This document shows positions 1-64,000 of a stretch of DNA of 64,000 bases, in pieces. This DNA comes from Ideonella sp. GTDB taxonomy: Bacteria > Pseudomonadota > Gammaproteobacteria > Burkholderiales > Burkholderiaceae_C. The notes under the pieces are model-generated. The model saw only the letters and a program-made list of their open reading frames with translations. It was not told the origin of the DNA and did no database searches. Each line of letters opens with the position of its first letter. The first letter of the stretch is position 1. The position numbers were made by a program, and so were the translations under genes. Location of the stretch: assembly GCA_015075545.1 (NCBI GenBank), contig JABTUC010000003.1, positions 414,283-478,282 on the forward strand, read 5' to 3'.

Positions 1-1
1 A

Positions 2-208
2 CGCGCGCAGCAGCGCCAGCAAAAGCTCGACGAAGCGATCAGGACGCTGGGCTGGAAGGCGCAGTTGCGACTGACGCGCCGCTTCGCTGCGTTGGTTGGT
101 CGCGGGGTGCAGATCAACAAGGTGTGCGTGGCGGTGGCGCGCGAGCTGACCGGCTTCATCTGGGCGGTCGCCCTGCGAGCCACGCCGCAACCCAATGCGC
201 GGACCTGA
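2..208 (+). CDS. IS110-family transposase, C-terminal fragment
   Basis: The open frame enters from the left edge and ends with TGA at 206-208, giving 68 residues. The peptide contains LTRRFAALVGRGVQINK followed by VARELTGFIWAVA, which resembles the conserved C-terminal end of IS116/IS110/IS902 transposases (DEDD-type recombinases). The N-terminal catalytic part would lie outside the window, so I cannot tell whether the element is intact. IS110 elements have no normal terminal inverted repeats, so the right end cannot be fixed by eye. Confidence 0.8.
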   Translation, partial: RAQQRQQKLDEAIRTLGWKAQLRLTRRFAALVGRGVQINKVCVAVARELTGFIWAVALRATPQPNART

Positions 209-579
209 AGCCAGGGAACAAAGCCATGAGCCAGATCGATCCGGCGATGCGACACGGACCCCGACAGGGCAATCCTCGGCGCGCCTATACCGGCTTCCGA
301 CAGGAATGATCCACGCAGCTAGAACGAGGCAGGCCCACGACGAATCCGATGAAGTGCTGGTAACCAATCCGCGGATAAGAGTCTGATTCATCGTCGCAGC
401 CAAGTTCGAGTCGCATCACCAGATCGATCTCAGATGACAAGACCCAGAGAAGTCAGATTGACAAAGGCGACCATAAGAGGCGCAAAGCGCAGCCGTAGCT
501 CGAGCTACGGCGAGCATTTGAAACGACGAGTGGGCCCGTTTGGGCGCCACGAGCGGGCGTGGTGGGTTCGTTCACAGCT
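209..579. other. Non-coding 3' flank of the IS110 element with a 20-bp palindrome
   Basis: About 370 bases without a convincing gene between the transposase stop and the glycerate kinase stop. Base composition is lower in GC than the rest of the window up to about 490. Positions 492-511 form a perfect 20-bp palindrome centred on CTCGAG (GCCGTAGCTC / GAGCTACGGC). It could be part of the IS end or a transcription terminator. The sequence does not decide between these. Confidence 0.5.
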
Positions 580-1899
580 TCAGAGCACCAGCAACGCGCG
601 AAAGTCGTTGACGTTGGTGAGCGTCGGGCCGGTCACCACCAGGTCGCCGAGCCGCTCGAAGAACGAGTAGGCATCGTGGCGGTCGAGGTGGTCGGCCGCC
701 GCCAGGTCGAGCGCGGCGGCGCGTGCCAGCGTATCGGGCGCGACGATCGCGCCGGCGTTGTGCTCACTGCCGTCGATGCCGTCGGTGTCGGCGGCCAGCA
801 CCCACACGCCCGGCTCGCGCTGCAGCGCGATCGCGCAGCCGAGCGCGAACTCGCTGGCGCGCCCGCCGCGGCCGCCGCGCGGCGTCTGCGGCTGCACCGT
901 CACCGTGGTCTCCCCGCCGGACAGGATCACGCAGGGCCGTGCGAACGGCTGGCCACGCCGGCGCACGGCGCGCGCCAGCGCCGCATGCACCTTGCCGACC
1001 TCGCGCGATTCGCCCTCGACTTCGTCGCTCAGGATGTGTGCCTCGACGCCGCGCTCGCGCGCCAGTGCAGCCGCCGCCTCCAGGCTCTGCTGCGGCGTGG
1101 CGATCAGGTGCACGGCGTGGCCGCGAAAGGCCGCGTCGCCGGGCTTGGGCGTCTCGAACGCGCCGCTTTCCAACCCCGCGCGCGCCGCGGCGGGAACCGC
1201 GATGCGGTAGCGCTCGAGGATGCGCAGCGCGTCGGCGCAGGTGGTGGCGTCGGGCACCGTGGGGCCGCTGGCGATCACCGACGGATCGTCGCCCGGCACG
1301 TCGCTGATCAGCAGCGTCACCACCCGCGCCGGCGCACACCGCGCGGCGAGCCGGCCACCCTTCACCGCCGACAGGTGCTTGCGCACGCAGTTCATCTCGT
1401 CGATCGCCGCGCCGCTGGCCAGCAGCGCCTGGTTGATCTGCTGCTTGTCGGCCAGCGCCAGCCCCGGTGCCGGCAGGCTCAGCAGCGCCGAGCCGCCGCC
1501 CGAAATCAGGCACAGCACGAGGTCGTCGGCGGTGAGGCCGCGCGTCAGCTCGACGATGCGCTGCGCGGCGCGTTGCCCGGCTGCATCGGGCACCGGGTGC
1601 GAGGCCTCCACCACCTCGATGCGGCGCTGCCCGTGCGGTGCGTCGGCGTCGCTGCGATACGACGGCGGCACGTGGCCATAGCGCGTGACCACCAGCCCCG
1701 ACAGCGGCGCGTCGCGCGGCCACAGCGCGTCGAGCGCCGCGGCCATCGCACCGGCGGCCTTGCCGGCGCCGAGCGCGAGGGTGCGGCCCTTGCCGGGCTC
1801 GGGCGGCGTGGGCAGGAACGCGGGCATCACCTGCGCCGGCTGCGCGCGAGCGACGGCGGCATCGAAGAGGGCTCGCAGGAAAGCGCGCGGATCTTGCAT
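580..1899 (-). CDS. Glycerate 2-kinase (DUF4147/MOFRL family)
   Basis: The 439-residue product matches the usual length of MOFRL-type glycerate kinases (GckA/TtuD/GlxK group), which phosphorylate D-glycerate to 2-phosphoglycerate in the cytoplasm. The N-terminal DUF4147 domain has a glycine-rich LALGAGKAAGAMAAAL segment (about residues 41-56), then LCLISGGGSALLSLPAPG and NCVRKHLSAVKGGRLA. The C-terminal MOFRL domain ends with LAADTDGIDGSEHNAGAI. It stands alone, convergent with the IS110 fragment and followed upstream by a 180-bp gap. Family assignment is firm. The physiological pathway (glyoxylate, tartrate or serine) cannot be told from the context. Confidence 0.9.
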   Translation of the reverse strand: MQDPRAFLRALFDAAVARAQPAQVMPAFLPTPPEPGKGRTLALGAGKAAGAMAAALDALWPRDAPLSGLVVTRYGHVPPSYRSDADAPHGQRRIEVVEASHPVPDAAGQRAAQRIVELTRGLTADDLVLCLISGGGSALLSLPAPGLALADKQQINQALLASGAAIDEMNCVRKHLSAVKGGRLAARCAPARVVTLLISDVPGDDPSVIASGPTVPDATTCADALRILERYRIAVPAAARAGLESGAFETPKPGDAAFRGHAVHLIATPQQSLEAAAALARERGVEAHILSDEVEGESREVGKVHAALARAVRRRGQPFARPCVILSGGETTVTVQPQTPRGGRGGRASEFALGCAIALQREPGVWVLAADTDGIDGSEHNAGAIVAPDTLARAAALDLAAADHLDRHDAYSFFERLGDLVVTGPTLTNVNDFRALLVL

Positions 1900-2083
1900 G
1901 GCCCGCGAATTACAGCATCAGGGCTCGGCGCTGGATCCGATCAGTTGGCGCGCGCCTGTTGGCGATCGACCGGCGCCAGCGACGCCAGGCAGCCTTCGGG
2001 CAGCGGGGTCTGTCCCATGGAAGGCAGCTGGAACGAACTCGCCATCGAGATCGTGGGCCCGCTGATTGCAGCGTCCGCCCCGC

Positions 2084-3502
2084 TCAGAACCTCGTCCTCA
2101 CCGTGTAGCTGAGCGTCGTCTTGCCGTCGGCCGGCACGTCCACCAGCCACACCGCGCTGCGCGCCTCGGGCTTGGTGTGGCGCTGGCTCTCGGACACCAT
2201 CTCCCAGTCGCCGGCCACCGGCTCCACCACCTTCACGGTAACGGCGCTGTCCTTGGCGTTGGACAGCTCGATGCTGTAGGCGCTTTCGTAGACGTTGTTG
2301 CCGAGCTTGCGGAAGCTGGTCTGCTTGCGTGTGGCCTTGACGTCGAACGCGTCACCGAGCTTCAGGCGCACCACGTCGTTCTTGGCGGTGTGGTCGATGC
2401 GGTCTTCGCCGATGAAGAGGGCGTTGCCGCGCGAGTCTTTCTTGTAGACGCGTACGATGCCCTTGGGCAGCGGCTGGCCGAGCCCGCCGCCCTTGTTGTC
2501 GAACTCGACGAACACCGCCACCTTGTTGGCGCGCCCCAGGTCGGCCTGCTGGCCGCGGTAGTACCAGTCCTGCCCCTCGGCGCGGTACTCCTTGCGCACC
2601 GGCACCGCGGCGGCCGCGAGCAGCGCCACCTGCTTGGTCTGGTTGTCGAGGATCGTGGTGGGCCGGTTCAGCGAGTACAGGTGGTACTCGAAGAGCTGCT
2701 CGCGCGCCATGTCGGCAGCCGGTGCGGCCGCTCGCGCGGCCATCGCGAACTCCTTGGTGCGCAGCTCGTCGCGCACGCGGTTCACGTCGCCGGCCACGAG
2801 CTGCAGCCTGGCCTTCTCGTAGCTCGCGCCGCTCTGGTTGGTGAGCGTCACCCAGCCGGCCAGGTCGAGCCTGGATTCGTCGCCGGACAGCTCGGCCACG
2901 TAGTCGGCGCGCCATGAGAGGCCGCCGGTGAGGTACGACAGCTCGGCCGCCTGGCGGCCGGCGTTGGCGCTGTCGAGCTGCACCACCAGCGTGGGCCGGT
3001 CGCGCAGGTTGGCGGGAATCGCGCCGTAGGCGATGCGCCCGGGCACGCCGGTCTCGATGCGGTCGGCGTACTTCAGCACCACGCCGCCGTTGGTGGCCAG
3101 CACCTCGGCCTGCTCGCGCGTCTCGGCGCCGGTGGTGGGGTGGGTCTTGATCACGGTGACGCTGCGGCCCACGTATTTGTCGAGCAGCTTCTGCGGCGTC
3201 AGCAGGTCGAAGTCGAAGTTCTGCTCCATCAGCCGCAGGCTGCCGCCGCTGACGGCGCGCAGGCTGGCGGTTTCGGGCCGCATCTTGGCGCTGACGTCGC
3301 GCAGCGCGATGGCGTTGGCGCCTTTGTCGAACGCGATCTGGCGCGTTTCTTTCACCAGCGCCAGCGAGTCGTTGTAGATGGTGACGGCCACCGCCTCGCG
3401 GTCTTCGGCGCGGCTGACCTTCTCGGTGGTGTTGGCGCCGGCGATCGAACAGGCGGCGATCGCCGCCAGCGTGGCGGCATGTTGCATCGGGTGGCGGGGC
3501 AC
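2084..3502 (-). CDS. DUF4139 domain-containing exported protein
   Basis: The 472-residue protein has the features of the DUF4139 family: an N-terminal segment with VAVTIYNDSLALVKETRQI, then a beta-rich C-terminal domain with LTGGLSWRADYVAEL and LTNQSGASYEKARLQLVAGDV. The N-terminus (LAAIAACSIAG) looks like a Sec signal with a lipobox-like cysteine. The start is a GTG at 3502 with GAGGAG five bases upstream. The alternative ATG is five codons downstream and has a poor ribosome-binding site. The function of the family is unknown, and it is often exported. A 110-bp gap separates it from the next gene on the same strand. Confidence 0.85.
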   Translation of the reverse strand: MPRHPMQHAATLAAIAACSIAGANTTEKVSRAEDREAVAVTIYNDSLALVKETRQIAFDKGANAIALRDVSAKMRPETASLRAVSGGSLRLMEQNFDFDLLTPQKLLDKYVGRSVTVIKTHPTTGAETREQAEVLATNGGVVLKYADRIETGVPGRIAYGAIPANLRDRPTLVVQLDSANAGRQAAELSYLTGGLSWRADYVAELSGDESRLDLAGWVTLTNQSGASYEKARLQLVAGDVNRVRDELRTKEFAMAARAAAPAADMAREQLFEYHLYSLNRPTTILDNQTKQVALLAAAAVPVRKEYRAEGQDWYYRGQQADLGRANKVAVFVEFDNKGGGLGQPLPKGIVRVYKKDSRGNALFIGEDRIDHTAKNDVVRLKLGDAFDVKATRKQTSFRKLGNNVYESAYSIELSNAKDSAVTVKVVEPVAGDWEMVSESQRHTKPEARSAVWLVDVPADGKTTLSYTVRTRF

Positions 3503-3612
3503 GATTGCTCCTCGGGTTGCGACAGCGGCTTCAACGCGCCAGCGGGTCGGACGGGGTCAACGCCCTGGCCGGGACATGCGCCGCGCCGAAGCGCACCCGG
3601 CCTGGCAGCGGC

Positions 3613-4296
3613 TCAACTCACGTTGATCACGCGCATCCCCAGCAACTTGCCGCCGGGTTTGTCGAGCACCTGAATCGTCGCCTGCTTGGGGTTGAAGGCC
3701 TCGGGCAGCGGCACGCTGCCGCGCAGGATCTGCGACGCCAGCGTCACCTTGACCGGGTCGAGCGTGAGGTGGCGCTCGGCGCCGCCGGCCAGCCCCATGA
3801 CCACGAACTGCAGCACCGCCGGCAGCGGCGCATCGCCGCCCTTGGGGCGCGTGAGCAGCAGCTCGTAGGCCAGCGCGCCGCGCTGCTTGGAGAAGCGCAC
3901 CGCGCGCACCTCGACCGCGCCGCCGCGCGGGTCGGGTGGCAGCGAGGCGATCAGGAACTCGCGGTCGGCGCGCGCGTTCTTGGTGCGCTCGCGGTCGGCA
4001 GCCAGCTCGTCGGCGACCGACTTGCGCTCGGCGATCACCGTCTCCAGCCGCTGCGTGGTGGCCGTGAGGTCGCTGCGTGCGCGGTCGCGCTCCTGCTCGG
4101 CCTGCACTGCGCGGTCGCGCAGCGCGGCGCCCTCGGCGGCCGACAGGCGCGGCGGCAGCACGCGATCCTGCACGATGATGACGCCGGCGGCGCCGGCCAG
4201 CGCGCCGGCCAGCAGCAGCACCAGCCAGCCGGGCAGCCGCCACGCCGAGCGCTTGCGGCCATAGGGATTGAAAGCGACGGGTTTGAAGTTCTGCAT
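3613..4296 (-). CDS. Hypothetical membrane-anchored coiled-coil protein
   Basis: I do not recognise the family. From the ATG at 4296 the product is 227 residues with a single transmembrane segment at about 20-40 (LPGWLVLLLAGALAGAAGVIIV). This is followed by an Arg/Glu/Ala-rich, heptad-like coiled coil of about 70 residues (AAEGAALRDRAVQAEQERDRARSD) and then a C-terminal beta-rich domain. Topology suggests an inner-membrane anchor with a periplasmic domain. A longer frame begins at 4341, but its first 15 residues are proline/arginine-rich and unlike a signal anchor, so I chose the inner ATG. The gene lies 115 bp downstream of the oxidoreductase gene on the same strand. Confidence 0.6.
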   Translation of the reverse strand: MQNFKPVAFNPYGRKRSAWRLPGWLVLLLAGALAGAAGVIIVQDRVLPPRLSAAEGAALRDRAVQAEQERDRARSDLTATTQRLETVIAERKSVADELAADRERTKNARADREFLIASLPPDPRGGAVEVRAVRFSKQRGALAYELLLTRPKGGDAPLPAVLQFVVMGLAGGAERHLTLDPVKVTLASQILRGSVPLPEAFNPKQATIQVLDKPGGKLLGMRVINVS

Positions 4297-4411
4297 GCTC
4301 GAACCGCGGTGACGTCGACGCGGACCGGCAGGTTCTACCACAGCCGCGCGCGCGGCCCGGCGGCCGCCACGCTGGCCGCCCGGCGCGACCGCGGCGTACG
4401 GCCTCGGCGCT

Positions 4412-7400
4412 TCAGCGCGCCACCACCGCGATGCCGCGCAACTGCCCGGCCTGCGGCGGCGCCGCCGGGCGCGGGTAGCGCTGCGGGTCGAAGCGGTGCA
4501 GCAGCTCGGCCTCGCGCACGCGCGCCAGCGCGACGTTGGCGATCTTCACGTGGCCGTAGCCGCGCATCGCCAGCGGCAGGCGCGCGATCTCGCTGGCCAG
4601 CGGCAGGTTCGGCGCGCGCAGTTGCGGCAGCAGCTCGTCGATGCGCGCCTCGTACTGCGCGATCAGCTCGCGCTCCAGGCGGCGCTCGGCGATGCGGCCG
4701 AAGAGGTCGAACGCGCTGCCGCGCAGGCGGCGGCCCCTGGCCAGCACGCGCAGCATCGGCATCAGCCAGCCGCCGAGCCGCAGCTTGCGCGGCGGCTGGC
4801 CGTTGCGCGCGCGGCTGAGCAGCGGCGGAGCCATGTGGAACTCGAGCTTGATGTCGCCTTCGAACTGCGCCGCCAGCTCGCGCTGGAAGCGGCCGTCGGT
4901 GAACAGGCGCGCCACCTCGTACTCGTCCTTGTAGGCCATCAGCTTGAGCAGGCCCGCGGCCACCGCGCGCGTGAAGGGCGCTGCGCCGCCGACGCCCAGC
5001 CCCGCCTCGTGCGCCTGCACGCGGCGCACGCGCTGCGCGTAGCGCTGTGCATAGGCGGCGTCCTGATAGGCCGTGAGGTGCTCGACGCCGCGCGCGATCA
5101 GCGCCTCGAGGGTCTCGTTGTCGGGCAGCGCCGACGGGGCCGCGCCGTCGCGCAGCGCGCGCAGGGCCTGTGGGTCGCCGGCCGCCAGGCGCCCGAGCGC
5201 GAAGGCGAGCCGGTTGCTCTGCACCGCCACGCCGTTGAGCTCGATGGCGCGCGTCAGCGCCGCCAGGCTCACCGGCACCAGGCCGCGCTGCCAGGCGTAG
5301 CCGAGCGCGAGGATGTTGGCGACGATGGTGTCGCCGAGAAACTCCTCGGCCAGGGCCTGCGCGTCGAAGGTCTCGACGTGGCCCTGCCCGGCGGCGAAAT
5401 GCAGCTTCTCGAGCAGCGCCGCGACGCGCAGATCGGCGTCGGGGTTCAGCACCGACTCGGCCACCGGCGTCTCGTGCACGTTGGCCAGCACGCGGGTGCG
5501 GCCGTGGCGCACCGACTGCAGCGCCTCGGGCGACGCGCCGACCACCAGATCGCAGGCGAGCATGGCGTCGGCCTGCTGGGTGTCGATGCGCACCTGGTTG
5601 AGCCGCTCGGGCACGTCGGCCCAGCGCACGAAGCTCAGCACCGAGCCGCCCTTCTGCGCGAAGCCCATGAAGTCGAGCACGCTGGCGCTCTTGCCTTCGA
5701 GGTGCGCGGCCATCGCGATCACCGCGCCGACGGTCACCACGCCGGTGCCGCCGACGCCGGTGACCAGCAGATCGTAGGGGCCGGTCCACTCGTGCGGCGC
5801 GGGCAGCGGCAGCGCGGCCACGCGGTGCTCGAACTCGCCGTGGCCGCCTTGCAGCGCGCCGGTCTTCTTGCGCAGCGAGCCGCCGATCACGCTGACGAAG
5901 CTCGGGCAGAAGCCCTTGACGCACGAGTAGTCCTTGTTGCAGCTGCTCTGATCGATCTTGCGCTTGCGCCCCAGCGCCGTCTCGTGCGGCAGCACCGCGA
6001 CGCAGTTGCTCTGCACCGAGCAATCGCCGCAGCCTTCGCAGACGTGCTCGTTGATGAAGACCCTGCGCGCCGGGTCGGCCATCTCGCCCTTCTTGCGCCG
6101 GCGGCGCTTCTCGGCGGCACAGGTCTGCTCGTAGATCAGCACCGTCACGCCCGCGATTTCGCGCAGCCGGCGCTGCACGGCGTCGAGCGCCTCGCGCGGG
6201 TGGAACTCGGTGCCGGGCGGAAACCGCGCGTGATGGCCGTCGTACTTGGCGATGTCGTCGCTGACGACCACCACCTTCTTGACGCCCTCGCTCTCGACCT
6301 GGCGCGCGATGCGGTCGACGCTGATCGGGCCGTCGACCGGCTGGCCGCCGGTCATCGCCACGGCGTCGTTGAACAGGATCTTGTAGGTGATGGTCGCCTT
6401 CGACGCCACCGCCTGGCGGATCGCCAGATAGCCCGAGTGCCAGTAGGTGCCGTCGCCGAGGTTCTGGAACACGTGCGGCACCTTGGTGAACATCGAATGG
6501 CTGACCCAGTCGACGCCCTCGCCGCCCATCTGGATCACGCCTTCGGTGTTGCGGCCCATCCAGGCCGCCATCACGTGGCAGCCGATGCCGGCCTGCGCGC
6601 GCGAGCCCTCGGGCACGCGGGTGCTGGTGTTGTGCGGGCAGCCGGCGCAGAAGTACGGCACGCGCTTGACGGCATCGCCGGCGTTGCTCAGCAGCTCGGG
6701 CAGCGTGAAGTCGCGCACGTGCTGCAGGTGGTCGCCCAGCGCCTGGTCGTTCGGGAAGTGGCGCGCGATCCAGTGCGCCACGATCTCGATCAGCCGCGAC
6801 GGCCGCAGTTCGCCGAGCGCCGACACCAGCGGCTGCCCCTGCGCATCGTGCTTGCCGATGATCACCGGCCGCTGCCCCGGCGGCGCGTTGTAGAACAGGT
6901 CGCGCAACTGCAGCTCGACCACCGGCGCCTTCTCCTCGACGACGAGGATCTCCTGCAGGCCGCGCGCGAACTCGCGCAGCCGCGTCGGCTCGATCGGAAA
7001 CGACAGCCCCACCTTGTACAGCCGCACGCCGGCTGCGGCGAGCATCTGCGGCGTGATCTCGAGGCGGCGCAGCACCTCCATCAGGTCGAAGTGCGCCTTG
7101 CCGCAGGTGACGATGCCCACCTTGGCGCGCGGCGAGACGATCACCTCGCGGTCGATCGAGTTGACGCGCGCGAACGCGCGCACCGCCGCCAGCTTGTCGT
7201 GCAGACGCACCTCGATGCGCGGGCTCGGCAGGTCGGGCCAGCGGTAGTGCAGCCCGTCGGCCGGCGCCGCGTGGCCGGTGAGCGCGCGCACGGCGTCGGC
7301 GTCGCGCCAGGCGTCGACGCGCGCGTGCACGGCGTCGAGGTCGACGGTGGCGCCGCTTTCCACCACCTCCGACAGCGCGGTGAAGCCGACCCAGTTGCCG

Positions 7401-8008
7401 CTGTAGCGCGACAGCGCCCAGCCGTAGAGGCCGAACTCCAGGTACTCGGCCACGTTGGCCGGCGACACGATCGGCATGTGGAAGGCCTGGAACAGCCCGT
7501 CGCTCTGGTGCGACATCGACGACGACACGCAGCCGTGGTCGTCGCCGGCCACCACCAGCACGCCGCCGTGCGACGAGCTGCCGTAGGCGTTGCCGTGCTT
7601 GATGGCGTCGCCCGCGCGGTCGACTCCCGGGCCCTTGCCGTACCACAGCGCGAACACGCCATCGACCGTGCGCTGCGGGTCGGATTCGACCCGCTGCGTG
7701 CCTAGCACCTGCGTGGCGCCCAGCTCCTCGTTGATCGCCGGCACGAAGCGCATACCGGCCTCGGTGAACTGCGGGCCGGCCTTCCAGATCGCCTGGTCGA
7801 CCATGCCCAGCGGCGAGCCGCGGTAGCCGCTGATGAAGCCCTGCGTGTTCAGCCCGGCCGATGCGTCGCGCGCGCGCTGCATCAGCATCAGCCGCAGCAG
7901 CGCCTGCGTGCCGGTGAGGAACACCTGGCCGCTTTCGGCCCACAGGTTGTCGCGCAACTGGTAGTGCGGCCGCGCCAGGGCAGGGGCGGTTTCGGCGACG
8001 GCGGACAT
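4412..8008 (-). CDS. Indolepyruvate ferredoxin oxidoreductase, fused alpha-beta subunits
   Basis: The 1198-residue single chain combines the IorA and IorB modules that are separate in archaea. Such fusions are common in proteobacteria. These enzymes oxidatively decarboxylate arylpyruvates to arylacetyl-CoA with ThDP and pass electrons to ferredoxin. The ThDP domain has CAGCPHNTSTRVP near residue 454. A cysteine-rich Fe-S segment (CEGCGDCSVQSNC, then CNKDYSCVKGFC) lies at about 655-705. The gamma-type domain begins with DLLVTGVGGTGVVTVGAV. The ATG has AAGGAG seven bases upstream. The gene is divergent from an Lrp-type regulator 137 bp away, a common pairing. The product could feed phenylacetyl-CoA into the paa pathway at 35-49 kb (inference). 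Confidence 0.92.
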   Translation of the reverse strand: MSAVAETAPALARPHYQLRDNLWAESGQVFLTGTQALLRLMLMQRARDASAGLNTQGFISGYRGSPLGMVDQAIWKAGPQFTEAGMRFVPAINEELGATQVLGTQRVESDPQRTVDGVFALWYGKGPGVDRAGDAIKHGNAYGSSSHGGVLVVAGDDHGCVSSSMSHQSDGLFQAFHMPIVSPANVAEYLEFGLYGWALSRYSGNWVGFTALSEVVESGATVDLDAVHARVDAWRDADAVRALTGHAAPADGLHYRWPDLPSPRIEVRLHDKLAAVRAFARVNSIDREVIVSPRAKVGIVTCGKAHFDLMEVLRRLEITPQMLAAAGVRLYKVGLSFPIEPTRLREFARGLQEILVVEEKAPVVELQLRDLFYNAPPGQRPVIIGKHDAQGQPLVSALGELRPSRLIEIVAHWIARHFPNDQALGDHLQHVRDFTLPELLSNAGDAVKRVPYFCAGCPHNTSTRVPEGSRAQAGIGCHVMAAWMGRNTEGVIQMGGEGVDWVSHSMFTKVPHVFQNLGDGTYWHSGYLAIRQAVASKATITYKILFNDAVAMTGGQPVDGPISVDRIARQVESEGVKKVVVVSDDIAKYDGHHARFPPGTEFHPREALDAVQRRLREIAGVTVLIYEQTCAAEKRRRRKKGEMADPARRVFINEHVCEGCGDCSVQSNCVAVLPHETALGRKRKIDQSSCNKDYSCVKGFCPSFVSVIGGSLRKKTGALQGGHGEFEHRVAALPLPAPHEWTGPYDLLVTGVGGTGVVTVGAVIAMAAHLEGKSASVLDFMGFAQKGGSVLSFVRWADVPERLNQVRIDTQQADAMLACDLVVGASPEALQSVRHGRTRVLANVHETPVAESVLNPDADLRVAALLEKLHFAAGQGHVETFDAQALAEEFLGDTIVANILALGYAWQRGLVPVSLAALTRAIELNGVAVQSNRLAFALGRLAAGDPQALRALRDGAAPSALPDNETLEALIARGVEHLTAYQDAAYAQRYAQRVRRVQAHEAGLGVGGAAPFTRAVAAGLLKLMAYKDEYEVARLFTDGRFQRELAAQFEGDIKLEFHMAPPLLSRARNGQPPRKLRLGGWLMPMLRVLARGRRLRGSAFDLFGRIAERRLERELIAQYEARIDELLPQLRAPNLPLASEIARLPLAMRGYGHVKIANVALARVREAELLHRFDPQRYPRPAAPPQAGQLRGIAVVAR

Positions 8009-8145
8009 GGCTGCGCTCCTTCGGTGCCGGCACGCTGAGGAGGCCTCAGCTTACGCGCACGACACCGCAAAGGTTTTTCCGGTTCGCCTCGCGTCGGCGC
8101 CGCTTTGAGAAAATCATTCCTCTTTCGACCCCTGACGGAGAATGA

Positions 8146-8652
8146 ATGAAGCTCGATCGCTACAGCTTGCAGATCCTGGCGGAGCTGCAGCGCGACGCCC
8201 GGCAGACCGTGCAGCAACTGTCGGCCGCGGTCGGCCTGTCGCCCACGCCGTGCTGGCGTCGCGTGAAGGAGCTGGAGGCCGCCGGCGTGATCCGCGGCTA
8301 CACCGTGCTGATCGATCGCCAGCAGGTTGGCCTGCACCTGCGCGTGGTGGTCGAGGTCAACATGCGCGAGCACAGCGAGGAGCTGGTGCGCCGCTTCGAG
8401 CGCGCGGTGGCCGCCAGCCCGCAGATCGTGCACTGCGTCAGCACCACCGGCCAGGCCGACTACATCATGACGGTGCTGATCGCCGACATCCAGGCCTACG
8501 AGCAGTTCCAGCACGACACGATCTTCCGGCTGCCCGGCGTTGCGCACGTGCGCTCGAGCATCGTGCTGAAGGAGATCAAATCCGAAACGCGGCTGCCGGT
8601 GCCCGATTCGTCGGTCACCGAGGCGCGCCGGCCGCGCCGTGCGCGCCGCTGA
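8146..8652 (+). CDS. Lrp/AsnC family transcriptional regulator
   Basis: The 168-residue protein starts with LDRYSLQILAELQRDAR, a classical AsnC-type helix-turn-helix (VQQLSAAVGLSPTPCWRRVK). The RAM ligand-binding domain follows (VVVEVNMREH, then YIMTVLIADIQAYEQF). The ATG at 8146 has GACGGAG five bases upstream. An overlapping ATG at 8142 is in another frame. The gene is divergent from the indolepyruvate oxidoreductase gene, so control of that gene by an aromatic amino acid or its keto acid is the natural guess. No operator could be defined with confidence in the 137-bp spacer. Confidence 0.9.
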   Translation: MKLDRYSLQILAELQRDARQTVQQLSAAVGLSPTPCWRRVKELEAAGVIRGYTVLIDRQQVGLHLRVVVEVNMREHSEELVRRFERAVAASPQIVHCVSTTGQADYIMTVLIADIQAYEQFQHDTIFRLPGVAHVRSSIVLKEIKSETRLPVPDSSVTEARRPRRARR

Positions 8653-8688
8653 CGCGCGGTTCGGCCGCGCGCGCCGTCGACGCGCGGT

Positions 8689-9474
8689 TCAGCCGCGCGG
8701 CGGTACCGGCACCGTGCCGCCGAGGTGGCGCCCGGCGTCGAGCAGCAGCAGCTCGCCGGTGGTGGTGCGCGCGCCGTCGATCAGCCACACCACCGCATCG
8801 GCCACGTCTTCGGCGCTGGCCGCGGTCTGCAGCGGCGTGGTCTGCTCGTAGCTGGCTTTGATCTTCTCGAAACCCTGCTGCCCGATGCCGTCGACGAACC
8901 AGCGCGTCGTGATCAGCCCCGGGCACACCGCGTTGACGCGCACCTGCGGCGCCAGCGCGCGCGCGAAATGCAGCGTCATCGCGTTGACCGCGCCCTTCGA
9001 TGCGATGTACGGCACCGACGAGCCGATGCCCAGCGAGCCGGCGATCGACGACACGTTGACGATCGCCCCGCGCGCGCTGCGCAGGTGCGGCGCCGCCGCG
9101 CGCACCATCTGAAAGGTGCCGAGCGCGTTGACGCCGACGATCGAGTGAAATGCCTGCGCGTCGATCGCGTCCCAGTTGCCGCCGCCGGCGAAGGTGGTGA
9201 CGCCCGCGTTGTTGACCAGCGCATCGAGCCGCTGCCAGCGGCCCACCGCGGCGGCCACCAGCGCGCGGCACGCCGCGTCGTCGGCGACGTCGCCGCGCAG
9301 CAGCAGCGTGTCGGCGCCGGCAGCGCGGCAGGCAGCCTCGGCGTCGCGCGCCTCGCGCTCGCTCTTCGAGTAGTTGATCAGCACGTCGTAGCCGCGCTGC
9401 GCCAGCAGCAGCGCGGTGGCGGCGCCGACGCCCGTGGCCGAGCCGGTGACGATCGCGGTCTTGCGCTGTGACAT
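8689..9474 (-). CDS. SDR family oxidoreductase
   Basis: The 261-residue product is a classical short-chain dehydrogenase. It has the cofactor motif TGSATGVGAA (TGxxxGxG) at about residue 10, LVNNAG near 90, the catalytic serine in VNVSSIAGS, YIASK as the catalytic Tyr-x-x-x-Lys, and CPGLITTRWF after it. The ATG has GGAGG upstream. It resembles FabG-like 3-oxoacyl reductases, but the substrate cannot be read from the sequence. It is convergent with the Lrp-type gene and has no obvious operon partner. Confidence 0.9.
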   Translation of the reverse strand: MSQRKTAIVTGSATGVGAATALLLAQRGYDVLINYSKSEREARDAEAACRAAGADTLLLRGDVADDAACRALVAAAVGRWQRLDALVNNAGVTTFAGGGNWDAIDAQAFHSIVGVNALGTFQMVRAAAPHLRSARGAIVNVSSIAGSLGIGSSVPYIASKGAVNAMTLHFARALAPQVRVNAVCPGLITTRWFVDGIGQQGFEKIKASYEQTTPLQTAASAEDVADAVVWLIDGARTTTGELLLLDAGRHLGGTVPVPPRG

Positions 9475-9559
9475 GGGGCCTCCGGGGCCGACGATAGCAA
9501 GGTTCGGCGAACGAGCGCCTTCGTCGGTGCAAGCGCCGGCCCGCGCGGGCGGTCCGCCG

Positions 9560-9886
9560 CTACGGCGCGAAAGTCACCCGCGGGTGCGACGGATCGAACA
9601 GGTCGTCGAGTTCGTCGATGCGCAGTTGCGCTTCCCACTTGCCGTAGGTCTGCTTGACCAGCGCGTAGACGTCGGCGCGCAGGTGCCACAGGTCGTGCTT
9701 GTGGCGCACCGCGCGGATGCGCGCGCACAGCAGCAACGCCGCCGGCCGCGGCGTGCCGCGCAGCGCGCGCTCGAACGCGCCGATCATCTGCACCAGGCGC
9801 GGCGACACCGCCGCCAACCCGGTGACCAGGCGCTGCCCGCGGTCCTTCCACAGCGGCAGCGTGACATTGATGTCGCGCACGTACAC
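9560..9886 (-). CDS. Hypothetical protein, GTG start
   Basis: A frame open from 10057 begins with an arginine-rich, unlikely segment. A GTG at 9886 is preceded by GAGGAGAAGAGGG at good spacing and begins a more protein-like sequence (VYVRDINVTLPLWKDRGQRL). From that start the product is 108 residues, mostly helical, with an acidic tail (RIDELDDLFDPSHP). I do not recognise a family. It could be a small regulatory or phasin-like protein, but that is only a guess. Confidence 0.5.
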   Translation of the reverse strand: MYVRDINVTLPLWKDRGQRLVTGLAAVSPRLVQMIGAFERALRGTPRPAALLLCARIRAVRHKHDLWHLRADVYALVKQTYGKWEAQLRIDELDDLFDPSHPRVTFAP

Positions 9887-10092
9887 GCCAGGCGCCCTCT
9901 TCTCCTCGGCGATCGGTCGAGCAGCCGTCGCAGCGGCGGCTCGCCGGCGACGATTGTGGGCTCGCCGCGTGCCACTGCACCAGCCGGTTTGGTGGTCTCG
10001 CAACACGGGACATGCCCGCAGGGGATTTCCCGCATGCGCCCGCCCCGGACCTTGCATGCGAAGGGGCCTCGCGCGCCGGCGCGCGCCGAGTG

Positions 10093-10521
10093 CTACGTGC
10101 TCACGACGGGCCGCGGCGAGCGCATCGCGTCGACGCTCCAGACGCCGGCGCCTGCGGCGGCGAAGTACAGAAAGACGAAGCAGAACAGCACCGCGGCCTC
10201 GCCTCCGTTGAGCATCGGCAGCAGCGCGTTGCCCTGCGACGCGTGCGCCATGAAGTACGCCACCGCCATCTCGCCGGACATGACGAAAGCCGCCACGCGC
10301 GTGAACAGGCCGATCAGCAGCAGCGCGCCGCCCACCAGCTCGATCGTGCCGGCCAGCCCCATCAGCGAGACCAACTGCAGGTTGTCGAACATCGCCACGT
10401 GCGGCACCTTGAGCAGCTTGGCCGCGCCGTGCAGCAGGAACAGGTAGCCAGCGACGATTCGCAACAGCGCGTGCGCGCGCGGCGCCCAGGCGTCGAGCCC
10501 GGCAGCAGCGGAATTGGCCAT
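10093..10521 (-). CDS. DoxX family membrane protein
   Basis: The 142-residue protein has four predicted transmembrane segments and the DoxX/SURF4-like signature (LLRIVAGYLFLLHGAAKLL near the start, then GTIELVGGALLLIGLFTR). It is an inner-membrane protein. DoxX proteins have been linked to thiol/redox stress and quinone systems, but the role here is not shown. The ATG has AAGGAG seven bases upstream. The gene is followed by a 206-bp gap before the next coding frame on the same strand. Confidence 0.88.
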   Translation of the reverse strand: MANSAAAGLDAWAPRAHALLRIVAGYLFLLHGAAKLLKVPHVAMFDNLQLVSLMGLAGTIELVGGALLLIGLFTRVAAFVMSGEMAVAYFMAHASQGNALLPMLNGGEAAVLFCFVFLYFAAAGAGVWSVDAMRSPRPVVST

Positions 10522-10597
10522 CGGCGTCTCCTTGCTTCGATCGGTGACCCGCGCAGTGTAAGGAGCAACACCGCGGCGCGCAGCCGCGCCCGCGACG

Positions 10598-10786
10598 CTA
10601 CGAGCTGATCGGGCGGTAGTAGCGCGCCTCGAGCGCCTTGGCGTTGGTGAGGTGCAGCCGCACCATCACGCGCTCGAGCCAGTTCAGCCGCTTGAAGCTG
10701 CCGTCGGGCATCGCGAGCACCGGCCCGAGGATGGGTTCGTCTTCGATGCGCGACTCCTGGTACGGCTCGACGATGGCGTTGCTCAT
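10598..10786 (-). CDS. Small hypothetical protein (62 residues)
   Basis: A short frame starting at ATG 10786 with a strong AGGGAGGT ribosome-binding site. The peptide (ending in KALEARYYRPISS) is acidic at the N-terminus and basic in the middle (SFKRLNWLERVMVRLHL), with no signal peptide or membrane segment. I do not recognise the family. The good ribosome-binding site and codon use like its neighbours support a real gene. Confidence 0.6.
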   Translation of the reverse strand: MSNAIVEPYQESRIEDEPILGPVLAMPDGSFKRLNWLERVMVRLHLTNAKALEARYYRPISS

Positions 10787-10877
10787 GCGGACCTCCCTGT
10801 CAGTTGGTGGCTCGAAGGCACACCGAGATGTAACTGCATGTATTCTAGGGTCGGGTCGGCACGGCGAGAAGGGGCTG

Positions 10878-11633
10878 TTACCCCGGGGCGGCCCCTGCGA
10901 GTGGAGGGCCGGCGATCGCGCGCACGCGTTGCCGAAGCTGCCGCACGTAGGGGTCGTCGAGACCCAGCGTCTCGAGCTGGCCGGCAAGCTGTTCGAGGTA
11001 GTCGCGGTTGCTGCCGAACAGGCCAACGGCGCCCGCGATCATCGCCGCGGTGTCCTCCAGCGGCAGTTCGCCCACGTAGTCGGGGTGCGCCGCGTTGGCG
11101 GTCATCGCCAGCGCGGTGATCTCGCCCTGCGGCGTCGACATCGGCAGCAGCGCCGGGGTGTAGCCGCCGCGCAGCATCTCGCGGCGCCACAGCATCGCCG
11201 ACTCGGCCTCGACCTGCGAGGCCGCCAGCCGGAACGCCAACCCGGTGCAAGCGCCGCCGCCGCGCTCGAGCGCGAGCATCAGCGCCGGCTGCTCGCGCGA
11301 ACCGCGGCCGAGCGTCGAGCGCAGGCAGAAGCAGCGGCGGAACCCCTGCAGCCGCGCCAGCCGCACTTCGGCGAAGTGAACGCCCGGGTCCCACATCAAC
11401 GAGCCGTAGCCGTAGACCCAGAGGTCGCGCCCCGCGCCGTGTTCGGCCAGCAACGCGCGCCGTGTCGACTCGATCAGCTCGTTGGGCAGCCGCCAATCCG
11501 GCGGCAGGCCGTGTGTGCGCGCGCGCTCGTCCCACTGCGCAAGCAGCTCCCAGGTGGGCCGCAGGCGCGACTGCTCGGCAGGCGTCAGCTTGCCGCGCAG
11601 CGCTGGCAGGTGCTCGAAGGCGTCGACGGTCAC
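10878..11633 (-). CDS. chaC: Glutathione-specific gamma-glutamylcyclotransferase, ChaC family
   Basis: The 251-residue product carries the ChaC/GGCT signature YGYGSLMWDPG at about residue 75, followed by GFRRCFCLRSTLGRGS and the LALERGGGACTGLAFR stretch with the expected catalytic glutamate. ChaC enzymes split glutathione to 5-oxoproline and Cys-Gly in the cytoplasm. The apparent start is a GTG at 11633 with no strong ribosome-binding site. About 40 residues precede the first ChaC motif, which is longer than usual. The gene is divergent from the DUF2235 gene, with 95 bp between starts. Confidence 0.88.
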   Translation of the reverse strand: MTVDAFEHLPALRGKLTPAEQSRLRPTWELLAQWDERARTHGLPPDWRLPNELIESTRRALLAEHGAGRDLWVYGYGSLMWDPGVHFAEVRLARLQGFRRCFCLRSTLGRGSREQPALMLALERGGGACTGLAFRLAASQVEAESAMLWRREMLRGGYTPALLPMSTPQGEITALAMTANAAHPDYVGELPLEDTAAMIAGAVGLFGSNRDYLEQLAGQLETLGLDDPYVRQLRQRVRAIAGPPLAGAAPG

Positions 11634-11728
11634 GGCGGTGGACGGATCGTGCCACGCATGATGCCGCAGCTTACAAGCGCGCGCCCTGGCGCTTGCCAGC
11701 GCCGGGCGCGGCGGCTACAAACGCGCCG

Positions 11729-13402
11729 ATGCGACAGCTCGTGCTGCTGTGCGACGGCACCAACAACAACCTCACCGGCGCGGCCAAGGACACGCACGTC
11801 GTCGCGCTGGCCGAGTTGCTGCGCGCCGACCCCGATGCGCAGCGCCTGGTGTTCTACGATCCCGGCGTCGGCAACCCCGGCGAGCTGCCCGGCATCACGC
11901 TGTGGGACAAGGCGCGCCGCTTCGCCGAGCGCGTCGACGGGCTCGCCTTCGGCCGCGGCGTGTTCGACAACATCGCCGAGGGTTACCGCTTCCTGATGCG
12001 CAACTGGCGCGGCGACGACGACCAGATCTGGTTGTTCGGTTTCTCGCGCGGCGCGTTCACCGCACGCAGCATCGGCGGGCTGGTCAACCGCTTCGGCGTG
12101 CTGCAGCCGCAGCTCGAGCCGCTGGTGCCGACGCTGCTGCACCTGTACTTCTCGGGGACCACCGCGCGCGCTGACGCCATCACCGCGCAGGCGACGCGGC
12201 TGTTCGCGCAGCAGCCGGCGCAGCGCGCGGCGATCGAGTTCGTCGGCGTGTGGGACACGGTGCAGACCGTCGGCACCTGGCCGTTCTCGCTGCGCATGAA
12301 GGCCAAGCCCACGCTGCGCGGCAAGCGCTTCGTCCACGCGCGGCAGGCGCTGGCGCTCGACGAGCACCGCGCGCAGTTCGTGCCACGCGCCTACGCCGAG
12401 AACAACGGCGCGTTCGAGGTCGCCGGCGGCCGCGAGGGGTCGGTGCTGCAGTTGTGGTTTCGCGGCGCGCACTGCGACGTCGGCGGCGGCTACGCGCTCG
12501 ACCAGAGCGCGCTCGCGCGCACGCCGCTGGTGTGGCTGGTGTCGCAGGCGGTGCGCTGCGGCCTGCGGCTGCGCCACGACGGCCAGCCGGTCGACAGCGA
12601 AGAGCGCGCCGCCGCCGCGGTGGCGCGTGCGCTGCAGCACGCCACCGGCGCGCCCGACCCGGTGGCCGCGGGCAAGGCGCAGCGCGTCGTGCACTGCCAG
12701 TTGCACGCCACGCCGCTGTGGGCGCTGAGCGGCATGAAGGTGCGCGACTCGCGGCGCGTGGCAATCGACGATGCGCCCGACGCAACCGTGCAGATGGCCG
12801 AGCATCCGTCGGTCGCGCAGTGGGACGCGCAGTTTCCGCGCGACAGCGTGTGGCGCCGCTCGGGCCTCACCGGATGGTGGTGGGCGTACCTCGTGGCGGC
12901 GACCGCGATCGCGGTCGGGCTCGGCTGGCTGCTGCTCGGCTCGCCGGCGGGCGTGCGCGAGGCGCTCGACGCCAACTGGCGGCTGCAGGGCTGGCAGCTC
13001 GGCGCGATCTTCTCCACCGACGGCTCCTGGTGGCCCAGCGCGCTCGGTTTTCACTCGCCGCGCTGGGCCGTGGTGTGGGACTTCGCGCTGATCCTGTGCT
13101 ACGGCTACGTGCTCGCCACGCTGGCGGCGCGCGCGTTCGCGCACGCCGCGTCGTTCAACCGCTACGGCCGCGCGGTACCGAGGGTGCTCAACGCGCTGGG
13201 CTGGGCGCTGCCGGTGGCGGTGATCGGCGACGCCGCCGAGAACGTGTTCACCTGGCTCACGATCACCGCGGGGCACACCGGGTTGTGGTGGCTCGCCTGG
13301 CCGTGCCGCCTCGGCATGGCACTCGGCGCCGCGGCCAAGATCGCGGGCCTGGCCGGCGTGCTGCTGCTGGTCGTCGGCTGGCGCGCGCTGCGGCCGCGCT
13401 GA
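11729..13402 (+). CDS. DUF2235 alpha/beta-hydrolase with C-terminal membrane domain
   Basis: The 557-residue protein begins with MRQLVLLCDGTNNNLTG and has the DUF2235 nucleophile elbow GFSRGAFTARSIGG (about residue 105), GVWDTVQTVG and GAHCDVGGGY, the same set seen in Tle1-type phospholipase effectors. The last 170 residues hold four hydrophobic spans (near WWAYLVAATAIAVGLGWLLL, FALILCYGYVLATLAARAF, ALPVAVIGDAAENVFTW and AGLAGVLLLVVGW), so this one is membrane-bound. No VgrG, PAAR or immunity gene is adjacent, so a secretion role is not supported. A longer frame opens at 11462. The inner ATG fits the domain start. Confidence 0.85.
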   Translation: MRQLVLLCDGTNNNLTGAAKDTHVVALAELLRADPDAQRLVFYDPGVGNPGELPGITLWDKARRFAERVDGLAFGRGVFDNIAEGYRFLMRNWRGDDDQIWLFGFSRGAFTARSIGGLVNRFGVLQPQLEPLVPTLLHLYFSGTTARADAITAQATRLFAQQPAQRAAIEFVGVWDTVQTVGTWPFSLRMKAKPTLRGKRFVHARQALALDEHRAQFVPRAYAENNGAFEVAGGREGSVLQLWFRGAHCDVGGGYALDQSALARTPLVWLVSQAVRCGLRLRHDGQPVDSEERAAAAVARALQHATGAPDPVAAGKAQRVVHCQLHATPLWALSGMKVRDSRRVAIDDAPDATVQMAEHPSVAQWDAQFPRDSVWRRSGLTGWWWAYLVAATAIAVGLGWLLLGSPAGVREALDANWRLQGWQLGAIFSTDGSWWPSALGFHSPRWAVVWDFALILCYGYVLATLAARAFAHAASFNRYGRAVPRVLNALGWALPVAVIGDAAENVFTWLTITAGHTGLWWLAWPCRLGMALGAAAKIAGLAGVLLLVVGWRALRPR

Positions 13403-13432
13403 CGCGGCGGCGCGAGAGGCCCGCGCCGCCGG

Positions 13433-14137
<705 letters not shown>

Positions 14138-14913
14138 GTCTAGCGGACCATTGCAATGCGCGCCACCAGCGGCCGCGCAGGAAGCCCGAGCCCCCTTGGT
14201 AGCGTGAACGAGGCAAAGCCGCGGCCGGGTATGCGGCGGCACTCGTGCGGGAGACACATGCAGAGAGTGGAGCATGCAAGGCTGCGGGCGGGCAGGCCGG
14301 TGCGCGCTACCACGGGCGCCTCGGCCCTGCGGGCCGAGGTCCCCTGCGCTGCTCGCCTCACGAGGGCGGCTCCGCCCCTCGGCCTCGCGCGGGCGCGACG
14401 CTGCTGGCGCAGCGCCGCTGCGCTCGGACCTCGACATGCTCGCCGTCGCGACGCGCTCATGCGCGTCGCGATGCCCGTGAGGCTCCGCTGCTCAGCGCCC
14501 TCAAGCGCGCCCCGCCACGCCCGCCCACAGCCTTGCCGGCACCACGACCGAGGCATGCGTCTGCAACCACCACGAGCGTCACGGCGCGGTGGGCGGTGCC
14601 CGTGGGGGCGACTTGGCCAGGGCGGCGAGCATCGCAGCAGCGCGCTCGGCACGCGCGCGCCGCGTGCTTCGTCTTCTGACTCGCGGCGATTGCCCGGCGG
14701 AACGAACGCCGTGGGTGAAGCGAGTTCGCCGCGCGAGCGCGCGGCGAGAAGCGCAGCGGATCCAGCGCAGGGACGACCGCCCGGCGCAGGAGCCCCACCG
14801 GGCACCGCCCGCCGCGCCGCTACCGCCCAGCAGCGCACCGTCCTCGGGCCAGCCTCGGTCGCTGCAAGCAGCAGCGCGCGCAACGAGCTTCACGCGGCAG
14901 CACTCGCTTCACG
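14138..14913. other. Non-coding insertion between livG and livF
   Basis: Nothing in either strand reads as a gene. The open frames here are arginine/alanine/proline-rich and lack family features. The stretch contains a perfect 9-bp-stem hairpin at 14319-14339 (CCTCGGCCC-TGC-GGGCCGAGG) and many short GC-rich inverted words (for example around 14440-14480, where GCGACGCG and CGCGTCGC alternate). It interrupts an operon that is normally compact. Origin unknown: it may be a decayed element or repeat array. Confidence 0.5.
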
Positions 14914-15662
14914 TTAGTGCGTCCCCGTACCAGGTAGCTCTCGAGCACGCGCGGATCCGAAGTCACCTGCTGCGGCGTGCCCGACGCGATGATCTCGCCG
15001 TGGTGCAGCACGTAGACGCGCTGCGCGAGCGCCATCACCGCGCGCATCACGTGCTCGATCAGCAGGATGGTCACGCCCTGCTCGGCGGCCCAGGCGCTTG
15101 AACGCGGCGACCATCTGGTCGGTCTCGGTCGGGCGCAGGCCGGCCATCACCTCGTCGAGCAGCAGCAGCGTCGGCTCGGTGGCCAGCGCGCGCGCCACCT
15201 CGAGCCGCTTGCGATCGGGCAGCGTCAGCGCCGAGGCCGGGCGGTCGCGCTGCGCCCACATCTCGAGCCCGCGCAGCGCGCGCTCGGCGCGCGCGCGCGA
15301 CCTCGCGGTCGGCGGTGCCGCGAAAGCCCCGACCATCGCGTTCTCGAGCACCGTCATGTCGGCGAACGGCGACGATCTGGAAGGTGCGGCCGATGCCCGC
15401 CGCGCACGCGGTCCGGGCGCATGCCCGCGATGCTCGCGCCGAGAAAACGGATCGTGCCCTCGTCGGACGCGGCGCGAGCGCGCCAGCCACCAGGTTGAAC
15501 AGGGTCGTCTTGCCGGCGCCGTTGGGCCCGATCAGCGCGACGATCTCGCCGCGCGCCACGGCCAGCGTCGCGCGCGACACCGCGCGCAGCCCGCGCTCAG
15601 CTCTTCGACACCCCGGCCACCTCGAGCATCAGCGCCGCGGCGCGCGTGTCAGGCACCGTCAT
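14914..15662 (-). pseudogene. livG: LivG ABC transporter ATP-binding protein (frameshifted)
   Basis: The pieces lie in different frames. The start is [40 protein letters not shown] (Walker A) follows, then [51 protein letters not shown] (Walker B region), LLIEHVM and the end ESYLGTGTH with TAA. At least four or five 1-2 base indels are needed to join them, for example a lost base after SKS and an extra C before WAAEQ. The residues stay family-like, so sequence error is at least as likely as decay. The start overlaps the livM stop by 14 bases, as in intact liv operons. Confidence 0.8.
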
Positions 15663-16660
15663 CGCTGCCCTCGCCGTGGCGCCAGAAGCCAGCCGCCGCG
15701 GCGATCACCGGCCAGATGCCGTTGGGCGCCAGAACATGATCGCCAGCCCGAGCGCGATGCCGTAGAGGATCTGCTTGACGCCCGGAATCTCGTGGCCCGG
15801 GATCGAGGAGCAGTTCGTTGATGCCCTCGGACAGCACCGTGAGCACCGCCGCGCGCGAGCACCGGCCCGAACAGCGTGCCGATGCCGCCGATGATCGGCG
15901 CGAGGATGATCTCGATCGAGCGGCCGATGTTGAAGATCTGCTCGGGGAAGAGGTTGTTGTAGTAGAGGGCGAAAACACGCCCGCCAGCGCCGTCATGCCG
16001 GCGGAGATCTGCAGCGCAAACATCTTGTAGCGGAAGGTGTCGACCCGGCGGCCCGCGCGGCCTCCTCGTTGTCGCGGATGGCGCGGCGTAGAAGCCGAGC
16101 CGGCCGCGCGGCAGCAGCCGCGCCGACAGCACGAAGCCCGCCACCGCCAGCGCCAGCGCCAGGTAGTAGAACATCAGCGGGTGGCCGCGCAGGTGCACGA
16201 GGTCGACGCGGTCCTGCTGCACCACCTTCAGGAAGAAGCCGCCCGAGGCACCGACCCAGCCGATGTGGTCGAAGCCGATGCGCGTGAACTCGGCAAACGC
16301 GATCGTCAGCAGCGCGAAAGTAGGTGCCGCCGATGCCGAAGCGAAACGCCAGCCAGCCGATCAGCGACGCCGCGGCGGCGCAGATCGCCACCGCCGCCAG
16401 CATGCCGAACCACGGAATCACGCCGAAGTGCTGGAACAGCGCCGCCGCGGTGTACGCGCGCAGAGCCCGACGAACAGCGCGTGGCCGAGCGAGAGCTGGC
16501 CGCAGAAGCCCATCATGATGTTCCACGCCTGGCCGGACGCGAACGCGGAAATACAGGATCAGGATCAGCACCGACAGCAAGTGGCGGTCGAGGCGCCAGC
16601 GGCACCACCAGCAGCAGCGCCAGCAGCACCAGCAGGCCGACGCGCGCCTGCGGCAGGCGA
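15649..16660 (-). pseudogene. livM: LivM branched-chain amino acid ABC permease (frameshifted)
   Basis: The joined fragments give a typical LivM permease: hydrophobic VGLLVLLALLLVVPL at the N-terminus, LSVLILILYF, GHALFVGLSAYTAAALFQHF in a shifted frame, FGIGGTYF, FYYLALALAVAGFVLSARL, AIRDNEEAARAAG (EAA-like loop), GMTALAGVFFALYYNNLFPE and IILAPIIGGIGTLFGPVLA. The end is GIWPVIAAAAGFWRHGEG before TGA at 15649-15651. Several single-base indels break the frame. The N-terminal start cannot be fixed, so the right boundary is approximate. It forms the membrane channel with LivH. Confidence 0.78.
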
Positions 16661-17542
16661 TCTTCGCCGCGAACAGGCCCTGCGGCCCAGCCGCGTGAAC
16701 GCCAGCACCAGGATCGCCGCAGCGCGAACGACAGCATGCTCTTGGCCGACGGCGTGATCAGCAGCCCGGCCACCGACTCGACACGCCGATCAGCACGCCG
16801 CCGGCAGCGCGCCGACCATCGAGCCGAGGCCCGCCGATGATGACGATCACGAAGCGAGCAGCGTGTACGCCAGCCCCGACACCGGCGTCACGTCGACCAG
16901 CAGCGTCAGCAGGCAGCCGGCGACGCCGACGCAGGCGGTGCCCAGGCCGAAGGTCAGCGCGTACAGATGCTTGACGTCGAGGCCCCACCACCTGCGCGCC
17001 CAGCAGGTTGTCGGCGCAGGCGCGGATCGCCTTGCCGCCGAACGCGGTGTAGCGGAAGATCGCGAACAGCAGCGCGCGGGCGGCGAGCGCGCCACCACCG
17101 CGCAGATGACGCGCACCTTGTCGACCAGCAGCGGGCCGATCTGGTACAGATCGAGCGCGTAGGCCACCTGCGTTGCGCGCGTCGGGGCCGAAGGCGATCA
17201 GCAGCGCGTTGACCAGCACCAGCGCCACCGCCAGCAGCAGGATGAACTGCGAGTGCTCGGGCCGGTCGATGAACGGGTTGACGATCGCGCGCTGCAGCAG
17301 GTAGCCGACGCCGAAGAACGCCAGCGCGCCATCGGCACCAGCAGCCACAGCGGGTCGATGCCCGCCAGCGCGAAGCCGAACACCGCACCGTACATCGCCA
17401 CCGTCATCAACTCGCCGTGCGCAGAAGTTGACGATGCGCACCACGCCGTAGATCACCGACAGCCCGAGCGCCATCAGGCCGTAGACCAGGCCGGTCAGCG
17501 CAGGCCGCTGATGACGATGTTGACGATCGCGTCGATCGGCAC
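16656..17542 (-). pseudogene. livH: LivH branched-chain amino acid ABC permease (frameshifted)
   Basis: The joined fragments start with a GTG at 17542 (GGAGG upstream), then LTGLVYGLMALGLSVIYGVV, RIVNF, GELMTVAMYGAVFG, FGVGYLLQRAIVNPFIDRPE, FGGKAIRACADNLLGAQVVG, FVIVIIGG and ITPSAKSMLSF. An extra T after RIVNF, an extra G before LDVKHLYAL, and a two-base loss before VAYALDL are visible. Without these the gene would be a full-length LivH permease. Its end abuts or overlaps livM near 16656, and the exact boundary is uncertain. Confidence 0.8.
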
Positions 17543-17593
17543 GCCAGTGCCTCCGCCGGGGTCGGCCCGGACGTGTCTGCGAAGCCGCCCGCC

Positions 17594-18819
17594 TCAGCCC
17601 CGCGCCTGCCAGTCGGGCACCGGGTACACCAGCGCCATCTGGGCCGCTGACTTCAGCAGCACCACCGTCGGCTGGCCGTTGCGGTTCTGGATGCAGGCCG
17701 AGGCAATCTGCGTGTTCTGGCCCTTGGCGTCGAACAGTGATCGGCCCGCCCACCATCATGCGCTCGGCGATGTCGGTCTTGTGGATCGCATCGTTGAGCG
17801 CGGCGCCGTCGGCGCTGCCGGCGCGCTTGAAGGCGTCGGCGGCGATCATCATCGCCTCGAAGGTGAAGCCGACGTTCAGCGCGTGGAACATCAGCTTCTC
17901 TTTCGGGAACTGCTTGGCGAACGCCGCGTCGACGCGCTTGGTGATCGGCGCGTTCGGGTTGTACCAGGGCACGTTGGAGATCGCGTAGTCAGGCCGCGGT
18001 GCCCAGCCCAGCCAGAACTGCGCCTCGTACGCCGCCGGGCGACCCCGGGCTGATGATGCCCTGCGGCGACCAGCGCTGCTTGACCAGCTCGCGCACCAGC
18101 AGAATCGCGTCGTTGAGCCGGCTGACCAGCATGATGAAGTCGGCCTTGGTGGCGCTTGCGGCTTGCCACCTCGACCGAGGTCGCGCGCCGCCGGGTCGTA
18201 CGAGATCGTCTCGACCAGCAGACGGCGGGTAGGTGAGCTTGGGCGGGATCGCCCCGATGCCCCAGCCATCGAGGTGCCGAAGGTGTCGTTGACGTGCATG
18301 AACACGGCCGTGCGCGGCGCGCGGTGCTGGTGGCCTGGAACAGGTCGCGCATCAGCGCCAGCCCGTTGTGGATGAGGGGTCGACCGCGGTGGGGAAGTTG
18401 CGCACCGTGTGCTTGCAGCCCTGCTCGGTGATCTGCGGCGCGGCGGCGATGTTGACGATGAAGGGCACGCGCGCTGCTCGGCCACCTGCGCGATGGCCGC
18501 CGAGGCACCCAGATCAGACGCGCCCACCAGCAGCACCTGTGCGCCGTCGTTGATCAGCTTCTCGGCGCGTGAACGCGCAACCTCGATGTTGGTCTCGGTG
18601 TCGGCGTTCATCAGCTCGAGATTGACGCCGTACATGTCGCGGATCAGCCCCGGCGAGGATGTCGGCGCCGAGCTGGCACGACTGCCCGATGAACGCCTGC
18701 GTGCCCGAGCGCGGCAGCAGCACGCCGACCTTCAGCGTCTTGGGCTGCGCGCGCACCAGCGCCGGTGCGCCGAGCGCGCCGACGACAGCAGCCATCTGGT
18801 TGAAATCACGACGGGTCAC
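17594..18819 (-). pseudogene. livK: LivK/LivJ-type substrate-binding protein (frameshifted)
   Basis: The protein starts MTRRDFNQMAAVVGALGAPA, a twin-arginine-like signal, followed by LKVGVLLPRSGTQAFIGQS and then, in another frame, YGVNLELMNADTETNIEVA and AQVLLVGASDLGASAAIAQV. Later pieces are NVPWYNPNAPITKRVDAAF, MFHALNVGFTFEAMMIAADA and the end LVYPVPDWQARG. This is a type 1 periplasmic binding protein of the Leu/Ile/Val (peripla_BP_6) family. It leads the liv operon. Several single-base indels are needed. The ligand could be something other than branched-chain amino acids, such as an aromatic acid. Confidence 0.8.
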
Positions 18820-18972
18820 CTTGCTCGCTGGTCACTCCAGGTTTGTTGTCGGTTGGAGACGAACGCGGCATTGCCGCGCGTTGCCGGGCAATCGGTCCAC
18901 CGCGGTCAGGCTATCACGGCTTCGCGGCCTGACCCGGTGCCGCGCGCTTCAGGATTACCCGGCTCACGCGCG

Positions 18973-20128
18973 TCAGAACCCCGGCACGGGGGCCAGCGGC
19001 CGGAAGCGGTAGATCAGATACGGCGCCTTGTTCTCCGCCTTGCCGCCGTTGAGCGCCGCGCTCAGCGGCAGTTGCGCGGCGCCGGTGTACGTATGGCCGT
19101 CGGCCGAGTAGGTGACGCCGTCGGGCCACCCTATGTCCTTGTCGGCGACGAAGCGGCGGTACTTGCGCGTGTCGGCCGGGATGATGCCGACCGCGCGCTC
19201 GCCGACCTCGGTGAGGGTAGGGGTTGCCTTCGCGGTCGATCGACATGCCGCCGTTGTTGGGCTTGTCGGCCCAGGTCTGCACGCGCGCGCCGAGCGCCGC
19301 GGCGCGAGACCGCGGTCGAGCAGGGATCGCTCATGCGCGCGGTAGACCTTGGCGCCGTTCAGCGGCGCGTAGTAGAACCACTCGCCGCGATGGTCGAGCG
19401 CGATGCCGTCGACGCCGACGAAGACGTCGATCGACTTCGCGCGCGGCGTGCCCTGGTCGACCGTGATCGGCCGCGTCTTGTCGGGCATCACGCTCGGGTG
19501 GCCCTGCAGCAGGCGGCGGCTCTGGCCGCTCGCGAGGTCGACCACCACCAGCGCCGCCTTGTCGCCCACCGGCCCGGTGGCGATCGCCTCGTCGGCGATC
19601 ACGATCACGTTGCGCCGCGTGTCGACGACGAAAGTCGTTGTGCTGCGACTCGGGGATCGACGCCGGCGCCGGGATCAGCGCACGACGCGGTGCAGCCGGT
19701 TGCCGCGCGTGTCCCAGCCGACGAGCTTGGGCGTGATGCGCGGCGCCGCCTGCCCGGAGTCGAGCAGCCACAGGATGCCGTTGGCGTCGACGTGCAGGCC
19801 GAGCACCCAGTTCAGGCAGGTGGCGGGATCCTTCGCGAGCCGTCGGCACGCGCTGCAGCTCTGCCACTGCTCGTTCGGATACGGCGTCGTGCCGTCGCGC
19901 GCGGCGTTGAGCAGCCGACCTTGACCGCCGGGTCGTAGAACGGGTGGTAGCCGACGACAGGGCGCCCGTCGGGCATGCCAGGTGATGCCTCCGGGGCCAC
20001 CCGGCGCGGCAGGCATAGACCTCGGCGCTTGGCCGTCGTCGGTGCGCTCGGAGGCGCAGCCAGCCACCACCGCAGTCAACGCCAGGCGACAACACGGCAC
20101 CGCCGCGACGGCGCAGCATCGATCTCAT
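18973..20128 (-). pseudogene. Yellow/major royal jelly-like (L-dopachrome tautomerase-related) lipoprotein (frameshifted)
   Basis: The longest intact piece (LVVVDLASGQSRRLLQGHPS, then FVGVDGIALDHRGEWFYYAP and LNGAKVYRAH) is characteristic of bacterial MRJP/yellow-family beta-propellers, often annotated gluconolactonase-like. The N-terminus starts at ATG 20128 (AGGAGA upstream) and, after a shift, reads LALTAVVAGCASE, a lipobox. Other pieces include VVGYHPFYDP and SACRRLAKDPATCLNWVLGL. At least four indels interrupt it. Substrate unknown. The start is divergent from nothing nearby, and fabB follows upstream on the same strand. Confidence 0.7.
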
Positions 20129-20264
20129 CGCAGGTCTCCTCGTCTTGTCGGCGCGGCCGAGTGCCACGCCTCGGCCGGCGATGCTGGGGGCCGCGCCAGC
20201 CGCGGGACTTGCGCCAGGACAAGATTTGATCGCCGGGGCCCCCGCCGCGAGCGCGAGGCCTCGA

Positions 20265-21501
20265 CTAGAAACCAGCCTTCGAAGCGCGCGAACACCAGCG
20301 AGGCGTTGGTGCCGCCGAAGCCGAAGCTGTTGGACATCACCGCGCGCAGCAGGCCGTCGTCGAGCCGCTCGCGCAGCACACTGGGCAGCCGGCGGCGGCC
20401 GGGTCGAGCGTCTCGATGTTGGCCGACGCCGCCGCGAAGCCGTGCTGCAGCATCAGCAACGGCGTAGATCGCCTCCTGCACGCCAGCCGCACCGAGCGAA
20501 TGGCCCGACAGCGACTTCGTCGAGCTGATCGCCAGCAGTTTCGCGCCGGGCATCTGGCCAGAACACTCGCGCACCGCGCCGAGTTCGGCCACGTCGCCCA
20601 CCGGTGATGAGGTGCCGTGGGCGTTGATGTAGTCCACCGGCACGCGCACCGTGGCCAGCGCCTGCTGCATGCAGCGCACCGCACCCTCGCCCGACGGCGC
20701 CACCATGTCGTGGCCATCGGGTTGGCGCCGTAGCCCACCAGCTCGGCGGGGATGTTCGCGCCGCGCGCCTGGCGTGCTCGAGCGCCTCGAGCACCACCAT
20801 GCCGCCGCCGCCGGCGATGACGGAAAACCGTCGCGCGCGGTGTCGAAGGCGCGCGAGGCCTGCTCAGGGCGCTCGTTGAAGCCGGTGGACATCGCGCCCA
20901 TGGCGTCGAACAGCAGCGGGCTCCCAGCTCTCCTCCTCGCCGCCGCCGGCGAACACCACGTCCTGCAGGCCCCAGGCGATCAACTGCGCCGCGTGGCCGA
21001 TGCAGTGCGCTGCTGGTGGCGCACGCCGAGGTGATCGAGTAGTTGACGCCGCCAGATGCCGAAGTTCGTCGACAGGCACGCCGAGACGGTGCTGCCATCG
21101 TGCGCGTGACCATGAACGGCCCGACGCGCTTGATGCCCCAGGCGCGCAAGGTATCAGCCGCCCACACCTGGTTGGCGCTCGATGCGCCGCCGCTGCCGGC
21201 GACAGGCCCGGTGCGCGGGTGCGAGCATGCGCCGGGCTCAGGCCCGAGTGCTCGAGCGCCTGCTTCATCGACAGCCAGGCGTACGCCGCCGCGTCGCCAT
21301 GAAGCGCAGTGTGCGCCGGTCGATCGCCGACTCCAGCTCGAGCGCCGGCCGGCCGCTCACCTGGCAGCGCAGACCGCGCTCGGCGTAGACGGGGTTGTGG
21401 CGGATACCCGAGCGGCCCTCGCGCAGGCTGGCCACGACTTCGTCGGTGTTGTTGCCCAGGCTCGAGACGATGCCCTGGCCGGTGACGACCACGCGCCGCA
21501 T
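20265..21501 (-). pseudogene. fabB: FabB-type beta-ketoacyl-ACP synthase (frameshifted)
   Basis: The start [18 protein letters not shown] with [20 protein letters not shown] is typical of FabB (KAS I). Later fragments include VDYINAHGTSSPVGD (active-site histidine) and SNSFGFGGTNASLVFARF (second histidine region). The ATG overlaps the fabA stop as ATGA, so the two are translationally coupled. FabA-FabB pairs make unsaturated fatty acids. Multiple 1-base indels break the frame. A stop at 20265-20267 is reached only after a final shift, so the left end is approximate. Confidence 0.82.
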
Positions 21502-22042
21502 CAGAAGTCCTCGGTCGAAGTGAACAGACCCACCTTCAGATCGGTGGCAGTGTAGATCTCGCGGCCGTCGGCCAGCACGCAGCCGTCGGCGATGCCCATC
21601 ACGAGGTTGCGCTCGATCACGCGCTTCAGGTCGAGCCGGTAGGTGAGCTTGGTCACCTGGCGGCACCTGGCCGAAGAACGATCTCGCCGGCGCCCAGCGC
21701 GCGCGCGCGCGGCCGGGGTTGCCGCGCCAGGCGAGCCAGAACCCACCAGCTGCCACAGCGCGTCGAGGCCGGGCGGCCCGGCATCACCGGGTCGTTCTCG
21801 AAGTGGCAGCCGAAGAACCAGAGATCGGGCCGGATGTCGAGCTCGGCCTCGATGCAGCCCTTGCCGTGCGCGCCACCGTTGTCGTCGATGCGCACGATGC
21901 GGTCGAACATCAGCAGGTTGGGCAGCGGCAGCTGCGCGTTGCCGGGCCGAAGAGTTCGCCGCGGCCGCAGGCGAGCAGCGCCTCGCGGTCGTAGGCGTGG
22001 CGACCTGGCGCGCGCTCGCTCGCGCGCGGTGGCTGGCGTCAT
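21501..22042 (-). pseudogene. fabA: FabA-type 3-hydroxydecanoyl-ACP dehydratase/isomerase (frameshifted)
   Basis: Joined pieces read [58 protein letters not shown] (catalytic His with the FabA HF-x4-PVMPG motif), [39 protein letters not shown] and ending [15 protein letters not shown]. Length is that of FabA (about 175-180 residues). Indels near positions 21,660, 21,770 and 21,940 break it. It is the first gene of a fabA-fabB pair and is divergent from the symporter gene, with a 200-bp spacer likely holding both promoters. Confidence 0.85.
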
Positions 22043-22243
22043 GAGGTGGGAAGGTTCGAATACCGGAAGCTGGCGCACGGATCGCTCAGGCCGACCACGC
22101 GCTGCGCCGATGCGACATGGGACGGCATTTGCCTGCCCCCTGCCTGCGGCCCGAACGCCCCGGCCGCCCGCCCGGAGGCAGGGGCACAATCCGCAGGCCG
22201 GCGGCGCACGCAGCCAGAACAACGACAAGAGGAGCGATTCGAC

Positions 22244-23163
22244 GTGGGCGAAACCATCGACCAGGTGCGGTTGAACTTCAACCCGCAGGCGCAGCTCGGG
22301 CTGTCGCTGGTGCTGGCGCTGGTGATGTTCGGCATCGCGCTGGATCTGCGCATCGCCGATTTCAAGGCGGCGCTCAGGACGCCCAAGGCGCTGGCCATCG
22401 GCCTGGTCAGCCACCATCTGCTGTTTCCGGCGTTCGCAGACTTTCAGGCTGATCCAGTTGATCCGGCCGCTGCCGTCGATCGCGCTCGGCATGCTGCTGG
22501 TGTCGGCGTGCCCGCCCGGGCACATCTCGAACTTCTTCACCCACCGCGCGCGCGGCAACGCCGCGCTGTCGGTGTCGATCAGCACGCTGTCGACGCTGGG
22601 CGCGCTGGTCTTCACGCCGCTCAACGTCGCGCTGTGGGGCTCGCTCGACCGCGAGACCAACGCGCTGCTGCGCTCGTTCTCGATCGACCCGCTGCAGATG
22701 CTGGCCGACCTGGCGCTGATCCTCGCGCTGCCGCTGGCCGCGGGCATGTGGATCGCGCATCGCCACGCGGCGCTGGCCAAGCGGGTGCACGGCCCGATGC
22801 GCAACTTCTCGCTGCTGGTGCTGATCGGCTTCGTGCTCGGCGCGCTGGCGCTGAACTGGGGCTTTTTCCTGCAGTGGGGCGCTACGTCGTGGCCGTGGTG
22901 TTCATCCACAACGCGCTCGCGCTTTCCATCGGCTATGGCCTGGCGCGCGCCGCGGGCTGGCCGAGCGCGACTGCCGGGCGGTGGCGTTCGAGACCGGCAT
23001 CCAGAACTCGGGGCTCGGACTGGTGCTGATCTTCAACTTCTTCGGCGGCCTGGGCGGCATGGCGATCGTCACCGCGTGGTGGGGCATCTGGCACATCTTC
23101 GCCGGCATGGCGCTGTCGACGTTCTGGATGCGGCGCGTTCCGGTTCGTTCGGCGTCAGTCTGA
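22244..23163 (+). pseudogene. Bile acid:sodium symporter (BASS) family transporter (frameshifted)
   Basis: The likely start is GTG 22244 with AAGAGGAG upstream. The pieces [94 protein letters not shown] and [20 protein letters not shown] carry the BASS signatures (the discontinuous-helix GNxALS and ETGxQN motifs). Frame changes occur near 22,440, 22,880 and 22,970. An inner-membrane secondary transporter of organic anions with Na+ is expected. The substrate cannot be inferred. Confidence 0.8.
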
Positions 23164-23214
23164 GACTGCGCGCGCTGCTGCTGTTCGAGCTGGCAAGGGT
23201 AGCATCCGCGCGCT

Positions 23215-23442
23215 ATGAGAATAACCACTGGAACCGTTGTCGCGGGCAAGGTCGTGGTCGAGGGTTGGACCTCCCGGACGGCGCTACCGTCACGGTGCCT
23301 ACGCCTGGGCCCGCTGCGGAGGTTGAGCTGTCCGCGCAAGAGGAGGCCGAGCTCACTCGAGGCAATGGCGGAAGTCGAACGCAGCGAGACCATCTCAGCC
23401 GAAGAGCTGTTTCGCCGGCTCGACCTCAACGCCAGTTCGTGA
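23215..23442 (+). pseudogene. Putative antitoxin of a type II toxin-antitoxin pair (frameshifted)
   Basis: The frame from ATG 23215 reads MRITTGTVVAGKVVVEG. With one base restored near 23267 it continues LDLPDGATVTVPTPGPAAEV and, after a second shift near 23355, ends LEAMAEVERSETISAEELFR before TGA at 23440. This is the length and layout of small antitoxins that precede RelE/ParE toxins. The stop overlaps the GTG start of the next gene (GTGA), the usual coupling. Function is inferred from the partner. Confidence 0.55.
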
Positions 23443-23741
23443 CGCCACGACTGCGAATCTCGGCCCGAGCCGCCGACGAGATCGAACGCGCGGATGCGCA
23501 GGGCGGCGCGTGAGAACAGGCCCGCGATTCCTGGCGCGCTGCGGGACGATCTCGAGGCCGCGTTCAAGCTGCTGTTCCGGCAACCCGGCATAGGGGTGAG
23601 AGTCAGCAATGCGCGGCTAGCCGGAACAAGGCGTTTGTACCTGGGACGCATCCGCTACTTCCTACTACCGTGTCGCGAATGAGCAGATCGCGGTCTTGTC
23701 GAGTCTGGCATGCCAGCCGCGGGCGCGACGCTCGTGTGTAG
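23439..23741 (+). pseudogene. RelE/ParE-type toxin (frameshifted)
   Basis: Starting at GTG 23439, the pieces read RLRISARAADEIERADA, ENRPAIPGALRDDLEAAFK, GIGVRVSNARLAGTRRLYLG and RIRYF, then, after further shifts, YYRV with ANEQIAVLS and WHASRGRDARV before TAG. Residues RRLYLGRIRYF-YYRV and the end WHASRG are characteristic of ParE/RelE ribosome- or gyrase-directed toxins. At least three indels break the frame as given. It overlaps the antitoxin stop. Confidence 0.65.
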
Positions 23742-23829
23742 CGCGGTGACGCCCGATCTTCGCTGTACCAAGACGCGACAGCCGCCTTCGGCGTCATGCG
23801 CGCGCGGCTGACCTCAGACGTTCAGCCGC

Positions 23830-24799
23830 ATGACGGCACAAAGAGTGCTGGTCACCGGCGGCGGCGGCTACGTCTCCGGCGCTCAGGTGGTCGCGGCGCT
23901 GGCCGCGCGCGGCGGCGCGCGGCGCGTGGTCTGCCTCGACGTGCGCGACGTGTTGGCTGAACGACGCCTGAGCGGCGTGGTCTACGCCAGCGCCGACATC
24001 CGCGAGCGCGCCGCCATCGGCGCTGCTGCGCGAGCGGCGGCATCGACGCCGTCGTGCACCTGGCCGCCATCGTGACGCCGGGCGCAGGCCGACCGCGCCT
24101 TCGAGTACGAGGTCGACGTCGTCGGCACGAAGAACGTGCTCGACGCCTGCGTCGCCACGAGGCGTGAACCAGGTGGTGATCTCGTCGTCGGGCGCGGCCT
24201 ACGGCTACCACCCGACAATCCGCCCTGGCTGAGCGAGGACGACCCGATCCGCGGCAGCGAGGGTTGCGTATTCGTGGCACAAGCGCCGCGGTCGAGGAGA
24301 TGCTTGCGCAGTACGCCAGCGCGCGCCGCAGTTGCGGCAGACGGTGTTCGCATCGGCACCATCCTCGGCGCGACGGTGGCCAACCAGATCACCGCGCTGT
24401 TCGACAAGGCGCGCGCCGCTGGCCGTGGCCGGCGCCGACAGCCCGTTCGTCTTCGTGTGGGACCAGGACGTCATCGGCGCCATCGAGCACGCGCTCGACG
24501 GCGCGCGCCTCGGCGTCTACAACGTTGCCGGCGACGGCGCGCTGACGATCCGCGAGATCGCCGCGCGCATGGGCAAGCGCTGCCGCGTGCTGCCGCCGTG
24601 GCTGCTGCTGGCGGCGCTGTGGCTCGGCAAGCGCCTCGGGCGACGCAGTACGGCCCCGCAGCAGCTGCGCTTTCTGCGCTACCGGCCGGTGCTCGCCAAC
24701 CAGCGGCTGAAATCGGTGTTCGGCTACCGGCCGCGCAAGACCTCGGCCGAGGTGTTCGACCTCTGGTGGCAGGCGCGATGCGCGCGCAGCGGATCATGA
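23830..24799 (+). pseudogene. NAD-dependent epimerase/dehydratase family protein (frameshifted)
   Basis: An extended SDR: MTAQRVLVTGGGGYVSGAQV (TGxxGxxG-type Rossmann start), later IDAVVHLAAIV in a shifted frame, EYEVDVVGTKNVLDACVA, ISSSGAAYGYHPD (Ser/Tyr catalytic region), FVWDQDVIGAIEHALDG, GVYNVAGDGALTIREIA and the end KTSAEVFDLWWQARC. Several single-base indels are visible, such as an inserted A before GVNQVV near 24160. It may work on a nucleotide sugar or a hydroxysteroid/aryl substrate. The following SDR gene is close by. Confidence 0.75.
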
Positions 24800-24865
24800 G
24801 CGCGCGCGAGGCCGCGTCGTCGCGCGCCCGGGCAGGCGAGGCCGTGCGAAGAGGGTCCGGTAGTC

Positions 24866-25687
24866 ATGGCGGCGCGCGCGCGAGATACGCGAGCGCGGCG
24901 TCGTGATCACCGGCGCTGCGGGCGGGCTCGGCACGGCGCTGGCCGAGTGCTACGCGGCGCTCGGCGCGAGGCTCGCGCTGCTCGACATCGACGCCGCGCG
25001 CGGCGAGGCGCTCGCGCAGCAGCGCTGCGCGCGGGCGGCGCGCCGGCCTGGCCTTGCCTGCGACCTCGCCGACGAGGGCGCGTGCAGCGCGGCGTCGTCG
25101 CCGATGCGCAGCGCACGCTCGGCGGCATCGACCTGCTGGTCAACAACGCCGGCATCTCGGCGCGGCTGCTGCTGGCCGATGCGACGCCGGCGATCGCGCG
25201 CCGCGTGATGGCCGTCAACTACTTCGGCGCGCTGCACGCGACGCAGGCGGCGCTGCCGTCGCTGCGCGCGCGGCGCGGCCAGATCGTCGTCGTCTCCAGC
25301 GTCGCGGGCTTCGCGCCGCTGGTCGGCCGCACTGCCTACGCGGCGAGCAAGCATGCGCTGCACGGCTTCTTCGACAGCCTGCGCGCCGAGCTGCGCGCCA
25401 GCGGCGTCGCGGTGACGATCGCCTGCCCGTCGTTCATCGCCACCGGCATCGAGCAGGCCGCGCCCGGCGCCGCGCGGCGCGCCACCGGCGGCGACCTCGC
25501 CGAGCCGGCGGCGATCGCGGCGCGCATCGTCGACGCCGCGCGGCGCGGGCAACGGCTGTGTCTGCCGGGGCGTACGCCGCGGCTGGCGTGGTGGTTGAGC
25601 CGCGTCGCGCCCGCCGTGTACGAGCGCATGATGCTGCGCCGCGTCGGCGGCGAGTTCGGACTTGGAAGCGGAAGCAAGACACGATGA
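24866..25687 (+). pseudogene. SDR family oxidoreductase (frameshifted near the N-terminus)
   Basis: Cofactor motif VITGAAGGLGTALAECYAA lies one frame away from the main frame. From about 25,100 the sequence is continuous: GGIDLLVNNAGIS, VVVSSVAGFAPLVGRTAYAA with the catalytic YAASK, and CPSFIATGIEQ. Two or more indels between about 24,895 and 25,110 explain the break, and they are the last ones of the damaged block. The stop overlaps the ATG of the next gene (ACGATGA), showing an operon with the c-heme/propeller gene. Class: classical SDR of the long-chain/ketoreductase type. Confidence 0.75.
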
Positions 25688-27483
25688 CACGTTCGATTCG
25701 ATCCTGCTCGGCCACGGCGCTCGTGCTCGCGGCGCTCGCCGCGGCCGCCGCGCACGCCGCGACGATCACCGTCACCGACGCCGCGGGCAAGCCGCTGGCC
25801 ACCGCCAAGGTGCGCGAGGTCGCCGCCGCGCCGCGAGCGCGCGACACCAGCGATGGCGGTTACCCGGCGCCGGGCAAGCCGCGGGTGGTCGACGTCGACA
25901 TCACGCGCTTCACCGATGCCGCCGGCCGCGCCGCGTTCGCCGACCGTGGCGCCGCGGTGAACTACCTCGTGCGCAAGCCCGGCTATCGCGACGCGACGGT
26001 CGCCGCCGCCGCGGGCCAGGCCGAGGTGCGCGCCGTGCTCGAGGCGCAGACCGACGCGGCGAAGCTCGCCGAGGCCAAGCCGGCCAACGTCTGGCTCGGT
26101 GCACTCGACCTCGACGATCCGCAGCGCAAGCTGCAGTTCATGCTGCAGTGCACGTTCTGCCACCAGCAGGGCAATGCGTTCCTGCACCACGAGCGCCCGG
26201 TGGCCGAGTGGAACGACGCGATCCACCGCATGGTGCGCTACGGCTCGCGGCTGTCGAGCGCCGACCAGCGCGCGCTGCCCGAGCTGCTGCACGCCGGCTG
26301 GCGCCGGCTGCGCGAGCACCCCGAGCTGCTTGCCACGCCGGCGCCGTGGAGCCCGGCGCTGGCCGGCACCACGATCACCGAGTGGCCGATCGGCGACGCG
26401 ATGTCGCAGACGCACGACCAGTTGCTGGGCCGCGACGGTCGGGTCTACGTGGCCGACAACATCCAGGACCGCATCTACCGCATCGACCCGCAGACCAACG
26501 AGGTCACGGTGTTCAAGATCCCGCACCGCGACGGCGAGCCCAACGGCGGCCTGCTGGCGGCGCGGCTGCGCGATTTTCCGCGCCACGACAGCACCTCGAA
26601 CGCGCACTCGCTCGCGCAGTCGGCGCGCGACGGGCACATCTTCGTCACGCCGTCGGCGCAGCGGCGGCTGGTGGAGTTCGACCCCGCCAGCGGCGCCTTC
26701 ACGCTGCACGAGATGGACGGCGGCTTCTACCCGCACACCATCCGCATCGACGCCCAGGATCGCGTCTGGTTCACGCTCGCGCTGTCGAACCAGATCGCGA
26801 TGTTCGATCGCGCGAGCGGGCGCTTCACGCGCTACGACCTGCCCACGCGAAGCTGGCGCGAGTGGCTCACCGTCAAGCTGATCGGGCCGATCTTCGTGCT
26901 GATGGGCTGGGGCGTGCCGCTGGCCAATTGGCTGCCGGTCGACCGCCTGGCCACCGGCACGCCGCTGCCCTACGGCATCGACATCGCGCCCGACGGCAGC
27001 GTCTGGTTCGCGCGGCTGCACACCGCCGAGATCGGCCGCCTCGACCCGGCCACAGGGGCGATCACGATGATCGCCACGCCGTTCCTCGGCCCGCGCCGGC
27101 TGCGCAGCGACGCCGACGGCAACCTGTGGATCTGCGCGTTCCCCGAGTCGGCGATCGCGCGCTACGACCCCAAGGCCGGCACCTTCACACGATTCGACCT
27201 GCCGGTGGTGCCCAAGGGCAGCGAGACGCCGTACTCGCTCAACATCGACAAGCGGCGCGGCATCGTGTGGGTGACCGGCAACCAGTCCGACTCGCTGTAC
27301 GCGCTCGACATCCGGACCCAGGCCTGGCGCACGGTGCCGCTGCCGCGGCGCGTGGCGTTCACGCGCGACATCGAGATCGACGAGCGCGACGGCACGCTCT
27401 ACACCTCGACCTCGAGCTTTCCGAGCTGGCACGTCGAAGACGCTCAGCCGACGATGATCCGGGTGCAGACGGCCGCGCCCTGA
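25684..27483 (+). CDS. Exported mono-heme c-type / virginiamycin B lyase-like beta-propeller protein
   Basis: The 599-residue protein has a signal peptide (about 1-25, ending AAHA), then a carboxypeptidase-regulatory-like domain (TITVTDAAGKPLATAKVREV to about 120). A single heme-binding motif CTFCH lies at residues 156-160, followed by an NHL/Vgb-type propeller (GRDGRVYVADNIQDRIYRID, DGSVWFARLHTAEIGRLDP, ADGNLWICAFPESAIARYDP). A hydrophobic stretch at about 399-419 (LIGPIFVLMGWGVPLANWL) interrupts the propeller. It overlaps the SDR stop and is followed after 3 bp by an MFS gene. A periplasmic sensor or dehydrogenase role is inference. Confidence 0.8.
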   Translation: MTRSIRSCSATALVLAALAAAAAHAATITVTDAAGKPLATAKVREVAAAPRARDTSDGGYPAPGKPRVVDVDITRFTDAAGRAAFADRGAAVNYLVRKPGYRDATVAAAAGQAEVRAVLEAQTDAAKLAEAKPANVWLGALDLDDPQRKLQFMLQCTFCHQQGNAFLHHERPVAEWNDAIHRMVRYGSRLSSADQRALPELLHAGWRRLREHPELLATPAPWSPALAGTTITEWPIGDAMSQTHDQLLGRDGRVYVADNIQDRIYRIDPQTNEVTVFKIPHRDGEPNGGLLAARLRDFPRHDSTSNAHSLAQSARDGHIFVTPSAQRRLVEFDPASGAFTLHEMDGGFYPHTIRIDAQDRVWFTLALSNQIAMFDRASGRFTRYDLPTRSWREWLTVKLIGPIFVLMGWGVPLANWLPVDRLATGTPLPYGIDIAPDGSVWFARLHTAEIGRLDPATGAITMIATPFLGPRRLRSDADGNLWICAFPESAIARYDPKAGTFTRFDLPVVPKGSETPYSLNIDKRRGIVWVTGNQSDSLYALDIRTQAWRTVPLPRRVAFTRDIEIDERDGTLYTSTSSFPSWHVEDAQPTMIRVQTAAP

Positions 27484-27486
27484 GCC

Positions 27487-28689
27487 ATGCCGCTCGTGCT
27501 GCGGCCACCGCTGCGCTGGTTCTACCTCTCGTGCCTGGCCGCGTTCACCGGCGGCCACGTCGTCAACTACACGCTGATCCTCTACGCGCAGGAGGCGATC
27601 GGCTCCGACCTGCTCTCGGGCATCGGCTTCGGCCTCGCATTCGGGCCGCCGGTCGTGCTCGGCTGGGTCGCCGGCGTCTGGTGCGACCGCCTTGCGCCGG
27701 GGCGGCTGATCCACGCCGCGCAGGCGGTGTTCGTGCTCGCCGCCGCGCTGCTGTGGGCGGCCGACGCGACCACCGCCGCCGCCGCGCCGCGCGTGGCGGC
27801 GCTGGTGGCCGGCGCGGCGCTGACCGGCGTCGGCTGGTCGTTCGTGTCGCCGGCGCGCATGGCCACGCTCGGCCAGATCGCGAGCGCCGACGAGATCAAG
27901 CCCGCGTCGGTGATCTTCAACCTGCTGGTGATGGTCGGCTTCGGCCTCGGGCCGCTGGTGCTCGCGCTGGCGCGCAGCCGGCTCGGCTGGCCCGGCGTGT
28001 TCGCCGCCGCGATCGCGTTGTTCGCGCTCGCGTGGCTGGCGCTGCTGCCGGTGCGCACGCGCCCCAGCGCACGTGTGCACGAGCCGGTGGCTGTCGAGAT
28101 CCGGCAGGGCGTGGCGGCGGTGCGCGCCGACGCGCTGCTCGCGCAACTGATGGTCGCGGCGATGGTCGGTTACCTCGCGATGGGGCCGCTGACGGTGCTG
28201 CTGCCCAAGCTCGCGGCCACCCGGCTCGCGCTGAGCGAGGTGCAGCGCGGCAGCTTCCTCGGCGCGCTCGCGCTGGCGCTGATCGCCGGCGGCCTCGTCG
28301 CGCTGGCACTCGCGCCGCGCGCGCACCACGGGCGCACCATCCTCGCCGGCACCGCGCTCGCCGGCGTGTGGCTGGCGGCGCTCGGTCTCGTGCACTCGGC
28401 GTCGTGGGCGCTGCTGCTGCTGGCCGGCGTCGGCGTCGCCGGCGGCCTGGCGCTGTCGCTGATCGTCGCCGGCATCCAGGCGCGCTCGCCCGCGGCGCTG
28501 CGCGGCCGCGTCGTCAGCATGTACACGGTGATCAGCCAGGTCGTTCCGGCCGCCTCGGGCGTGGTGGCCGGAGCGCTGGTGCAGGGCTTCGGCGTCGGCG
28601 CCGCGCTCGTCGCGTGCGGCGCGACGCTGGCACTCGCGATGCTCGTCAATGCGCGCTGGATGGGCGCGCTGCGCGCCCACCAGGGGTAG
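27487..28689 (+). CDS. MFS transporter
   Basis: The 400-residue protein has about twelve hydrophobic spans. Examples are FYLSCLAAFTGGHVVNYTLI at the N-terminus, ALVAGAALTGVGWSF, VIFNLLVMVGFGLGPLVLAL, and SWALLLLAGVGVAGGLALSL near the C-terminus. The layout is that of enterobactin-exporter-like (MFS_3) permeases. It begins 3 bp after the propeller gene stop, so it is translated from the same mRNA. It converges on haoB with a 25-bp gap that holds a short GC-rich hairpin (GCGCGG-CCG-CCGCGC near 28,700). Substrate unknown. Confidence 0.85.
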   Translation: MPLVLRPPLRWFYLSCLAAFTGGHVVNYTLILYAQEAIGSDLLSGIGFGLAFGPPVVLGWVAGVWCDRLAPGRLIHAAQAVFVLAAALLWAADATTAAAAPRVAALVAGAALTGVGWSFVSPARMATLGQIASADEIKPASVIFNLLVMVGFGLGPLVLALARSRLGWPGVFAAAIALFALAWLALLPVRTRPSARVHEPVAVEIRQGVAAVRADALLAQLMVAAMVGYLAMGPLTVLLPKLAATRLALSEVQRGSFLGALALALIAGGLVALALAPRAHHGRTILAGTALAGVWLAALGLVHSASWALLLLAGVGVAGGLALSLIVAGIQARSPAALRGRVVSMYTVISQVVPAASGVVAGALVQGFGVGAALVACGATLALAMLVNARWMGALRAHQG

Positions 28690-28714
28690 GCCGGAGCTCG
28701 CGCGGCCGCCGCGC

Positions 28715-29686
28715 TCAACTCGGTGGATCGGCCGGCGACAGCTCGAACACCGAGTAGCCGCCCGATCGATACACCAGCGTCAGCCCGCGCACGTCGTCCT
28801 GCCGGTTGCCGATCAACGGCAGCAGCCGCGCGACGAGCGTCGCAGCGCTGGCATCGTCCTTCAGCGCGATCGCGCGCACGCGGTTGTCGGGCAGCTTCAT
28901 CACGCTGTAGGCGGTCTGCCCGCCCTCGCGCAGCCAGCCCTTCACGCCGCGCACCGAGCGGTGCACGTCGCCGGAATCGGCGAAGTCCTGGAACGACACG
29001 CCGAGCCGCTGCGCGAACAACTCGCCCAGCAGCACCAGATCGCGCAGGTGCAGCACGACGATGCCGCCGGCCGGCGCCAGCGAGCGCAGCAGCCTGACGC
29101 CCTCGTCCTCGCTCGACACCAGCGCCCGCGCGAAGGTGTCGAACGCGCTGAGCTGCCCTGCGTCGGCAGCACCCCAGAAGTCGCGCTCGATGCCGGCCAC
29201 CTGCCGTTGCTGGCTGCGCCAGCGTTGCGGCACGAACAGCGGCTGCGCCAGATGCTGGTCGAAGCGCATCTCGCCGGCGCCCCAGTGGCGCAACTGACGC
29301 GACGTGTCCCACCACGCCAGCACCGCCATGCCGGGCTTGCGGTGGCGCGCCAGCACCGTCGCGACCGCCTGCGTCTCGGCGCCGGGAACGCTCAAGTACA
29401 GCAGCGGATCGTCGACCTGCGCGCGCCACTGCAGCAGCACCGGGCCGTGTTCGCCGCGCACGATGTCGGCCTCGGCAAGCAGCGCGTCGTCGCCGCCGAG
29501 CACGCGCACGGTCTGCGTGCCGTCGGCGGCGTTCGCCTGCGGCTCGTAGCGGTACGGCGGCGGCGCCGCCAGCGTGCGCCACGCCAGCGCCGCGGCGGCG
29601 GCCAGCAGCACCGCACCGAGCGCCCACAGCAGCGCGCGCAGCGCGCCCGGGCGCATCGGCGCGAGCGCCTGCGCGGCCTCAGGCAT
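28715..29686 (-). CDS. haoB: Hydroxylamine oxidation protein HaoB
   Basis: A protein of about 323 residues, encoded directly after haoA, as in ammonia oxidizers and methanotrophs. It has one N-terminal membrane anchor (ALLWALGAVLLAAAAALAW) and a periplasmic domain with GMAVLAWWDTSRQLRHWG, RDFWGAADAGQLSAFDTFA and WLREGGQTAYSVMKL. These resemble the HaoB family, whose exact role in HAO function is unknown. The ATG at 29686 overlaps the haoA stop (ATGCCTGA), so I prefer it to the upstream ATG at 29707. The end converges with the MFS gene. Confidence 0.75.
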   Translation of the reverse strand: MPEAAQALAPMRPGALRALLWALGAVLLAAAAALAWRTLAAPPPYRYEPQANAADGTQTVRVLGGDDALLAEADIVRGEHGPVLLQWRAQVDDPLLYLSVPGAETQAVATVLARHRKPGMAVLAWWDTSRQLRHWGAGEMRFDQHLAQPLFVPQRWRSQQRQVAGIERDFWGAADAGQLSAFDTFARALVSSEDEGVRLLRSLAPAGGIVVLHLRDLVLLGELFAQRLGVSFQDFADSGDVHRSVRGVKGWLREGGQTAYSVMKLPDNRVRAIALKDDASAATLVARLLPLIGNRQDDVRGLTLVYRSGGYSVFELSPADPPS

Positions 29687-31424
29687 CGTCGCCCGCGCTG
29701 CCCGCACGGCGGCGCCCGCTGCGCAGCCCGCCGAACACGAGCCCGACGCCGAGCAGCGCCAGCGCGCCCGAGGCGAGCAGCGGCTGCTCGTCGAGCACGC
29801 TCAGGCCGAGCGTCGCCTGCTGCGCCCCGGCGCCGCCGATCCACGAAGTGCGCCGCTTGGGGGTGCCCTCGAGCTTGCGCACCCGCTGTTCGAGCGCCGC
29901 CTTCTCGCGCAAGCTGGTGTCGTACTCGTTGATGATGGTCTGGTCCTTGATCAGGTCGGACCAGCCGTGCGAGTACGTCCAGCCGCCCGGGTTCACGTGC
30001 TGCAGGCCCTTCATGTAGCGCGCGATGTGCTGCTCCCACATCTCGGCGAAGGTGCGGTCGACCACCGTCGGGTTGTTGCCATTGCTGAAGAACAGCGAGT
30101 TGAACGCGCCGGGCTCGTCCTTCTCGGGCTCGGGCGGCGCGGGGCGGTTGGTCTTCTGCCCGACCAGCAGCTTGTCGTCGTAGAGCTTCTGCACCACCTT
30201 GCGTGTGCTCTCGACGAGCTTCACGCCCTCCTTGATGCCCGAGTCGGACATGTTCAGGTAGGTCGTCGCGAAGCGCGGGCTGTGGCACTGCGAGCAGGTC
30301 TGCACCCAGGCCTCCTTGCGGTCCTTGAACCACGGATGGTCGAGGTTGTCGACGATGCTGGTGAACGGCAGGAAGCCCCAGCGCACCTTGCGCGTCACGT
30401 TGTGCGTGTACTGGCCCTTGAACTCCATGTGGCAGGTCTGGCAGGTCGGCGCGCTCTGATTGCCCTTGGTGAATGCGTCGGCGAGACGGGCGTTCCAGTC
30501 CCAGGTCGATCCCCTCGTCTGATAGCGGGTGCCGTGCTTGGAGAGCATGTACTGCTCGAACTCGTTGTGGTCGACACCGTTGTGGCAGGTGGAGCACGCC
30601 TCGGGCTTGCGCGCCTCGACGGTCGAGAAATCGTGCCGGGTGTGGCAGCCGTCGCACTTGGCCTGGTTGTAGTGGCACATCGTGCAACTGGCGGCCACCT
30701 CGCGCTGCTGCAACGCGGCCCAGGTCGTGTTCTCGACGTTGGCGGTGTAGTCCACCGCGTGCGACGGATGCCCGGGATCCCACTGCTTCTGCGGCCAGAC
30801 CTGCGTATCGCGCTCCGACTCGGCCTCGGCGAACTGCTTGATGTGGCAGGTACCGCAGTCGGCGCGGCTCGGCAGGTGCAGGTCGCGCGCGTGGTTGCCG
30901 CCGGCCTTGCCGACGCCCATGTGGCAGTCGATGCAGCCCACCTCCTTCAGCGGCGCACCTGCGGCCAGCACGCCCTGCGCGCGCAAGCCCTGTTCGACCT
31001 CTGAGAGGATCGATTTCTTGTATGCGCGCACGTCGCCGTCGGGCAGCTTGCGCAGCGCGTCGAGGTTGGCGTGCACGCTCTGCTGCCACGCTTGCACCCA
31101 GCCGTGCGTGGCCGCGGTGTGGCAGGCCACGCACTGCTCGCGCGTGACCTCGATGTTCAGATCGGGCGGCTTGTAGAACAGCGACGGCGCCAGGTACTGG
31201 TCGATCGGCGCCGGCTCCCACCACTTGGCGAGTTTGCCCTTGTTGAGGTTGGCCTTGTAGCGCCTCACCAAGGCGTCGTAGAGCTGCTTGGGCGACGCCG
31301 AGCGTTCGAGATTCAGCGCCTTGAGCTGCTCGTCGGGCACGGTGTCCCAGATCTGCGCGTGCGCCCACTGGGCCGCCAGCGCCAGCACGATGAACAGCCA
31401 ACCGCGTGCAACGATCCTGTGCAT
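29679..31424 (-). CDS. haoA: Octaheme hydroxylamine oxidoreductase HaoA
   Basis: The 581-residue product has a Sec signal (1-23, AQWAHA) and eight CxxCH heme motifs at C98, C164, C190, C247, C257, C277, C328 and C377. This is the full HAO set. HVNPGGWTYSHGW (about 477-489) corresponds to the C-terminal region that carries the crosslinking tyrosine of P460 in Nitrosomonas HAO, with Y484 the candidate (inference). A C-terminal hydrophobic span at about 549-567 suggests membrane attachment. The ATG at 31424 has GGAGGAG at six bases. HAO oxidises hydroxylamine in the periplasm. The electron acceptor cytochromes c554/cM552 are not encoded nearby. Confidence 0.92.
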   Translation of the reverse strand: MHRIVARGWLFIVLALAAQWAHAQIWDTVPDEQLKALNLERSASPKQLYDALVRRYKANLNKGKLAKWWEPAPIDQYLAPSLFYKPPDLNIEVTREQCVACHTAATHGWVQAWQQSVHANLDALRKLPDGDVRAYKKSILSEVEQGLRAQGVLAAGAPLKEVGCIDCHMGVGKAGGNHARDLHLPSRADCGTCHIKQFAEAESERDTQVWPQKQWDPGHPSHAVDYTANVENTTWAALQQREVAASCTMCHYNQAKCDGCHTRHDFSTVEARKPEACSTCHNGVDHNEFEQYMLSKHGTRYQTRGSTWDWNARLADAFTKGNQSAPTCQTCHMEFKGQYTHNVTRKVRWGFLPFTSIVDNLDHPWFKDRKEAWVQTCSQCHSPRFATTYLNMSDSGIKEGVKLVESTRKVVQKLYDDKLLVGQKTNRPAPPEPEKDEPGAFNSLFFSNGNNPTVVDRTFAEMWEQHIARYMKGLQHVNPGGWTYSHGWSDLIKDQTIINEYDTSLREKAALEQRVRKLEGTPKRRTSWIGGAGAQQATLGLSVLDEQPLLASGALALLGVGLVFGGLRSGRRRAGSAGDDA

Positions 31425-31435
31425 CTGCGTCTCCT

Positions 31436-31475
31436 CCGGCATGCCGGCCCTGCACGGAGCCGGTCGCCGGCATGC
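31436..31475. promoter_or_regulatory. Palindromic region immediately upstream of haoA
   Basis: A perfect 12-bp palindrome CCGGCATGCCGG at 31436-31447 sits just upstream of the haoA ribosome-binding site. A partial copy (GCCGGCATGC) lies at 31466-31475. The spacing and position suit an operator, but the words are GC-rich and could arise by chance. No clear -35/-10 boxes were recognised. Confidence 0.25.
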
Positions 31476-31570
31476 TTGACCGCGCGCTGCGCGCGAGCAA
31501 GCACCATGTGCGGTCTCGACGATGGAGCCATGCGGCTACCGGCCGTGCCTTGCGGGAAAGCCCCGATGCC

Positions 31571-33049
31571 TCAGGCGCGGCCCGACTGCAGCGCCGCGGC
31601 CAGCCGGCCGATGGCGCTGGCGATCTCGTGCTCGTCGAGCGCGGCGTAGCCCAGCAGCAGCGCGCGCGCCCAGCGCTCGGGCGGCCCGTGCAGCCACGCA
31701 TTGCCGTTGCGCAGGCTGTAGACGCCCACGCCAGCGGCGCGCGCCAGCGGCTCGATCGCCGCCGCGTCGGGCAGTGCGGCAGGCGCCTGCCACACCAGAT
31801 GCATGCCGGCATGCATGCCGCGCGGCGGCGCGCCGCCGAAGTGGCGCGCCAGCGCGGACGCCAGCGCATCGCGCCGCGCGGCGTAGTGCTTGCGCAGCCG
31901 CCGCAGGTGGTGCGCGAACTCGCCGCTGTCGATGAACGCCGCCAGCGACGCCTGCAGCAGCCACGGCGAGCCGTTGGTCAGCAGACCCTTGATCGTGACG
32001 GCGGCGTCGCGCAGCGCGCGCGGGGCGATCAGGTAGCCCAGGCGCATGCCCGCGGCCAGGCTCTTGGAGAAGGTACCGAGATAGATCACGCTGTCGTCGC
32101 GGTCCTCGGCCTTCAGCGCCGGCATCGGCGCGCTGTCGAAGTAGAAGTCGCTGTCGTAATCGTCCTCGACGAGAAAGCCGCCATGCTCGCGCGCCCAGCG
32201 CAGCCAGGCGCGGCGCCGTTGCGCCGACAGCGCGGCGCCGCTCGGGTACTGGTGCGCCGGCGTCAGGTACACCGCGGAGCAGCCGGACGGCAGATCGGCG
32301 GGCTGCGCGCCTTCGTCGTCGACCTCGAGCGGCACGAGGCGCGCGCCGTGGCTGGCGAACACGTTGGCCGCGCCGGCGTAGCCGGGGCACTCCATGCCGA
32401 CCGCGTCGCCCGGCACGAGCAGCAGACGTGCGACGATGTTGATACCTTCCTGGATGCCGTTGGTGACGATGACGTCGTCGGCGCTGCAGACGATGCCGCG
32501 CGCCGCGCCGACATGCCCGGCCACCGCGGCGCGCAGCTTGCGCAGGCCCGCGGGCTCGCCGTAACTGCCGTCGCCGTGCTGCATCTGCGCCAGCGAAGTC
32601 TCGACCAGCTTGCGCCAGGCGTGCACCGGGAACAGGCGCGGATCGGGCCGGCCGACCCAGAAGTCGAGCTCCACTTCGTCGGCGTACGCCGAGCGCAGCG
32701 CGTGCATCCGACCGCGAAAGCGCAGCGCCGCGCGCGGCGCCACTGGCGGTGCCGCGACGGCCTCGTCGCGTGCCGGTGGCGGCGCGATCGCGATGCCGGG
32801 CACGCCCCGCGCCGTGACGAAGGCGCCGAGCGGTGGCCGCATCTCGATGAAGCCCTCGGCGACCAGCCGCTCGTAGGTGAGCACCACCGTGTTGCGCGAG
32901 ACGCCGAGGTCGATCGCCAGTTGGCGGGTGGCCGGCATGCGCATGCCCGGCCGCAGCAGGCCCTCGGCGAGCTGCGCGACGAACTGATCGAACAACTGCT
33001 CCTGCAAGCTGCGCCCGCCCGAGGAGGCCAGATGGATCGGCAACTGCAT
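31571..33049 (-). CDS. MocR-family transcriptional regulator (GntR-HTH/aminotransferase fusion)
   Basis: From ATG 33049 the product is 492 residues. A GntR winged helix (about 10-75, ATRQLAIDLGVSRNTVVLTY) is followed by a fold-I aminotransferase-like domain (GDGSYGEPAGLRKLRAAVAG, DDVIVTNGIQEGINIVA, VEDDYDSDFYFD). The PLP-lysine region is TFSKSLAAGMRLGYL. MocR proteins sense PLP/amino acids and usually control a neighbouring divergent gene, here the Rieske/FAD oxidoreductase 198 bp away. The stop lies 147 bp upstream of the haoA start on the same strand, so read-through into haoA is possible. Confidence 0.88.
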   Translation of the reverse strand: MQLPIHLASSGGRSLQEQLFDQFVAQLAEGLLRPGMRMPATRQLAIDLGVSRNTVVLTYERLVAEGFIEMRPPLGAFVTARGVPGIAIAPPPARDEAVAAPPVAPRAALRFRGRMHALRSAYADEVELDFWVGRPDPRLFPVHAWRKLVETSLAQMQHGDGSYGEPAGLRKLRAAVAGHVGAARGIVCSADDVIVTNGIQEGINIVARLLLVPGDAVGMECPGYAGAANVFASHGARLVPLEVDDEGAQPADLPSGCSAVYLTPAHQYPSGAALSAQRRRAWLRWAREHGGFLVEDDYDSDFYFDSAPMPALKAEDRDDSVIYLGTFSKSLAAGMRLGYLIAPRALRDAAVTIKGLLTNGSPWLLQASLAAFIDSGEFAHHLRRLRKHYAARRDALASALARHFGGAPPRGMHAGMHLVWQAPAALPDAAAIEPLARAAGVGVYSLRNGNAWLHGPPERWARALLLGYAALDEHEIASAIGRLAAALQSGRA

Positions 33050-33246
33050 ACATCCGCCTGTGTACGACCCCGCAGGTGGCGTGCGTCGGCGGAGCCGGCC
33101 GCAGCATAGGTCGCCCTCGTGCGGCGCGACCATCGGGAAGACCCCCGCCCCGCCGCCGCCATCGCCGGACACGCGCAATCACCCTGCTGCACGCAGGCGG
33201 ACGCGCGTCGGTGCACAGTCGGCCAAGCATCAAGGAGGCCTTCGAC

Positions 33247-34785
33247 ATGAGCGATCCACAAGACACCAAGCTCGCCGGCCCCGACCTTGCGCAAGGCGTG
33301 GCGCTGGCCGATCTCGCCGACGGCGCGATGCTGCTCGGCCACAAGGACGGCGAAGCGGCGCTGCTGGCGCGCCGCGGCGACGAGCTGTTCGCGATCGGCG
33401 CCACCTGCACGCACTACGGCGGCCCGCTCGCCGAAGGGCTGCTGGTCGGCGACACGGTGCGCTGCCCGTGGCACCACGCCTGCTTCAGCCTGCGCAGCGG
33501 CGAAGCGCTGCGCGCCCCGGCGCTGAACGCAGCGTCGTGCTGGCACGTCGAGCGGCGCGACGGCAAGGCCTTCGTCGGCGCGAAGATCGAGCCGCCCAAG
33601 CGTGCCGCCGCGCCGGCACGCGCGCCGCAGTCGGTGGTGATCGTCGGCGGCGGCGCCGCTGGCCAGGCGGCCGCCGAGACGCTGCGCCGCGAAGGCTTCG
33701 CCGGCCGCCTGACGATGTTGAGCGCCGACGCATCGGCGCCGGTCGACCGGCCGAACCTGTCGAAGAACTACCTCGCCGGCACCGCGCCGGAAGACTGGAT
33801 TCCGCTGCGCCCGAGCGAGTTCTATCGCGACCAGGGCATCGAGCTGAAGCTCGGCGCGCGCGTCGAGGCGATCGAGCCGACGGCGCGACAGGTGGTGCTG
33901 ACCGACGGCAGCCGGCACGGCTGGGACGCGCTGCTGCTGGCCACCGGGGCCGAGCCGATCCGGCTCGACCTGCCCGGCGCCACGCTGCCGCACGTGCACC
34001 TGCTGCGCACGCTGGCCGACAGCCGCGCGCTGGTCGCCGCCGCGAAGCCGGGCGCGCGCGCGGTGGTCGTCGGCTCGAGCTTCATCGGTCTCGAAGTGGC
34101 GGCGTCGCTGCGCGCGCGCGACGTCGCGGTGCAGGTGGTCAGCCTCGATGCAGTGCCGATGATCCGCGTGCTCGGCGACGAGGTCGGCAGCTCGGTGCGC
34201 CGCCTGCACGAGCAGCACGGCGTCGTGTTCCACCTCGGCACCGCGCCGACGGCGATCGACGCGCGCGCCGTCACGCTGCGCGACGGCACGAAGCTCGAAG
34301 CCGACTTCGTGGTCATCGGCGTCGGCGTGCGGCCCGCGATCGCGCTGGCCCAGGCCGCCGGCCTGACGATCGACCATGGCGTCAGCGTCGACGAGTATCT
34401 GCAGACCAGCGCGCCGGGCATCTACGCCGCAGGCGACATCGCTCGCTGGCCCGACCGCGGCAGCGGCCAGCGCATCCGCGTCGAGCACTGGGTGGTCGCA
34501 CAGCGCCAGGGGCGCACCGCGGCGCGCAACATGCTCGGCGCGCGCGAGCGCTTCGACGCGGTGCCGTTCTTCTGGACCGAGCAGTACGACTTCGTGCTCG
34601 CCTACGTCGGCCACGCCGAGCGCTTCGACCGCGTCCTGATCGACGGCGACCTCGCCGCGCGCGACTGCACCGTCAGCTACTTCGCCGGCGATCGCCGGCT
34701 GGCGGTGGCAACGGTCGGCCGCGACCTGCAATCGCTGCGCACCGAGCTCGACTTCGAACGCGCGATCGCCAAGGCGGCTGCATGA
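33247..34785 (+). CDS. Rieske/FAD-dependent NAD(P)H oxidoreductase (AIFM3-like)
   Basis: The 512-residue protein fuses an N-terminal Rieske domain (CTH at 54-56 and CPWH at 73-76) with an FAD/NAD-dependent ferredoxin-reductase domain. That domain has VVIVGGGAAGQAAAETLRRE, DALLLATGAEP, VVVGSSFIGLEVAASL and ending signature GIYAAGDIARWPD. It resembles apoptosis-inducing-factor-like and rubredoxin/ferredoxin reductases. AAGGAGG lies eight bases before the ATG. The gene overlaps the next one by ATGA and is divergent from the MocR gene. The electron partner is not evident. Confidence 0.88.
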   Translation: MSDPQDTKLAGPDLAQGVALADLADGAMLLGHKDGEAALLARRGDELFAIGATCTHYGGPLAEGLLVGDTVRCPWHHACFSLRSGEALRAPALNAASCWHVERRDGKAFVGAKIEPPKRAAAPARAPQSVVIVGGGAAGQAAAETLRREGFAGRLTMLSADASAPVDRPNLSKNYLAGTAPEDWIPLRPSEFYRDQGIELKLGARVEAIEPTARQVVLTDGSRHGWDALLLATGAEPIRLDLPGATLPHVHLLRTLADSRALVAAAKPGARAVVVGSSFIGLEVAASLRARDVAVQVVSLDAVPMIRVLGDEVGSSVRRLHEQHGVVFHLGTAPTAIDARAVTLRDGTKLEADFVVIGVGVRPAIALAQAAGLTIDHGVSVDEYLQTSAPGIYAAGDIARWPDRGSGQRIRVEHWVVAQRQGRTAARNMLGARERFDAVPFFWTEQYDFVLAYVGHAERFDRVLIDGDLAARDCTVSYFAGDRRLAVATVGRDLQSLRTELDFERAIAKAAA

Positions 34786-35021
34786 ACGCGCCACGCGAGC
34801 CGCGCTTCGCGGTCGGCGACCACGTGCGCTGGAACTCCGAGGCCGGCTGGGTCAGCGGCACGATCATCAAGGTGCACACCCGCGACTTCGACTACAAGGG
34901 CCACACGCACCGCGCCAGCGAAGGCGCACCGCAGTACGAGATCAAGAGCGACAAGACCGACCACATCGCCGCGCACCGCGGCGCGGTACTGCAGCGGGTC
35001 GCACCCGGCCGCGGCGGGTGA
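34782..35021 (+). CDS. DUF2945 (HVA1-like) small protein
   Basis: The 79-residue product begins MNAPREPRFAVGDHVRWNSE and contains GWVSGTIIKVHTRDFDYKGH and YEIKSDKTDHIAAHRGAVLQ, the full pattern of the DUF2945/hypervirulence-associated TUDOR-like family. It is translationally coupled to the Rieske/FAD gene (ATGA). Role unknown. Its stop abuts that of the convergent downstream gene. Confidence 0.85.
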   Translation: MNAPREPRFAVGDHVRWNSEAGWVSGTIIKVHTRDFDYKGHTHRASEGAPQYEIKSDKTDHIAAHRGAVLQRVAPGRGG

Positions 35022-35510
35022 TCAGGGTTTCCTGAGCATGCGCCGCATGCGGACCTCGGCCACCTTCTCGATCACCAGGCGCTCGGCGCCCGAGGCCGCG
35101 GCCAGCTCGGCGTCGGCACGCAGCACGCACGCGCCGTGCACCCGGCTGCGGCGCTCGTCGTCCCACGTCTTCTGACGCTCGCGCGCCTCGTTCAGGCGCG
35201 CCTTGGCAGTGCGCTCGTCGTGCATGCCGTCGAAGTACACGCTCCCGACCAGCGCCGCGGCACGCACCATCTCGGCCCTCAGCGCCGGCTCGCGCTCCTT
35301 GTCGCCGGCCTTGACCTGCCGCGCCAGCTCGCCGGCGGTGACCTCCATCACCGCGATGCAGTCGGCGGTGTCGTCGTCGGTGGCCTGCGGGGCCGCACGC
35401 GCTGACGGCCACGACAGTGCCGCCATCAGGCACAGCGCCAGCACGCCAGGGTAGCGCAGGCGCAACCCGCATCCCGGCACCCGGCCGGCAGACTGACGAT
35501 GGATGCGCAT
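35022..35510 (-). CDS. Hypothetical exported protein
   Basis: From ATG 35510 the 162-residue product has a signal peptide (LRYPGVLALCLMAALSWPSARA) and a mature helical domain with ADCIAVMEVTAGELARQVKA, VGSVYFDGMHDERTAKARLN and ACVLRADAELAAASGAERLV. Two cysteines (in ADC and GAC) could form a disulfide. I do not recognise a family. A longer frame opens at 35627, but the preceding segment is not protein-like. The stop is adjacent to the convergent DUF2945 stop. Confidence 0.6.
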   Translation of the reverse strand: MRIHRQSAGRVPGCGLRLRYPGVLALCLMAALSWPSARAAPQATDDDTADCIAVMEVTAGELARQVKAGDKEREPALRAEMVRAAALVGSVYFDGMHDERTAKARLNEARERQKTWDDERRSRVHGACVLRADAELAAASGAERLVIEKVAEVRMRRMLRKP

Positions 35511-35633
35511 GCAACCTGCAACGTCACAGTCGACAGGCACGACGACAGCGGCCCGCAGCGCAGCGCACCGAACATCACGCATTGCAACGGGCGCGCCCGT
35601 GGCGATGGTCGTGTGCGGCACCCTCATCGGGCC

Positions 35634-37676
<2,043 letters not shown>

Positions 37677-37707
37677 CTCGTTGGCTCCGGTGCGTGACGA
37701 GACAAGC

Positions 37708-39444
37708 CTACATCGACAACGAGCCCTCGCGAAACTCGGTCTTGTCGAGCCACACGTTGACCAGCACCGCGCTGCCGCCGCGCGCCAGCTCGCGCGCACG
37801 CTGCAGCGCCGGGGCCACCTCGTCGGCGCGGCGCACCAGCAGGCCCTGCGCGCCGAAGCCCGCGGCCACCTCGTGGTAGGCGCTGCGCGCCAGCACGGTG
37901 CCCACGTCGTCGTGCAGCATCTTGACCTGCTCGCGCGCGATCTGCGTCCATCCGGCGTCGTTGCCGACCAGCCCGATCACCGCGATGCCCTGGCGAACGA
38001 AGCTGTCGAACTCGGCCAGGCTCCAGCCGCAGGCACCGTCGCCGAACACGATCCACACCTCGGCGCCCGGGCGCGCGAGCGCGGCACCCATCGCGAAGCC
38101 GGCGCCGACGCCGAGCGTGCCGAACGCGCCGGGGTCGAGCCAGGTGAGCGGGGCGCGCGGGTGCAGCACGTAGCTGGCGGTGCCGACGAAGTCGCCGCCG
38201 TCGGCGACGAACACCGCGTGGTCGCCGGCTTCGGCTTCGAGTGCGCGAAACAGCGCCAGCGGGTTGACGTACTCGCCGCCGGCGGCGGCCTGCGCGTCGA
38301 TCTCCTGCTCGCGCGCGGCGTCGCGCGCGCGCAGCGTCGCCAGCCAGCCGCTGCAGTCGCGCGGCGTCTGCGGCGCGGCGGCCAGCGCCTCGACGAACAG
38401 CCCCGCGTCGCCGATCGCAGTGACGTCGGGCCGGCGGTTGAGCCGCGCGTCGCGCGCACTGCGGTTGGCGGCGATCAGCGTGGCGCTGCGCCGCACGTGG
38501 CGGCCGTAGTCGAGGCGGAAGTCGCACGGCACGCCGGCCAGCAGCACGCAATCGGCCTCGCGCAGCGCCTGGCGGCGCGCATGGCGCATCTGCAGCGCAT
38601 GGTTGCGCCCGAGCAGGCCGCGCGCCATGCCCGAGAGATACACCGGCACGCCGAGCTGCTGCACCGCTGAAGCCAGCCGGTCGGCCTGATCGGCGCGCAC
38701 CACCGCCTGGCTGCCGATCACCATCAGCGGCTGGCTGGCCTTGGCCAGCGCCTTGGCCGCCGCCTGCACGGCGGCGTCGCCGGCGCGCGGCAGATACACC
38801 GTCTGCACGCCCGGCACCAGCACCTCCTGGCTGCCCTCGAACATGCGGCGCGCGTGGCGATTGAGGTACCAGCGCAGCGCGCGCTCGGGCAGCGAGCGGC
38901 CCTTGCCCGCGGCCTCGGCGTACCACTGGCGGATCGACGCCTCGTCGTACAGCAGGTCTACCGGGCACTCGACGAACACCGGCCCGGGTACGCCCGAGCG
39001 TGCGAGCGCGAACGCATCGGCCACCGCGGGCCCCAGCTCGCGCACGCGGTGCAGCTTGAAGAAGCGCTTGACGTGCGGCTCGACCAGCGGGCGCTGGTCG
39101 ATGTCCTGCAGCGCGCCGCGGCCTTGCAGCGCAGTGGGGGCGGCGCCGCCGAGCAGCACCAGCGGGCTCTGCGCGAGCTGCGCGTTCTTCAGCGCGGTGA
39201 TGGTGTTGGTGATGCCCGGCCCCGCCGTCACCGCGGCGACGCCGGGCACGCCGGTGAGCCGCGCGCTGGCGTCGGCGGCGAACACCGCGGTCACCTCGTC
39301 GCGCACGTCGACCACGCGGATGCCGCGCGCCTTGGCCGCCGCGAGGATCGGCGCGATGTGGCCGCCGCACAGCGTGAACAGCCGCTGCACGCCGTGCGCC
39401 AGCAGCGCCTCGGCGACGCGGTCGCCGCCGTGGCGCGTCGTCAC
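37708..39444 (-). CDS. ThDP-binding lyase of the acetolactate synthase/2-hydroxyacyl-CoA lyase family
   Basis: The 578-residue product has the three-domain ThDP fold: [19 protein letters not shown] with [12 protein letters not shown] (ThDP-activating Glu region), a central domain, and the cofactor motif [20 protein letters not shown] ending in GNDAGW. The pattern resembles ILVBL/HACL2-like lyases more than anabolic acetolactate synthase. The start is a GTG at 39444 overlapping the stop of the acyl-CoA ligase gene (GTGA), so the two are coupled. Role in the paa region unknown. It could cleave a 2-hydroxyacyl-CoA. Confidence 0.78.
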
Positions 39445-41204
39445 GCCCACACCACGCGGCTGCGCTGCGCGTACCAGCTCGCGACCAGCGGCTCCACCGC
39501 GGTCTCGATGCGCGCGCGGCGGATCTTCATCGTCGGCGTCAGGAAGCCGTTTTCGATCGACCACGGTTCGCGCACGAGCACGATCATCTGCAGCGCCTCG
39601 TAGTCGGCCACCGCGCGGTTGACGTCGGCCAGCAGTTGTTCCATCTCGCGCTGCACCTGCTCACGCACCGCGGCGTCTTGCAACTGCGGGCGCAGGGCCT
39701 CGGCCAGCACCACCAGCGCGTAGGCGGCCGGTTGCCCGACGCCCGACACCAGCGACAGCTCGACCATCGGGTTGGCGTTGAGGCGGTTCTCGATCGGCGC
39801 CGGCGCGATGTACTTGCCCTTGGCGGTCTTGAACAGCTCCTTGGTGCGGCCGGTGATCTTCAGCAGGCCGTCGGGTCGGATCTCGCCACGGTCGCCGGTG
39901 CGGAAGAAGCCGTCGTCGGTGAACGACGCCGCGGTCAGCTCGGGTTGCTTGTAGTAGCCGCTGAACTGCCCCGGCGACTTGATCAGGATCTCGCCGTCCG
40001 AACTCAGCTTGCCCTGCACACCGGGCATCGGCACGCCGACATAGCCGGGCTCGCTGAACTGCTCGTTCGAGGTGAACGAGTACGAGTTGTCCTCGGTCAT
40101 GCCGTAGCCCTCGAACAGCTTGAGGCCGATGCGCCGGTACCAGCGGATCAGCTCCGGCGGCAGCGGCGCCGAGCCGCTGCCGGCCTGCTTGACCGCATCG
40201 AGCCCGAGGCCCTTGAGCACCTTGCGTGCCACCAGCCGCCCCACCAGCGGAATCGACAGCAGCCGGTCGAGCTTGGCCGGCGGCATCTTGGCGAACACGC
40301 CCTGCTGGAACTTGAGCCACAGCCGCGGCACCGAGATGAACAGCGTCGGCCGCGCACGCCGCAGATCCTGCAAGAAGGTGTCGAGCGACTCGGCGAAGAA
40401 GATTCGCGTGTTGCCGCCCCACAGCGCGGCGGCCTCGATCCACGAGCGCTCGAAGCTGTGCGCCAGCGGCAGGTACGACAGCACGCGCGCCTCGTGCTGG
40501 CCCATGCGCTTGCGAAGGTCGGTCTCGATGCCCTCTGCGACGCGCGAAAACGCACCGAACGAGTTCATCACCCCTTTGGGCTGACCGGTGGAGCCCGAGG
40601 TGTAGATCAGCATCGCCAGCTCGTCGGCGCCGCGCTGCGGCCGGCCCTGCAGCGGCGCGGTGCGCGCGGTGATGGCGTCCCAGGTCTCGAACTCGGTGGG
40701 CGGCGCCAGCGGCAGCGCGATGCACGGCAGCGCGGCGGCGACGCCCGTGCGCTGCTGCGCCCAGGTGTCGAGCTTGCCGACGAACAGCAGGCTAGCCCCG
40801 CTGTGCTCGAGCACGAAGCGCACGGTGTCGGCGGTCTCGGTGGGGAAGATCGCCACCGTGGTGTAGCCGCCGAGCCAGATCGCCAGCTCGGCCATGACGA
40901 AGTGGGCGCAGTTCTTCGACAGGATCGCCACGCGAGCGCCGCGCGGCAGGCCGCGGCTCTGCAGGTGCGCGGCCATGCGGCGCGACTGGTCGAGCATCTG
41001 GCCCCAGGTGGTGTCGACCACCTGCCCATTGCCGATGGGCTGCGTGAGGAACACGCGATCCGGGTGCGACGCCTCGTGGTCGAACACCTGGTCGAGGATC
41101 AGTCTGGCTTCGCTCAAGTGGCTACCCGCTGAAAGTGCAGCCCCCGCGGCTGCGGCGCCGCAGGCTACCCGGCCGGCCGGCCGCGGGCTACTGGTGCAAT
41201 CCAT
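39441..41204 (-). CDS. AMP-dependent long-chain acyl-CoA ligase
   Basis: Up to 587 residues. P-loop-like motif [58 protein letters not shown] and [20 protein letters not shown] place it in the long-chain (FAA1/FadD15-like) group. It makes acyl-CoA with ATP. The ATG at 41204 gives a low-complexity N-terminus; a TTG at 41117 just before [15 protein letters not shown] is a plausible alternative. A 16-bp palindrome (GGCCGCCGCGGCGGCC, 41205-41220) lies at the upstream edge. Coupled to the ThDP lyase gene. Confidence 0.85.
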
Positions 41205-41225
41205 GGCCGCCGCGGCGGCCGGCGC

Positions 41226-41819
41226 TCAGCTGGCCGAGGGATCGACCTTCCACTGCGCCTGGATGCGGGCGAAGTCCGAGGCGCGCGCTTCGGTGATCTC
41301 GACGCGCTGGTCGCGCATCAGGTCCGAGCGCGGCGCCAGCAGCTCGAGCCGCTTGCGCTTCTTCTCGCGCGAGCCGATGGCGTCGACCAGGCGCGCGCGC
41401 AGCGCCGCCAGCGTCGGCGACGGATCGGCCGGCACCACCGCGTCGAACTGACGCAGCGCCGCGCGCAGCCGCTCGGGCTCCACCTCGTACAGGAAGAGCC
41501 CGGTCGGATCCTTGTGCTTGAGGCCGTGCTCGACGGCAGCCAGAAAGCGCAGCCGCGAGCGGCTGTCGGGCGCTGCGTTGAGCAGCGCCTTCAGCTCGGC
41601 GCGCATCGGCGACGCAGCGGCGTCGGCAAGCCGACGCTCGGCCTTGTCTTGCAGCGCGACGGCGAGCTTGCCGTCGACTCGACGCACGCTCACCTCGCGC
41701 CCGAGCAGCGCGCGCACGGCGCCCAGCCACGACCCCTTGCGGTCGGTCTGCGGCGCAGTCTCCGGCTCGGAAGCTTCGGCTGGCGCGGTGGCGCGGGTGA
41801 GGCTGGGTCGGCGAGGCAT
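41226..41819 (-). CDS. Hypothetical protein
   Basis: From ATG 41819 the product is 197 residues: a disordered Thr/Pro/Ala-rich N-terminus, then a helical domain (SWLGAVRALLGREVSVRRVD, RLADAAASPMRAELKALLNA, SRLRFLAAVEHGLKHKDP). A basic stretch SREKKRKRLELLAPRS lies near the C-terminus. No signal, membrane span or known family was recognised. It lies just upstream of the ligase gene on the same strand and 167 bp downstream of the thiolase gene. Confidence 0.55.
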   Translation of the reverse strand: MPRRPSLTRATAPAEASEPETAPQTDRKGSWLGAVRALLGREVSVRRVDGKLAVALQDKAERRLADAAASPMRAELKALLNAAPDSRSRLRFLAAVEHGLKHKDPTGLFLYEVEPERLRAALRQFDAVVPADPSPTLAALRARLVDAIGSREKKRKRLELLAPRSDLMRDQRVEITEARASDFARIQAQWKVDPSAS

Positions 41820-41986
41820 CGGCAGGCGAAGGGTTCGAGGCAACGTTGTCGTTATCAGGCCAGAGTGGCCGCACGCCAAGCGCACCGCTGGACAGCCCTC
41901 CGCTGCGCGACCATTGCGTCACGGCAGTAGTGCGCAGCGCCCGGCGTGCATCGCCGGCGAAACGCCCTGTTGCGTTTGGAGAGGAA

Positions 41987-43201
41987 TCAGGCGCGCTCGA
42001 GCGCCAGCGCGATGCCCTGCCCGACGCCGATGCACATCGTGGCCAGGCCACGCTGCCCGCCGCTCTTCTCGAGCTGGCGCAGCGCGGTCAGCGCCAGCCG
42101 CGCGCCCGATGCACCGAGCGGATGGCCGATGGCGATCGCGCCGCCGTTGGGGTTGACGCGCGGGTCGTCGTCGGCCAGGCCGAGTTGGCGGGTGACCGCG
42201 AGTCCCTGCGCGGCGAACGCTTCGTTCAATTCGATCGCGTCGAGTTCGCCCAGGCTCCAGCCCAGCCGCGCGAGCAGCTTGCGCGTGGCCGGCACGGGGC
42301 CGATGCCCATGATGCGCGGCGGCACGCCGGCCACCGCGGCGCCGACGACGCGCCCGCGCGGCTGGAGGTTGTGTTTCTTCAGCGCGGCGTCGCTGGCGAC
42401 CAGCAGCGCGCACGAGCCGTCGTTGACGCCGCTGGCGTTGCCGGCGGTGACGCTGCCGTCGGGCCGCACCACGCCCTTGAGCGTGGCCAGCGCTTCGAGC
42501 GTGGTGGCGCGCGGGTGCTCGTCGGTGGTGAACTGCGCGGTCTCGCCCTTCTTCTTGCCGGCGATCGTCACGGGCACCGTCTCGCCCTCGAAGAAGCCGG
42601 CCTTGTGCGCGGCCTGCCAGCGCTGCTGCGAACGCAGCGCGAAGGCATCCTGGTCGGCGCGCGCCACCTGGAATTCACGAGCCACGTTCTCGGCGGTTTC
42701 GGGCATCGAGTCGATGCCGTACTGTGCCTTCATCAGCGGGTTGACGAAGCGCCAGCCTATTGTTGTGTCTTCGATCTTCGCTGCGCGCGAGAAGGCGCTG
42801 TCGGCCTTGGCGATCACGAACGGCGCGCGCGTCATGCTCTCGACGCCGCCGGCGATCATCAACTCGGCCTCGCCGGCGGCGATGGTGCGCGCGCAGGTGG
42901 CCAGCGCGTCGAGCCCCGAGCCGCACAGCCGGTTCAGCGTGGCACCGGGCACGTCGGTGGGCAGGCCGGCAAGCAGCGCGGCCATGCGCGCGACGTTGCG
43001 GTTGTCTTCGCCGGCGCCGTTGGCGCAGCCGTAGATCACGTCGTCGAGCTGCGTCCAGTCGACCGTGGCGTGGCGCTGCATCAGCGCCTTGATCGGGATC
43101 GCCGCGAGGTCGTCGGTGCGCACGCCGGCGAGCGCGCCGCCGTAGCGGCCGATGGGCGTGCGCACGCCGTCGACGATCCACACCGGGCGGGGCAGGGTCA
43201 T
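41987..43201 (-). CDS. paaJ: 3-oxoadipyl-CoA/3-oxo-5,6-dehydrosuberyl-CoA thiolase
   Basis: The 404-residue thiolase has the acyl-enzyme cysteine in LNRLCGSGLDAL (C93), GGAIAIGHPLGASGAR (H360) and the second cysteine in CIGVGQG (C390). ENGAGEDNRN-like text (CANGAGEDNRNVARMAALLA) is typical of PaaJ/PcaF, and the setting next to paaR-paaE makes the phenylacetate step likely. It would cleave 3-oxoadipyl-CoA to succinyl-CoA and acetyl-CoA, last in the pathway. AAGGAGCCC precedes the ATG. Distinction between paaJ and pcaF is from context. Confidence 0.9.
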   Translation of the reverse strand: MTLPRPVWIVDGVRTPIGRYGGALAGVRTDDLAAIPIKALMQRHATVDWTQLDDVIYGCANGAGEDNRNVARMAALLAGLPTDVPGATLNRLCGSGLDALATCARTIAAGEAELMIAGGVESMTRAPFVIAKADSAFSRAAKIEDTTIGWRFVNPLMKAQYGIDSMPETAENVAREFQVARADQDAFALRSQQRWQAAHKAGFFEGETVPVTIAGKKKGETAQFTTDEHPRATTLEALATLKGVVRPDGSVTAGNASGVNDGSCALLVASDAALKKHNLQPRGRVVGAAVAGVPPRIMGIGPVPATRKLLARLGWSLGELDAIELNEAFAAQGLAVTRQLGLADDDPRVNPNGGAIAIGHPLGASGARLALTALRQLEKSGGQRGLATMCIGVGQGIALALERA

Positions 43202-43267
43202 GAAGGGCTCCTTGCAGTTCTATTCGATGCGTTCATGGCGTTCGATGCCGTGAAGGCGGGGCCGGGC

Positions 43268-43888
43268 TCACGCCTCCACGGCGGCCCGGCGCGGCGACTT
43301 CACCGCCGGCAGGCCGCCGAGAAACAGGTTGGCCACGATCGGCGCCATCGTCGCATGATCGAGCGGGCCTGCGGGCCGGTGCCAGGTGAACAGCCAGTTG
43401 ATCATGCCGAACAGCAGCATCGTCGCCGGCTTGGCGAGTCGCGCGCGGCGCAGGTCGGGCCGCAGCGCGCCGACGGCGCGCGCGAAGCCGGCCACCACGG
43501 CGCGCTCCTTGTCGAGGATGCGCTCGCGGTCGGCCGCATCGAGAAAGCGCACGTCGTCGGTGAGCACGCGGTGGGCGTGCTGCGCGTCGGCGTACTCCAC
43601 GACGATGCGCTCGATCAGCTCGCGCAGGTGCGCCTCGGGCGGCAGCCGCTCGGCGCCGACCTCGGCCACCACCGCGTGCAGCCGCTGCACGTGGCCTTCG
43701 GCGATCGCCACCAAGAGAGCGCGCTTGTCGCGGTAGTAGTGGTACAGCGTGGCCTTCGACAGGCCGCACGAGCGCGCCACCTCGTTCATCGACGTGGCGC
43801 TGTAGCCGCGGCGCGCGAACAGCTCGGCGGCGCGCGCGAGGATCGCCTCGCGCTGGTCGTCGTAGCCCTTGGCGCGACCGCGCGGCAT
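43268..43888 (-). CDS. paaR: TetR-family transcriptional regulator, probable PaaR
   Basis: The 206-residue protein has a TetR N-terminal HTH (AAELFARRGYSATSMNEVAR, CGLSKATLYHYYRDKRALL) and a helical ligand domain (MLLFGMINWLFTWHRPAGPL). It is embedded in the paa gene group, 8 bp after the paaE stop, as in other betaproteobacterial paa clusters where a TetR-type PaaR responds to phenylacetyl-CoA. A 14-bp palindrome before paaI is a candidate operator. The name is inferred from position and family. Confidence 0.85.
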   Translation of the reverse strand: MPRGRAKGYDDQREAILARAAELFARRGYSATSMNEVARSCGLSKATLYHYYRDKRALLVAIAEGHVQRLHAVVAEVGAERLPPEAHLRELIERIVVEYADAQHAHRVLTDDVRFLDAADRERILDKERAVVAGFARAVGALRPDLRRARLAKPATMLLFGMINWLFTWHRPAGPLDHATMAPIVANLFLGGLPAVKSPRRAAVEA

Positions 43889-43896
43889 CGCAGCGT

Positions 43897-45048
43897 CTAA
43901 CGCTCGTCGAACGACAGCACCACGCGCTCGCTCGTCGGGTGCGCCTGGCAGGTGAGCACGAAACCGGCCGCGACCTCGGCCTTGTCGAGCGCGAAGTTGC
44001 GCTCCATGCGCACGCTGCCCTCGATCAGCTTGGCGCGGCAGGTACCGCACACGCCCGAGGTGCACGAGAACGGCACCTCCAGGCCCGCCGACGATGCGCA
44101 GTCGAGGATGCTCGGCTGGTCGCAGCGGAACTCGATCTCGTGGCGCATGCCGTCGCGGATGATCGTCACCTTGGCCAGTTCGGCGTCGCCCGGCGCCGCC
44201 TGGTGGATCACCGCGCCCAGCGCCTGCGCTGCCTGCGGCGCGATGCCGAAGCGCTCGATGTGGATGCGGTCCTCCGGAACGCCGGCGGCCAGCAGCGCGG
44301 CTTCGGCCTCGTCGTTCATCTGGTACGGGCCGCAGACGAAGGCGTGGTCGATCTGCCTGGCGGGCACCAGGGTGCCGAGGAACTCGCCGATCTTGTCGCG
44401 GTTCAGCACGCCGTGGTTGAGCGCAGCCGGGCGCCGGGCCGCCCCAAGCCCGGCTTCCCCCTCGGGGGGCTGGGGGCCGTCGAGTCCGTCGGTGCGCTCG
44501 TCGGAGAACACGTGGTGCAGCACCAGGCGCGCCAGGTACTTGTTCTTCAGGTCCTCGAGCTCCTCCTTGAACATCGTGCTGCGCAGCGCGCGGTTGCCGT
44601 ACAGCAGCGTGAAGCGCGCGTGCGGCTCGCGGCCGAGCACCGTTTTCATGATCGACAGGATCGGCGTGATGCCGCTGCCGCCTGCAATGCCCAGGTACTG
44701 CCGGTGCGATCGCGCGTCGATCGGCACGAAGAAGCGGCCCTGTGGCGCCATCACGTGGAGGCTGTCGCCGGGCCTCAGCGACTCGTTGATCCAACGGGAG
44801 AACACGCCGCCGGCGACCTTGCGCACGCCCACGCGCAGCTCGCCGTCGTCGACGCCGGCGCAGATCGAGTACGAGCGCCGCAGATCCTGGCCGGCGACCT
44901 CGCGCCGCAGCGTGAGGTACTGGCCCTGTGTGAAGCCGAACACGTCGCGCAGTTCGGGCGGCACCTCGAAGGTGACGATCACCGCCTCGGCGGTGTCGGG
45001 CTCGATGCGGCGCACCCGCAACGGATGAAAGAGCGGCGTGGTGGCCAT
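43897..45048 (-). CDS. paaE: 1,2-phenylacetyl-CoA epoxidase reductase subunit PaaE
   Basis: The 383-residue protein is a flavin reductase of the ferredoxin-NADP reductase type (RRSYSICAGV, LGIAGGSGITPILSIMKTVL, FVCGPYQMNDEAEAALLAAG). It ends with a plant-type [2Fe-2S] ferredoxin domain (CTSGVCGTC, then LTCQAHP). It passes NADPH electrons to PaaA. Between FSDERTDGLD and LNHGVLNRDKIGEFL lies a glycine/alanine/proline-rich insert of about 19 residues. It is encoded by a GC-rich repeat (44421-44478) and lengthens the linker between the NAD and ferredoxin domains. The frame is kept. Operon neighbours are paaD (upstream) and paaR. Confidence 0.92.
   Translation of the reverse strand: MATTPLFHPLRVRRIEPDTAEAVIVTFEVPPELRDVFGFTQGQYLTLRREVAGQDLRRSYSICAGVDDGELRVGVRKVAGGVFSRWINESLRPGDSLHVMAPQGRFFVPIDARSHRQYLGIAGGSGITPILSIMKTVLGREPHARFTLLYGNRALRSTMFKEELEDLKNKYLARLVLHHVFSDERTDGLDGPQPPEGEAGLGAARRPAALNHGVLNRDKIGEFLGTLVPARQIDHAFVCGPYQMNDEAEAALLAAGVPEDRIHIERFGIAPQAAQALGAVIHQAAPGDAELAKVTIIRDGMRHEIEFRCDQPSILDCASSAGLEVPFSCTSGVCGTCRAKLIEGSVRMERNFALDKAEVAAGFVLTCQAHPTSERVVLSFDER
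44421..44478. repeat. GC-rich dispersed repeat inside paaE
   Basis: The plus strand contains GGGCGCCGGGCCGCCCCAAG followed by a CCCCCTCGGGGGG hairpin. This word pattern is a widespread Burkholderiales intergenic repeat (recognised from general knowledge of such genomes). Here it lies within the coding sequence of paaE and is a multiple of three in effect. A related C5-GAG-G5 repeat sits between paaK and paaA. Confidence 0.6.
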
Positions 45049-45052
45049 GCCG

Positions 45053-45610
45053 TTAGATGGGTTTGAAGTGCTCGAACGGTTCGCGGCAATCGAGGCAGCG
45101 GTACAGCGCCTTGCACGCGGTGGAGCCGAACGCCGACAGTCGCTCGGTGTGCGCGCTGCCGCAGCGCGGGCATTCGACACGCGGCGCCGGCGTGCGCCGA
45201 ACGATGCGAATCGGCGTCTCCTGCGCAACGCCGCCCGCGCCACCGGCCGGCGGCGCGATGCCGTACTCGCGCAGCTTGCGACGACCCTCGTCGCTGATCC
45301 AGTCGGTGGTCCACGCCGGCGAACGCCGCAGCGTCACATGCGCCGGGCCGAGGCCGGCGGCGTTCACGGCCTCGATCACCGACCGCTCGATGACCTCGGT
45401 GGCGGGGCAACCGCTGTAGGTGGGCGTGAGCACGACCTCGATGCCGTCGGCGTGCGCGATCACGTCGCGCACGATGCCGAGGTCGCACACACTGAGCGCC
45501 GGCACTTCGGGGTCGAGCACCGTCTGCAGCGCGCTCCAGGCGCGCGCGACCCGCGCGTCGGCCGGCCCGCGCGAGCCGCGCAGGTCGCGATCGGCCGCGA
45601 GCAGGCTCAT
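45053..45610 (-). CDS. paaD: 1,2-phenylacetyl-CoA epoxidase subunit PaaD
   Basis: The 185-residue protein has a MIP18/DUF59 domain (LQTVLDPEVPALSVCDLGIV, YSGCPATEVIERSVIE) and a C-terminal cysteine set (CPRCGSAHTERLSAFGSTAC, then CLDC) typical of PaaD, thought to help Fe-S or di-iron centre maturation. The ATG at 45610 lies 4 bp after the paaC stop, and the paaD stop is 4 bp before the paaE start. A longer upstream frame overlaps paaC and was not used. Confidence 0.9.
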   Translation of the reverse strand: MSLLAADRDLRGSRGPADARVARAWSALQTVLDPEVPALSVCDLGIVRDVIAHADGIEVVLTPTYSGCPATEVIERSVIEAVNAAGLGPAHVTLRRSPAWTTDWISDEGRRKLREYGIAPPAGGAGGVAQETPIRIVRRTPAPRVECPRCGSAHTERLSAFGSTACKALYRCLDCREPFEHFKPI

Positions 45611-45614
45611 CGCC

Positions 45615-46406
45615 TCACCACGCTCCGCCCGGATACGCGCGCTGCAGGAACTGCAGGTCGGCCAGGATGTAGCCCATGTGCTCGCTGTGCACGCCGTGCT
45701 TGCCGGTGCTGCGAAACGCCGAGTCGGCGGGCATATGCAGCCCGGCCTCGTCGAACAGCTCGCGCATCTGCGCCAGCCACGGCTCGCGCAGCGCGTCCCA
45801 GCGCGGGCCCAGGCCGCTGGCCGCCGCGGCAGCGTCGACCGCATCGCCGTCGAACAGCTCGGGCGTGAAGCGCCACAGCGCGTCGAGCGCCGCGCGCAGG
45901 CGGCGCGCCGATTCTTCGGTGCCGTCGCCCAGGCGCACCACCCAGTCGGCCGAGTGCTGCTGGTGGTAGCGCGCCTCCTTCAGCGCCTTGCCGGCGATGC
46001 CCGCCAGCTCGGCATCGCTCGAATCGCGCAGGCGTTCCCACAGCAGGCGGAACCAGGTGGCCATCATCGCGTTGCGCAGCACGGTGAACGCGAAATCACC
46101 CGGGCGCGACGGCCCGTTGGGCAGCTCGACGAGGGTGACGTTGCGATAGTCGCGCTCGTCGCGCAGGAACGCGAGCTGGTCTTCGTCGTGGCCCCTGCCC
46201 TCGAGCTGGCCGGCTCGCGTGAGCAGCGCGCGCGCCTGGCCGATGAGGTCGAGCGCGATGTTGGCCAGCGCGATGTCCTCCTCGAGCACCGGCGCGTGGC
46301 CGCACCACTCCGACAGCCGCTGCCCGAGGATGAGCGCGGTGTCGGCCAGCCGCAGCACGTACTGCGCCGCGGGGTTGAGGTCGAGCTTGATCGAGGGCGT
46401 GGCCAT
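45615..46406 (-). CDS. paaC: 1,2-phenylacetyl-CoA epoxidase subunit PaaC
   Basis: The 263-residue protein is ferritin-like without a complete iron set. LADTALILGQRLSEWCGHAP, IALDLIGQARALLTRAG, KEARYHQQHSADWVVRLGDG and EHMGYILADLQFLQRAYPGG are characteristic of PaaC, the structural partner of the catalytic PaaA. A gap of 18 bp separates it from paaB upstream. Cytoplasmic complex PaaABCE. Confidence 0.93.
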   Translation of the reverse strand: MATPSIKLDLNPAAQYVLRLADTALILGQRLSEWCGHAPVLEEDIALANIALDLIGQARALLTRAGQLEGRGHDEDQLAFLRDERDYRNVTLVELPNGPSRPGDFAFTVLRNAMMATWFRLLWERLRDSSDAELAGIAGKALKEARYHQQHSADWVVRLGDGTEESARRLRAALDALWRFTPELFDGDAVDAAAAASGLGPRWDALREPWLAQMRELFDEAGLHMPADSAFRSTGKHGVHSEHMGYILADLQFLQRAYPGGAW

Positions 46407-46424
46407 GTCTCGCTTCCCGCGCCC

Positions 46425-46724
46425 TCACATGTGGTCGACTTCGCTCGGCAGCTTGTAGAACGTGGGGTGCCGGTACACCTTATCTTCCATCGGGTCGAAG
46501 TACATGTCCTTGTCGGCCGGGTCGCTGGCGACGATCTGGTCGCTGCGCACCACCCACACGCTCGAGCCCTCCTGCCGCCGCGTGTAGACGTCGCGCGCGA
46601 GCTGGATCGCCATCGGCGCGTCGGCCGCGTGCAGGCTGCCGCAGTGCTTGTGGTCGAGGCCCGAGCGGCTGCGCACGAACACCTCCCACAGCGGCCATTC
46701 GTCCTGGGTGGCGCTCGTGTTCAT
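46425..46724 (-). CDS. paaB: 1,2-phenylacetyl-CoA epoxidase subunit PaaB
   Basis: The 99-residue protein ([60 protein letters not shown]) is a full-length PaaB, which links PaaAC units in the epoxidase. Its ATG overlaps the paaA stop (ATGA). Confidence 0.95.
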
Positions 46725-47728
46725 GCCGCCTGCTCCTTCGTCGCCTGCTTACGCGCGTGCGCCAGCGCCGCCTCGCGCACCCAGGCGCCGTCGTCCCACG
46801 CCTTGACGCGCGCGGCCAGGCGCTCGCGGTTGCACGGGCCGTCGCCGGCGATCACGCGCTTGAACTCGCCCCAGTCGATGGCGCCGAAGTCGTGGCTGCC
46901 GCGTGCGGCGTTCCACTTCAGGTCGGGGTCGGGCAGCGTGACGCCGAGCACCTTGGCCTGCTCGGCCGCGGCATCGACGAAGCGCTGGCGCAGCGTGTCG
47001 TTGCTGACGCGCTTGATGCCCCAGCGCATGCCCTGCGCGCTGTTGGGGCTCTGGTCGTCCGGCGGCCCGAACATCATGATCGACGGCCACCACCAGCGGT
47101 TCACCGCGTCCTGCACCATCGCGCGCTGCTCGGGCGTGCCCTCGCGCATCATCACCAGCAGCGAGTCGAAGCCCTGGCGCTGGTGAAAGCTCTCCTCGCG
47201 GCAGATGCGGATCATCGCGCGCGCATACGGCGCGTAGCTGCAGCGGCAGATCGGCACCTGGTTCATGATCGCCGCGCCGTCGACCAGCCAGCCGATGGTG
47301 CCGATGTCGGCCCAGGTCAGCGTGGGGTAGTTGAAGATCGAGCTGTACTTGGCCTTGCCCGCGTGCAGCGCGTCGATCATCTGGTCGCGGCTGGTGCCCA
47401 GCGTCTCGGCGGCGGCGTACAGGTACAGGCCGTGGCCGCCTTCGTCCTGCACCTTGGCCAGCAGGATCGCCTTGCGCTTGAGCGTCGGCGCGCGCGTGAT
47501 CCAGTTGCCCTCGGGCAGCATTCCCACGATCTCGCTGTGCGCGTGCTGGCTGATCTGGCGCAGCAGCGTCTTGCGGTAGTGATCGGGCATCCAGTCCTTG
47601 GCCTCGATGAAGTCGCCGGCGTCGATCTTGGCGTCGAAGCGCCGCTCGAGCTCGACCTCCTGCACCGAGCGCACCGCCTTGCGCTCGCGCTCTTCCTTGG
47701 GCTGCTGGTCCATCGCTTGCGTGTACAT
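46721..47728 (-). CDS. paaA: 1,2-phenylacetyl-CoA epoxidase catalytic subunit PaaA
   Basis: The 335-residue protein is the di-iron monooxygenase subunit. [36 protein letters not shown] and [20 protein letters not shown] contain the ferritin-like ExxH iron ligands. AAGGAG precedes the ATG at 47728. It epoxidises the ring of phenylacetyl-CoA with O2. Between it and paaK lies a 157-bp spacer with a dispersed repeat. Confidence 0.95.
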
Positions 47729-47803
47729 GCAGGCTCCTTCTAAGAGGACAGCGAGGGCACGGCGCAGCGCTCGCCCGCCACCGTGACACGCCACCTGATC
47801 CAA

Positions 47804-47884
47804 GCGGCCGCCGTGGATCCGGCTTTGCCGGTCCACTGGCGGCGCCCCCTCGAGGGGGAGGCGCCGAAGGCGCATCGGGGGTGG
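47804..47884. repeat. Dispersed GC-rich hairpin repeat between paaK and paaA
   Basis: The spacer holds an imperfect hairpin (GTGGATCCGGC ... GCCGGTCCAC), a perfect 14-bp palindrome CCCCCTCGAGGGGG at 47845-47858 and a small hairpin GCGCC-GAA-GGCGC at 47861-47873. Such modules are abundant in intergenic DNA of Comamonadaceae-like genomes (general knowledge). On the paa transcript they would form strong secondary structure just after the paaK stop. Confidence 0.6.
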
Positions 47885-47885
47885 G

Positions 47886-49193
47886 TCATTTCGGTCTCTT
47901 GTCGATCACGCGCCGAGCTTTGCCGACCAAGGTGCGTTCGATCGAATCGGGCGCGCCGACGCTCACCGTGGTGCTGACGCCGATCAGCGTCTTGATGCGG
48001 TGCTGCAGCGCGCCGGCGACCTGCGCGCGGTCGGCGTTCAGGTGCGCGGGCAGCAGCTCGCACAGCACCTGCATGTCGTCGAGGTGGCCGTCGCGCGTGA
48101 CCACGAGCTGGTACTGCCCCGACAGCGCGCCGTGCTGCAGCACCAGCTCCTCGATCTGCGTGGGGAAGACGTTGACGCCGCGGATGATCAGCATGTCGTC
48201 GCTGCGGCCGACGATCTTGCCCATGCGGCGCATGCTGCGCGCGGTGGGCGGCAGCAGGCGCGTGAGGTCGCGCGTGCGGTAGCGGATCACCGGCAGCGCC
48301 TCCTTGGTGAGCGTGGTGAAGACCAGCTCGCCCTCCTCGCCGTCGGGCAGCACCGCGCCGCTCTCGGGGTCGATGATCTCGGGGTAGAAGTGGTCCTCCC
48401 AGATCACCGGGCCGTCCTTGGTCTCGATGCACTCGTTGGCGACGCCCGGGCCCATCACTTCGGAGAGGCCGTAGATGTCGACCGCATCGATGCCGGCGCG
48501 CACCTCGATGTCGTGGCGCATCGCCTCGGTCCACGGCTCGGCGCCGAAGATGCCGACCTTGACGCTCATCGTGCGCGGGTCGATACCCTGGCGCTCGAAC
48601 TCCTCGATGATCACCTGCATGTAGCTCGGCGTCACCATGATGATGTCGGGCTCGAAATCACGGATCAACTGCACCTGCTTCTCGGTCTGGCCGCCGCCCA
48701 TCGGGATCACGGTGCAGCCCAGCCGCTCGGCGCCGTAGTGCGCGCCCAGGCCGCCGGTGAACAGGCCGTAGCCGTAGGCCACCTGCACGATGTCGCCGGC
48801 GCGGCCGCCCGAGGCGCGGATCGAGCGCGCGACGAGGTCCGACCAGTTGTCGATGTCTTTGCGCGTGTAGCCGACGACGGTGGGCTTGCCCGTGGTGCCG
48901 GAGGACGCGTGCACGCGCACCACCTGCTCGCGCGGCACCGCGAACATGCCGAACGGATAGTTGTCGCGCAGGTCCTTCTTGGCGGTGAACGGAAACTTCG
49001 CCAGGTCGGCCAGCGTCTTCAGGTCGCGCGGGTGCACGCCGGCGGCCTCGAATGCGCGGCGGTAGTGCGGCACGTTCTGGTATGCGTGCTGCACGGTCGC
49101 CTGCAGGCGCTGCAGTTGCAGCGCGCGCAGTTCGTCCTGGCTCGCGGTTTCGATCGGCTCGAGGTCGCCGGGTCGGGGGTGCTTGACGGGCAT
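47886..49193 (-). CDS. paaK: Phenylacetate-CoA ligase PaaK
   Basis: The 435-residue adenylate-forming enzyme has [60 protein letters not shown] and [20 protein letters not shown], all typical of PaaK. It converts phenylacetate, ATP and CoA to phenylacetyl-CoA. AGGAGAC precedes the ATG at 49193. It follows paaI with a 44-bp gap that holds a 10-bp palindrome CGAACGTTCG (49214-49223). Confidence 0.95.
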
Positions 49194-49237
49194 CGTGAAG
49201 TCTCCTGATCTTTCGAACGTTCGCTCGGCGCAGGGCC

Positions 49238-49687
49238 TCACACCACGGCCTTGCCCTTCATGGTGTACGAGCGGCCGCGGAACACCGCCACCCGCTCGCC
49301 GCGCTGGTTGCTGACCACGCAGTCGTAGACGCCGGTGCGGCCCGACTTGCTCACCTCGCTGCAGCGCGCGGTGAGCACGTCGCCGAGCTTGCCGGGCGCC
49401 AGCAGGTCGATCGCGAAACCCGACGCCACCGTGACCTCGTTGTACGAGTTGCAGGCGAAGGCGAACGCCGAGTCGGCCAGCGTAGCGATCAGCCCGCCGT
49501 GGCAGAGGTCGTGGCCGTTGAGCATCGGCTCGCGCACCGTCATCGAGAGCACGGAGCGCCCAGGGCCGACCTCGTCGACCGACATGCCGAGCCATTGCGA
49601 GGCGCGGTCGTTGGCGAACATGCCGTCGCGCACGTGTTCGGCGAGTTGCTGCGCGGTGCGCGCGGGCGGGGCGGTGTCGGCGTCCAT
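49238..49687 (-). CDS. paaI: Hydroxyphenylacetyl-CoA thioesterase PaaI
   Basis: The 149-residue hotdog-fold thioesterase carries MLNGHDLCHGGLIATLADSA (catalytic region) and VFRGRSYTMKGKAVV at the end. It removes dead-end ring-hydroxylated CoA thioesters in phenylacetate catabolism. It is the first gene of the paa group. A perfect palindrome lies 12-25 bases upstream of the ATG. Confidence 0.92.
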   Translation of the reverse strand: MDADTAPPARTAQQLAEHVRDGMFANDRASQWLGMSVDEVGPGRSVLSMTVREPMLNGHDLCHGGLIATLADSAFAFACNSYNEVTVASGFAIDLLAPGKLGDVLTARCSEVSKSGRTGVYDCVVSNQRGERVAVFRGRSYTMKGKAVV

Positions 49688-49698
49688 CGGCGCATTAT

Positions 49699-49712
49699 CG
49701 ACCGATCGGTCG
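49699..49712. promoter_or_regulatory. Candidate PaaR operator upstream of paaI
   Basis: A perfect 14-bp palindrome CGACCGATCGGTCG lies just upstream of paaI, the first gene of the paa group that also encodes a TetR regulator. ACCGA/TCGGT half-sites resemble those reported for betaproteobacterial PaaR (recalled, not checked). Its position next to the start codon would block transcription or early elongation. Only this perfect copy was seen in the window. Confidence 0.5.
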
Positions 49713-49888
49713 GGAGATGCGCGCGCGGCTCGCGCCCACCGCCGTGCCTGGCCGATCGACACGGTGGCGGCGCCGTGTTGATCCATCGCAATCGAGCTCG
49801 ATGACGCGGCGCTATCGTTGGCCCCACGCACCGTCGGGCCACGCGGGTCGTGGTGGCCCCGCCCGAGCCGGGCGCAAAGGACACGACG

Positions 49889-50413
49889 ATGAACGCCAGG
49901 CATGCCGCCCTCGCCCTCGCCCTCGCAGCGAGCCTCTCGATGATCGCACCCGCGGTGTCGCAGCCCTACGGGCCCGGCATGATGCGTGGCGACGGCGGCG
50001 GCTGGGGGCCCGGCATGATGGGCGGCTACGGCGGCGGCATGGGCATGGGGCCCGGCATGATGGGCGGCTACGGCGGCGGCATGGGCCCAGGGATGATGTG
50101 GGGCTATGGTGGCGACGCCTATGCAGGCCTCGATCTGAGCGCCGATCAACGCAAGAAGATCGCCGAGATCCGCGTGCAGACCCGCAAGTCGATGTGGCAA
50201 CTGATGGGAACGATGCAAGAGCAGGGTTACCACATGCACGATCTCGTCCGCCCGGGGCCCTTCGACGAGCAGGCCGCGCGCAAGGCCTACGACTCGATGG
50301 CCGCGACGCAGAAATCGATGTTCGACCTGCAGCTCGACGCCCATCGCAAGATCGACGCCGTCCTCACGCCGGAGCAGCGCGACAAGCTGCGCAAGGCCTG
50401 GAGCAATCGCTAG
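49889..50413 (+). CDS. Spy/CpxP-like (LTXXQ) periplasmic protein with Met/Gly-rich repeats
   Basis: The 174-residue protein has a signal peptide (LALALAASLSMIAPAVS) and then a Gly/Met/Tyr-rich region with GPGMMGGYGGGM units. A helical Spy/CpxP domain follows (LDLSADQRKKIAEIRVQTRK and LTPEQRDKLRKAW, the LTxxQ motif). The repeat region comes from a 40-bp perfect DNA repeat with a 42-bp period (50005-50044 and 50047-50086). Met-rich segments may bind copper (inference). AAAGGA precedes the ATG. It is divergent from paaI with a 201-bp spacer. Confidence 0.8.
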   Translation: MNARHAALALALAASLSMIAPAVSQPYGPGMMRGDGGGWGPGMMGGYGGGMGMGPGMMGGYGGGMGPGMMWGYGGDAYAGLDLSADQRKKIAEIRVQTRKSMWQLMGTMQEQGYHMHDLVRPGPFDEQAARKAYDSMAATQKSMFDLQLDAHRKIDAVLTPEQRDKLRKAWSNR

Positions 50414-50650
50414 GGCCTGTTCACACTACAGAGGTGGTCCATCGGCTGCGCCGGGTCGTCCCGAGCGCGGGGTCGGCACGCCCCCAAGCCCGCTGACGCC
50501 ACGCAGCGATGGTGAAGACACCCGAGAACCGCTGCCGCTCGCTGCTGATCGCCACGCATCGGCGCAGACGCTGGCATCCTTGACGAACCAACGGCCATGC
50601 GCCGCACCCCGACGCAGTCGACAATGCCGCCAGCACCACCGATTGCCTCC

Positions 50651-51744
<1,094 letters not shown>

Positions 51745-51748
<4 letters not shown>

Positions 51749-52827
51749 AGCGGCGCAGCGCGCTGCGCGCGCTGGCCGCGCTCGCCGCGCCGGCCGGGCT
51801 CGCGGCGTGCAACGGCGGCCCCGACCCACCGCCCGCGCCGACACGAACCTGGCGCATGGGCTTCTCGAACCTGCCGCCGCGCGTGACCTTGAACGACGTG
51901 ATGCACACCATCGAGCTTTGGAGCACGCGCGGCGACCTGGCGGCGATGCACGACGAGCCACCGTGGGCCGAGCTGCTGGCCGGTGCCTCGCCGGAGGCGA
52001 TCCTGCAGCGCGACAAGCTCGGCCTGGCCGAGTACTACCGCGGCAAGGGCATGCAGCTCATGTTCATGACCGACCTCACCGATGGGCTCGACCGCGGCCA
52101 GGAGGCGCCCGGCCTGCGCGCGCTCGGCCGCAGCCTGGCCGAACCCGCCGTGCAGCAGGCGCTGCGCAGCTGGGTGCTCGCCGTGTCGCGCTTGCTGAAG
52201 CCCGAGTACCTCGGGCTCGCCGCCGAGACCAACCTGATCCGCGCGGCGGCGCCGTCGGTCTACCCGGCGGTCAGGCAAACCGCCAACGACGCCGCGGCCG
52301 ACCTGCGCGCCGCGGGCAGCAGCGCGGTGCTGTTCGTCAGCGTGCAGGTCGAGGTGGCGTGGGGCCGCCGGGGCAACGGCGTGTTCGCGGGCATCGCCAC
52401 CGACCGCGCCGACTTCGCTTTCATGCAGATGATCGGGCTGTCGTCGTACCCGTACCTCGGCTATGCGCAGCCGGAGGATCTGCCGGCCGACTACTACAGC
52501 CGGCTGCAGAGCCCGAACTCGCCGCTGCCGATGATGTTGTGCGAAGGCGGCTGGCCGAGCCAGGGCGTGGGCAGCGGGCCGGGCGCGATCCAGTCGACGC
52601 CGGCGCTGCAGGCGCGCTATGTGCCGCGCATCGCCGCGCTGCTCGACGGCGTGGCCGCGCGCGGCTGGATTCAATTGACGTTCACCGACATCGACCTCGC
52701 CGAGTGGCCGCCGCCGGTGCCGCCGAACCTGGCGACTTTCGCGACGCTCGGCTTCGTCGACGCGCAGTACGCGGCCAAGCCCGCGCTGGCGCAGTGGGAC
52801 GCGCTGTTCGCGCGCCCGCGCGCATGA
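51745..52827 (+). CDS. Putative glycosidase-like lipoprotein
   Basis: The 360-residue protein has a lipobox (GLAACNGG, after ALRALAALAAPA). A TIM-barrel glycosidase-like body follows: TWRMGFSNLPPRVTL, GKGMQLMFMTDLTDGLDRG, VSVQVEVAWGRRGNGVF, MIGLSSYPYLGYAQPEDLPA and PMMLCEGGWPSQGVGSGPGA, where CEGGW could hold a clan GH-A nucleophile. I cannot assign a GH family. Overlaps DAHP synthase upstream (ATGA) and the hydratase downstream. Confidence 0.6.
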
Positions 52828-53633
52828 TGCGAACGATGACGCCGCAGCAGATCCTCGACCACCTCGACCGTGGCACGCCGTGGCCGCCCGACGGGCAGAC
52901 TGCGCAGGGCGACGACGTCGCGGCCGCCTACGGGGTGGCGCTGGCCGTGCGTGCGCTGCGCGTCGCGCGCGGCGAGCAGCCGGTGGGCTTCAAGATCGGC
53001 TTCACCAACCGCACGATCTGGCAGCGCTACCGCGTGTTCGCGCCGATCTGGGGCACGGTGTGGAACACCACGGCGCACTTCAGCGAAGGCCGCGGCGCGC
53101 TGCCGCTGCGCACCCTGTGCCAGCCGCGCATCGAGCCCGAGGTCGTGTTCGGCATCCGCGCCACGCCCGCCGAGGAGCCGTCGCTCGAGCAGGTGTTCGA
53201 CTGCGTCGACTGGCTCGCACCCGGCTTCGAGCTGGTGCAGTCGCACTGCGCCCACTGGGTCTTCACCGCGGCGCAGACCGTGGCCGACGGCGGCCTGCAC
53301 GGCCGCCTGCTGATCGGCGCGAAGACGCCGGTGCGCCAGCTGGCCGGCAGCGGCGTCGCGCTCGACACGCTGCTGGCCGGGCGCAGCGTGCGCCTCACGC
53401 GCGACGGCACGCTGGTCGAGCAGGGCCACGGCCGCCACGTGCTCGACGGACCGCTGCACGCGCTGCGGCACTTCGTGCTCGAGCTGCAGCGCTGCCCCGG
53501 CGCGCCGGCGCTCGCCCCCGGCGACGTGGTGACCACCGGCACCTGGACCGACGCCTGGCCGGTCGGGCCGGGCGAGGTGTGGCGCGCGCAGTTCGACGCG
53601 CCGTGGGGTGCGCTCGAGGTCGCGCTGCGCTGA
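52824..53633 (+). CDS. 2-keto-4-pentenoate hydratase / fumarylacetoacetase-fold family protein
   Basis: The 269-residue protein has the hydratase pattern: AAAYGVALAVRALRVARGEQ, VGFKIGFTNRTIWQRYRVFA, PRIEPEVVFGIRA (E-x-E metal ligands), FELVQSHCAHWVFTAAQTVA and APGDVVTTGTWTDAWPVGPG. It would act on 2-hydroxy-dienoates from aromatic ring cleavage, but no meta-cleavage genes are nearby. The ATG overlaps the previous stop. Confidence 0.85.
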   Translation: MMRTMTPQQILDHLDRGTPWPPDGQTAQGDDVAAAYGVALAVRALRVARGEQPVGFKIGFTNRTIWQRYRVFAPIWGTVWNTTAHFSEGRGALPLRTLCQPRIEPEVVFGIRATPAEEPSLEQVFDCVDWLAPGFELVQSHCAHWVFTAAQTVADGGLHGRLLIGAKTPVRQLAGSGVALDTLLAGRSVRLTRDGTLVEQGHGRHVLDGPLHALRHFVLELQRCPGAPALAPGDVVTTGTWTDAWPVGPGEVWRAQFDAPWGALEVALR

Positions 53634-53659
53634 GGCGGTTCGAAGCCATCGACGCATGC

Positions 53660-54268
53660 ATGGACGCACGCGAGACCGCCCCCTCGGCAGAGCGCAACAG
53701 GCAGCCGATCCTCGAGGTGCTCGCGCGCGCCTTGCCGCCGCGCGGCCTGGTGCTCGAGATCGGCAGCGGCACCGGGCAGCACGTGGCGCACTTCGCCCAG
53801 GCTTTGCCCGCCCTCACGTTCCAGCCCAGCGAGATGGACGTGGAGCGCCATGCTTCGATCGCTGCGTGGGCGGCCGCGGGCAAGCTGTCGAACGTCGAGC
53901 CGCCGCTCGCCTTCGATGTCACGAAGAGTCCCTGGCCCGTATCCGCGGCCGACGCGATCGTGTGCATCAACGTGATCCACATCTCCCCGTGGGAGGCCAC
54001 GCTCGCGCTGATGGCAGGCGCCGGCGCGATCCTGAGCGCCGGTGGCGTGCTGGTCACCTACGGCCCGTACAAGCGCGGCGGCGCGCACACGTCGCAGAGC
54101 AATCAGGCGTTCGACGCGAGCCTGCGCGCAAGGAATCCGCTCTGGGGCGTGCGCGACGTCGACACGGTGGCGCAAGTCGCGGGCAGCGAAGGCCTTGCGC
54201 TGGAAGAGATCGTGCCGATGCCGGCCAACAACTTCACGCTGGTCTGGCGCAAGTCGAACGGCTCCTGA
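53660..54268 (+). CDS. DUF938 family SAM-dependent methyltransferase-like protein
   Basis: The 202-residue protein begins with SAERNRQPILEVLARALPPR and has LVLEIGSGTGQHVAHFAQAL (SAM motif I), WQPSEMD-like QPSEMDVERHASIAAW and VCINVIHISPWEATLALM, all typical of DUF938. Function unknown. The ATG at 53660 follows the hydratase stop by 26 bp. Confidence 0.88.
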   Translation: MDARETAPSAERNRQPILEVLARALPPRGLVLEIGSGTGQHVAHFAQALPALTFQPSEMDVERHASIAAWAAAGKLSNVEPPLAFDVTKSPWPVSAADAIVCINVIHISPWEATLALMAGAGAILSAGGVLVTYGPYKRGGAHTSQSNQAFDASLRARNPLWGVRDVDTVAQVAGSEGLALEEIVPMPANNFTLVWRKSNGS

Positions 54269-54298
54269 ACCTTCGGCGTCCGTCGCTCGGCGTTGCGC

Positions 54299-55216
54299 TC
54301 ATCTCGCGGCCAAGTGCGTCCCCATTCGCCGCAACAGCAGGGCATGCGCCCAGTCCATGAACGCCTGCACCCGCGCCGCACGCCTGCGGGTGGTGGGCGT
54401 CACCAGGTGCAGGGGCAGCGACGGGCAACTCCAACCGGGCAGCACACGCACCAGGGCGCCACTGGTCAGGTGGTGGCTGGCGACGAATTCGGCCAGCACG
54501 ACGATGCCCAATCCGTCCAGGCCTGCACTCAAGGCGGCCGCGCTGTCCGTGGTGACGAAACGCGCAGGCACGTCGAACTCGGTCTCGCGGCCATCCCTGC
54601 CCAAGGTCACAGGCCGTAGCTTGCCGGTCGACGCCAGCACATATCCGATCTGATGATGGCGGGGCAGTTCGTCGGGGGCCTGCGGCAGCCCATGCTGCTC
54701 GATGTAGTGCGGCGCGGCGCAGAGCACGAAGCGCAAATCGCCGACCCGGCGCGCTGAAAGCCTCGAATCGGGCAGCTGCCCGCCGCGCAGGGCGCAGTCG
54801 ACGCCTTCGCGCACCAGATCGACCGCACGATCGGTGCATCCCAGCTCGATGGTGATCTTCGGGTAGCGCTCGAGGAAGTGGCGGATCTCCGGGGCAAATA
54901 CCAGGCGGCCCATGGCCACCGGCACGTCCACGCGAAGGTGCCCCGCGGGTGCGCTCGTGCCCTTGCGCAGCATGGTTTCCACCTCGTCCACCTGCTGAAC
55001 GATGGTGCACGCGTGCTGGTAGTACGTCAGCCCCTCCTGCGTGGGCGTGACCGAGCGCGTGGTGCGCGTGAGCAGTCGCGTGCCGAGCCGGTCTTCGAGC
55101 TGCTGGATCTGCTGGCTGACCGTGGCCTTGTGCAGGTTCAGCTGCAGCGCGGCCTTGGTGTAGCTGCCGCTTTCCAGCACCTGCACGAAGGCGCGCATGG
55201 CATCGAAACGGTCCAT
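54299..55216 (-). CDS. LysR-family transcriptional regulator
   Basis: The 305-residue protein starts MDRFDAMRAFVQVLESGSYT, the CrgA/AaeR-like LysR pattern, with HTH LNLHKATVSQQIQQLEDRLG and a substrate domain (LERYPKITIELGCTDRAVDL, RDGRETEFDVPARFVTTDSA). It is divergent from the small membrane protein gene (183 bp between starts), the likely target. Its codon and base use is slightly less GC-extreme than its neighbours, suggesting possible acquisition (impression only). Confidence 0.9.
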   Translation of the reverse strand: MDRFDAMRAFVQVLESGSYTKAALQLNLHKATVSQQIQQLEDRLGTRLLTRTTRSVTPTQEGLTYYQHACTIVQQVDEVETMLRKGTSAPAGHLRVDVPVAMGRLVFAPEIRHFLERYPKITIELGCTDRAVDLVREGVDCALRGGQLPDSRLSARRVGDLRFVLCAAPHYIEQHGLPQAPDELPRHHQIGYVLASTGKLRPVTLGRDGRETEFDVPARFVTTDSAAALSAGLDGLGIVVLAEFVASHHLTSGALVRVLPGWSCPSLPLHLVTPTTRRRAARVQAFMDWAHALLLRRMGTHLAAR

Positions 55217-55398
55217 GGGGCGGCTCCGGTGAGGAGCCGGGATTGTCGGCGAACGCCAGACAGTGTGTCGCCTCCTGCGGGCTATGCGAGGCCCTGCCCG
55301 GTTTCTACAGTGCACTCATCCACCGCGCATCGGTTCAGCCAAGGTCGCAGTGCCCAGCCTCTGCGGCGCCTGAATCCGACGTCTTCGAAGGAGCCATC

Positions 55399-55866
55399 AT
55401 GCCCAAACGCGCCCACCTCATCGCGGGGATCCTCGCCCCGCTGTGCCTCGTCGCCTTCTTCCTGTCCACCGTCATCGTCGAGCTGTTCGGCTCGCACGCC
55501 GCCGTGGCCCAGCTGAAGGCACTGATCGTCACGCCGGGGCTGTGGATCATGATCCCGGCCATGGCCGCCGCAGGCGGCAGCGGCATGTTCCTGAGCCAGT
55601 CCCGCAAGGGACGGCTCATCGATGCGAAGAAGAAGCGCATGGCCTTCATCGCCGCCAACGGACTGCTGGTGCTGGTGCCTTGCGCCATCGTGCTCAGCCG
55701 CTGGGCCGCTGCTGGCGCGTTCGACGGCGCTTTCTACGTCGTTCAGGCGATCGAACTGATCGCCGGTGCCACGAACTTCTGGCTGATGGGCTCGAACATG
55801 CGCGACGGGCTGCGCCTGGCCGGCCGGCTGCACGTTGCAGCTGCCCCGGCCACGAGGGCCAGCTGA
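55399..55866 (+). CDS. Small inner-membrane protein
   Basis: The 155-residue protein has about four hydrophobic spans (IAGILAPLCLVAFFLSTVIV, WIMIPAMAAAGGSGMFLS, MAFIAANGLLVLVPCAIVL, VVQAIELIAGATNFWLMG) and a basic loop RLIDAKKKR. I do not recognise the family with certainty. GAAGGAG precedes the ATG at 55399. It is divergent from the LysR gene and probably controlled by it. Confidence 0.75.
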   Translation: MPKRAHLIAGILAPLCLVAFFLSTVIVELFGSHAAVAQLKALIVTPGLWIMIPAMAAAGGSGMFLSQSRKGRLIDAKKKRMAFIAANGLLVLVPCAIVLSRWAAAGAFDGAFYVVQAIELIAGATNFWLMGSNMRDGLRLAGRLHVAAAPATRAS

Positions 55867-55955
55867 TGCTCGGATCATCTTCGCCTTCTCCGGCCAGGTC
55901 GGCCAGGGCCTCGACGACCAGCACCTTCTCCAGCGCTTCACGCCGCGGCGCGCGC

Positions 55956-56939
55956 TCAGCCCGGATACAGCCCGCGCGTGCGCGCGAACAGCCGCGCCAG
56001 CCCCAGCAGCGCGTCGATGTTCGGCGTCGCCACGCCGACGCGCTGCGCGATCTCGCGCACCACGGTGACGATGGCATCGAGCTCCAGCGCACGGCCGGCC
56101 TCCACGTCCTGCAGCATGCTCGGCTTGAAGCTGCCGAGCTTGCGCGTGATCGCGTGGCGATCTTCGGGCTGCTGCTCGATCGCGCAGCCGATGCGCGCGC
56201 CGACGGCCGAGGCCTCGCGCATCGCCGCCGAGCAGAACGCCAGCAGCAGCGGGTCGTCGAGCACGCGATCGGTCGGCGCTCCGGTCATCGCCGCCACCGG
56301 ATTGACCGTCATGTTGCCCCACAGCTTGTACCAGATGTCGCGCCGCACGTCGGCCGACACCGTGACATCGAAGCCGGCCTGCTGCAGCGCCGCGCCGAGC
56401 GCGTTGCCGCGCGCCGAGGTGCCGCCCGCGGGCTCGCCGACGATCAGGCCCTGGCCCATCTTGTGCTCGACCAGCCCGGGCTCCGAAGTCCAGGTGCTGG
56501 CGTGCACCACGCAGCCGATCACGTGCTCGAACGCGATCGCCCGCGACACCACGCCGCCGGGGTCGACGCTGGCCAGCGGCGCACCCTCGAGCGCCGGCAC
56601 ACCGCGGCCGAACCACCACGGCACGCCGTTCATCGCCGGCAGCACCATCGTGTGCGCGGCCAGCAGCGGCGCCAGCGCCGGCGCCACCTCGGGCAGCGAC
56701 TGGCCCTTGACGGCAATCACCACCAGATCCTGCGGCCCGAGTTCGGCGGCGTGTTCGGCCACCTGCGCCGCGGCCGCGGTGCGCAACTCGCCGCCTTCGC
56801 GCAGCCGCCAGCCGTGCCGGCGCAGCGCCGCCAGCGTCGCGCCACGCGCCAGCGCGCCCACCTCGTGCGCGCGGGTCAATGCCAGCCGCGTGCCCAGGAA
56901 GCCGCCGATCGCGCCGGCGCCGACCACACAGACTTTCAT
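55956..56939 (-). CDS. panE: 2-dehydropantoate 2-reductase
   Basis: The 327-residue protein begins MKVCVVGAGAIGGFLGTRLA (NADP Rossmann), with DLVVIAVKGQSLPEVAPAL, FDVTVSADVRRDIWYKLWGN (catalytic lysine and asparagine region) and KPSMLQDVEAGRALELDAIV. It reduces ketopantoate to pantoate with NADPH, or is a related ApbA/PanE-type oxidoreductase. No pan genes are adjacent, so the substrate may differ. Confidence 0.88.
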   Translation of the reverse strand: MKVCVVGAGAIGGFLGTRLALTRAHEVGALARGATLAALRRHGWRLREGGELRTAAAAQVAEHAAELGPQDLVVIAVKGQSLPEVAPALAPLLAAHTMVLPAMNGVPWWFGRGVPALEGAPLASVDPGGVVSRAIAFEHVIGCVVHASTWTSEPGLVEHKMGQGLIVGEPAGGTSARGNALGAALQQAGFDVTVSADVRRDIWYKLWGNMTVNPVAAMTGAPTDRVLDDPLLLAFCSAAMREASAVGARIGCAIEQQPEDRHAITRKLGSFKPSMLQDVEAGRALELDAIVTVVREIAQRVGVATPNIDALLGLARLFARTRGLYPG

Positions 56940-57024
56940 GCTGCCAATCCACCCGTCGAATGCCCGGCGCGAAGTATCGCCGCTGCCCGATCGGCGCCCG
57001 GCGCCGCTGCCCGATTCACGCCGG

Positions 57025-57057
57025 CCGGCACACGGCTGGCGCACGACCGGCACACGG
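57025..57057. repeat. Direct repeat upstream of the Ig-like lipoprotein gene
   Basis: CCGGCACACGG occurs at 57025-57035 and again at 57047-57057 (22 bases start to start, two helical turns). It lies in the 245-bp spacer between panE and the lipoprotein gene. It could be a pair of regulator sites. Low weight. Confidence 0.3.
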
Positions 57058-57184
57058 TGGGAGCACGGCCGACGCAGGGTCGCCGCCGCTTCAGTGCCCG
57101 GTCAGCCGCGTAACGCGGTCGTAACACCGCCTCGCCTACAACCACCGGCATTGGCCCGGCGGTTCGGGTCAGGGAGGCTTGGGC

Positions 57185-59335
57185 ATGAGGGCAATCACGA
57201 ATCAGACGCTGCGCTGGCTTGCCGCGCTGGCGCTCGCAACCGGGCTCGCAGCCTGCGGCGGCGGCTCGGACGACCCGGCGCCGGCCGGCAACGGCAACGG
57301 CACCGAAACCAACCCGCCGGCCGCCGTGGCGCCCGCCATCACGACCCAACCGTCTGCGCAGAACGTCACTGCGCCCACCGCCGCCACGTTCACGGTGGTG
57401 GCCAGCGGCACGGCGCCGCTGGCCTACCAGTGGCGCAGCTCCAGCAACGGCAGTGACTGGTCCGACATCGCCGGCGCCACCGGCGCCAGCTACGGCACCG
57501 GCGCCACCGCCGTCGGCATGAACGGCCGCTACTACTCGGTGCGCATCACCAACAGCGCCGGCAGCGCGGTCAGCGCCGCCGTGCAGCTCGGCGTGCAGCC
57601 GGCCCCGACCGGCGCCGGCGAGTTCCCGCACACGCCCAACCCGCTGGCGGTGCGCGTCACGCCCGCCGCGGCGGCCGTCGCCACGCTCGACGTCGTGAGC
57701 CAGCGCGGCGGCGGCTCGCAGTCGGCGTACAACATCCCCGTGGCCGACGGCGTCACCGCGGCGGTCGACATCCGGCACATGTCCTTCCTGGAGCCGTACC
57801 GGCTCGCCGTGACCATGACGCCGGTGGCGCTGGCCGACCTCGATGCCGAGCACCCGCTGCCGTTTCAGTCGGTGGCCGGGGCGTTCAACCTGGCGCCGGC
57901 CGACCCCCTGACACCCGAGCTGCAGGCGAGTCGTCCGATCCTCGTGCAGTTCCGCCTGACCCAGGCGACCCTCGACGCGCTCGACGCGCTGGGCGGCCAG
58001 GTGGTGGTCTTCTCGGCGCGCGCCGACGGCACGCAGCTTCATCTGGTACCGGTCGTCAAAGACGACGGCCACTCGTGGTCGAGCCTCACGCTGACGACGC
58101 AGGTCCACCACCTGGGCATCTTCGGCATCGCCTCGATCAGCAGCGCGCAGGCCGCCGCGCTGGCCGCGGGCTGGCCCGAGTACACCGACTTCCAGTTCGA
58201 GGCCGCCGTGGCGCCGCCGTCGTATGAGGTGCGCAAGGCCGGGCTCGCTGCGCCACCGCAGCTGGGGGCCGCCCGCACGCGGCCGCTGGGCGCGGTGCGC
58301 GCCGCCGACGCAGGCCCGACCGACTGGGCCGCACAGATGCAGGCACGCATTGACGCCTACTACCAGGACGTGGTGACACCGGCGCTGAACGCGGCCAACG
58401 CCGCCGATGCCGACAGCGTGCAGTTCCGCGATGCCATTCAGAAGGTCCTGCAGTGGGAGCGCATGCGCCAACTGCTCGAGGCCGAGGGCGAGCCCGAGAT
58501 CGACGCGATGCAGACGGTGACCGAGCTCACGCGGCGCGGCATCGAGGTGGCCAAGGCCGATTGCGCGGCCAAGGGCGACGCGGCCGCCGAGGTGCAGATG
58601 TACGGCATGATCCGCCAGGCCATTCTGCTGGGCGTCGAGTCGGAAGTGACCGACGGGGCGTGGATCGGCCAGCACTGCAAAGCCAGGGGCTTCGACATAT
58701 CGGTCAAGTGGACCCAGGTGCGCAGTGTCGATGTCACCAAGAAATACGAGCCACCCTACTACGAAGTACCCGACTCGCGCACCGAGCGGTCGCAGATGAC
58801 GGCCACCGTCAGCGGCACCCTGCGCCTGACCGAATCGGACGTGCTCGACGTGGGGACGCTGAAGCTCGACTACAACTCTGCCTCTGAATCGGTCTGCGCG
58901 ACCGGTGCGTACCGGTGCACCTACTCGAGGTCGAGCCTCATCGGCGTGAGCGAGGGGCCGGTCGGCGGGAACGTCAGCGTCTACGTGAGCACCCGAACCG
59001 AGCGCTGGAACCTCGATGCACGCGGACACATGGCCAGCCCCACGCTGTATGTCTGGTTTCAGAACATGACAGGCTACAGCATCAGCTTCTATGCCATGGT
59101 GAACCCTGCCACCCTGACGAACTACGACATCAACGGCAACGCGACGACGCGCAGCTACCACGCGACCGAAGACGTCAACACCGTGCCGTGGAGCGGCACC
59201 GTGAACGTCGGCACGAGCTCGCGCATCATTCGCCGCCCGATCGATATCACGGGCCAAGGTATCGAACCCGGCTCGTACGATCGGATGACGACGAGCCTCA
59301 CCTTCACGGTGGTGGAGAAGCCGCGCACGCCGTGA
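57185..59335 (+). CDS. Large lipoprotein with Ig-like domain
   Basis: The 716-residue protein has a lipobox (LATGLAACGGG), a Pro/Asn/Gly linker and an immunoglobulin-like domain (about 50-140, ITTQPSAQNVTAPTAATFTV, GRYYSVRITNSAGSAVS). A long C-terminal part of unknown type follows, containing ARIDAYYQDVVTPALNAANA and a beta-rich tail. GGGAGG lies seven bases before the ATG at 57185. A TTG two codons earlier is also open. It is followed at 64 bp by a large regulator gene. Probably outer-membrane anchored. Role unknown. Confidence 0.75.
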   Translation: MRAITNQTLRWLAALALATGLAACGGGSDDPAPAGNGNGTETNPPAAVAPAITTQPSAQNVTAPTAATFTVVASGTAPLAYQWRSSSNGSDWSDIAGATGASYGTGATAVGMNGRYYSVRITNSAGSAVSAAVQLGVQPAPTGAGEFPHTPNPLAVRVTPAAAAVATLDVVSQRGGGSQSAYNIPVADGVTAAVDIRHMSFLEPYRLAVTMTPVALADLDAEHPLPFQSVAGAFNLAPADPLTPELQASRPILVQFRLTQATLDALDALGGQVVVFSARADGTQLHLVPVVKDDGHSWSSLTLTTQVHHLGIFGIASISSAQAAALAAGWPEYTDFQFEAAVAPPSYEVRKAGLAAPPQLGAARTRPLGAVRAADAGPTDWAAQMQARIDAYYQDVVTPALNAANAADADSVQFRDAIQKVLQWERMRQLLEAEGEPEIDAMQTVTELTRRGIEVAKADCAAKGDAAAEVQMYGMIRQAILLGVESEVTDGAWIGQHCKARGFDISVKWTQVRSVDVTKKYEPPYYEVPDSRTERSQMTATVSGTLRLTESDVLDVGTLKLDYNSASESVCATGAYRCTYSRSSLIGVSEGPVGGNVSVYVSTRTERWNLDARGHMASPTLYVWFQNMTGYSISFYAMVNPATLTNYDINGNATTRSYHATEDVNTVPWSGTVNVGTSSRIIRRPIDITGQGIEPGSYDRMTTSLTFTVVEKPRTP

Positions 59336-59399
59336 GGCGGCGCCGGCGCGGCGGGTAGCATGGCCGCATCGGCGCCCGCCGCGCCCGCCGCACCTGCCG

Positions 59400-62300
59400 A
59401 TGCGTCTGCACCTCGCCACCTCGCCCCAGCTCACGCCGCCCGGCGGCGCCGCGCTGCCACTGCAGCCGCGCGACGCTGCGCTGCTGGCCTGGCTGGCGCT
59501 CGAGGGCCCCACGCCGCGCAACCGGCTCGCGCAACTGCTGTGGCCGGCCAGCGAGGCCAAGACCGCGCGCAACGCGCTGCGGCAGCGGCTGTTCCGGCTG
59601 CGCCGGCAGTTCGGCGACGAGACGCTGATCACCGGCGAGACGACGCTGGCGCTGGCCGACGGTGTGACGCACGACCTCGACGAGGCCGACGACGTGCTGG
59701 TGGGCGTGGCCCACGAGCTCGGGCCCGAGCTCACCGCCTGGCTCGAGCAGCAGCGTGAGCGCCGCCGCTCGCGCCTGCACGCCGCGCTGGCCGAGCTGTG
59801 CGACGGCGCCGAGCGCGCCGGCGACTTCGACGACGCGCTGTCGCATGCCAAGGAGCTGCTCGCACTGCAGCCGCTGTCGGAAGACGCGCACCGCCGCCTG
59901 ATCCGGCTGCACTACCTGCGCGGCGACCGCGCGGCGGCGCTGCTGGCGTTCGACCAGTGCGAACGCGTGCTCAAAGATGACATCGGCGCGGCGCCGTCGG
60001 CCGCGACGCTGGCGCTGCTGGCCGACATCGAAGACGGCAGCGCCGGCGACGACGACGGGCCCGCGCACGTGCTGCCCGCCGCGCTGCTGCGCCCGCCGCG
60101 CGACAGCGGCCGCGAGGCCGAGCACGCCGCGCTGCGCAGCGCCTGGCAGGCCGGCGCGCCGTTCCTGCTGCTGGGCGAGCCGGGCATCGGCAAGTCGCGC
60201 GCGATCGACCGGCTGGCCGCCTCCTGGCCGGGCGCGCAGGTCGTGCGCGCGCGCCCGGGCGATGCGCAGGCGCCGCTGGCCGTGGTGGCGCGGCTGGTGG
60301 AGCTGTTGTGCGCGGGCGATGCGCAGGGGCCGCACGCGCGCGCCGCCGAGGCGCTGCGCGCGCAACTCGCCGGTGCATCGGACGACCCGGCGGGACCGGG
60401 CGCCACACCAGGCGCCACACCAGGCGCCGCACCGGCCGCCGAGCCGCCCGCGCCGCGCCAGCTCGCTGCGCCGTTGCGCGAGCTGCTGCAACTCGCCTGC
60501 GGCACCAACCCACCGCTGGCGCTGCTGCTGGACGACTGGCAGTTCGCCGACCAAGCCAGCGTGGCCTTGCTCGGCGAGGTGCTGGCCGCGCCCGAGCTGG
60601 CGGCGCTGCGCGTGGGCCACGCGTCGCGCACCGGCGCCGGCGCGCTGGCCGAGCAGCGCATCACCACGCTGGTGCAGCACAGCCAGCGCCGCGTCGTGGT
60701 GCTCGCACCGCTGGATGGGCCGGGCGCCACTGCGTTCGTGGCGTCGCTGCGCTTGCGCGGCGTGGCCGCCGAGCCGCTGGCGCAGGCGCTGCTGCGCCGC
60801 GTGGGCGGCAACCCGCTGTACCTGCTGGAGGCGCTGCGCCAGATGCACGAGCACCGGCTGCCGCTGGCGCCCGAGCACGTGCAGCCGTCGCGACAGGTGG
60901 CGCAGCTCGTGGCATCGCGCATCGCCGAGCTGCCCGACGCGGCGCGCCAGTTGCTGCGTGTGGCCGCCGTGGCCGGCACCGACTTCGACGTGCCGCTGGC
61001 CGAGGCGGTGAGCGGGCGCAACGTGCTGGAGCTGTCCGACGCCTGGGGCCTGCTCGAGCAGCACGGCCTGTTCGACGAGCGCGGCGTCGCCCACGACCTG
61101 TACACCGAAGCGGCGCTGGCCACGCTGCCGGCGCCGATCGCGCGCACGCTGCACGCGCGCGTGGCCGCCACGCTCGAAGGCCGCAGCCACGACCCGGCGC
61201 GCGTGGCGGCGCATTGGCGCGCCGGCGGCGACGATGCGCGCGCCGTGCCGCACCTCCTGGCGGCGGCGCGCCAGGCCTGGGGCCACGCGCTGCCGGCCGA
61301 GACGCTGGCGTTTCACCGTCAGGCCGCCGGGATCGACGCGGCGCGCGGGCACGCTGCGCAGGCCTTCGGCCACTGGTTCGACTGCGCCTACGCAATGGCC
61401 GAGATGGGCGCGGTGGAACAGTTCGACGAGTGCCTGCACGCGCTCGAGCGCGCCGCCGTCACGCCGAGCGAGCGCCTGCGCGTGCGGCTGGCGCAGGCGG
61501 TCAGCCTGCAGATGCGCGGCGCCGAGGCGCAGGCGCTGTCGCGCATCGCCGGCCTGCTCACCGAGGCCATCGCGCTGGGCGATCTGCGCGTCGAGTGCGA
61601 GAGCCGCTATGCGCTGGTGCGCGAAGCCACGGCCGACGGGCGCTTCGACGAGGCGCTGCAGCAGGCCGTGGTCTGCGAACGCCTGCTGCGCGAGGCCGGC
61701 CAGCCGCGCCGCGCCAGCGCACTGGCCGGCGTCGGCGCGCGCCTGCTGGCCCTGCGCGGGCAGCCGCGGCAGGCGCTGCAGCAAAGCGCACGCGTGCTGC
61801 CGCAACTGCAGCAGCTGCAGCACCGCGCGAGCTGGACCATGCTGTGCTGCTCCGACGCGCTGCAGCACCTGCTGCTCGGCGACACGCAGCGCGCGGGCGA
61901 GGCGGCCACGCGCGCGCTGCAGTCGGCGCGGCAGACCCCGATCTCGGCGATGGACCTGCGCGCCGTCCTGCACCCGTTGGTCGAAGCGCTGCGCTGGAGC
62001 GGGCGCTTCGACGAGGCGCTCGCGATCACCGAGCACCTGCTGCAGCGTCTGCCCGCGCAGGGCCTGCATTCGGAGGCGGCGGTCGCGCCGGCGCGGCTGT
62101 ACCTGCACCTCGGGCGTCCCGACCTCGCCCACCCGCTGATCGAGACCCTGCTCGGCCTGACGCGCCTGCGCGAGCGCGAACGCGAACGCCAGACGGTGCA
62201 ACTGCTGGCGGCGCAGGCCGCGAGCTTCACAGCCAATGCGCGCATCGAGTGGCCCGACGATGCGCTGGCGAGCGAGGACCTGGCGCTGGCGGCCGAATGG

Positions 62301-62723
62301 GCGCTGTGCTCGGGCCTGGTGGCGGCCTCGCCCTGGCCGAGCACGGCCTTGCGGCAACTGCTGGCGCGCTGCGAAGCCGCCGAGATCGCGCTGTTCGCGC
62401 TGCCGCTGCGAGCCCTGGTGGCGCGCCGGCTGGTCGAGGCCGGCCAGAGGGAGCAAGCGGACCCCGTGCTGGCCGGCATCGCCGACGCGCCGGGCTGGAG
62501 CGACCTGCATGCCGCCACCCCGTGCGCGGCGCTGTTTGCCGCCCACGCGCTGCAAGCGGCCGGACACTTCGACGCCGCGCGGGCCGCTGCGCGGCGCGGC
62601 ACCGATTGGCTCGTGCGCGCCGCGCGCACCGCGCTGCCCGAGCCCTTTCGCGACAGCTTCCTGAACCGCAACCCGACCCACCGCCAACTGCTCGCGCTGG
62701 CTGGGCATACCGGCGCGGCGTAA
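59400..62723 (+). CDS. Large BTAD/AAA ATPase transcriptional regulator-like protein
   Basis: The 1107-residue protein has an N-terminal winged-helix/BTAD region (LLAWLALEGPTPRNRLAQLL, LRQRLFRLRRQFGDETLITG, LLALQPLSEDAHRRLIRLHY, LRGDRAAALLAFDQCERVL). An AAA/NACHT-type ATPase follows (Walker A LLGEPGIGKSRAID near 257, LALLLDDWQFAD as Walker B near 374). The C-terminal half is TPR-like (FDECLHALERAAVTPSERLR, QQAVVCERLLREAGQPRRAS). Short tandem DNA repeats (GGCGCCACACCA) encode the GATPGATPGAAP linker near 340. It resembles SARP/LuxR-type (MalT-like) activators. The target is unknown. Confidence 0.82.
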   Translation: MRLHLATSPQLTPPGGAALPLQPRDAALLAWLALEGPTPRNRLAQLLWPASEAKTARNALRQRLFRLRRQFGDETLITGETTLALADGVTHDLDEADDVLVGVAHELGPELTAWLEQQRERRRSRLHAALAELCDGAERAGDFDDALSHAKELLALQPLSEDAHRRLIRLHYLRGDRAAALLAFDQCERVLKDDIGAAPSAATLALLADIEDGSAGDDDGPAHVLPAALLRPPRDSGREAEHAALRSAWQAGAPFLLLGEPGIGKSRAIDRLAASWPGAQVVRARPGDAQAPLAVVARLVELLCAGDAQGPHARAAEALRAQLAGASDDPAGPGATPGATPGAAPAAEPPAPRQLAAPLRELLQLACGTNPPLALLLDDWQFADQASVALLGEVLAAPELAALRVGHASRTGAGALAEQRITTLVQHSQRRVVVLAPLDGPGATAFVASLRLRGVAAEPLAQALLRRVGGNPLYLLEALRQMHEHRLPLAPEHVQPSRQVAQLVASRIAELPDAARQLLRVAAVAGTDFDVPLAEAVSGRNVLELSDAWGLLEQHGLFDERGVAHDLYTEAALATLPAPIARTLHARVAATLEGRSHDPARVAAHWRAGGDDARAVPHLLAAARQAWGHALPAETLAFHRQAAGIDAARGHAAQAFGHWFDCAYAMAEMGAVEQFDECLHALERAAVTPSERLRVRLAQAVSLQMRGAEAQALSRIAGLLTEAIALGDLRVECESRYALVREATADGRFDEALQQAVVCERLLREAGQPRRASALAGVGARLLALRGQPRQALQQSARVLPQLQQLQHRASWTMLCCSDALQHLLLGDTQRAGEAATRALQSARQTPISAMDLRAVLHPLVEALRWSGRFDEALAITEHLLQRLPAQGLHSEAAVAPARLYLHLGRPDLAHPLIETLLGLTRLRERERERQTVQLLAAQAASFTANARIEWPDDALASEDLALAAEWALCSGLVAASPWPSTALRQLLARCEAAEIALFALPLRALVARRLVEAGQREQADPVLAGIADAPGWSDLHAATPCAALFAAHALQAAGHFDAARAAARRGTDWLVRAARTALPEPFRDSFLNRNPTHRQLLALAGHTGAA

Positions 62724-62799
62724 CGCCTGCACGCACGACGCGCCCCAGCGAGACAGCGGCATGCTCCGGCCGCGGCGCGCACGCCGCGCTGTCGCGGCG

Positions 62800-63025
62800 G
62801 CCCGACGAGCAGATCGAGCGCTTGGGTTCGATGCGCCGCCAGTAGGCCGGCTCCGGCGCGATCCGCATCCTCGATGCCAATGGGCGCGAGGTGCCCGACG
62901 GCGAGGCGGGCGAGCTGTACTCGCGCACCGCCTGCGCGTTCGACGGCTACTGGAAGCACCCCGACAAGACCGCCGAGGAGTTTCTCTGCGCCTGGTGCAC
63001 GGTGGGCGATCTGGCGCGGCGCGAT
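62800..63025 (+). pseudogene. Remnant of an AMP-binding acyl-CoA synthetase gene
   Basis: In one frame the sequence reads AIRILDANGREVPDGEAGEL, YSRTACAFDGYWKHPDKTAE, EFLCAWCTVGDLARRD, the C-terminal motif region of AMP-dependent synthetases (D-x-G-x-E, then TGD-like VGDLAR). An in-frame TAG lies near 62,843, just before it. No start or upstream catalytic P-loop is present, and downstream residues become unrelated. A fragment of about 75 codons. The region 62724-63181 otherwise holds no gene. Confidence 0.6.
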
Positions 63026-63181
63026 CCAGCATCGCGTGCTGCGCGACCGTCTGTCGGCCAGACGCTGACGCTCGTTGCCTGGCGGCGAACTTCTTCGCTG
63101 CGCGGGAAACCAAGTGTTCAGGGTTCGCCCGGACGCGCATGCGTTCGCGCGTGCGCGTGTCGACAACCAGGAGAACGCGTC

Positions 63182-63682
63182 ATGAATCTGCGCAATCTTC
63201 GCCACTGGCTTTCTGCATGTGCCGTGCTGGCGCTGCTGCTGGCAGCCTCGTCGGGCGCCACCGCCGACGTGACCCGCGTCTACCAATGGAAGGCTGCCGA
63301 CGGAACGCCGACGATCTCGAACGTCGCGCCGCCGCCGAGCATCGCCAACTACTCGGTGCACGAGGTCGACGCCCCGGCACCGAGCGCAAAGGATCAGGCT
63401 GCCGCCGTCGATCGTCTCGAGCAATATCGGGTCGCGCTGGCGCAGGAGTCCGTGTCGCCCGACGAGGCCGTCGCACGGGCACAGGCGCGGCTGAGCCAGG
63501 CGCGGCACCAGCTCCAGATCGGCCGCGAACCGCTGCCCGGCGAGCGTCTGCACAACACCAACGGGTTCTCGCGCCTGGGCCCGATGTACTTCGAGCGCCA
63601 GGCCAAGCTGGAGGCGGCAGTGGCCGCCGCCGAAGCGCAATTGAACGAGGCCTACCGCGAACGCAGCGAAGCGCTGCAGTAG
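63182..63682 (+). CDS. DUF4124 domain-containing exported protein
   Basis: The 166-residue protein has a signal peptide (WLSACAVLALLLAASSGATA) followed by VTRVYQWKAADGTPTISNVA, the DUF4124 pattern. A charged helical C-terminus follows (VARAQARLSQARHQLQIGRE, ERQAKLEAAVAAAEAQLNEA) that is probably coiled coil. AGGAGA precedes the ATG at 63182. Function unknown. Confidence 0.82.
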   Translation: MNLRNLRHWLSACAVLALLLAASSGATADVTRVYQWKAADGTPTISNVAPPPSIANYSVHEVDAPAPSAKDQAAAVDRLEQYRVALAQESVSPDEAVARAQARLSQARHQLQIGREPLPGERLHNTNGFSRLGPMYFERQAKLEAAVAAAEAQLNEAYRERSEALQ

Positions 63683-63795
63683 GCGCAGCGGGCGACGCCG
63701 CGGCGCGCGTCGCACGGGTTGCCGGGTTATTGCGGCGCGTGGGCTGCTCCCCCACAATGCCGCCGGTAGCCCACGGCTGCAGGAGGAGACCCGAC

Positions 63796-64000
63796 ATGCT
63801 TCAGACACGTTCGATCGTGGCGCTGGCTGCGCTCGCGCTTGCAGGTACCGCCTGGGCACAGCAGGCGCAGGAGGAGCCCGGCTGGGCCAAGGGCCGCCCG
63901 AAGACCGAGACGGCGATGAAGATGGCCCCGGTGCCGGCGTTTCCGCTGCCGACGCCGGCCGATCAGTTGCCGGTGAAGAAGTTCAAGCTGCCGCCGGGCT
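63796..64000 (+). CDS. Probable sorbosone/PQQ-type sugar dehydrogenase, N-terminal fragment
   Basis: The frame starts at ATG 63796 (AGGAGGAGA upstream) and runs off the window edge after 68 codons. It has a signal peptide (IVALAALALAGTAWAQ) followed by WAKGRP and PTPADQLPVKKFKLPPG. This fits the start of L-sorbosone dehydrogenase/PQQ-dependent sugar dehydrogenase precursors in Burkholderiales (recalled pattern). The catalytic propeller lies outside the window, so the call is tentative. Confidence 0.5.
   Translation, partial: MLQTRSIVALAALALAGTAWAQQAQEEPGWAKGRPKTETAMKMAPVPAFPLPTPADQLPVKKFKLPPG

What the first reader, a model, noticed from the sequence alone, without database searches (positions are those of the whole stretch)
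28715..31424. Complete haoA-haoB module in a heterotroph-like Burkholderiales setting
haoA encodes all eight CxxCH motifs, a signal peptide, a C-terminal membrane span and the HVNPGGWTYSHGW region expected to hold the P460 crosslinking tyrosine. haoB overlaps it by eight bases. HAO is the core enzyme of ammonia oxidisers and some methanotrophs, yet the window otherwise looks like an aromatic-degrading heterotroph. cycA/cycB (c554, cM552) are not adjacent. This may be an NH2OH- or NO-detoxifying or energy-yielding system using a different electron acceptor.
Basis: partly seen in the sequence, partly recalled or inferred. Interest (0 to 1): 0.78.

Follow-up and report, generated by a model that had tools for sequence, protein, structure and literature searches.

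The report
Hydroxylamine-oxidising cassette with dedicated regulator
A bacterium in which no ammonia-oxidising gene was found carries a genuine nitrifier-type hydroxylamine-oxidising enzyme next to a vitamin-B6-binding regulator and a shared DNA switch, a set that recurs in other non-nitrifying bacteria and suggests that they sense and burn off toxic hydroxylamine.

Summary
In detail: haoA (29679-31424, minus) encodes 581 aa with eight CxxCH and Y484 at the N. europaea Y467 position; haoB overlaps it by eight bases. AmoA/PmoA (PF02461) was found neither in this 85%-complete genome nor in 28 named HAO genomes; c554 was not found here. HaoA lies in a 22-row clade without AMO hits, apart from the probable ammonia oxidisers. 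HAO outside ammonia oxidisers was already known. Relatives accompany hao in 33 of 35 AMO-free loci, in four arrangements, and fall in one clade (with four members away from hao). A two-box element, TGGNNCCA-N16-TGGNNCTT (window 31499-31530), precedes haoA in 22 of 34 distinct loci with the regulator and 0 of 7 without; other spacings give 0-2 rows. I propose an inducible haoAB cassette. Since hydroxylamine traps PLP as an oxime, the regulator may sense it directly: inferred, not shown. Against: electron acceptor unknown, the element also marks MocR genes away from hao, and Nitrosococcus oceani has a GntR-annotated gene beside hao.

The parts
29679..31424 (-). haoA: octahaem P460-type hydroxylamine dehydrogenase, 581 aa
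   Evidence: PF13447 458.8 bits
29973..29975 (-). codon of Tyr484, equivalent of N. europaea Tyr467 (P460 cross-link; that role is recalled)
29724..29780 (-). HaoA residues 549-567, the strongest hydrophobic 19-residue stretch: likely C-terminal membrane span
   Evidence: Kyte-Doolittle mean 2.13
28715..29686 (-). haoB, 323 aa, predicted N-terminal helix 13-40 that could anchor it
   Evidence: TIGR04392 191.3 bits against a cut-off of 200; model
31571..33049 (-). haoR (my name): MocR/PdxR-type regulator, GntR HTH plus aminotransferase fold, 492 aa, PLP lysine K329
31499..31530 (-). two-box operator-like element TGGCTCCA-N16-TGGTGCTT between haoR and haoA

Best explanation
The locus is a regulated haoR-haoAB cassette. 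HaoA is an exported, probably membrane-anchored P460 hydroxylamine dehydrogenase of the oxidative type, haem-loaded by the cell's Ccm system (in many relatives by ccm genes in the same cassette). It oxidises hydroxylamine that the cell meets but does not make with an AMO, and passes the electrons by way of HaoB or a general c-type cytochrome rather than c554. HaoR, which keeps the PLP site, binds the TGGNNCCA-N16-TGGNNCTT element ahead of haoA and switches haoAB on when a nitrogen compound reacts with its PLP; hydroxylamine itself is the most likely one. Shown by sequence: the enzyme's identity, no AMO or c554 hit in the assembly, linkage, one regulator clade, the spaced element, the kept PLP residues. 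Inferred: DNA binding by HaoR, its ligand, the sign of regulation, the direction of the enzyme, its electron acceptor, and that the purpose is detoxification.
For: Enzyme. No AMO hit. No c554 hit. HaoR in 34 of 41 distinct informative HAO loci, 33 of 35 without AMO hits and 1 of 6 with, in four arrangements: 11 upstream tandem, 4 upstream divergent, 10 downstream same direction, 9 downstream convergent (AMO status). Clade of 34 hao-linked copies plus 1 of 12 paralogs, 100/100. HaoA and HaoR distances correlate, r 0.79, n 34, 0 of 2000 permutations as high. Element ahead of haoA at 16-bp spacing in 27 of 47 rows (25 of 45 distinct), 0-2 rows at every other spacing from 4 to 30; 22 of 34 HaoR loci, 0 of 7 HaoR-free loci; further sites ahead of haoR, cycA and ccmI. 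PLP lysine in 34 of 35 copies (one duplicate), EDDYD aspartate in 35; GabR's carboxylate arginines are Gly in 26 of 26 and Arg in 4 of 26 (roles from PMC6917764 passages). Precedents: GabR senses GABA as an external aldimine on PLP; DnfR of the hydroxylamine-linked dnf cluster is MocR-like (titles and passages).
Against: No expression, binding or activity data for this clade. Genome 85.44% complete. Four clade members are not next to hao (L153, L169, L170, L172), two of them with the element, and the element also lies at the MocR gene L149 of G561, outside the clade, so it is not hao-specific. 12 of 34 HaoR loci lack the 16-bp form. L121 has Arg for the PLP lysine. L127 and L128 have hao, no AMO hit and no HaoR. 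AMO-bearing G958 has HaoR, and N. oceani, an ammonia oxidiser, has a GntR-annotated gene before haoA. PdxR also lacks the carboxylate arginines as I read, so their loss does not name the ligand. Genome-wide the strict element matches 32 times in 40 genomes against 70 for the mirrored control.
Confidence: 0.55

Rival explanations
1. HaoR controls haoAB but senses something else, such as PLP status, an amine or another N-oxy compound; hydroxylamine acts indirectly or not at all.
For: HaoR scores above the NCBIfam PdxR cut-off (384.5 against 320). Clade members away from hao sit beside molybdopterin oxidoreductases, a NapC/NirT cytochrome or cupin and PNPOx-like genes.
Against: Linkage to hao in 34 of 41 loci; no pdx gene was recognised among the neighbours that I scanned, though not all neighbours were scanned.
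Confidence: 0.3
2. The cassette serves mainly energy gain: a heterotroph feeds on hydroxylamine leaked by neighbouring ammonia oxidisers.
For: Several host records carry bioreactor-type isolate names (titles only; habitats not checked). G067 and G383 keep c554- and cM552-like genes next to hao without an AMO hit.
Against: No c554 hit in G000 and no cytochrome gene in the window clade's cassettes.
Confidence: 0.25
3. HaoA works in reverse, reducing NO towards hydroxylamine or ammonia.
For: Suggested for Ca. Desulfobacillus denitrificans (PMC8402940 passages).
Against: HaoA keeps the tyrosine (50 of 50 HAO rows, 0 of 8 outgroup rows) that in known HAO forms P460 (recalled) and groups with oxidative HAO.
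Confidence: 0.08
4. haoR is a passenger of a mobile cassette and does not regulate hao.
For: The cassette sits in different surroundings, for example beside ribosomal and elongation-factor genes in L010, L016 and L017, which suggests transfer.
Against: Four arrangements kept in partnership, correlated distances and a spacing-fixed element ahead of haoA.
Confidence: 0.05
5. The organism is an ordinary ammonia oxidiser whose amo genes are in the missing part of the assembly.
For: Genome 85.44% complete; two of nine draft f16 genomes lack a PF02461 hit as well.
Against: All 22 rows of the HaoA clade lack AMO hits, no c554 hit, aromatic-catabolism genes around.
Confidence: 0.03

Closest known systems
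Nitrosomonas europaea HAO (PDB 4fas, 1fgj, 6m0p); its haoA-haoB-cycA-cycB gene order is recalled
   Same: Full-length homology, eight CxxCH, Tyr467, Asp267 and His268 positions; haoB next to haoA
   Different: Different HaoA clade, no cycA/cycB beside it, no AMO or c554 hit in the genome, a MocR regulator and element that the three sampled f16 loci with full flanks lack
Ca. Desulfobacillus denitrificans haoAB (PMC8402940, passages)
   Same: haoAB in a denitrifier that is not described there as an ammonia oxidiser, with aromatic catabolism
   Different: That HaoA is reported to cluster with ammonia oxidisers and lies beside c554 and another cytochrome c gene; no regulator is mentioned in the passages seen
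Nitrosococcus oceani Noc0891-Noc0895 (PMC3772326, section 10 part 1)
   Same: A GntR-annotated regulator gene before haoA-haoB; with hydroxylamine against starved cells HaoA 3.61-fold (qPCR 15.3) and HaoB 10.07-fold
   Different: An ammonia oxidiser with cycAB; ammonium has a similar effect; whether Noc0891 is MocR-type was not testable here
DnfR, MocR-like regulator of the dnf (Dirammox) cluster in Alcaligenes faecalis JQ135 (title and passages in PMC9136411, PMC9478400, PMC11160463, PMC11440038, PMC11192851)
   Same: MocR-type regulator wired to a hydroxylamine-handling cluster
   Different: Unrelated enzymes; ligand unidentified (PMC11440038); orthology to HaoR not tested, the paper itself is not held
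GabR (4n0b, 5t4j) and PdxR (7pq9, 7zla)
   Same: Architecture and PLP residues; GabR forms an external aldimine with its effector
   Different: 26-30% identity; GabR's carboxylate arginines are missing in HaoR
TauR operator CTGGACYTAA (PMC5320631, passages)
   Same: TGG-containing half-site in direct repeats
   Different: Target genes; HaoR element has a fixed 16-bp spacer

Membership tests
Hydroxylamine dehydrogenase (HAO, P460 type) | Eight CxxCH haem motifs and full-length homology to solved HAO | tested here: met
Hydroxylamine dehydrogenase (HAO, P460 type) | P460 cross-linking tyrosine position | tested here: met
   Y484, 50 of 50 HAO rows; the cross-link itself not testable
Hydroxylamine dehydrogenase (HAO, P460 type) | Phylogenetic place outside other octahaem cytochromes | tested here: met
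   100/100 split from 8 outgroup rows; anammox and epsilonproteobacterial references were not included
Hydroxylamine dehydrogenase (HAO, P460 type) | Oxidation of hydroxylamine | not testable with these tools
   needs the protein
HaoB (TIGR04392) | Score above the curated cut-off | tested here: inconclusive
   191.3 against 200 bits over the model positions 6-320 of 320
Ammonia-oxidising bacteria | Ammonia monooxygenase | tested here: not met
   PF02461 0 in G000; genome 85% complete
Ammonia-oxidising bacteria | c554 gene (cycA) | tested here: not met
   PF13435 0 in G000; cM552 not searched
MocR subfamily regulators | GntR-type HTH followed by an aminotransferase fold | tested here: met
   PF00392 and PF00155; GabR and PdxR best in sequence and fold
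MocR subfamily regulators | PLP-binding lysine and aspartate | tested here: met
   K329 and D296 in the window; 34 of 35 and 35 of 35 copies
PdxR (vitamin B6 regulator) | NCBIfam PdxR cut-off | tested here: met
   384.5 against 320 bits (535-aa ORF)
PdxR (vitamin B6 regulator) | Control of, or linkage to, PLP-synthesis genes | tested here: inconclusive
   no pdx gene among the neighbours scanned; targets not known
GabR | Arg207 and Arg430 that hold the GABA carboxylate | tested here: not met
   Gly in 26 of 26; Arg in 4 of 26; roles from PMC6917764 passages
DnfR | Sequence orthology | not tested
   paper not held, no sequence at hand

The most novel reading that the evidence does not exclude
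HaoR is a direct chemical sensor of hydroxylamine: free NH2OH displaces the active-site lysine and traps the bound PLP as an oxime, the same damage that makes hydroxylamine a poison of PLP enzymes (recalled chemistry), and that event switches on haoAB through the N16 two-box operator. It would be a hydroxylamine-sensing transcription factor, of which I found none in print, possibly sharing its principle with DnfR, and it would mark a widespread guild of non-nitrifying hydroxylamine oxidisers.
Probability: 0.38. Interest if true: 0.85.

Novelty: new variant of a known kind. Interest (0 to 1): 0.66.

Why it matters
How cells perceive hydroxylamine, a toxic nitrogen-cycle intermediate, is open as far as my searches show. 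A recurring PLP-binding regulator with a defined operator next to true HAO genes makes this testable with one protein and one DNA fragment. It also means that haoA in a genome or metagenome does not by itself show ammonia oxidation: hosts named without an AMO hit include Comamonas badia, Allopusillimonas ginsengisoli, a Castellaniella, two Mesorhizobium strains and Oceanibacterium hippocampi. Such bacteria could turn leaked hydroxylamine into NO and so affect NO and N2O budgets (inference).

Tried and rejected
AMO hidden elsewhere: rejected as far as the assembly allows. Membership in the other octahaem cytochromes: rejected. A hao-specific operator: rejected, because the clade members L169 and L172 away from hao have it, and so does the MocR gene L149 of G561, which lies outside the clade. 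The element as a genome-wide regulon marker: rejected, because the mirrored control matches 70 times against 32 in 40 genomes; G000 has two matches, hao and C8:134170. A strict rule that HaoR goes with absence of AMO: rejected (L132 of AMO-bearing G958; Noc0891 in print). HaoB by fold: no PDB match at E<=0.001, best 3vu0 at 0.015. RNA elements: Rfam, 0 matches in 26000-36000. An operator of the alphaproteobacterial group: a variant with a 7-8 bp spacer in L023, L024 and L028 was seen and not tested further.

Slips: one search used 17 N by miscount; I kept it as a spacing control (3 matches in 27 genomes, by their places none at hao) and ran 16 N. In some searches the propeller gene was given in the wrong frame; one search repeats it. 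L087 and L132 are one locus, L019 and L122 are one locus, G018 and G383 are one genome; counts called distinct leave out L087 and L122. L128 is counted as informative although its contig ends inside haoB.
Full report
1. The observation. The minus strand carries haoA (29679-31424) and haoB (28715-29686), overlapping by eight bases. HaoA has eight CxxCH, a hydrophobic N-terminus and a C-terminal hydrophobic span. Its best PDB matches are HAO structures at E around 1e-183, and by my count Y484 pairs with Y467. In an alignment of 58 rows the tyrosine and the D and H of the active-site pair are present in 50 of 50 HAO rows; in the 8 outgroup rows Y is 0 of 8, D 0 of 8 and H 8 of 8. That Y467 cross-links haem P460, and the roles of D267 and H268, are recalled.

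2. Where it sits. The genome G000 has 3.69 Mb in 13 contigs and is 85.44% complete. Genes nearby point to aromatic catabolism: PaaZ at 35634-37676 and a Rieske/FAD reductase at 33211-34785 whose best NCBIfam hits, below cut-off, are ring-dioxygenase reductases. PF02461 (AmoA/PmoA) finds nothing in G000 or in 28 genomes reached through named loci, 0 of 29; nothing rang in that call, but the same search rings in 10 of 22 HAO genomes, among them 7 of 9 of family f16, which I take for Nitrosomonadaceae from gene content, since names are not told. c554 (PF13435) finds nothing in G000; 13 of 38 genomes match, strongly (E<=1e-25) only the four f16 genomes tested, G067 and G383/G018, the last two handles being one genome. 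One CcmF gene lies in G000 at C13:74512, not near hao; 39 of 41 HAO genomes have one or more.

3. HaoA phylogeny. In a careful ML tree of 58 rows the 50 HAO rows split from 8 other octahaem cytochromes at 100/100. The window is in a clade of 22 rows, all without AMO hits (100/99), mostly Burkholderiales by record title: Ideonella, Comamonas, Rubrivivax, Alicycliphilus, Castellaniella, Allopusillimonas and MAGs named only to class or phylum. This joins a group with Mesorhizobium, Oceanibacterium, a Steroidobacteraceae MAG and one genome with an AMO/PMO hit, G958 (89/99). The f16 rows are in another clade. In a draw of 399 genomes of the order, 28 matched PF13447 and 12 had a true HAO (E<1e-100); in the window's family f1 it was 1 of 12. 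The further HAO genomes come from draws of the class (369) and phylum (398).

4. The regulator. I called genes with a codon model and clustered them by blastp in the window, L002-L029, L087 and L120-L136: 47 locus rows, 45 distinct. Leaving out L011, L012, L029 and L135, whose contigs end too soon, 41 distinct loci are informative. A MocR-type gene, which I call haoR, is in 34 of 41: 33 of 35 without AMO hits (misses L127 and L128; L128's contig ends inside haoB) and 1 of 6 with AMO hits (L132; misses L130, L131, L133, L134, L136). It stands upstream in tandem in 11, upstream divergent in 4, downstream in the same direction in 10 and downstream convergent in 9. In L010, L016 and L017 it is ten or eleven genes away, at the far end of the cassette. 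A CcmF-like gene is in 14 of 47 rows, with other ccm genes in many; L021, L023, L024 and L028 add a gene that in L021 is a 5-aminolevulinate synthase. This fits the needs of an eight-haem enzyme. The window's own cassette has no ccm gene.

5. One kind of MocR. In a careful tree of 46 rows all 34 hao-linked copies and 1 of 12 paralogs form one clade, 100/100. A quick tree with nine more paralogs and five distant ones left out puts 4 of 16 paralogs, L153, L169, L170 and L172, in it. In the draw of 399 genomes of the order (three candidates scored per genome) five hits reach 380 bits: the window, two in G383, one in G067, all hao-linked, and G054, which has no PF13447 match. HaoA and HaoR distances correlate, r 0.79, n 34, 0 of 2000 permutations as high. 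The AlphaFold model (pLDDT 85.9) matches GabR and PdxR best.

6. The PLP site. Among 35 aligned copies (L019 and L122 are one) the EDDYD motif is in 35 and the lysine in 34. In a set of 26, Y224, D296, Y298 and R336, by my alignment the equivalents of GabR Y205, D279, Y281 and R319, are invariant, and K329 (K312) is in 25. GabR's two arginines that hold the GABA carboxylate (PMC6917764, passages) are Gly in 26 of 26 and Arg in 4 of 26. So the copies keep the cofactor site and lack the amino-acid clamp; PdxR lacks it too as I read, so this alone does not name the ligand.

7. The operator. Aligned upstream regions showed two TGG boxes. The pattern TGG..[CT]C[AT]-Ng-TGG..C[TC][TA] occurs within 350 bp ahead of haoA in 27 of 47 rows at g=16 (25 of 45 distinct loci) and in 0 to 2 rows at each other g from 4 to 30. 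It is in 22 of 34 distinct HaoR loci, in the cut contigs L011, L012 and L029, and in 0 of 7 HaoR-free loci. A wider version, scanned over all 47 rows (784 kb), hit only outside called genes: ahead of haoA, haoR (L120, L123, L132), cycA (L120, L129) or ccmI (L022); in L009, where haoA is partly masked, the hit overlaps its called start. I read the boxes from these sequences, so their presence is partly circular; the fixed spacing, the HaoR-free loci and the cycA, haoR and ccmI sites are not. In whole genomes the strict form matches 32 times in 40 genomes, by their letters and places 21 of them at hao promoters and one at the haoR promoter of G958; the mirrored control matches 70 times, so counts mean little and places much. 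TGG boxes in direct repeats are usual for MocR regulators, and TauR's half-site is CTGGACYTAA (PMC5320631, passages).

8. Away from hao. In G054 (L178) the element lies between the regulator and a molybdopterin oxidoreductase; in G106 (L180) between the regulator and a NapC/NirT cytochrome at a contig end, and the same genome has an octahaem cytochrome on another short contig; in G510 the second copy (L153) stands beside a molybdopterin oxidoreductase and a cytochrome with two CxxCH, without the element. In G561 the element overlaps the start of the MocR gene L149, which is outside the clade. A common theme of N-oxy chemistry is possible but not shown.

9. What is known. hao in a denitrifier is in print (PMC8402940, passages), and PMC3772326 states that haoAB is not unique to ammonia oxidisers (passages). 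Its table lists a GntR-annotated gene, Noc0891, before haoA in N. oceani, with HaoA 3.61-fold (qPCR 15.3) and HaoB 10.07-fold up with NH2OH against starved cells, and a similar effect of ammonium (section 10, part 1). DnfR is known to me from its title in reference lists and passages; PMC11440038 speaks of identifying its ligand as future work. Five searches listed no paper whose title or abstract start ties a MocR regulator to hao or names a hydroxylamine-sensing transcription factor: 20 of 65, 4 of 4, 20 of 143, 1 of 1 and 10 of 40 papers were shown. The library lacks most subscription journals.

10. Verdict. A real HAO, in a host without a detectable AMO, as part of a recurring cassette with its own regulator and operator. 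The enzyme is a known kind; the regulatory wiring is the new part and makes hydroxylamine sensing directly testable. Detoxification is my first choice of purpose and energy gain the second; nothing here decides between them.

Noticed in passing
window 25723-27483 (+): 586-aa protein with a Vgb-lyase-type beta-propeller (PF24684, 87.2 bits) and one CTFCH haem motif, followed by an MFS transporter gene at 27487-28689.
   Followed up: partly
L019/L122 and L121 (genome G383 = G018): One genome carries two HAO types: one of the window's lineage and one f16-like with c554- and cM552-like genes, each with its own haoR, and no AMO hit; the second haoR has Arg for the PLP lysine.
   Followed up: partly
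L120 (genome G067): A complete haoA-haoB-cycA-cycB-haoR set in a genome rated 100% complete without an AMO hit, with the element before cycA and before haoR.
   Followed up: partly
L010, L016, L017: hao-ccm cassettes stand beside ribosomal-protein and elongation-factor genes (S12, S7, EF-G, EF-Tu by sequence look), an unusual place for an accessory module.
   Followed up: no
L180 and L053 (genome G106): A HaoR-clade gene with the element before a NapC/NirT cytochrome; an octahaem cytochrome lies on another short contig of the same genome and might belong with it.
   Followed up: partly
L168 (G561), 9416: The same element overlaps the start of a MocR gene outside the HaoR clade, divergent from an alpha/beta-hydrolase gene.
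   Followed up: partly
L127, L128 (family f147): hao without haoR, without the element and without an AMO hit in genomes of 1.8-2.0 Mb, with identical HaoA rows.
   Followed up: no
window 28715-29686 (-): HaoB is predicted with high confidence (pLDDT 92.9) but has no PDB fold match at E<=0.001, so its fold may be undescribed.
   Followed up: partly
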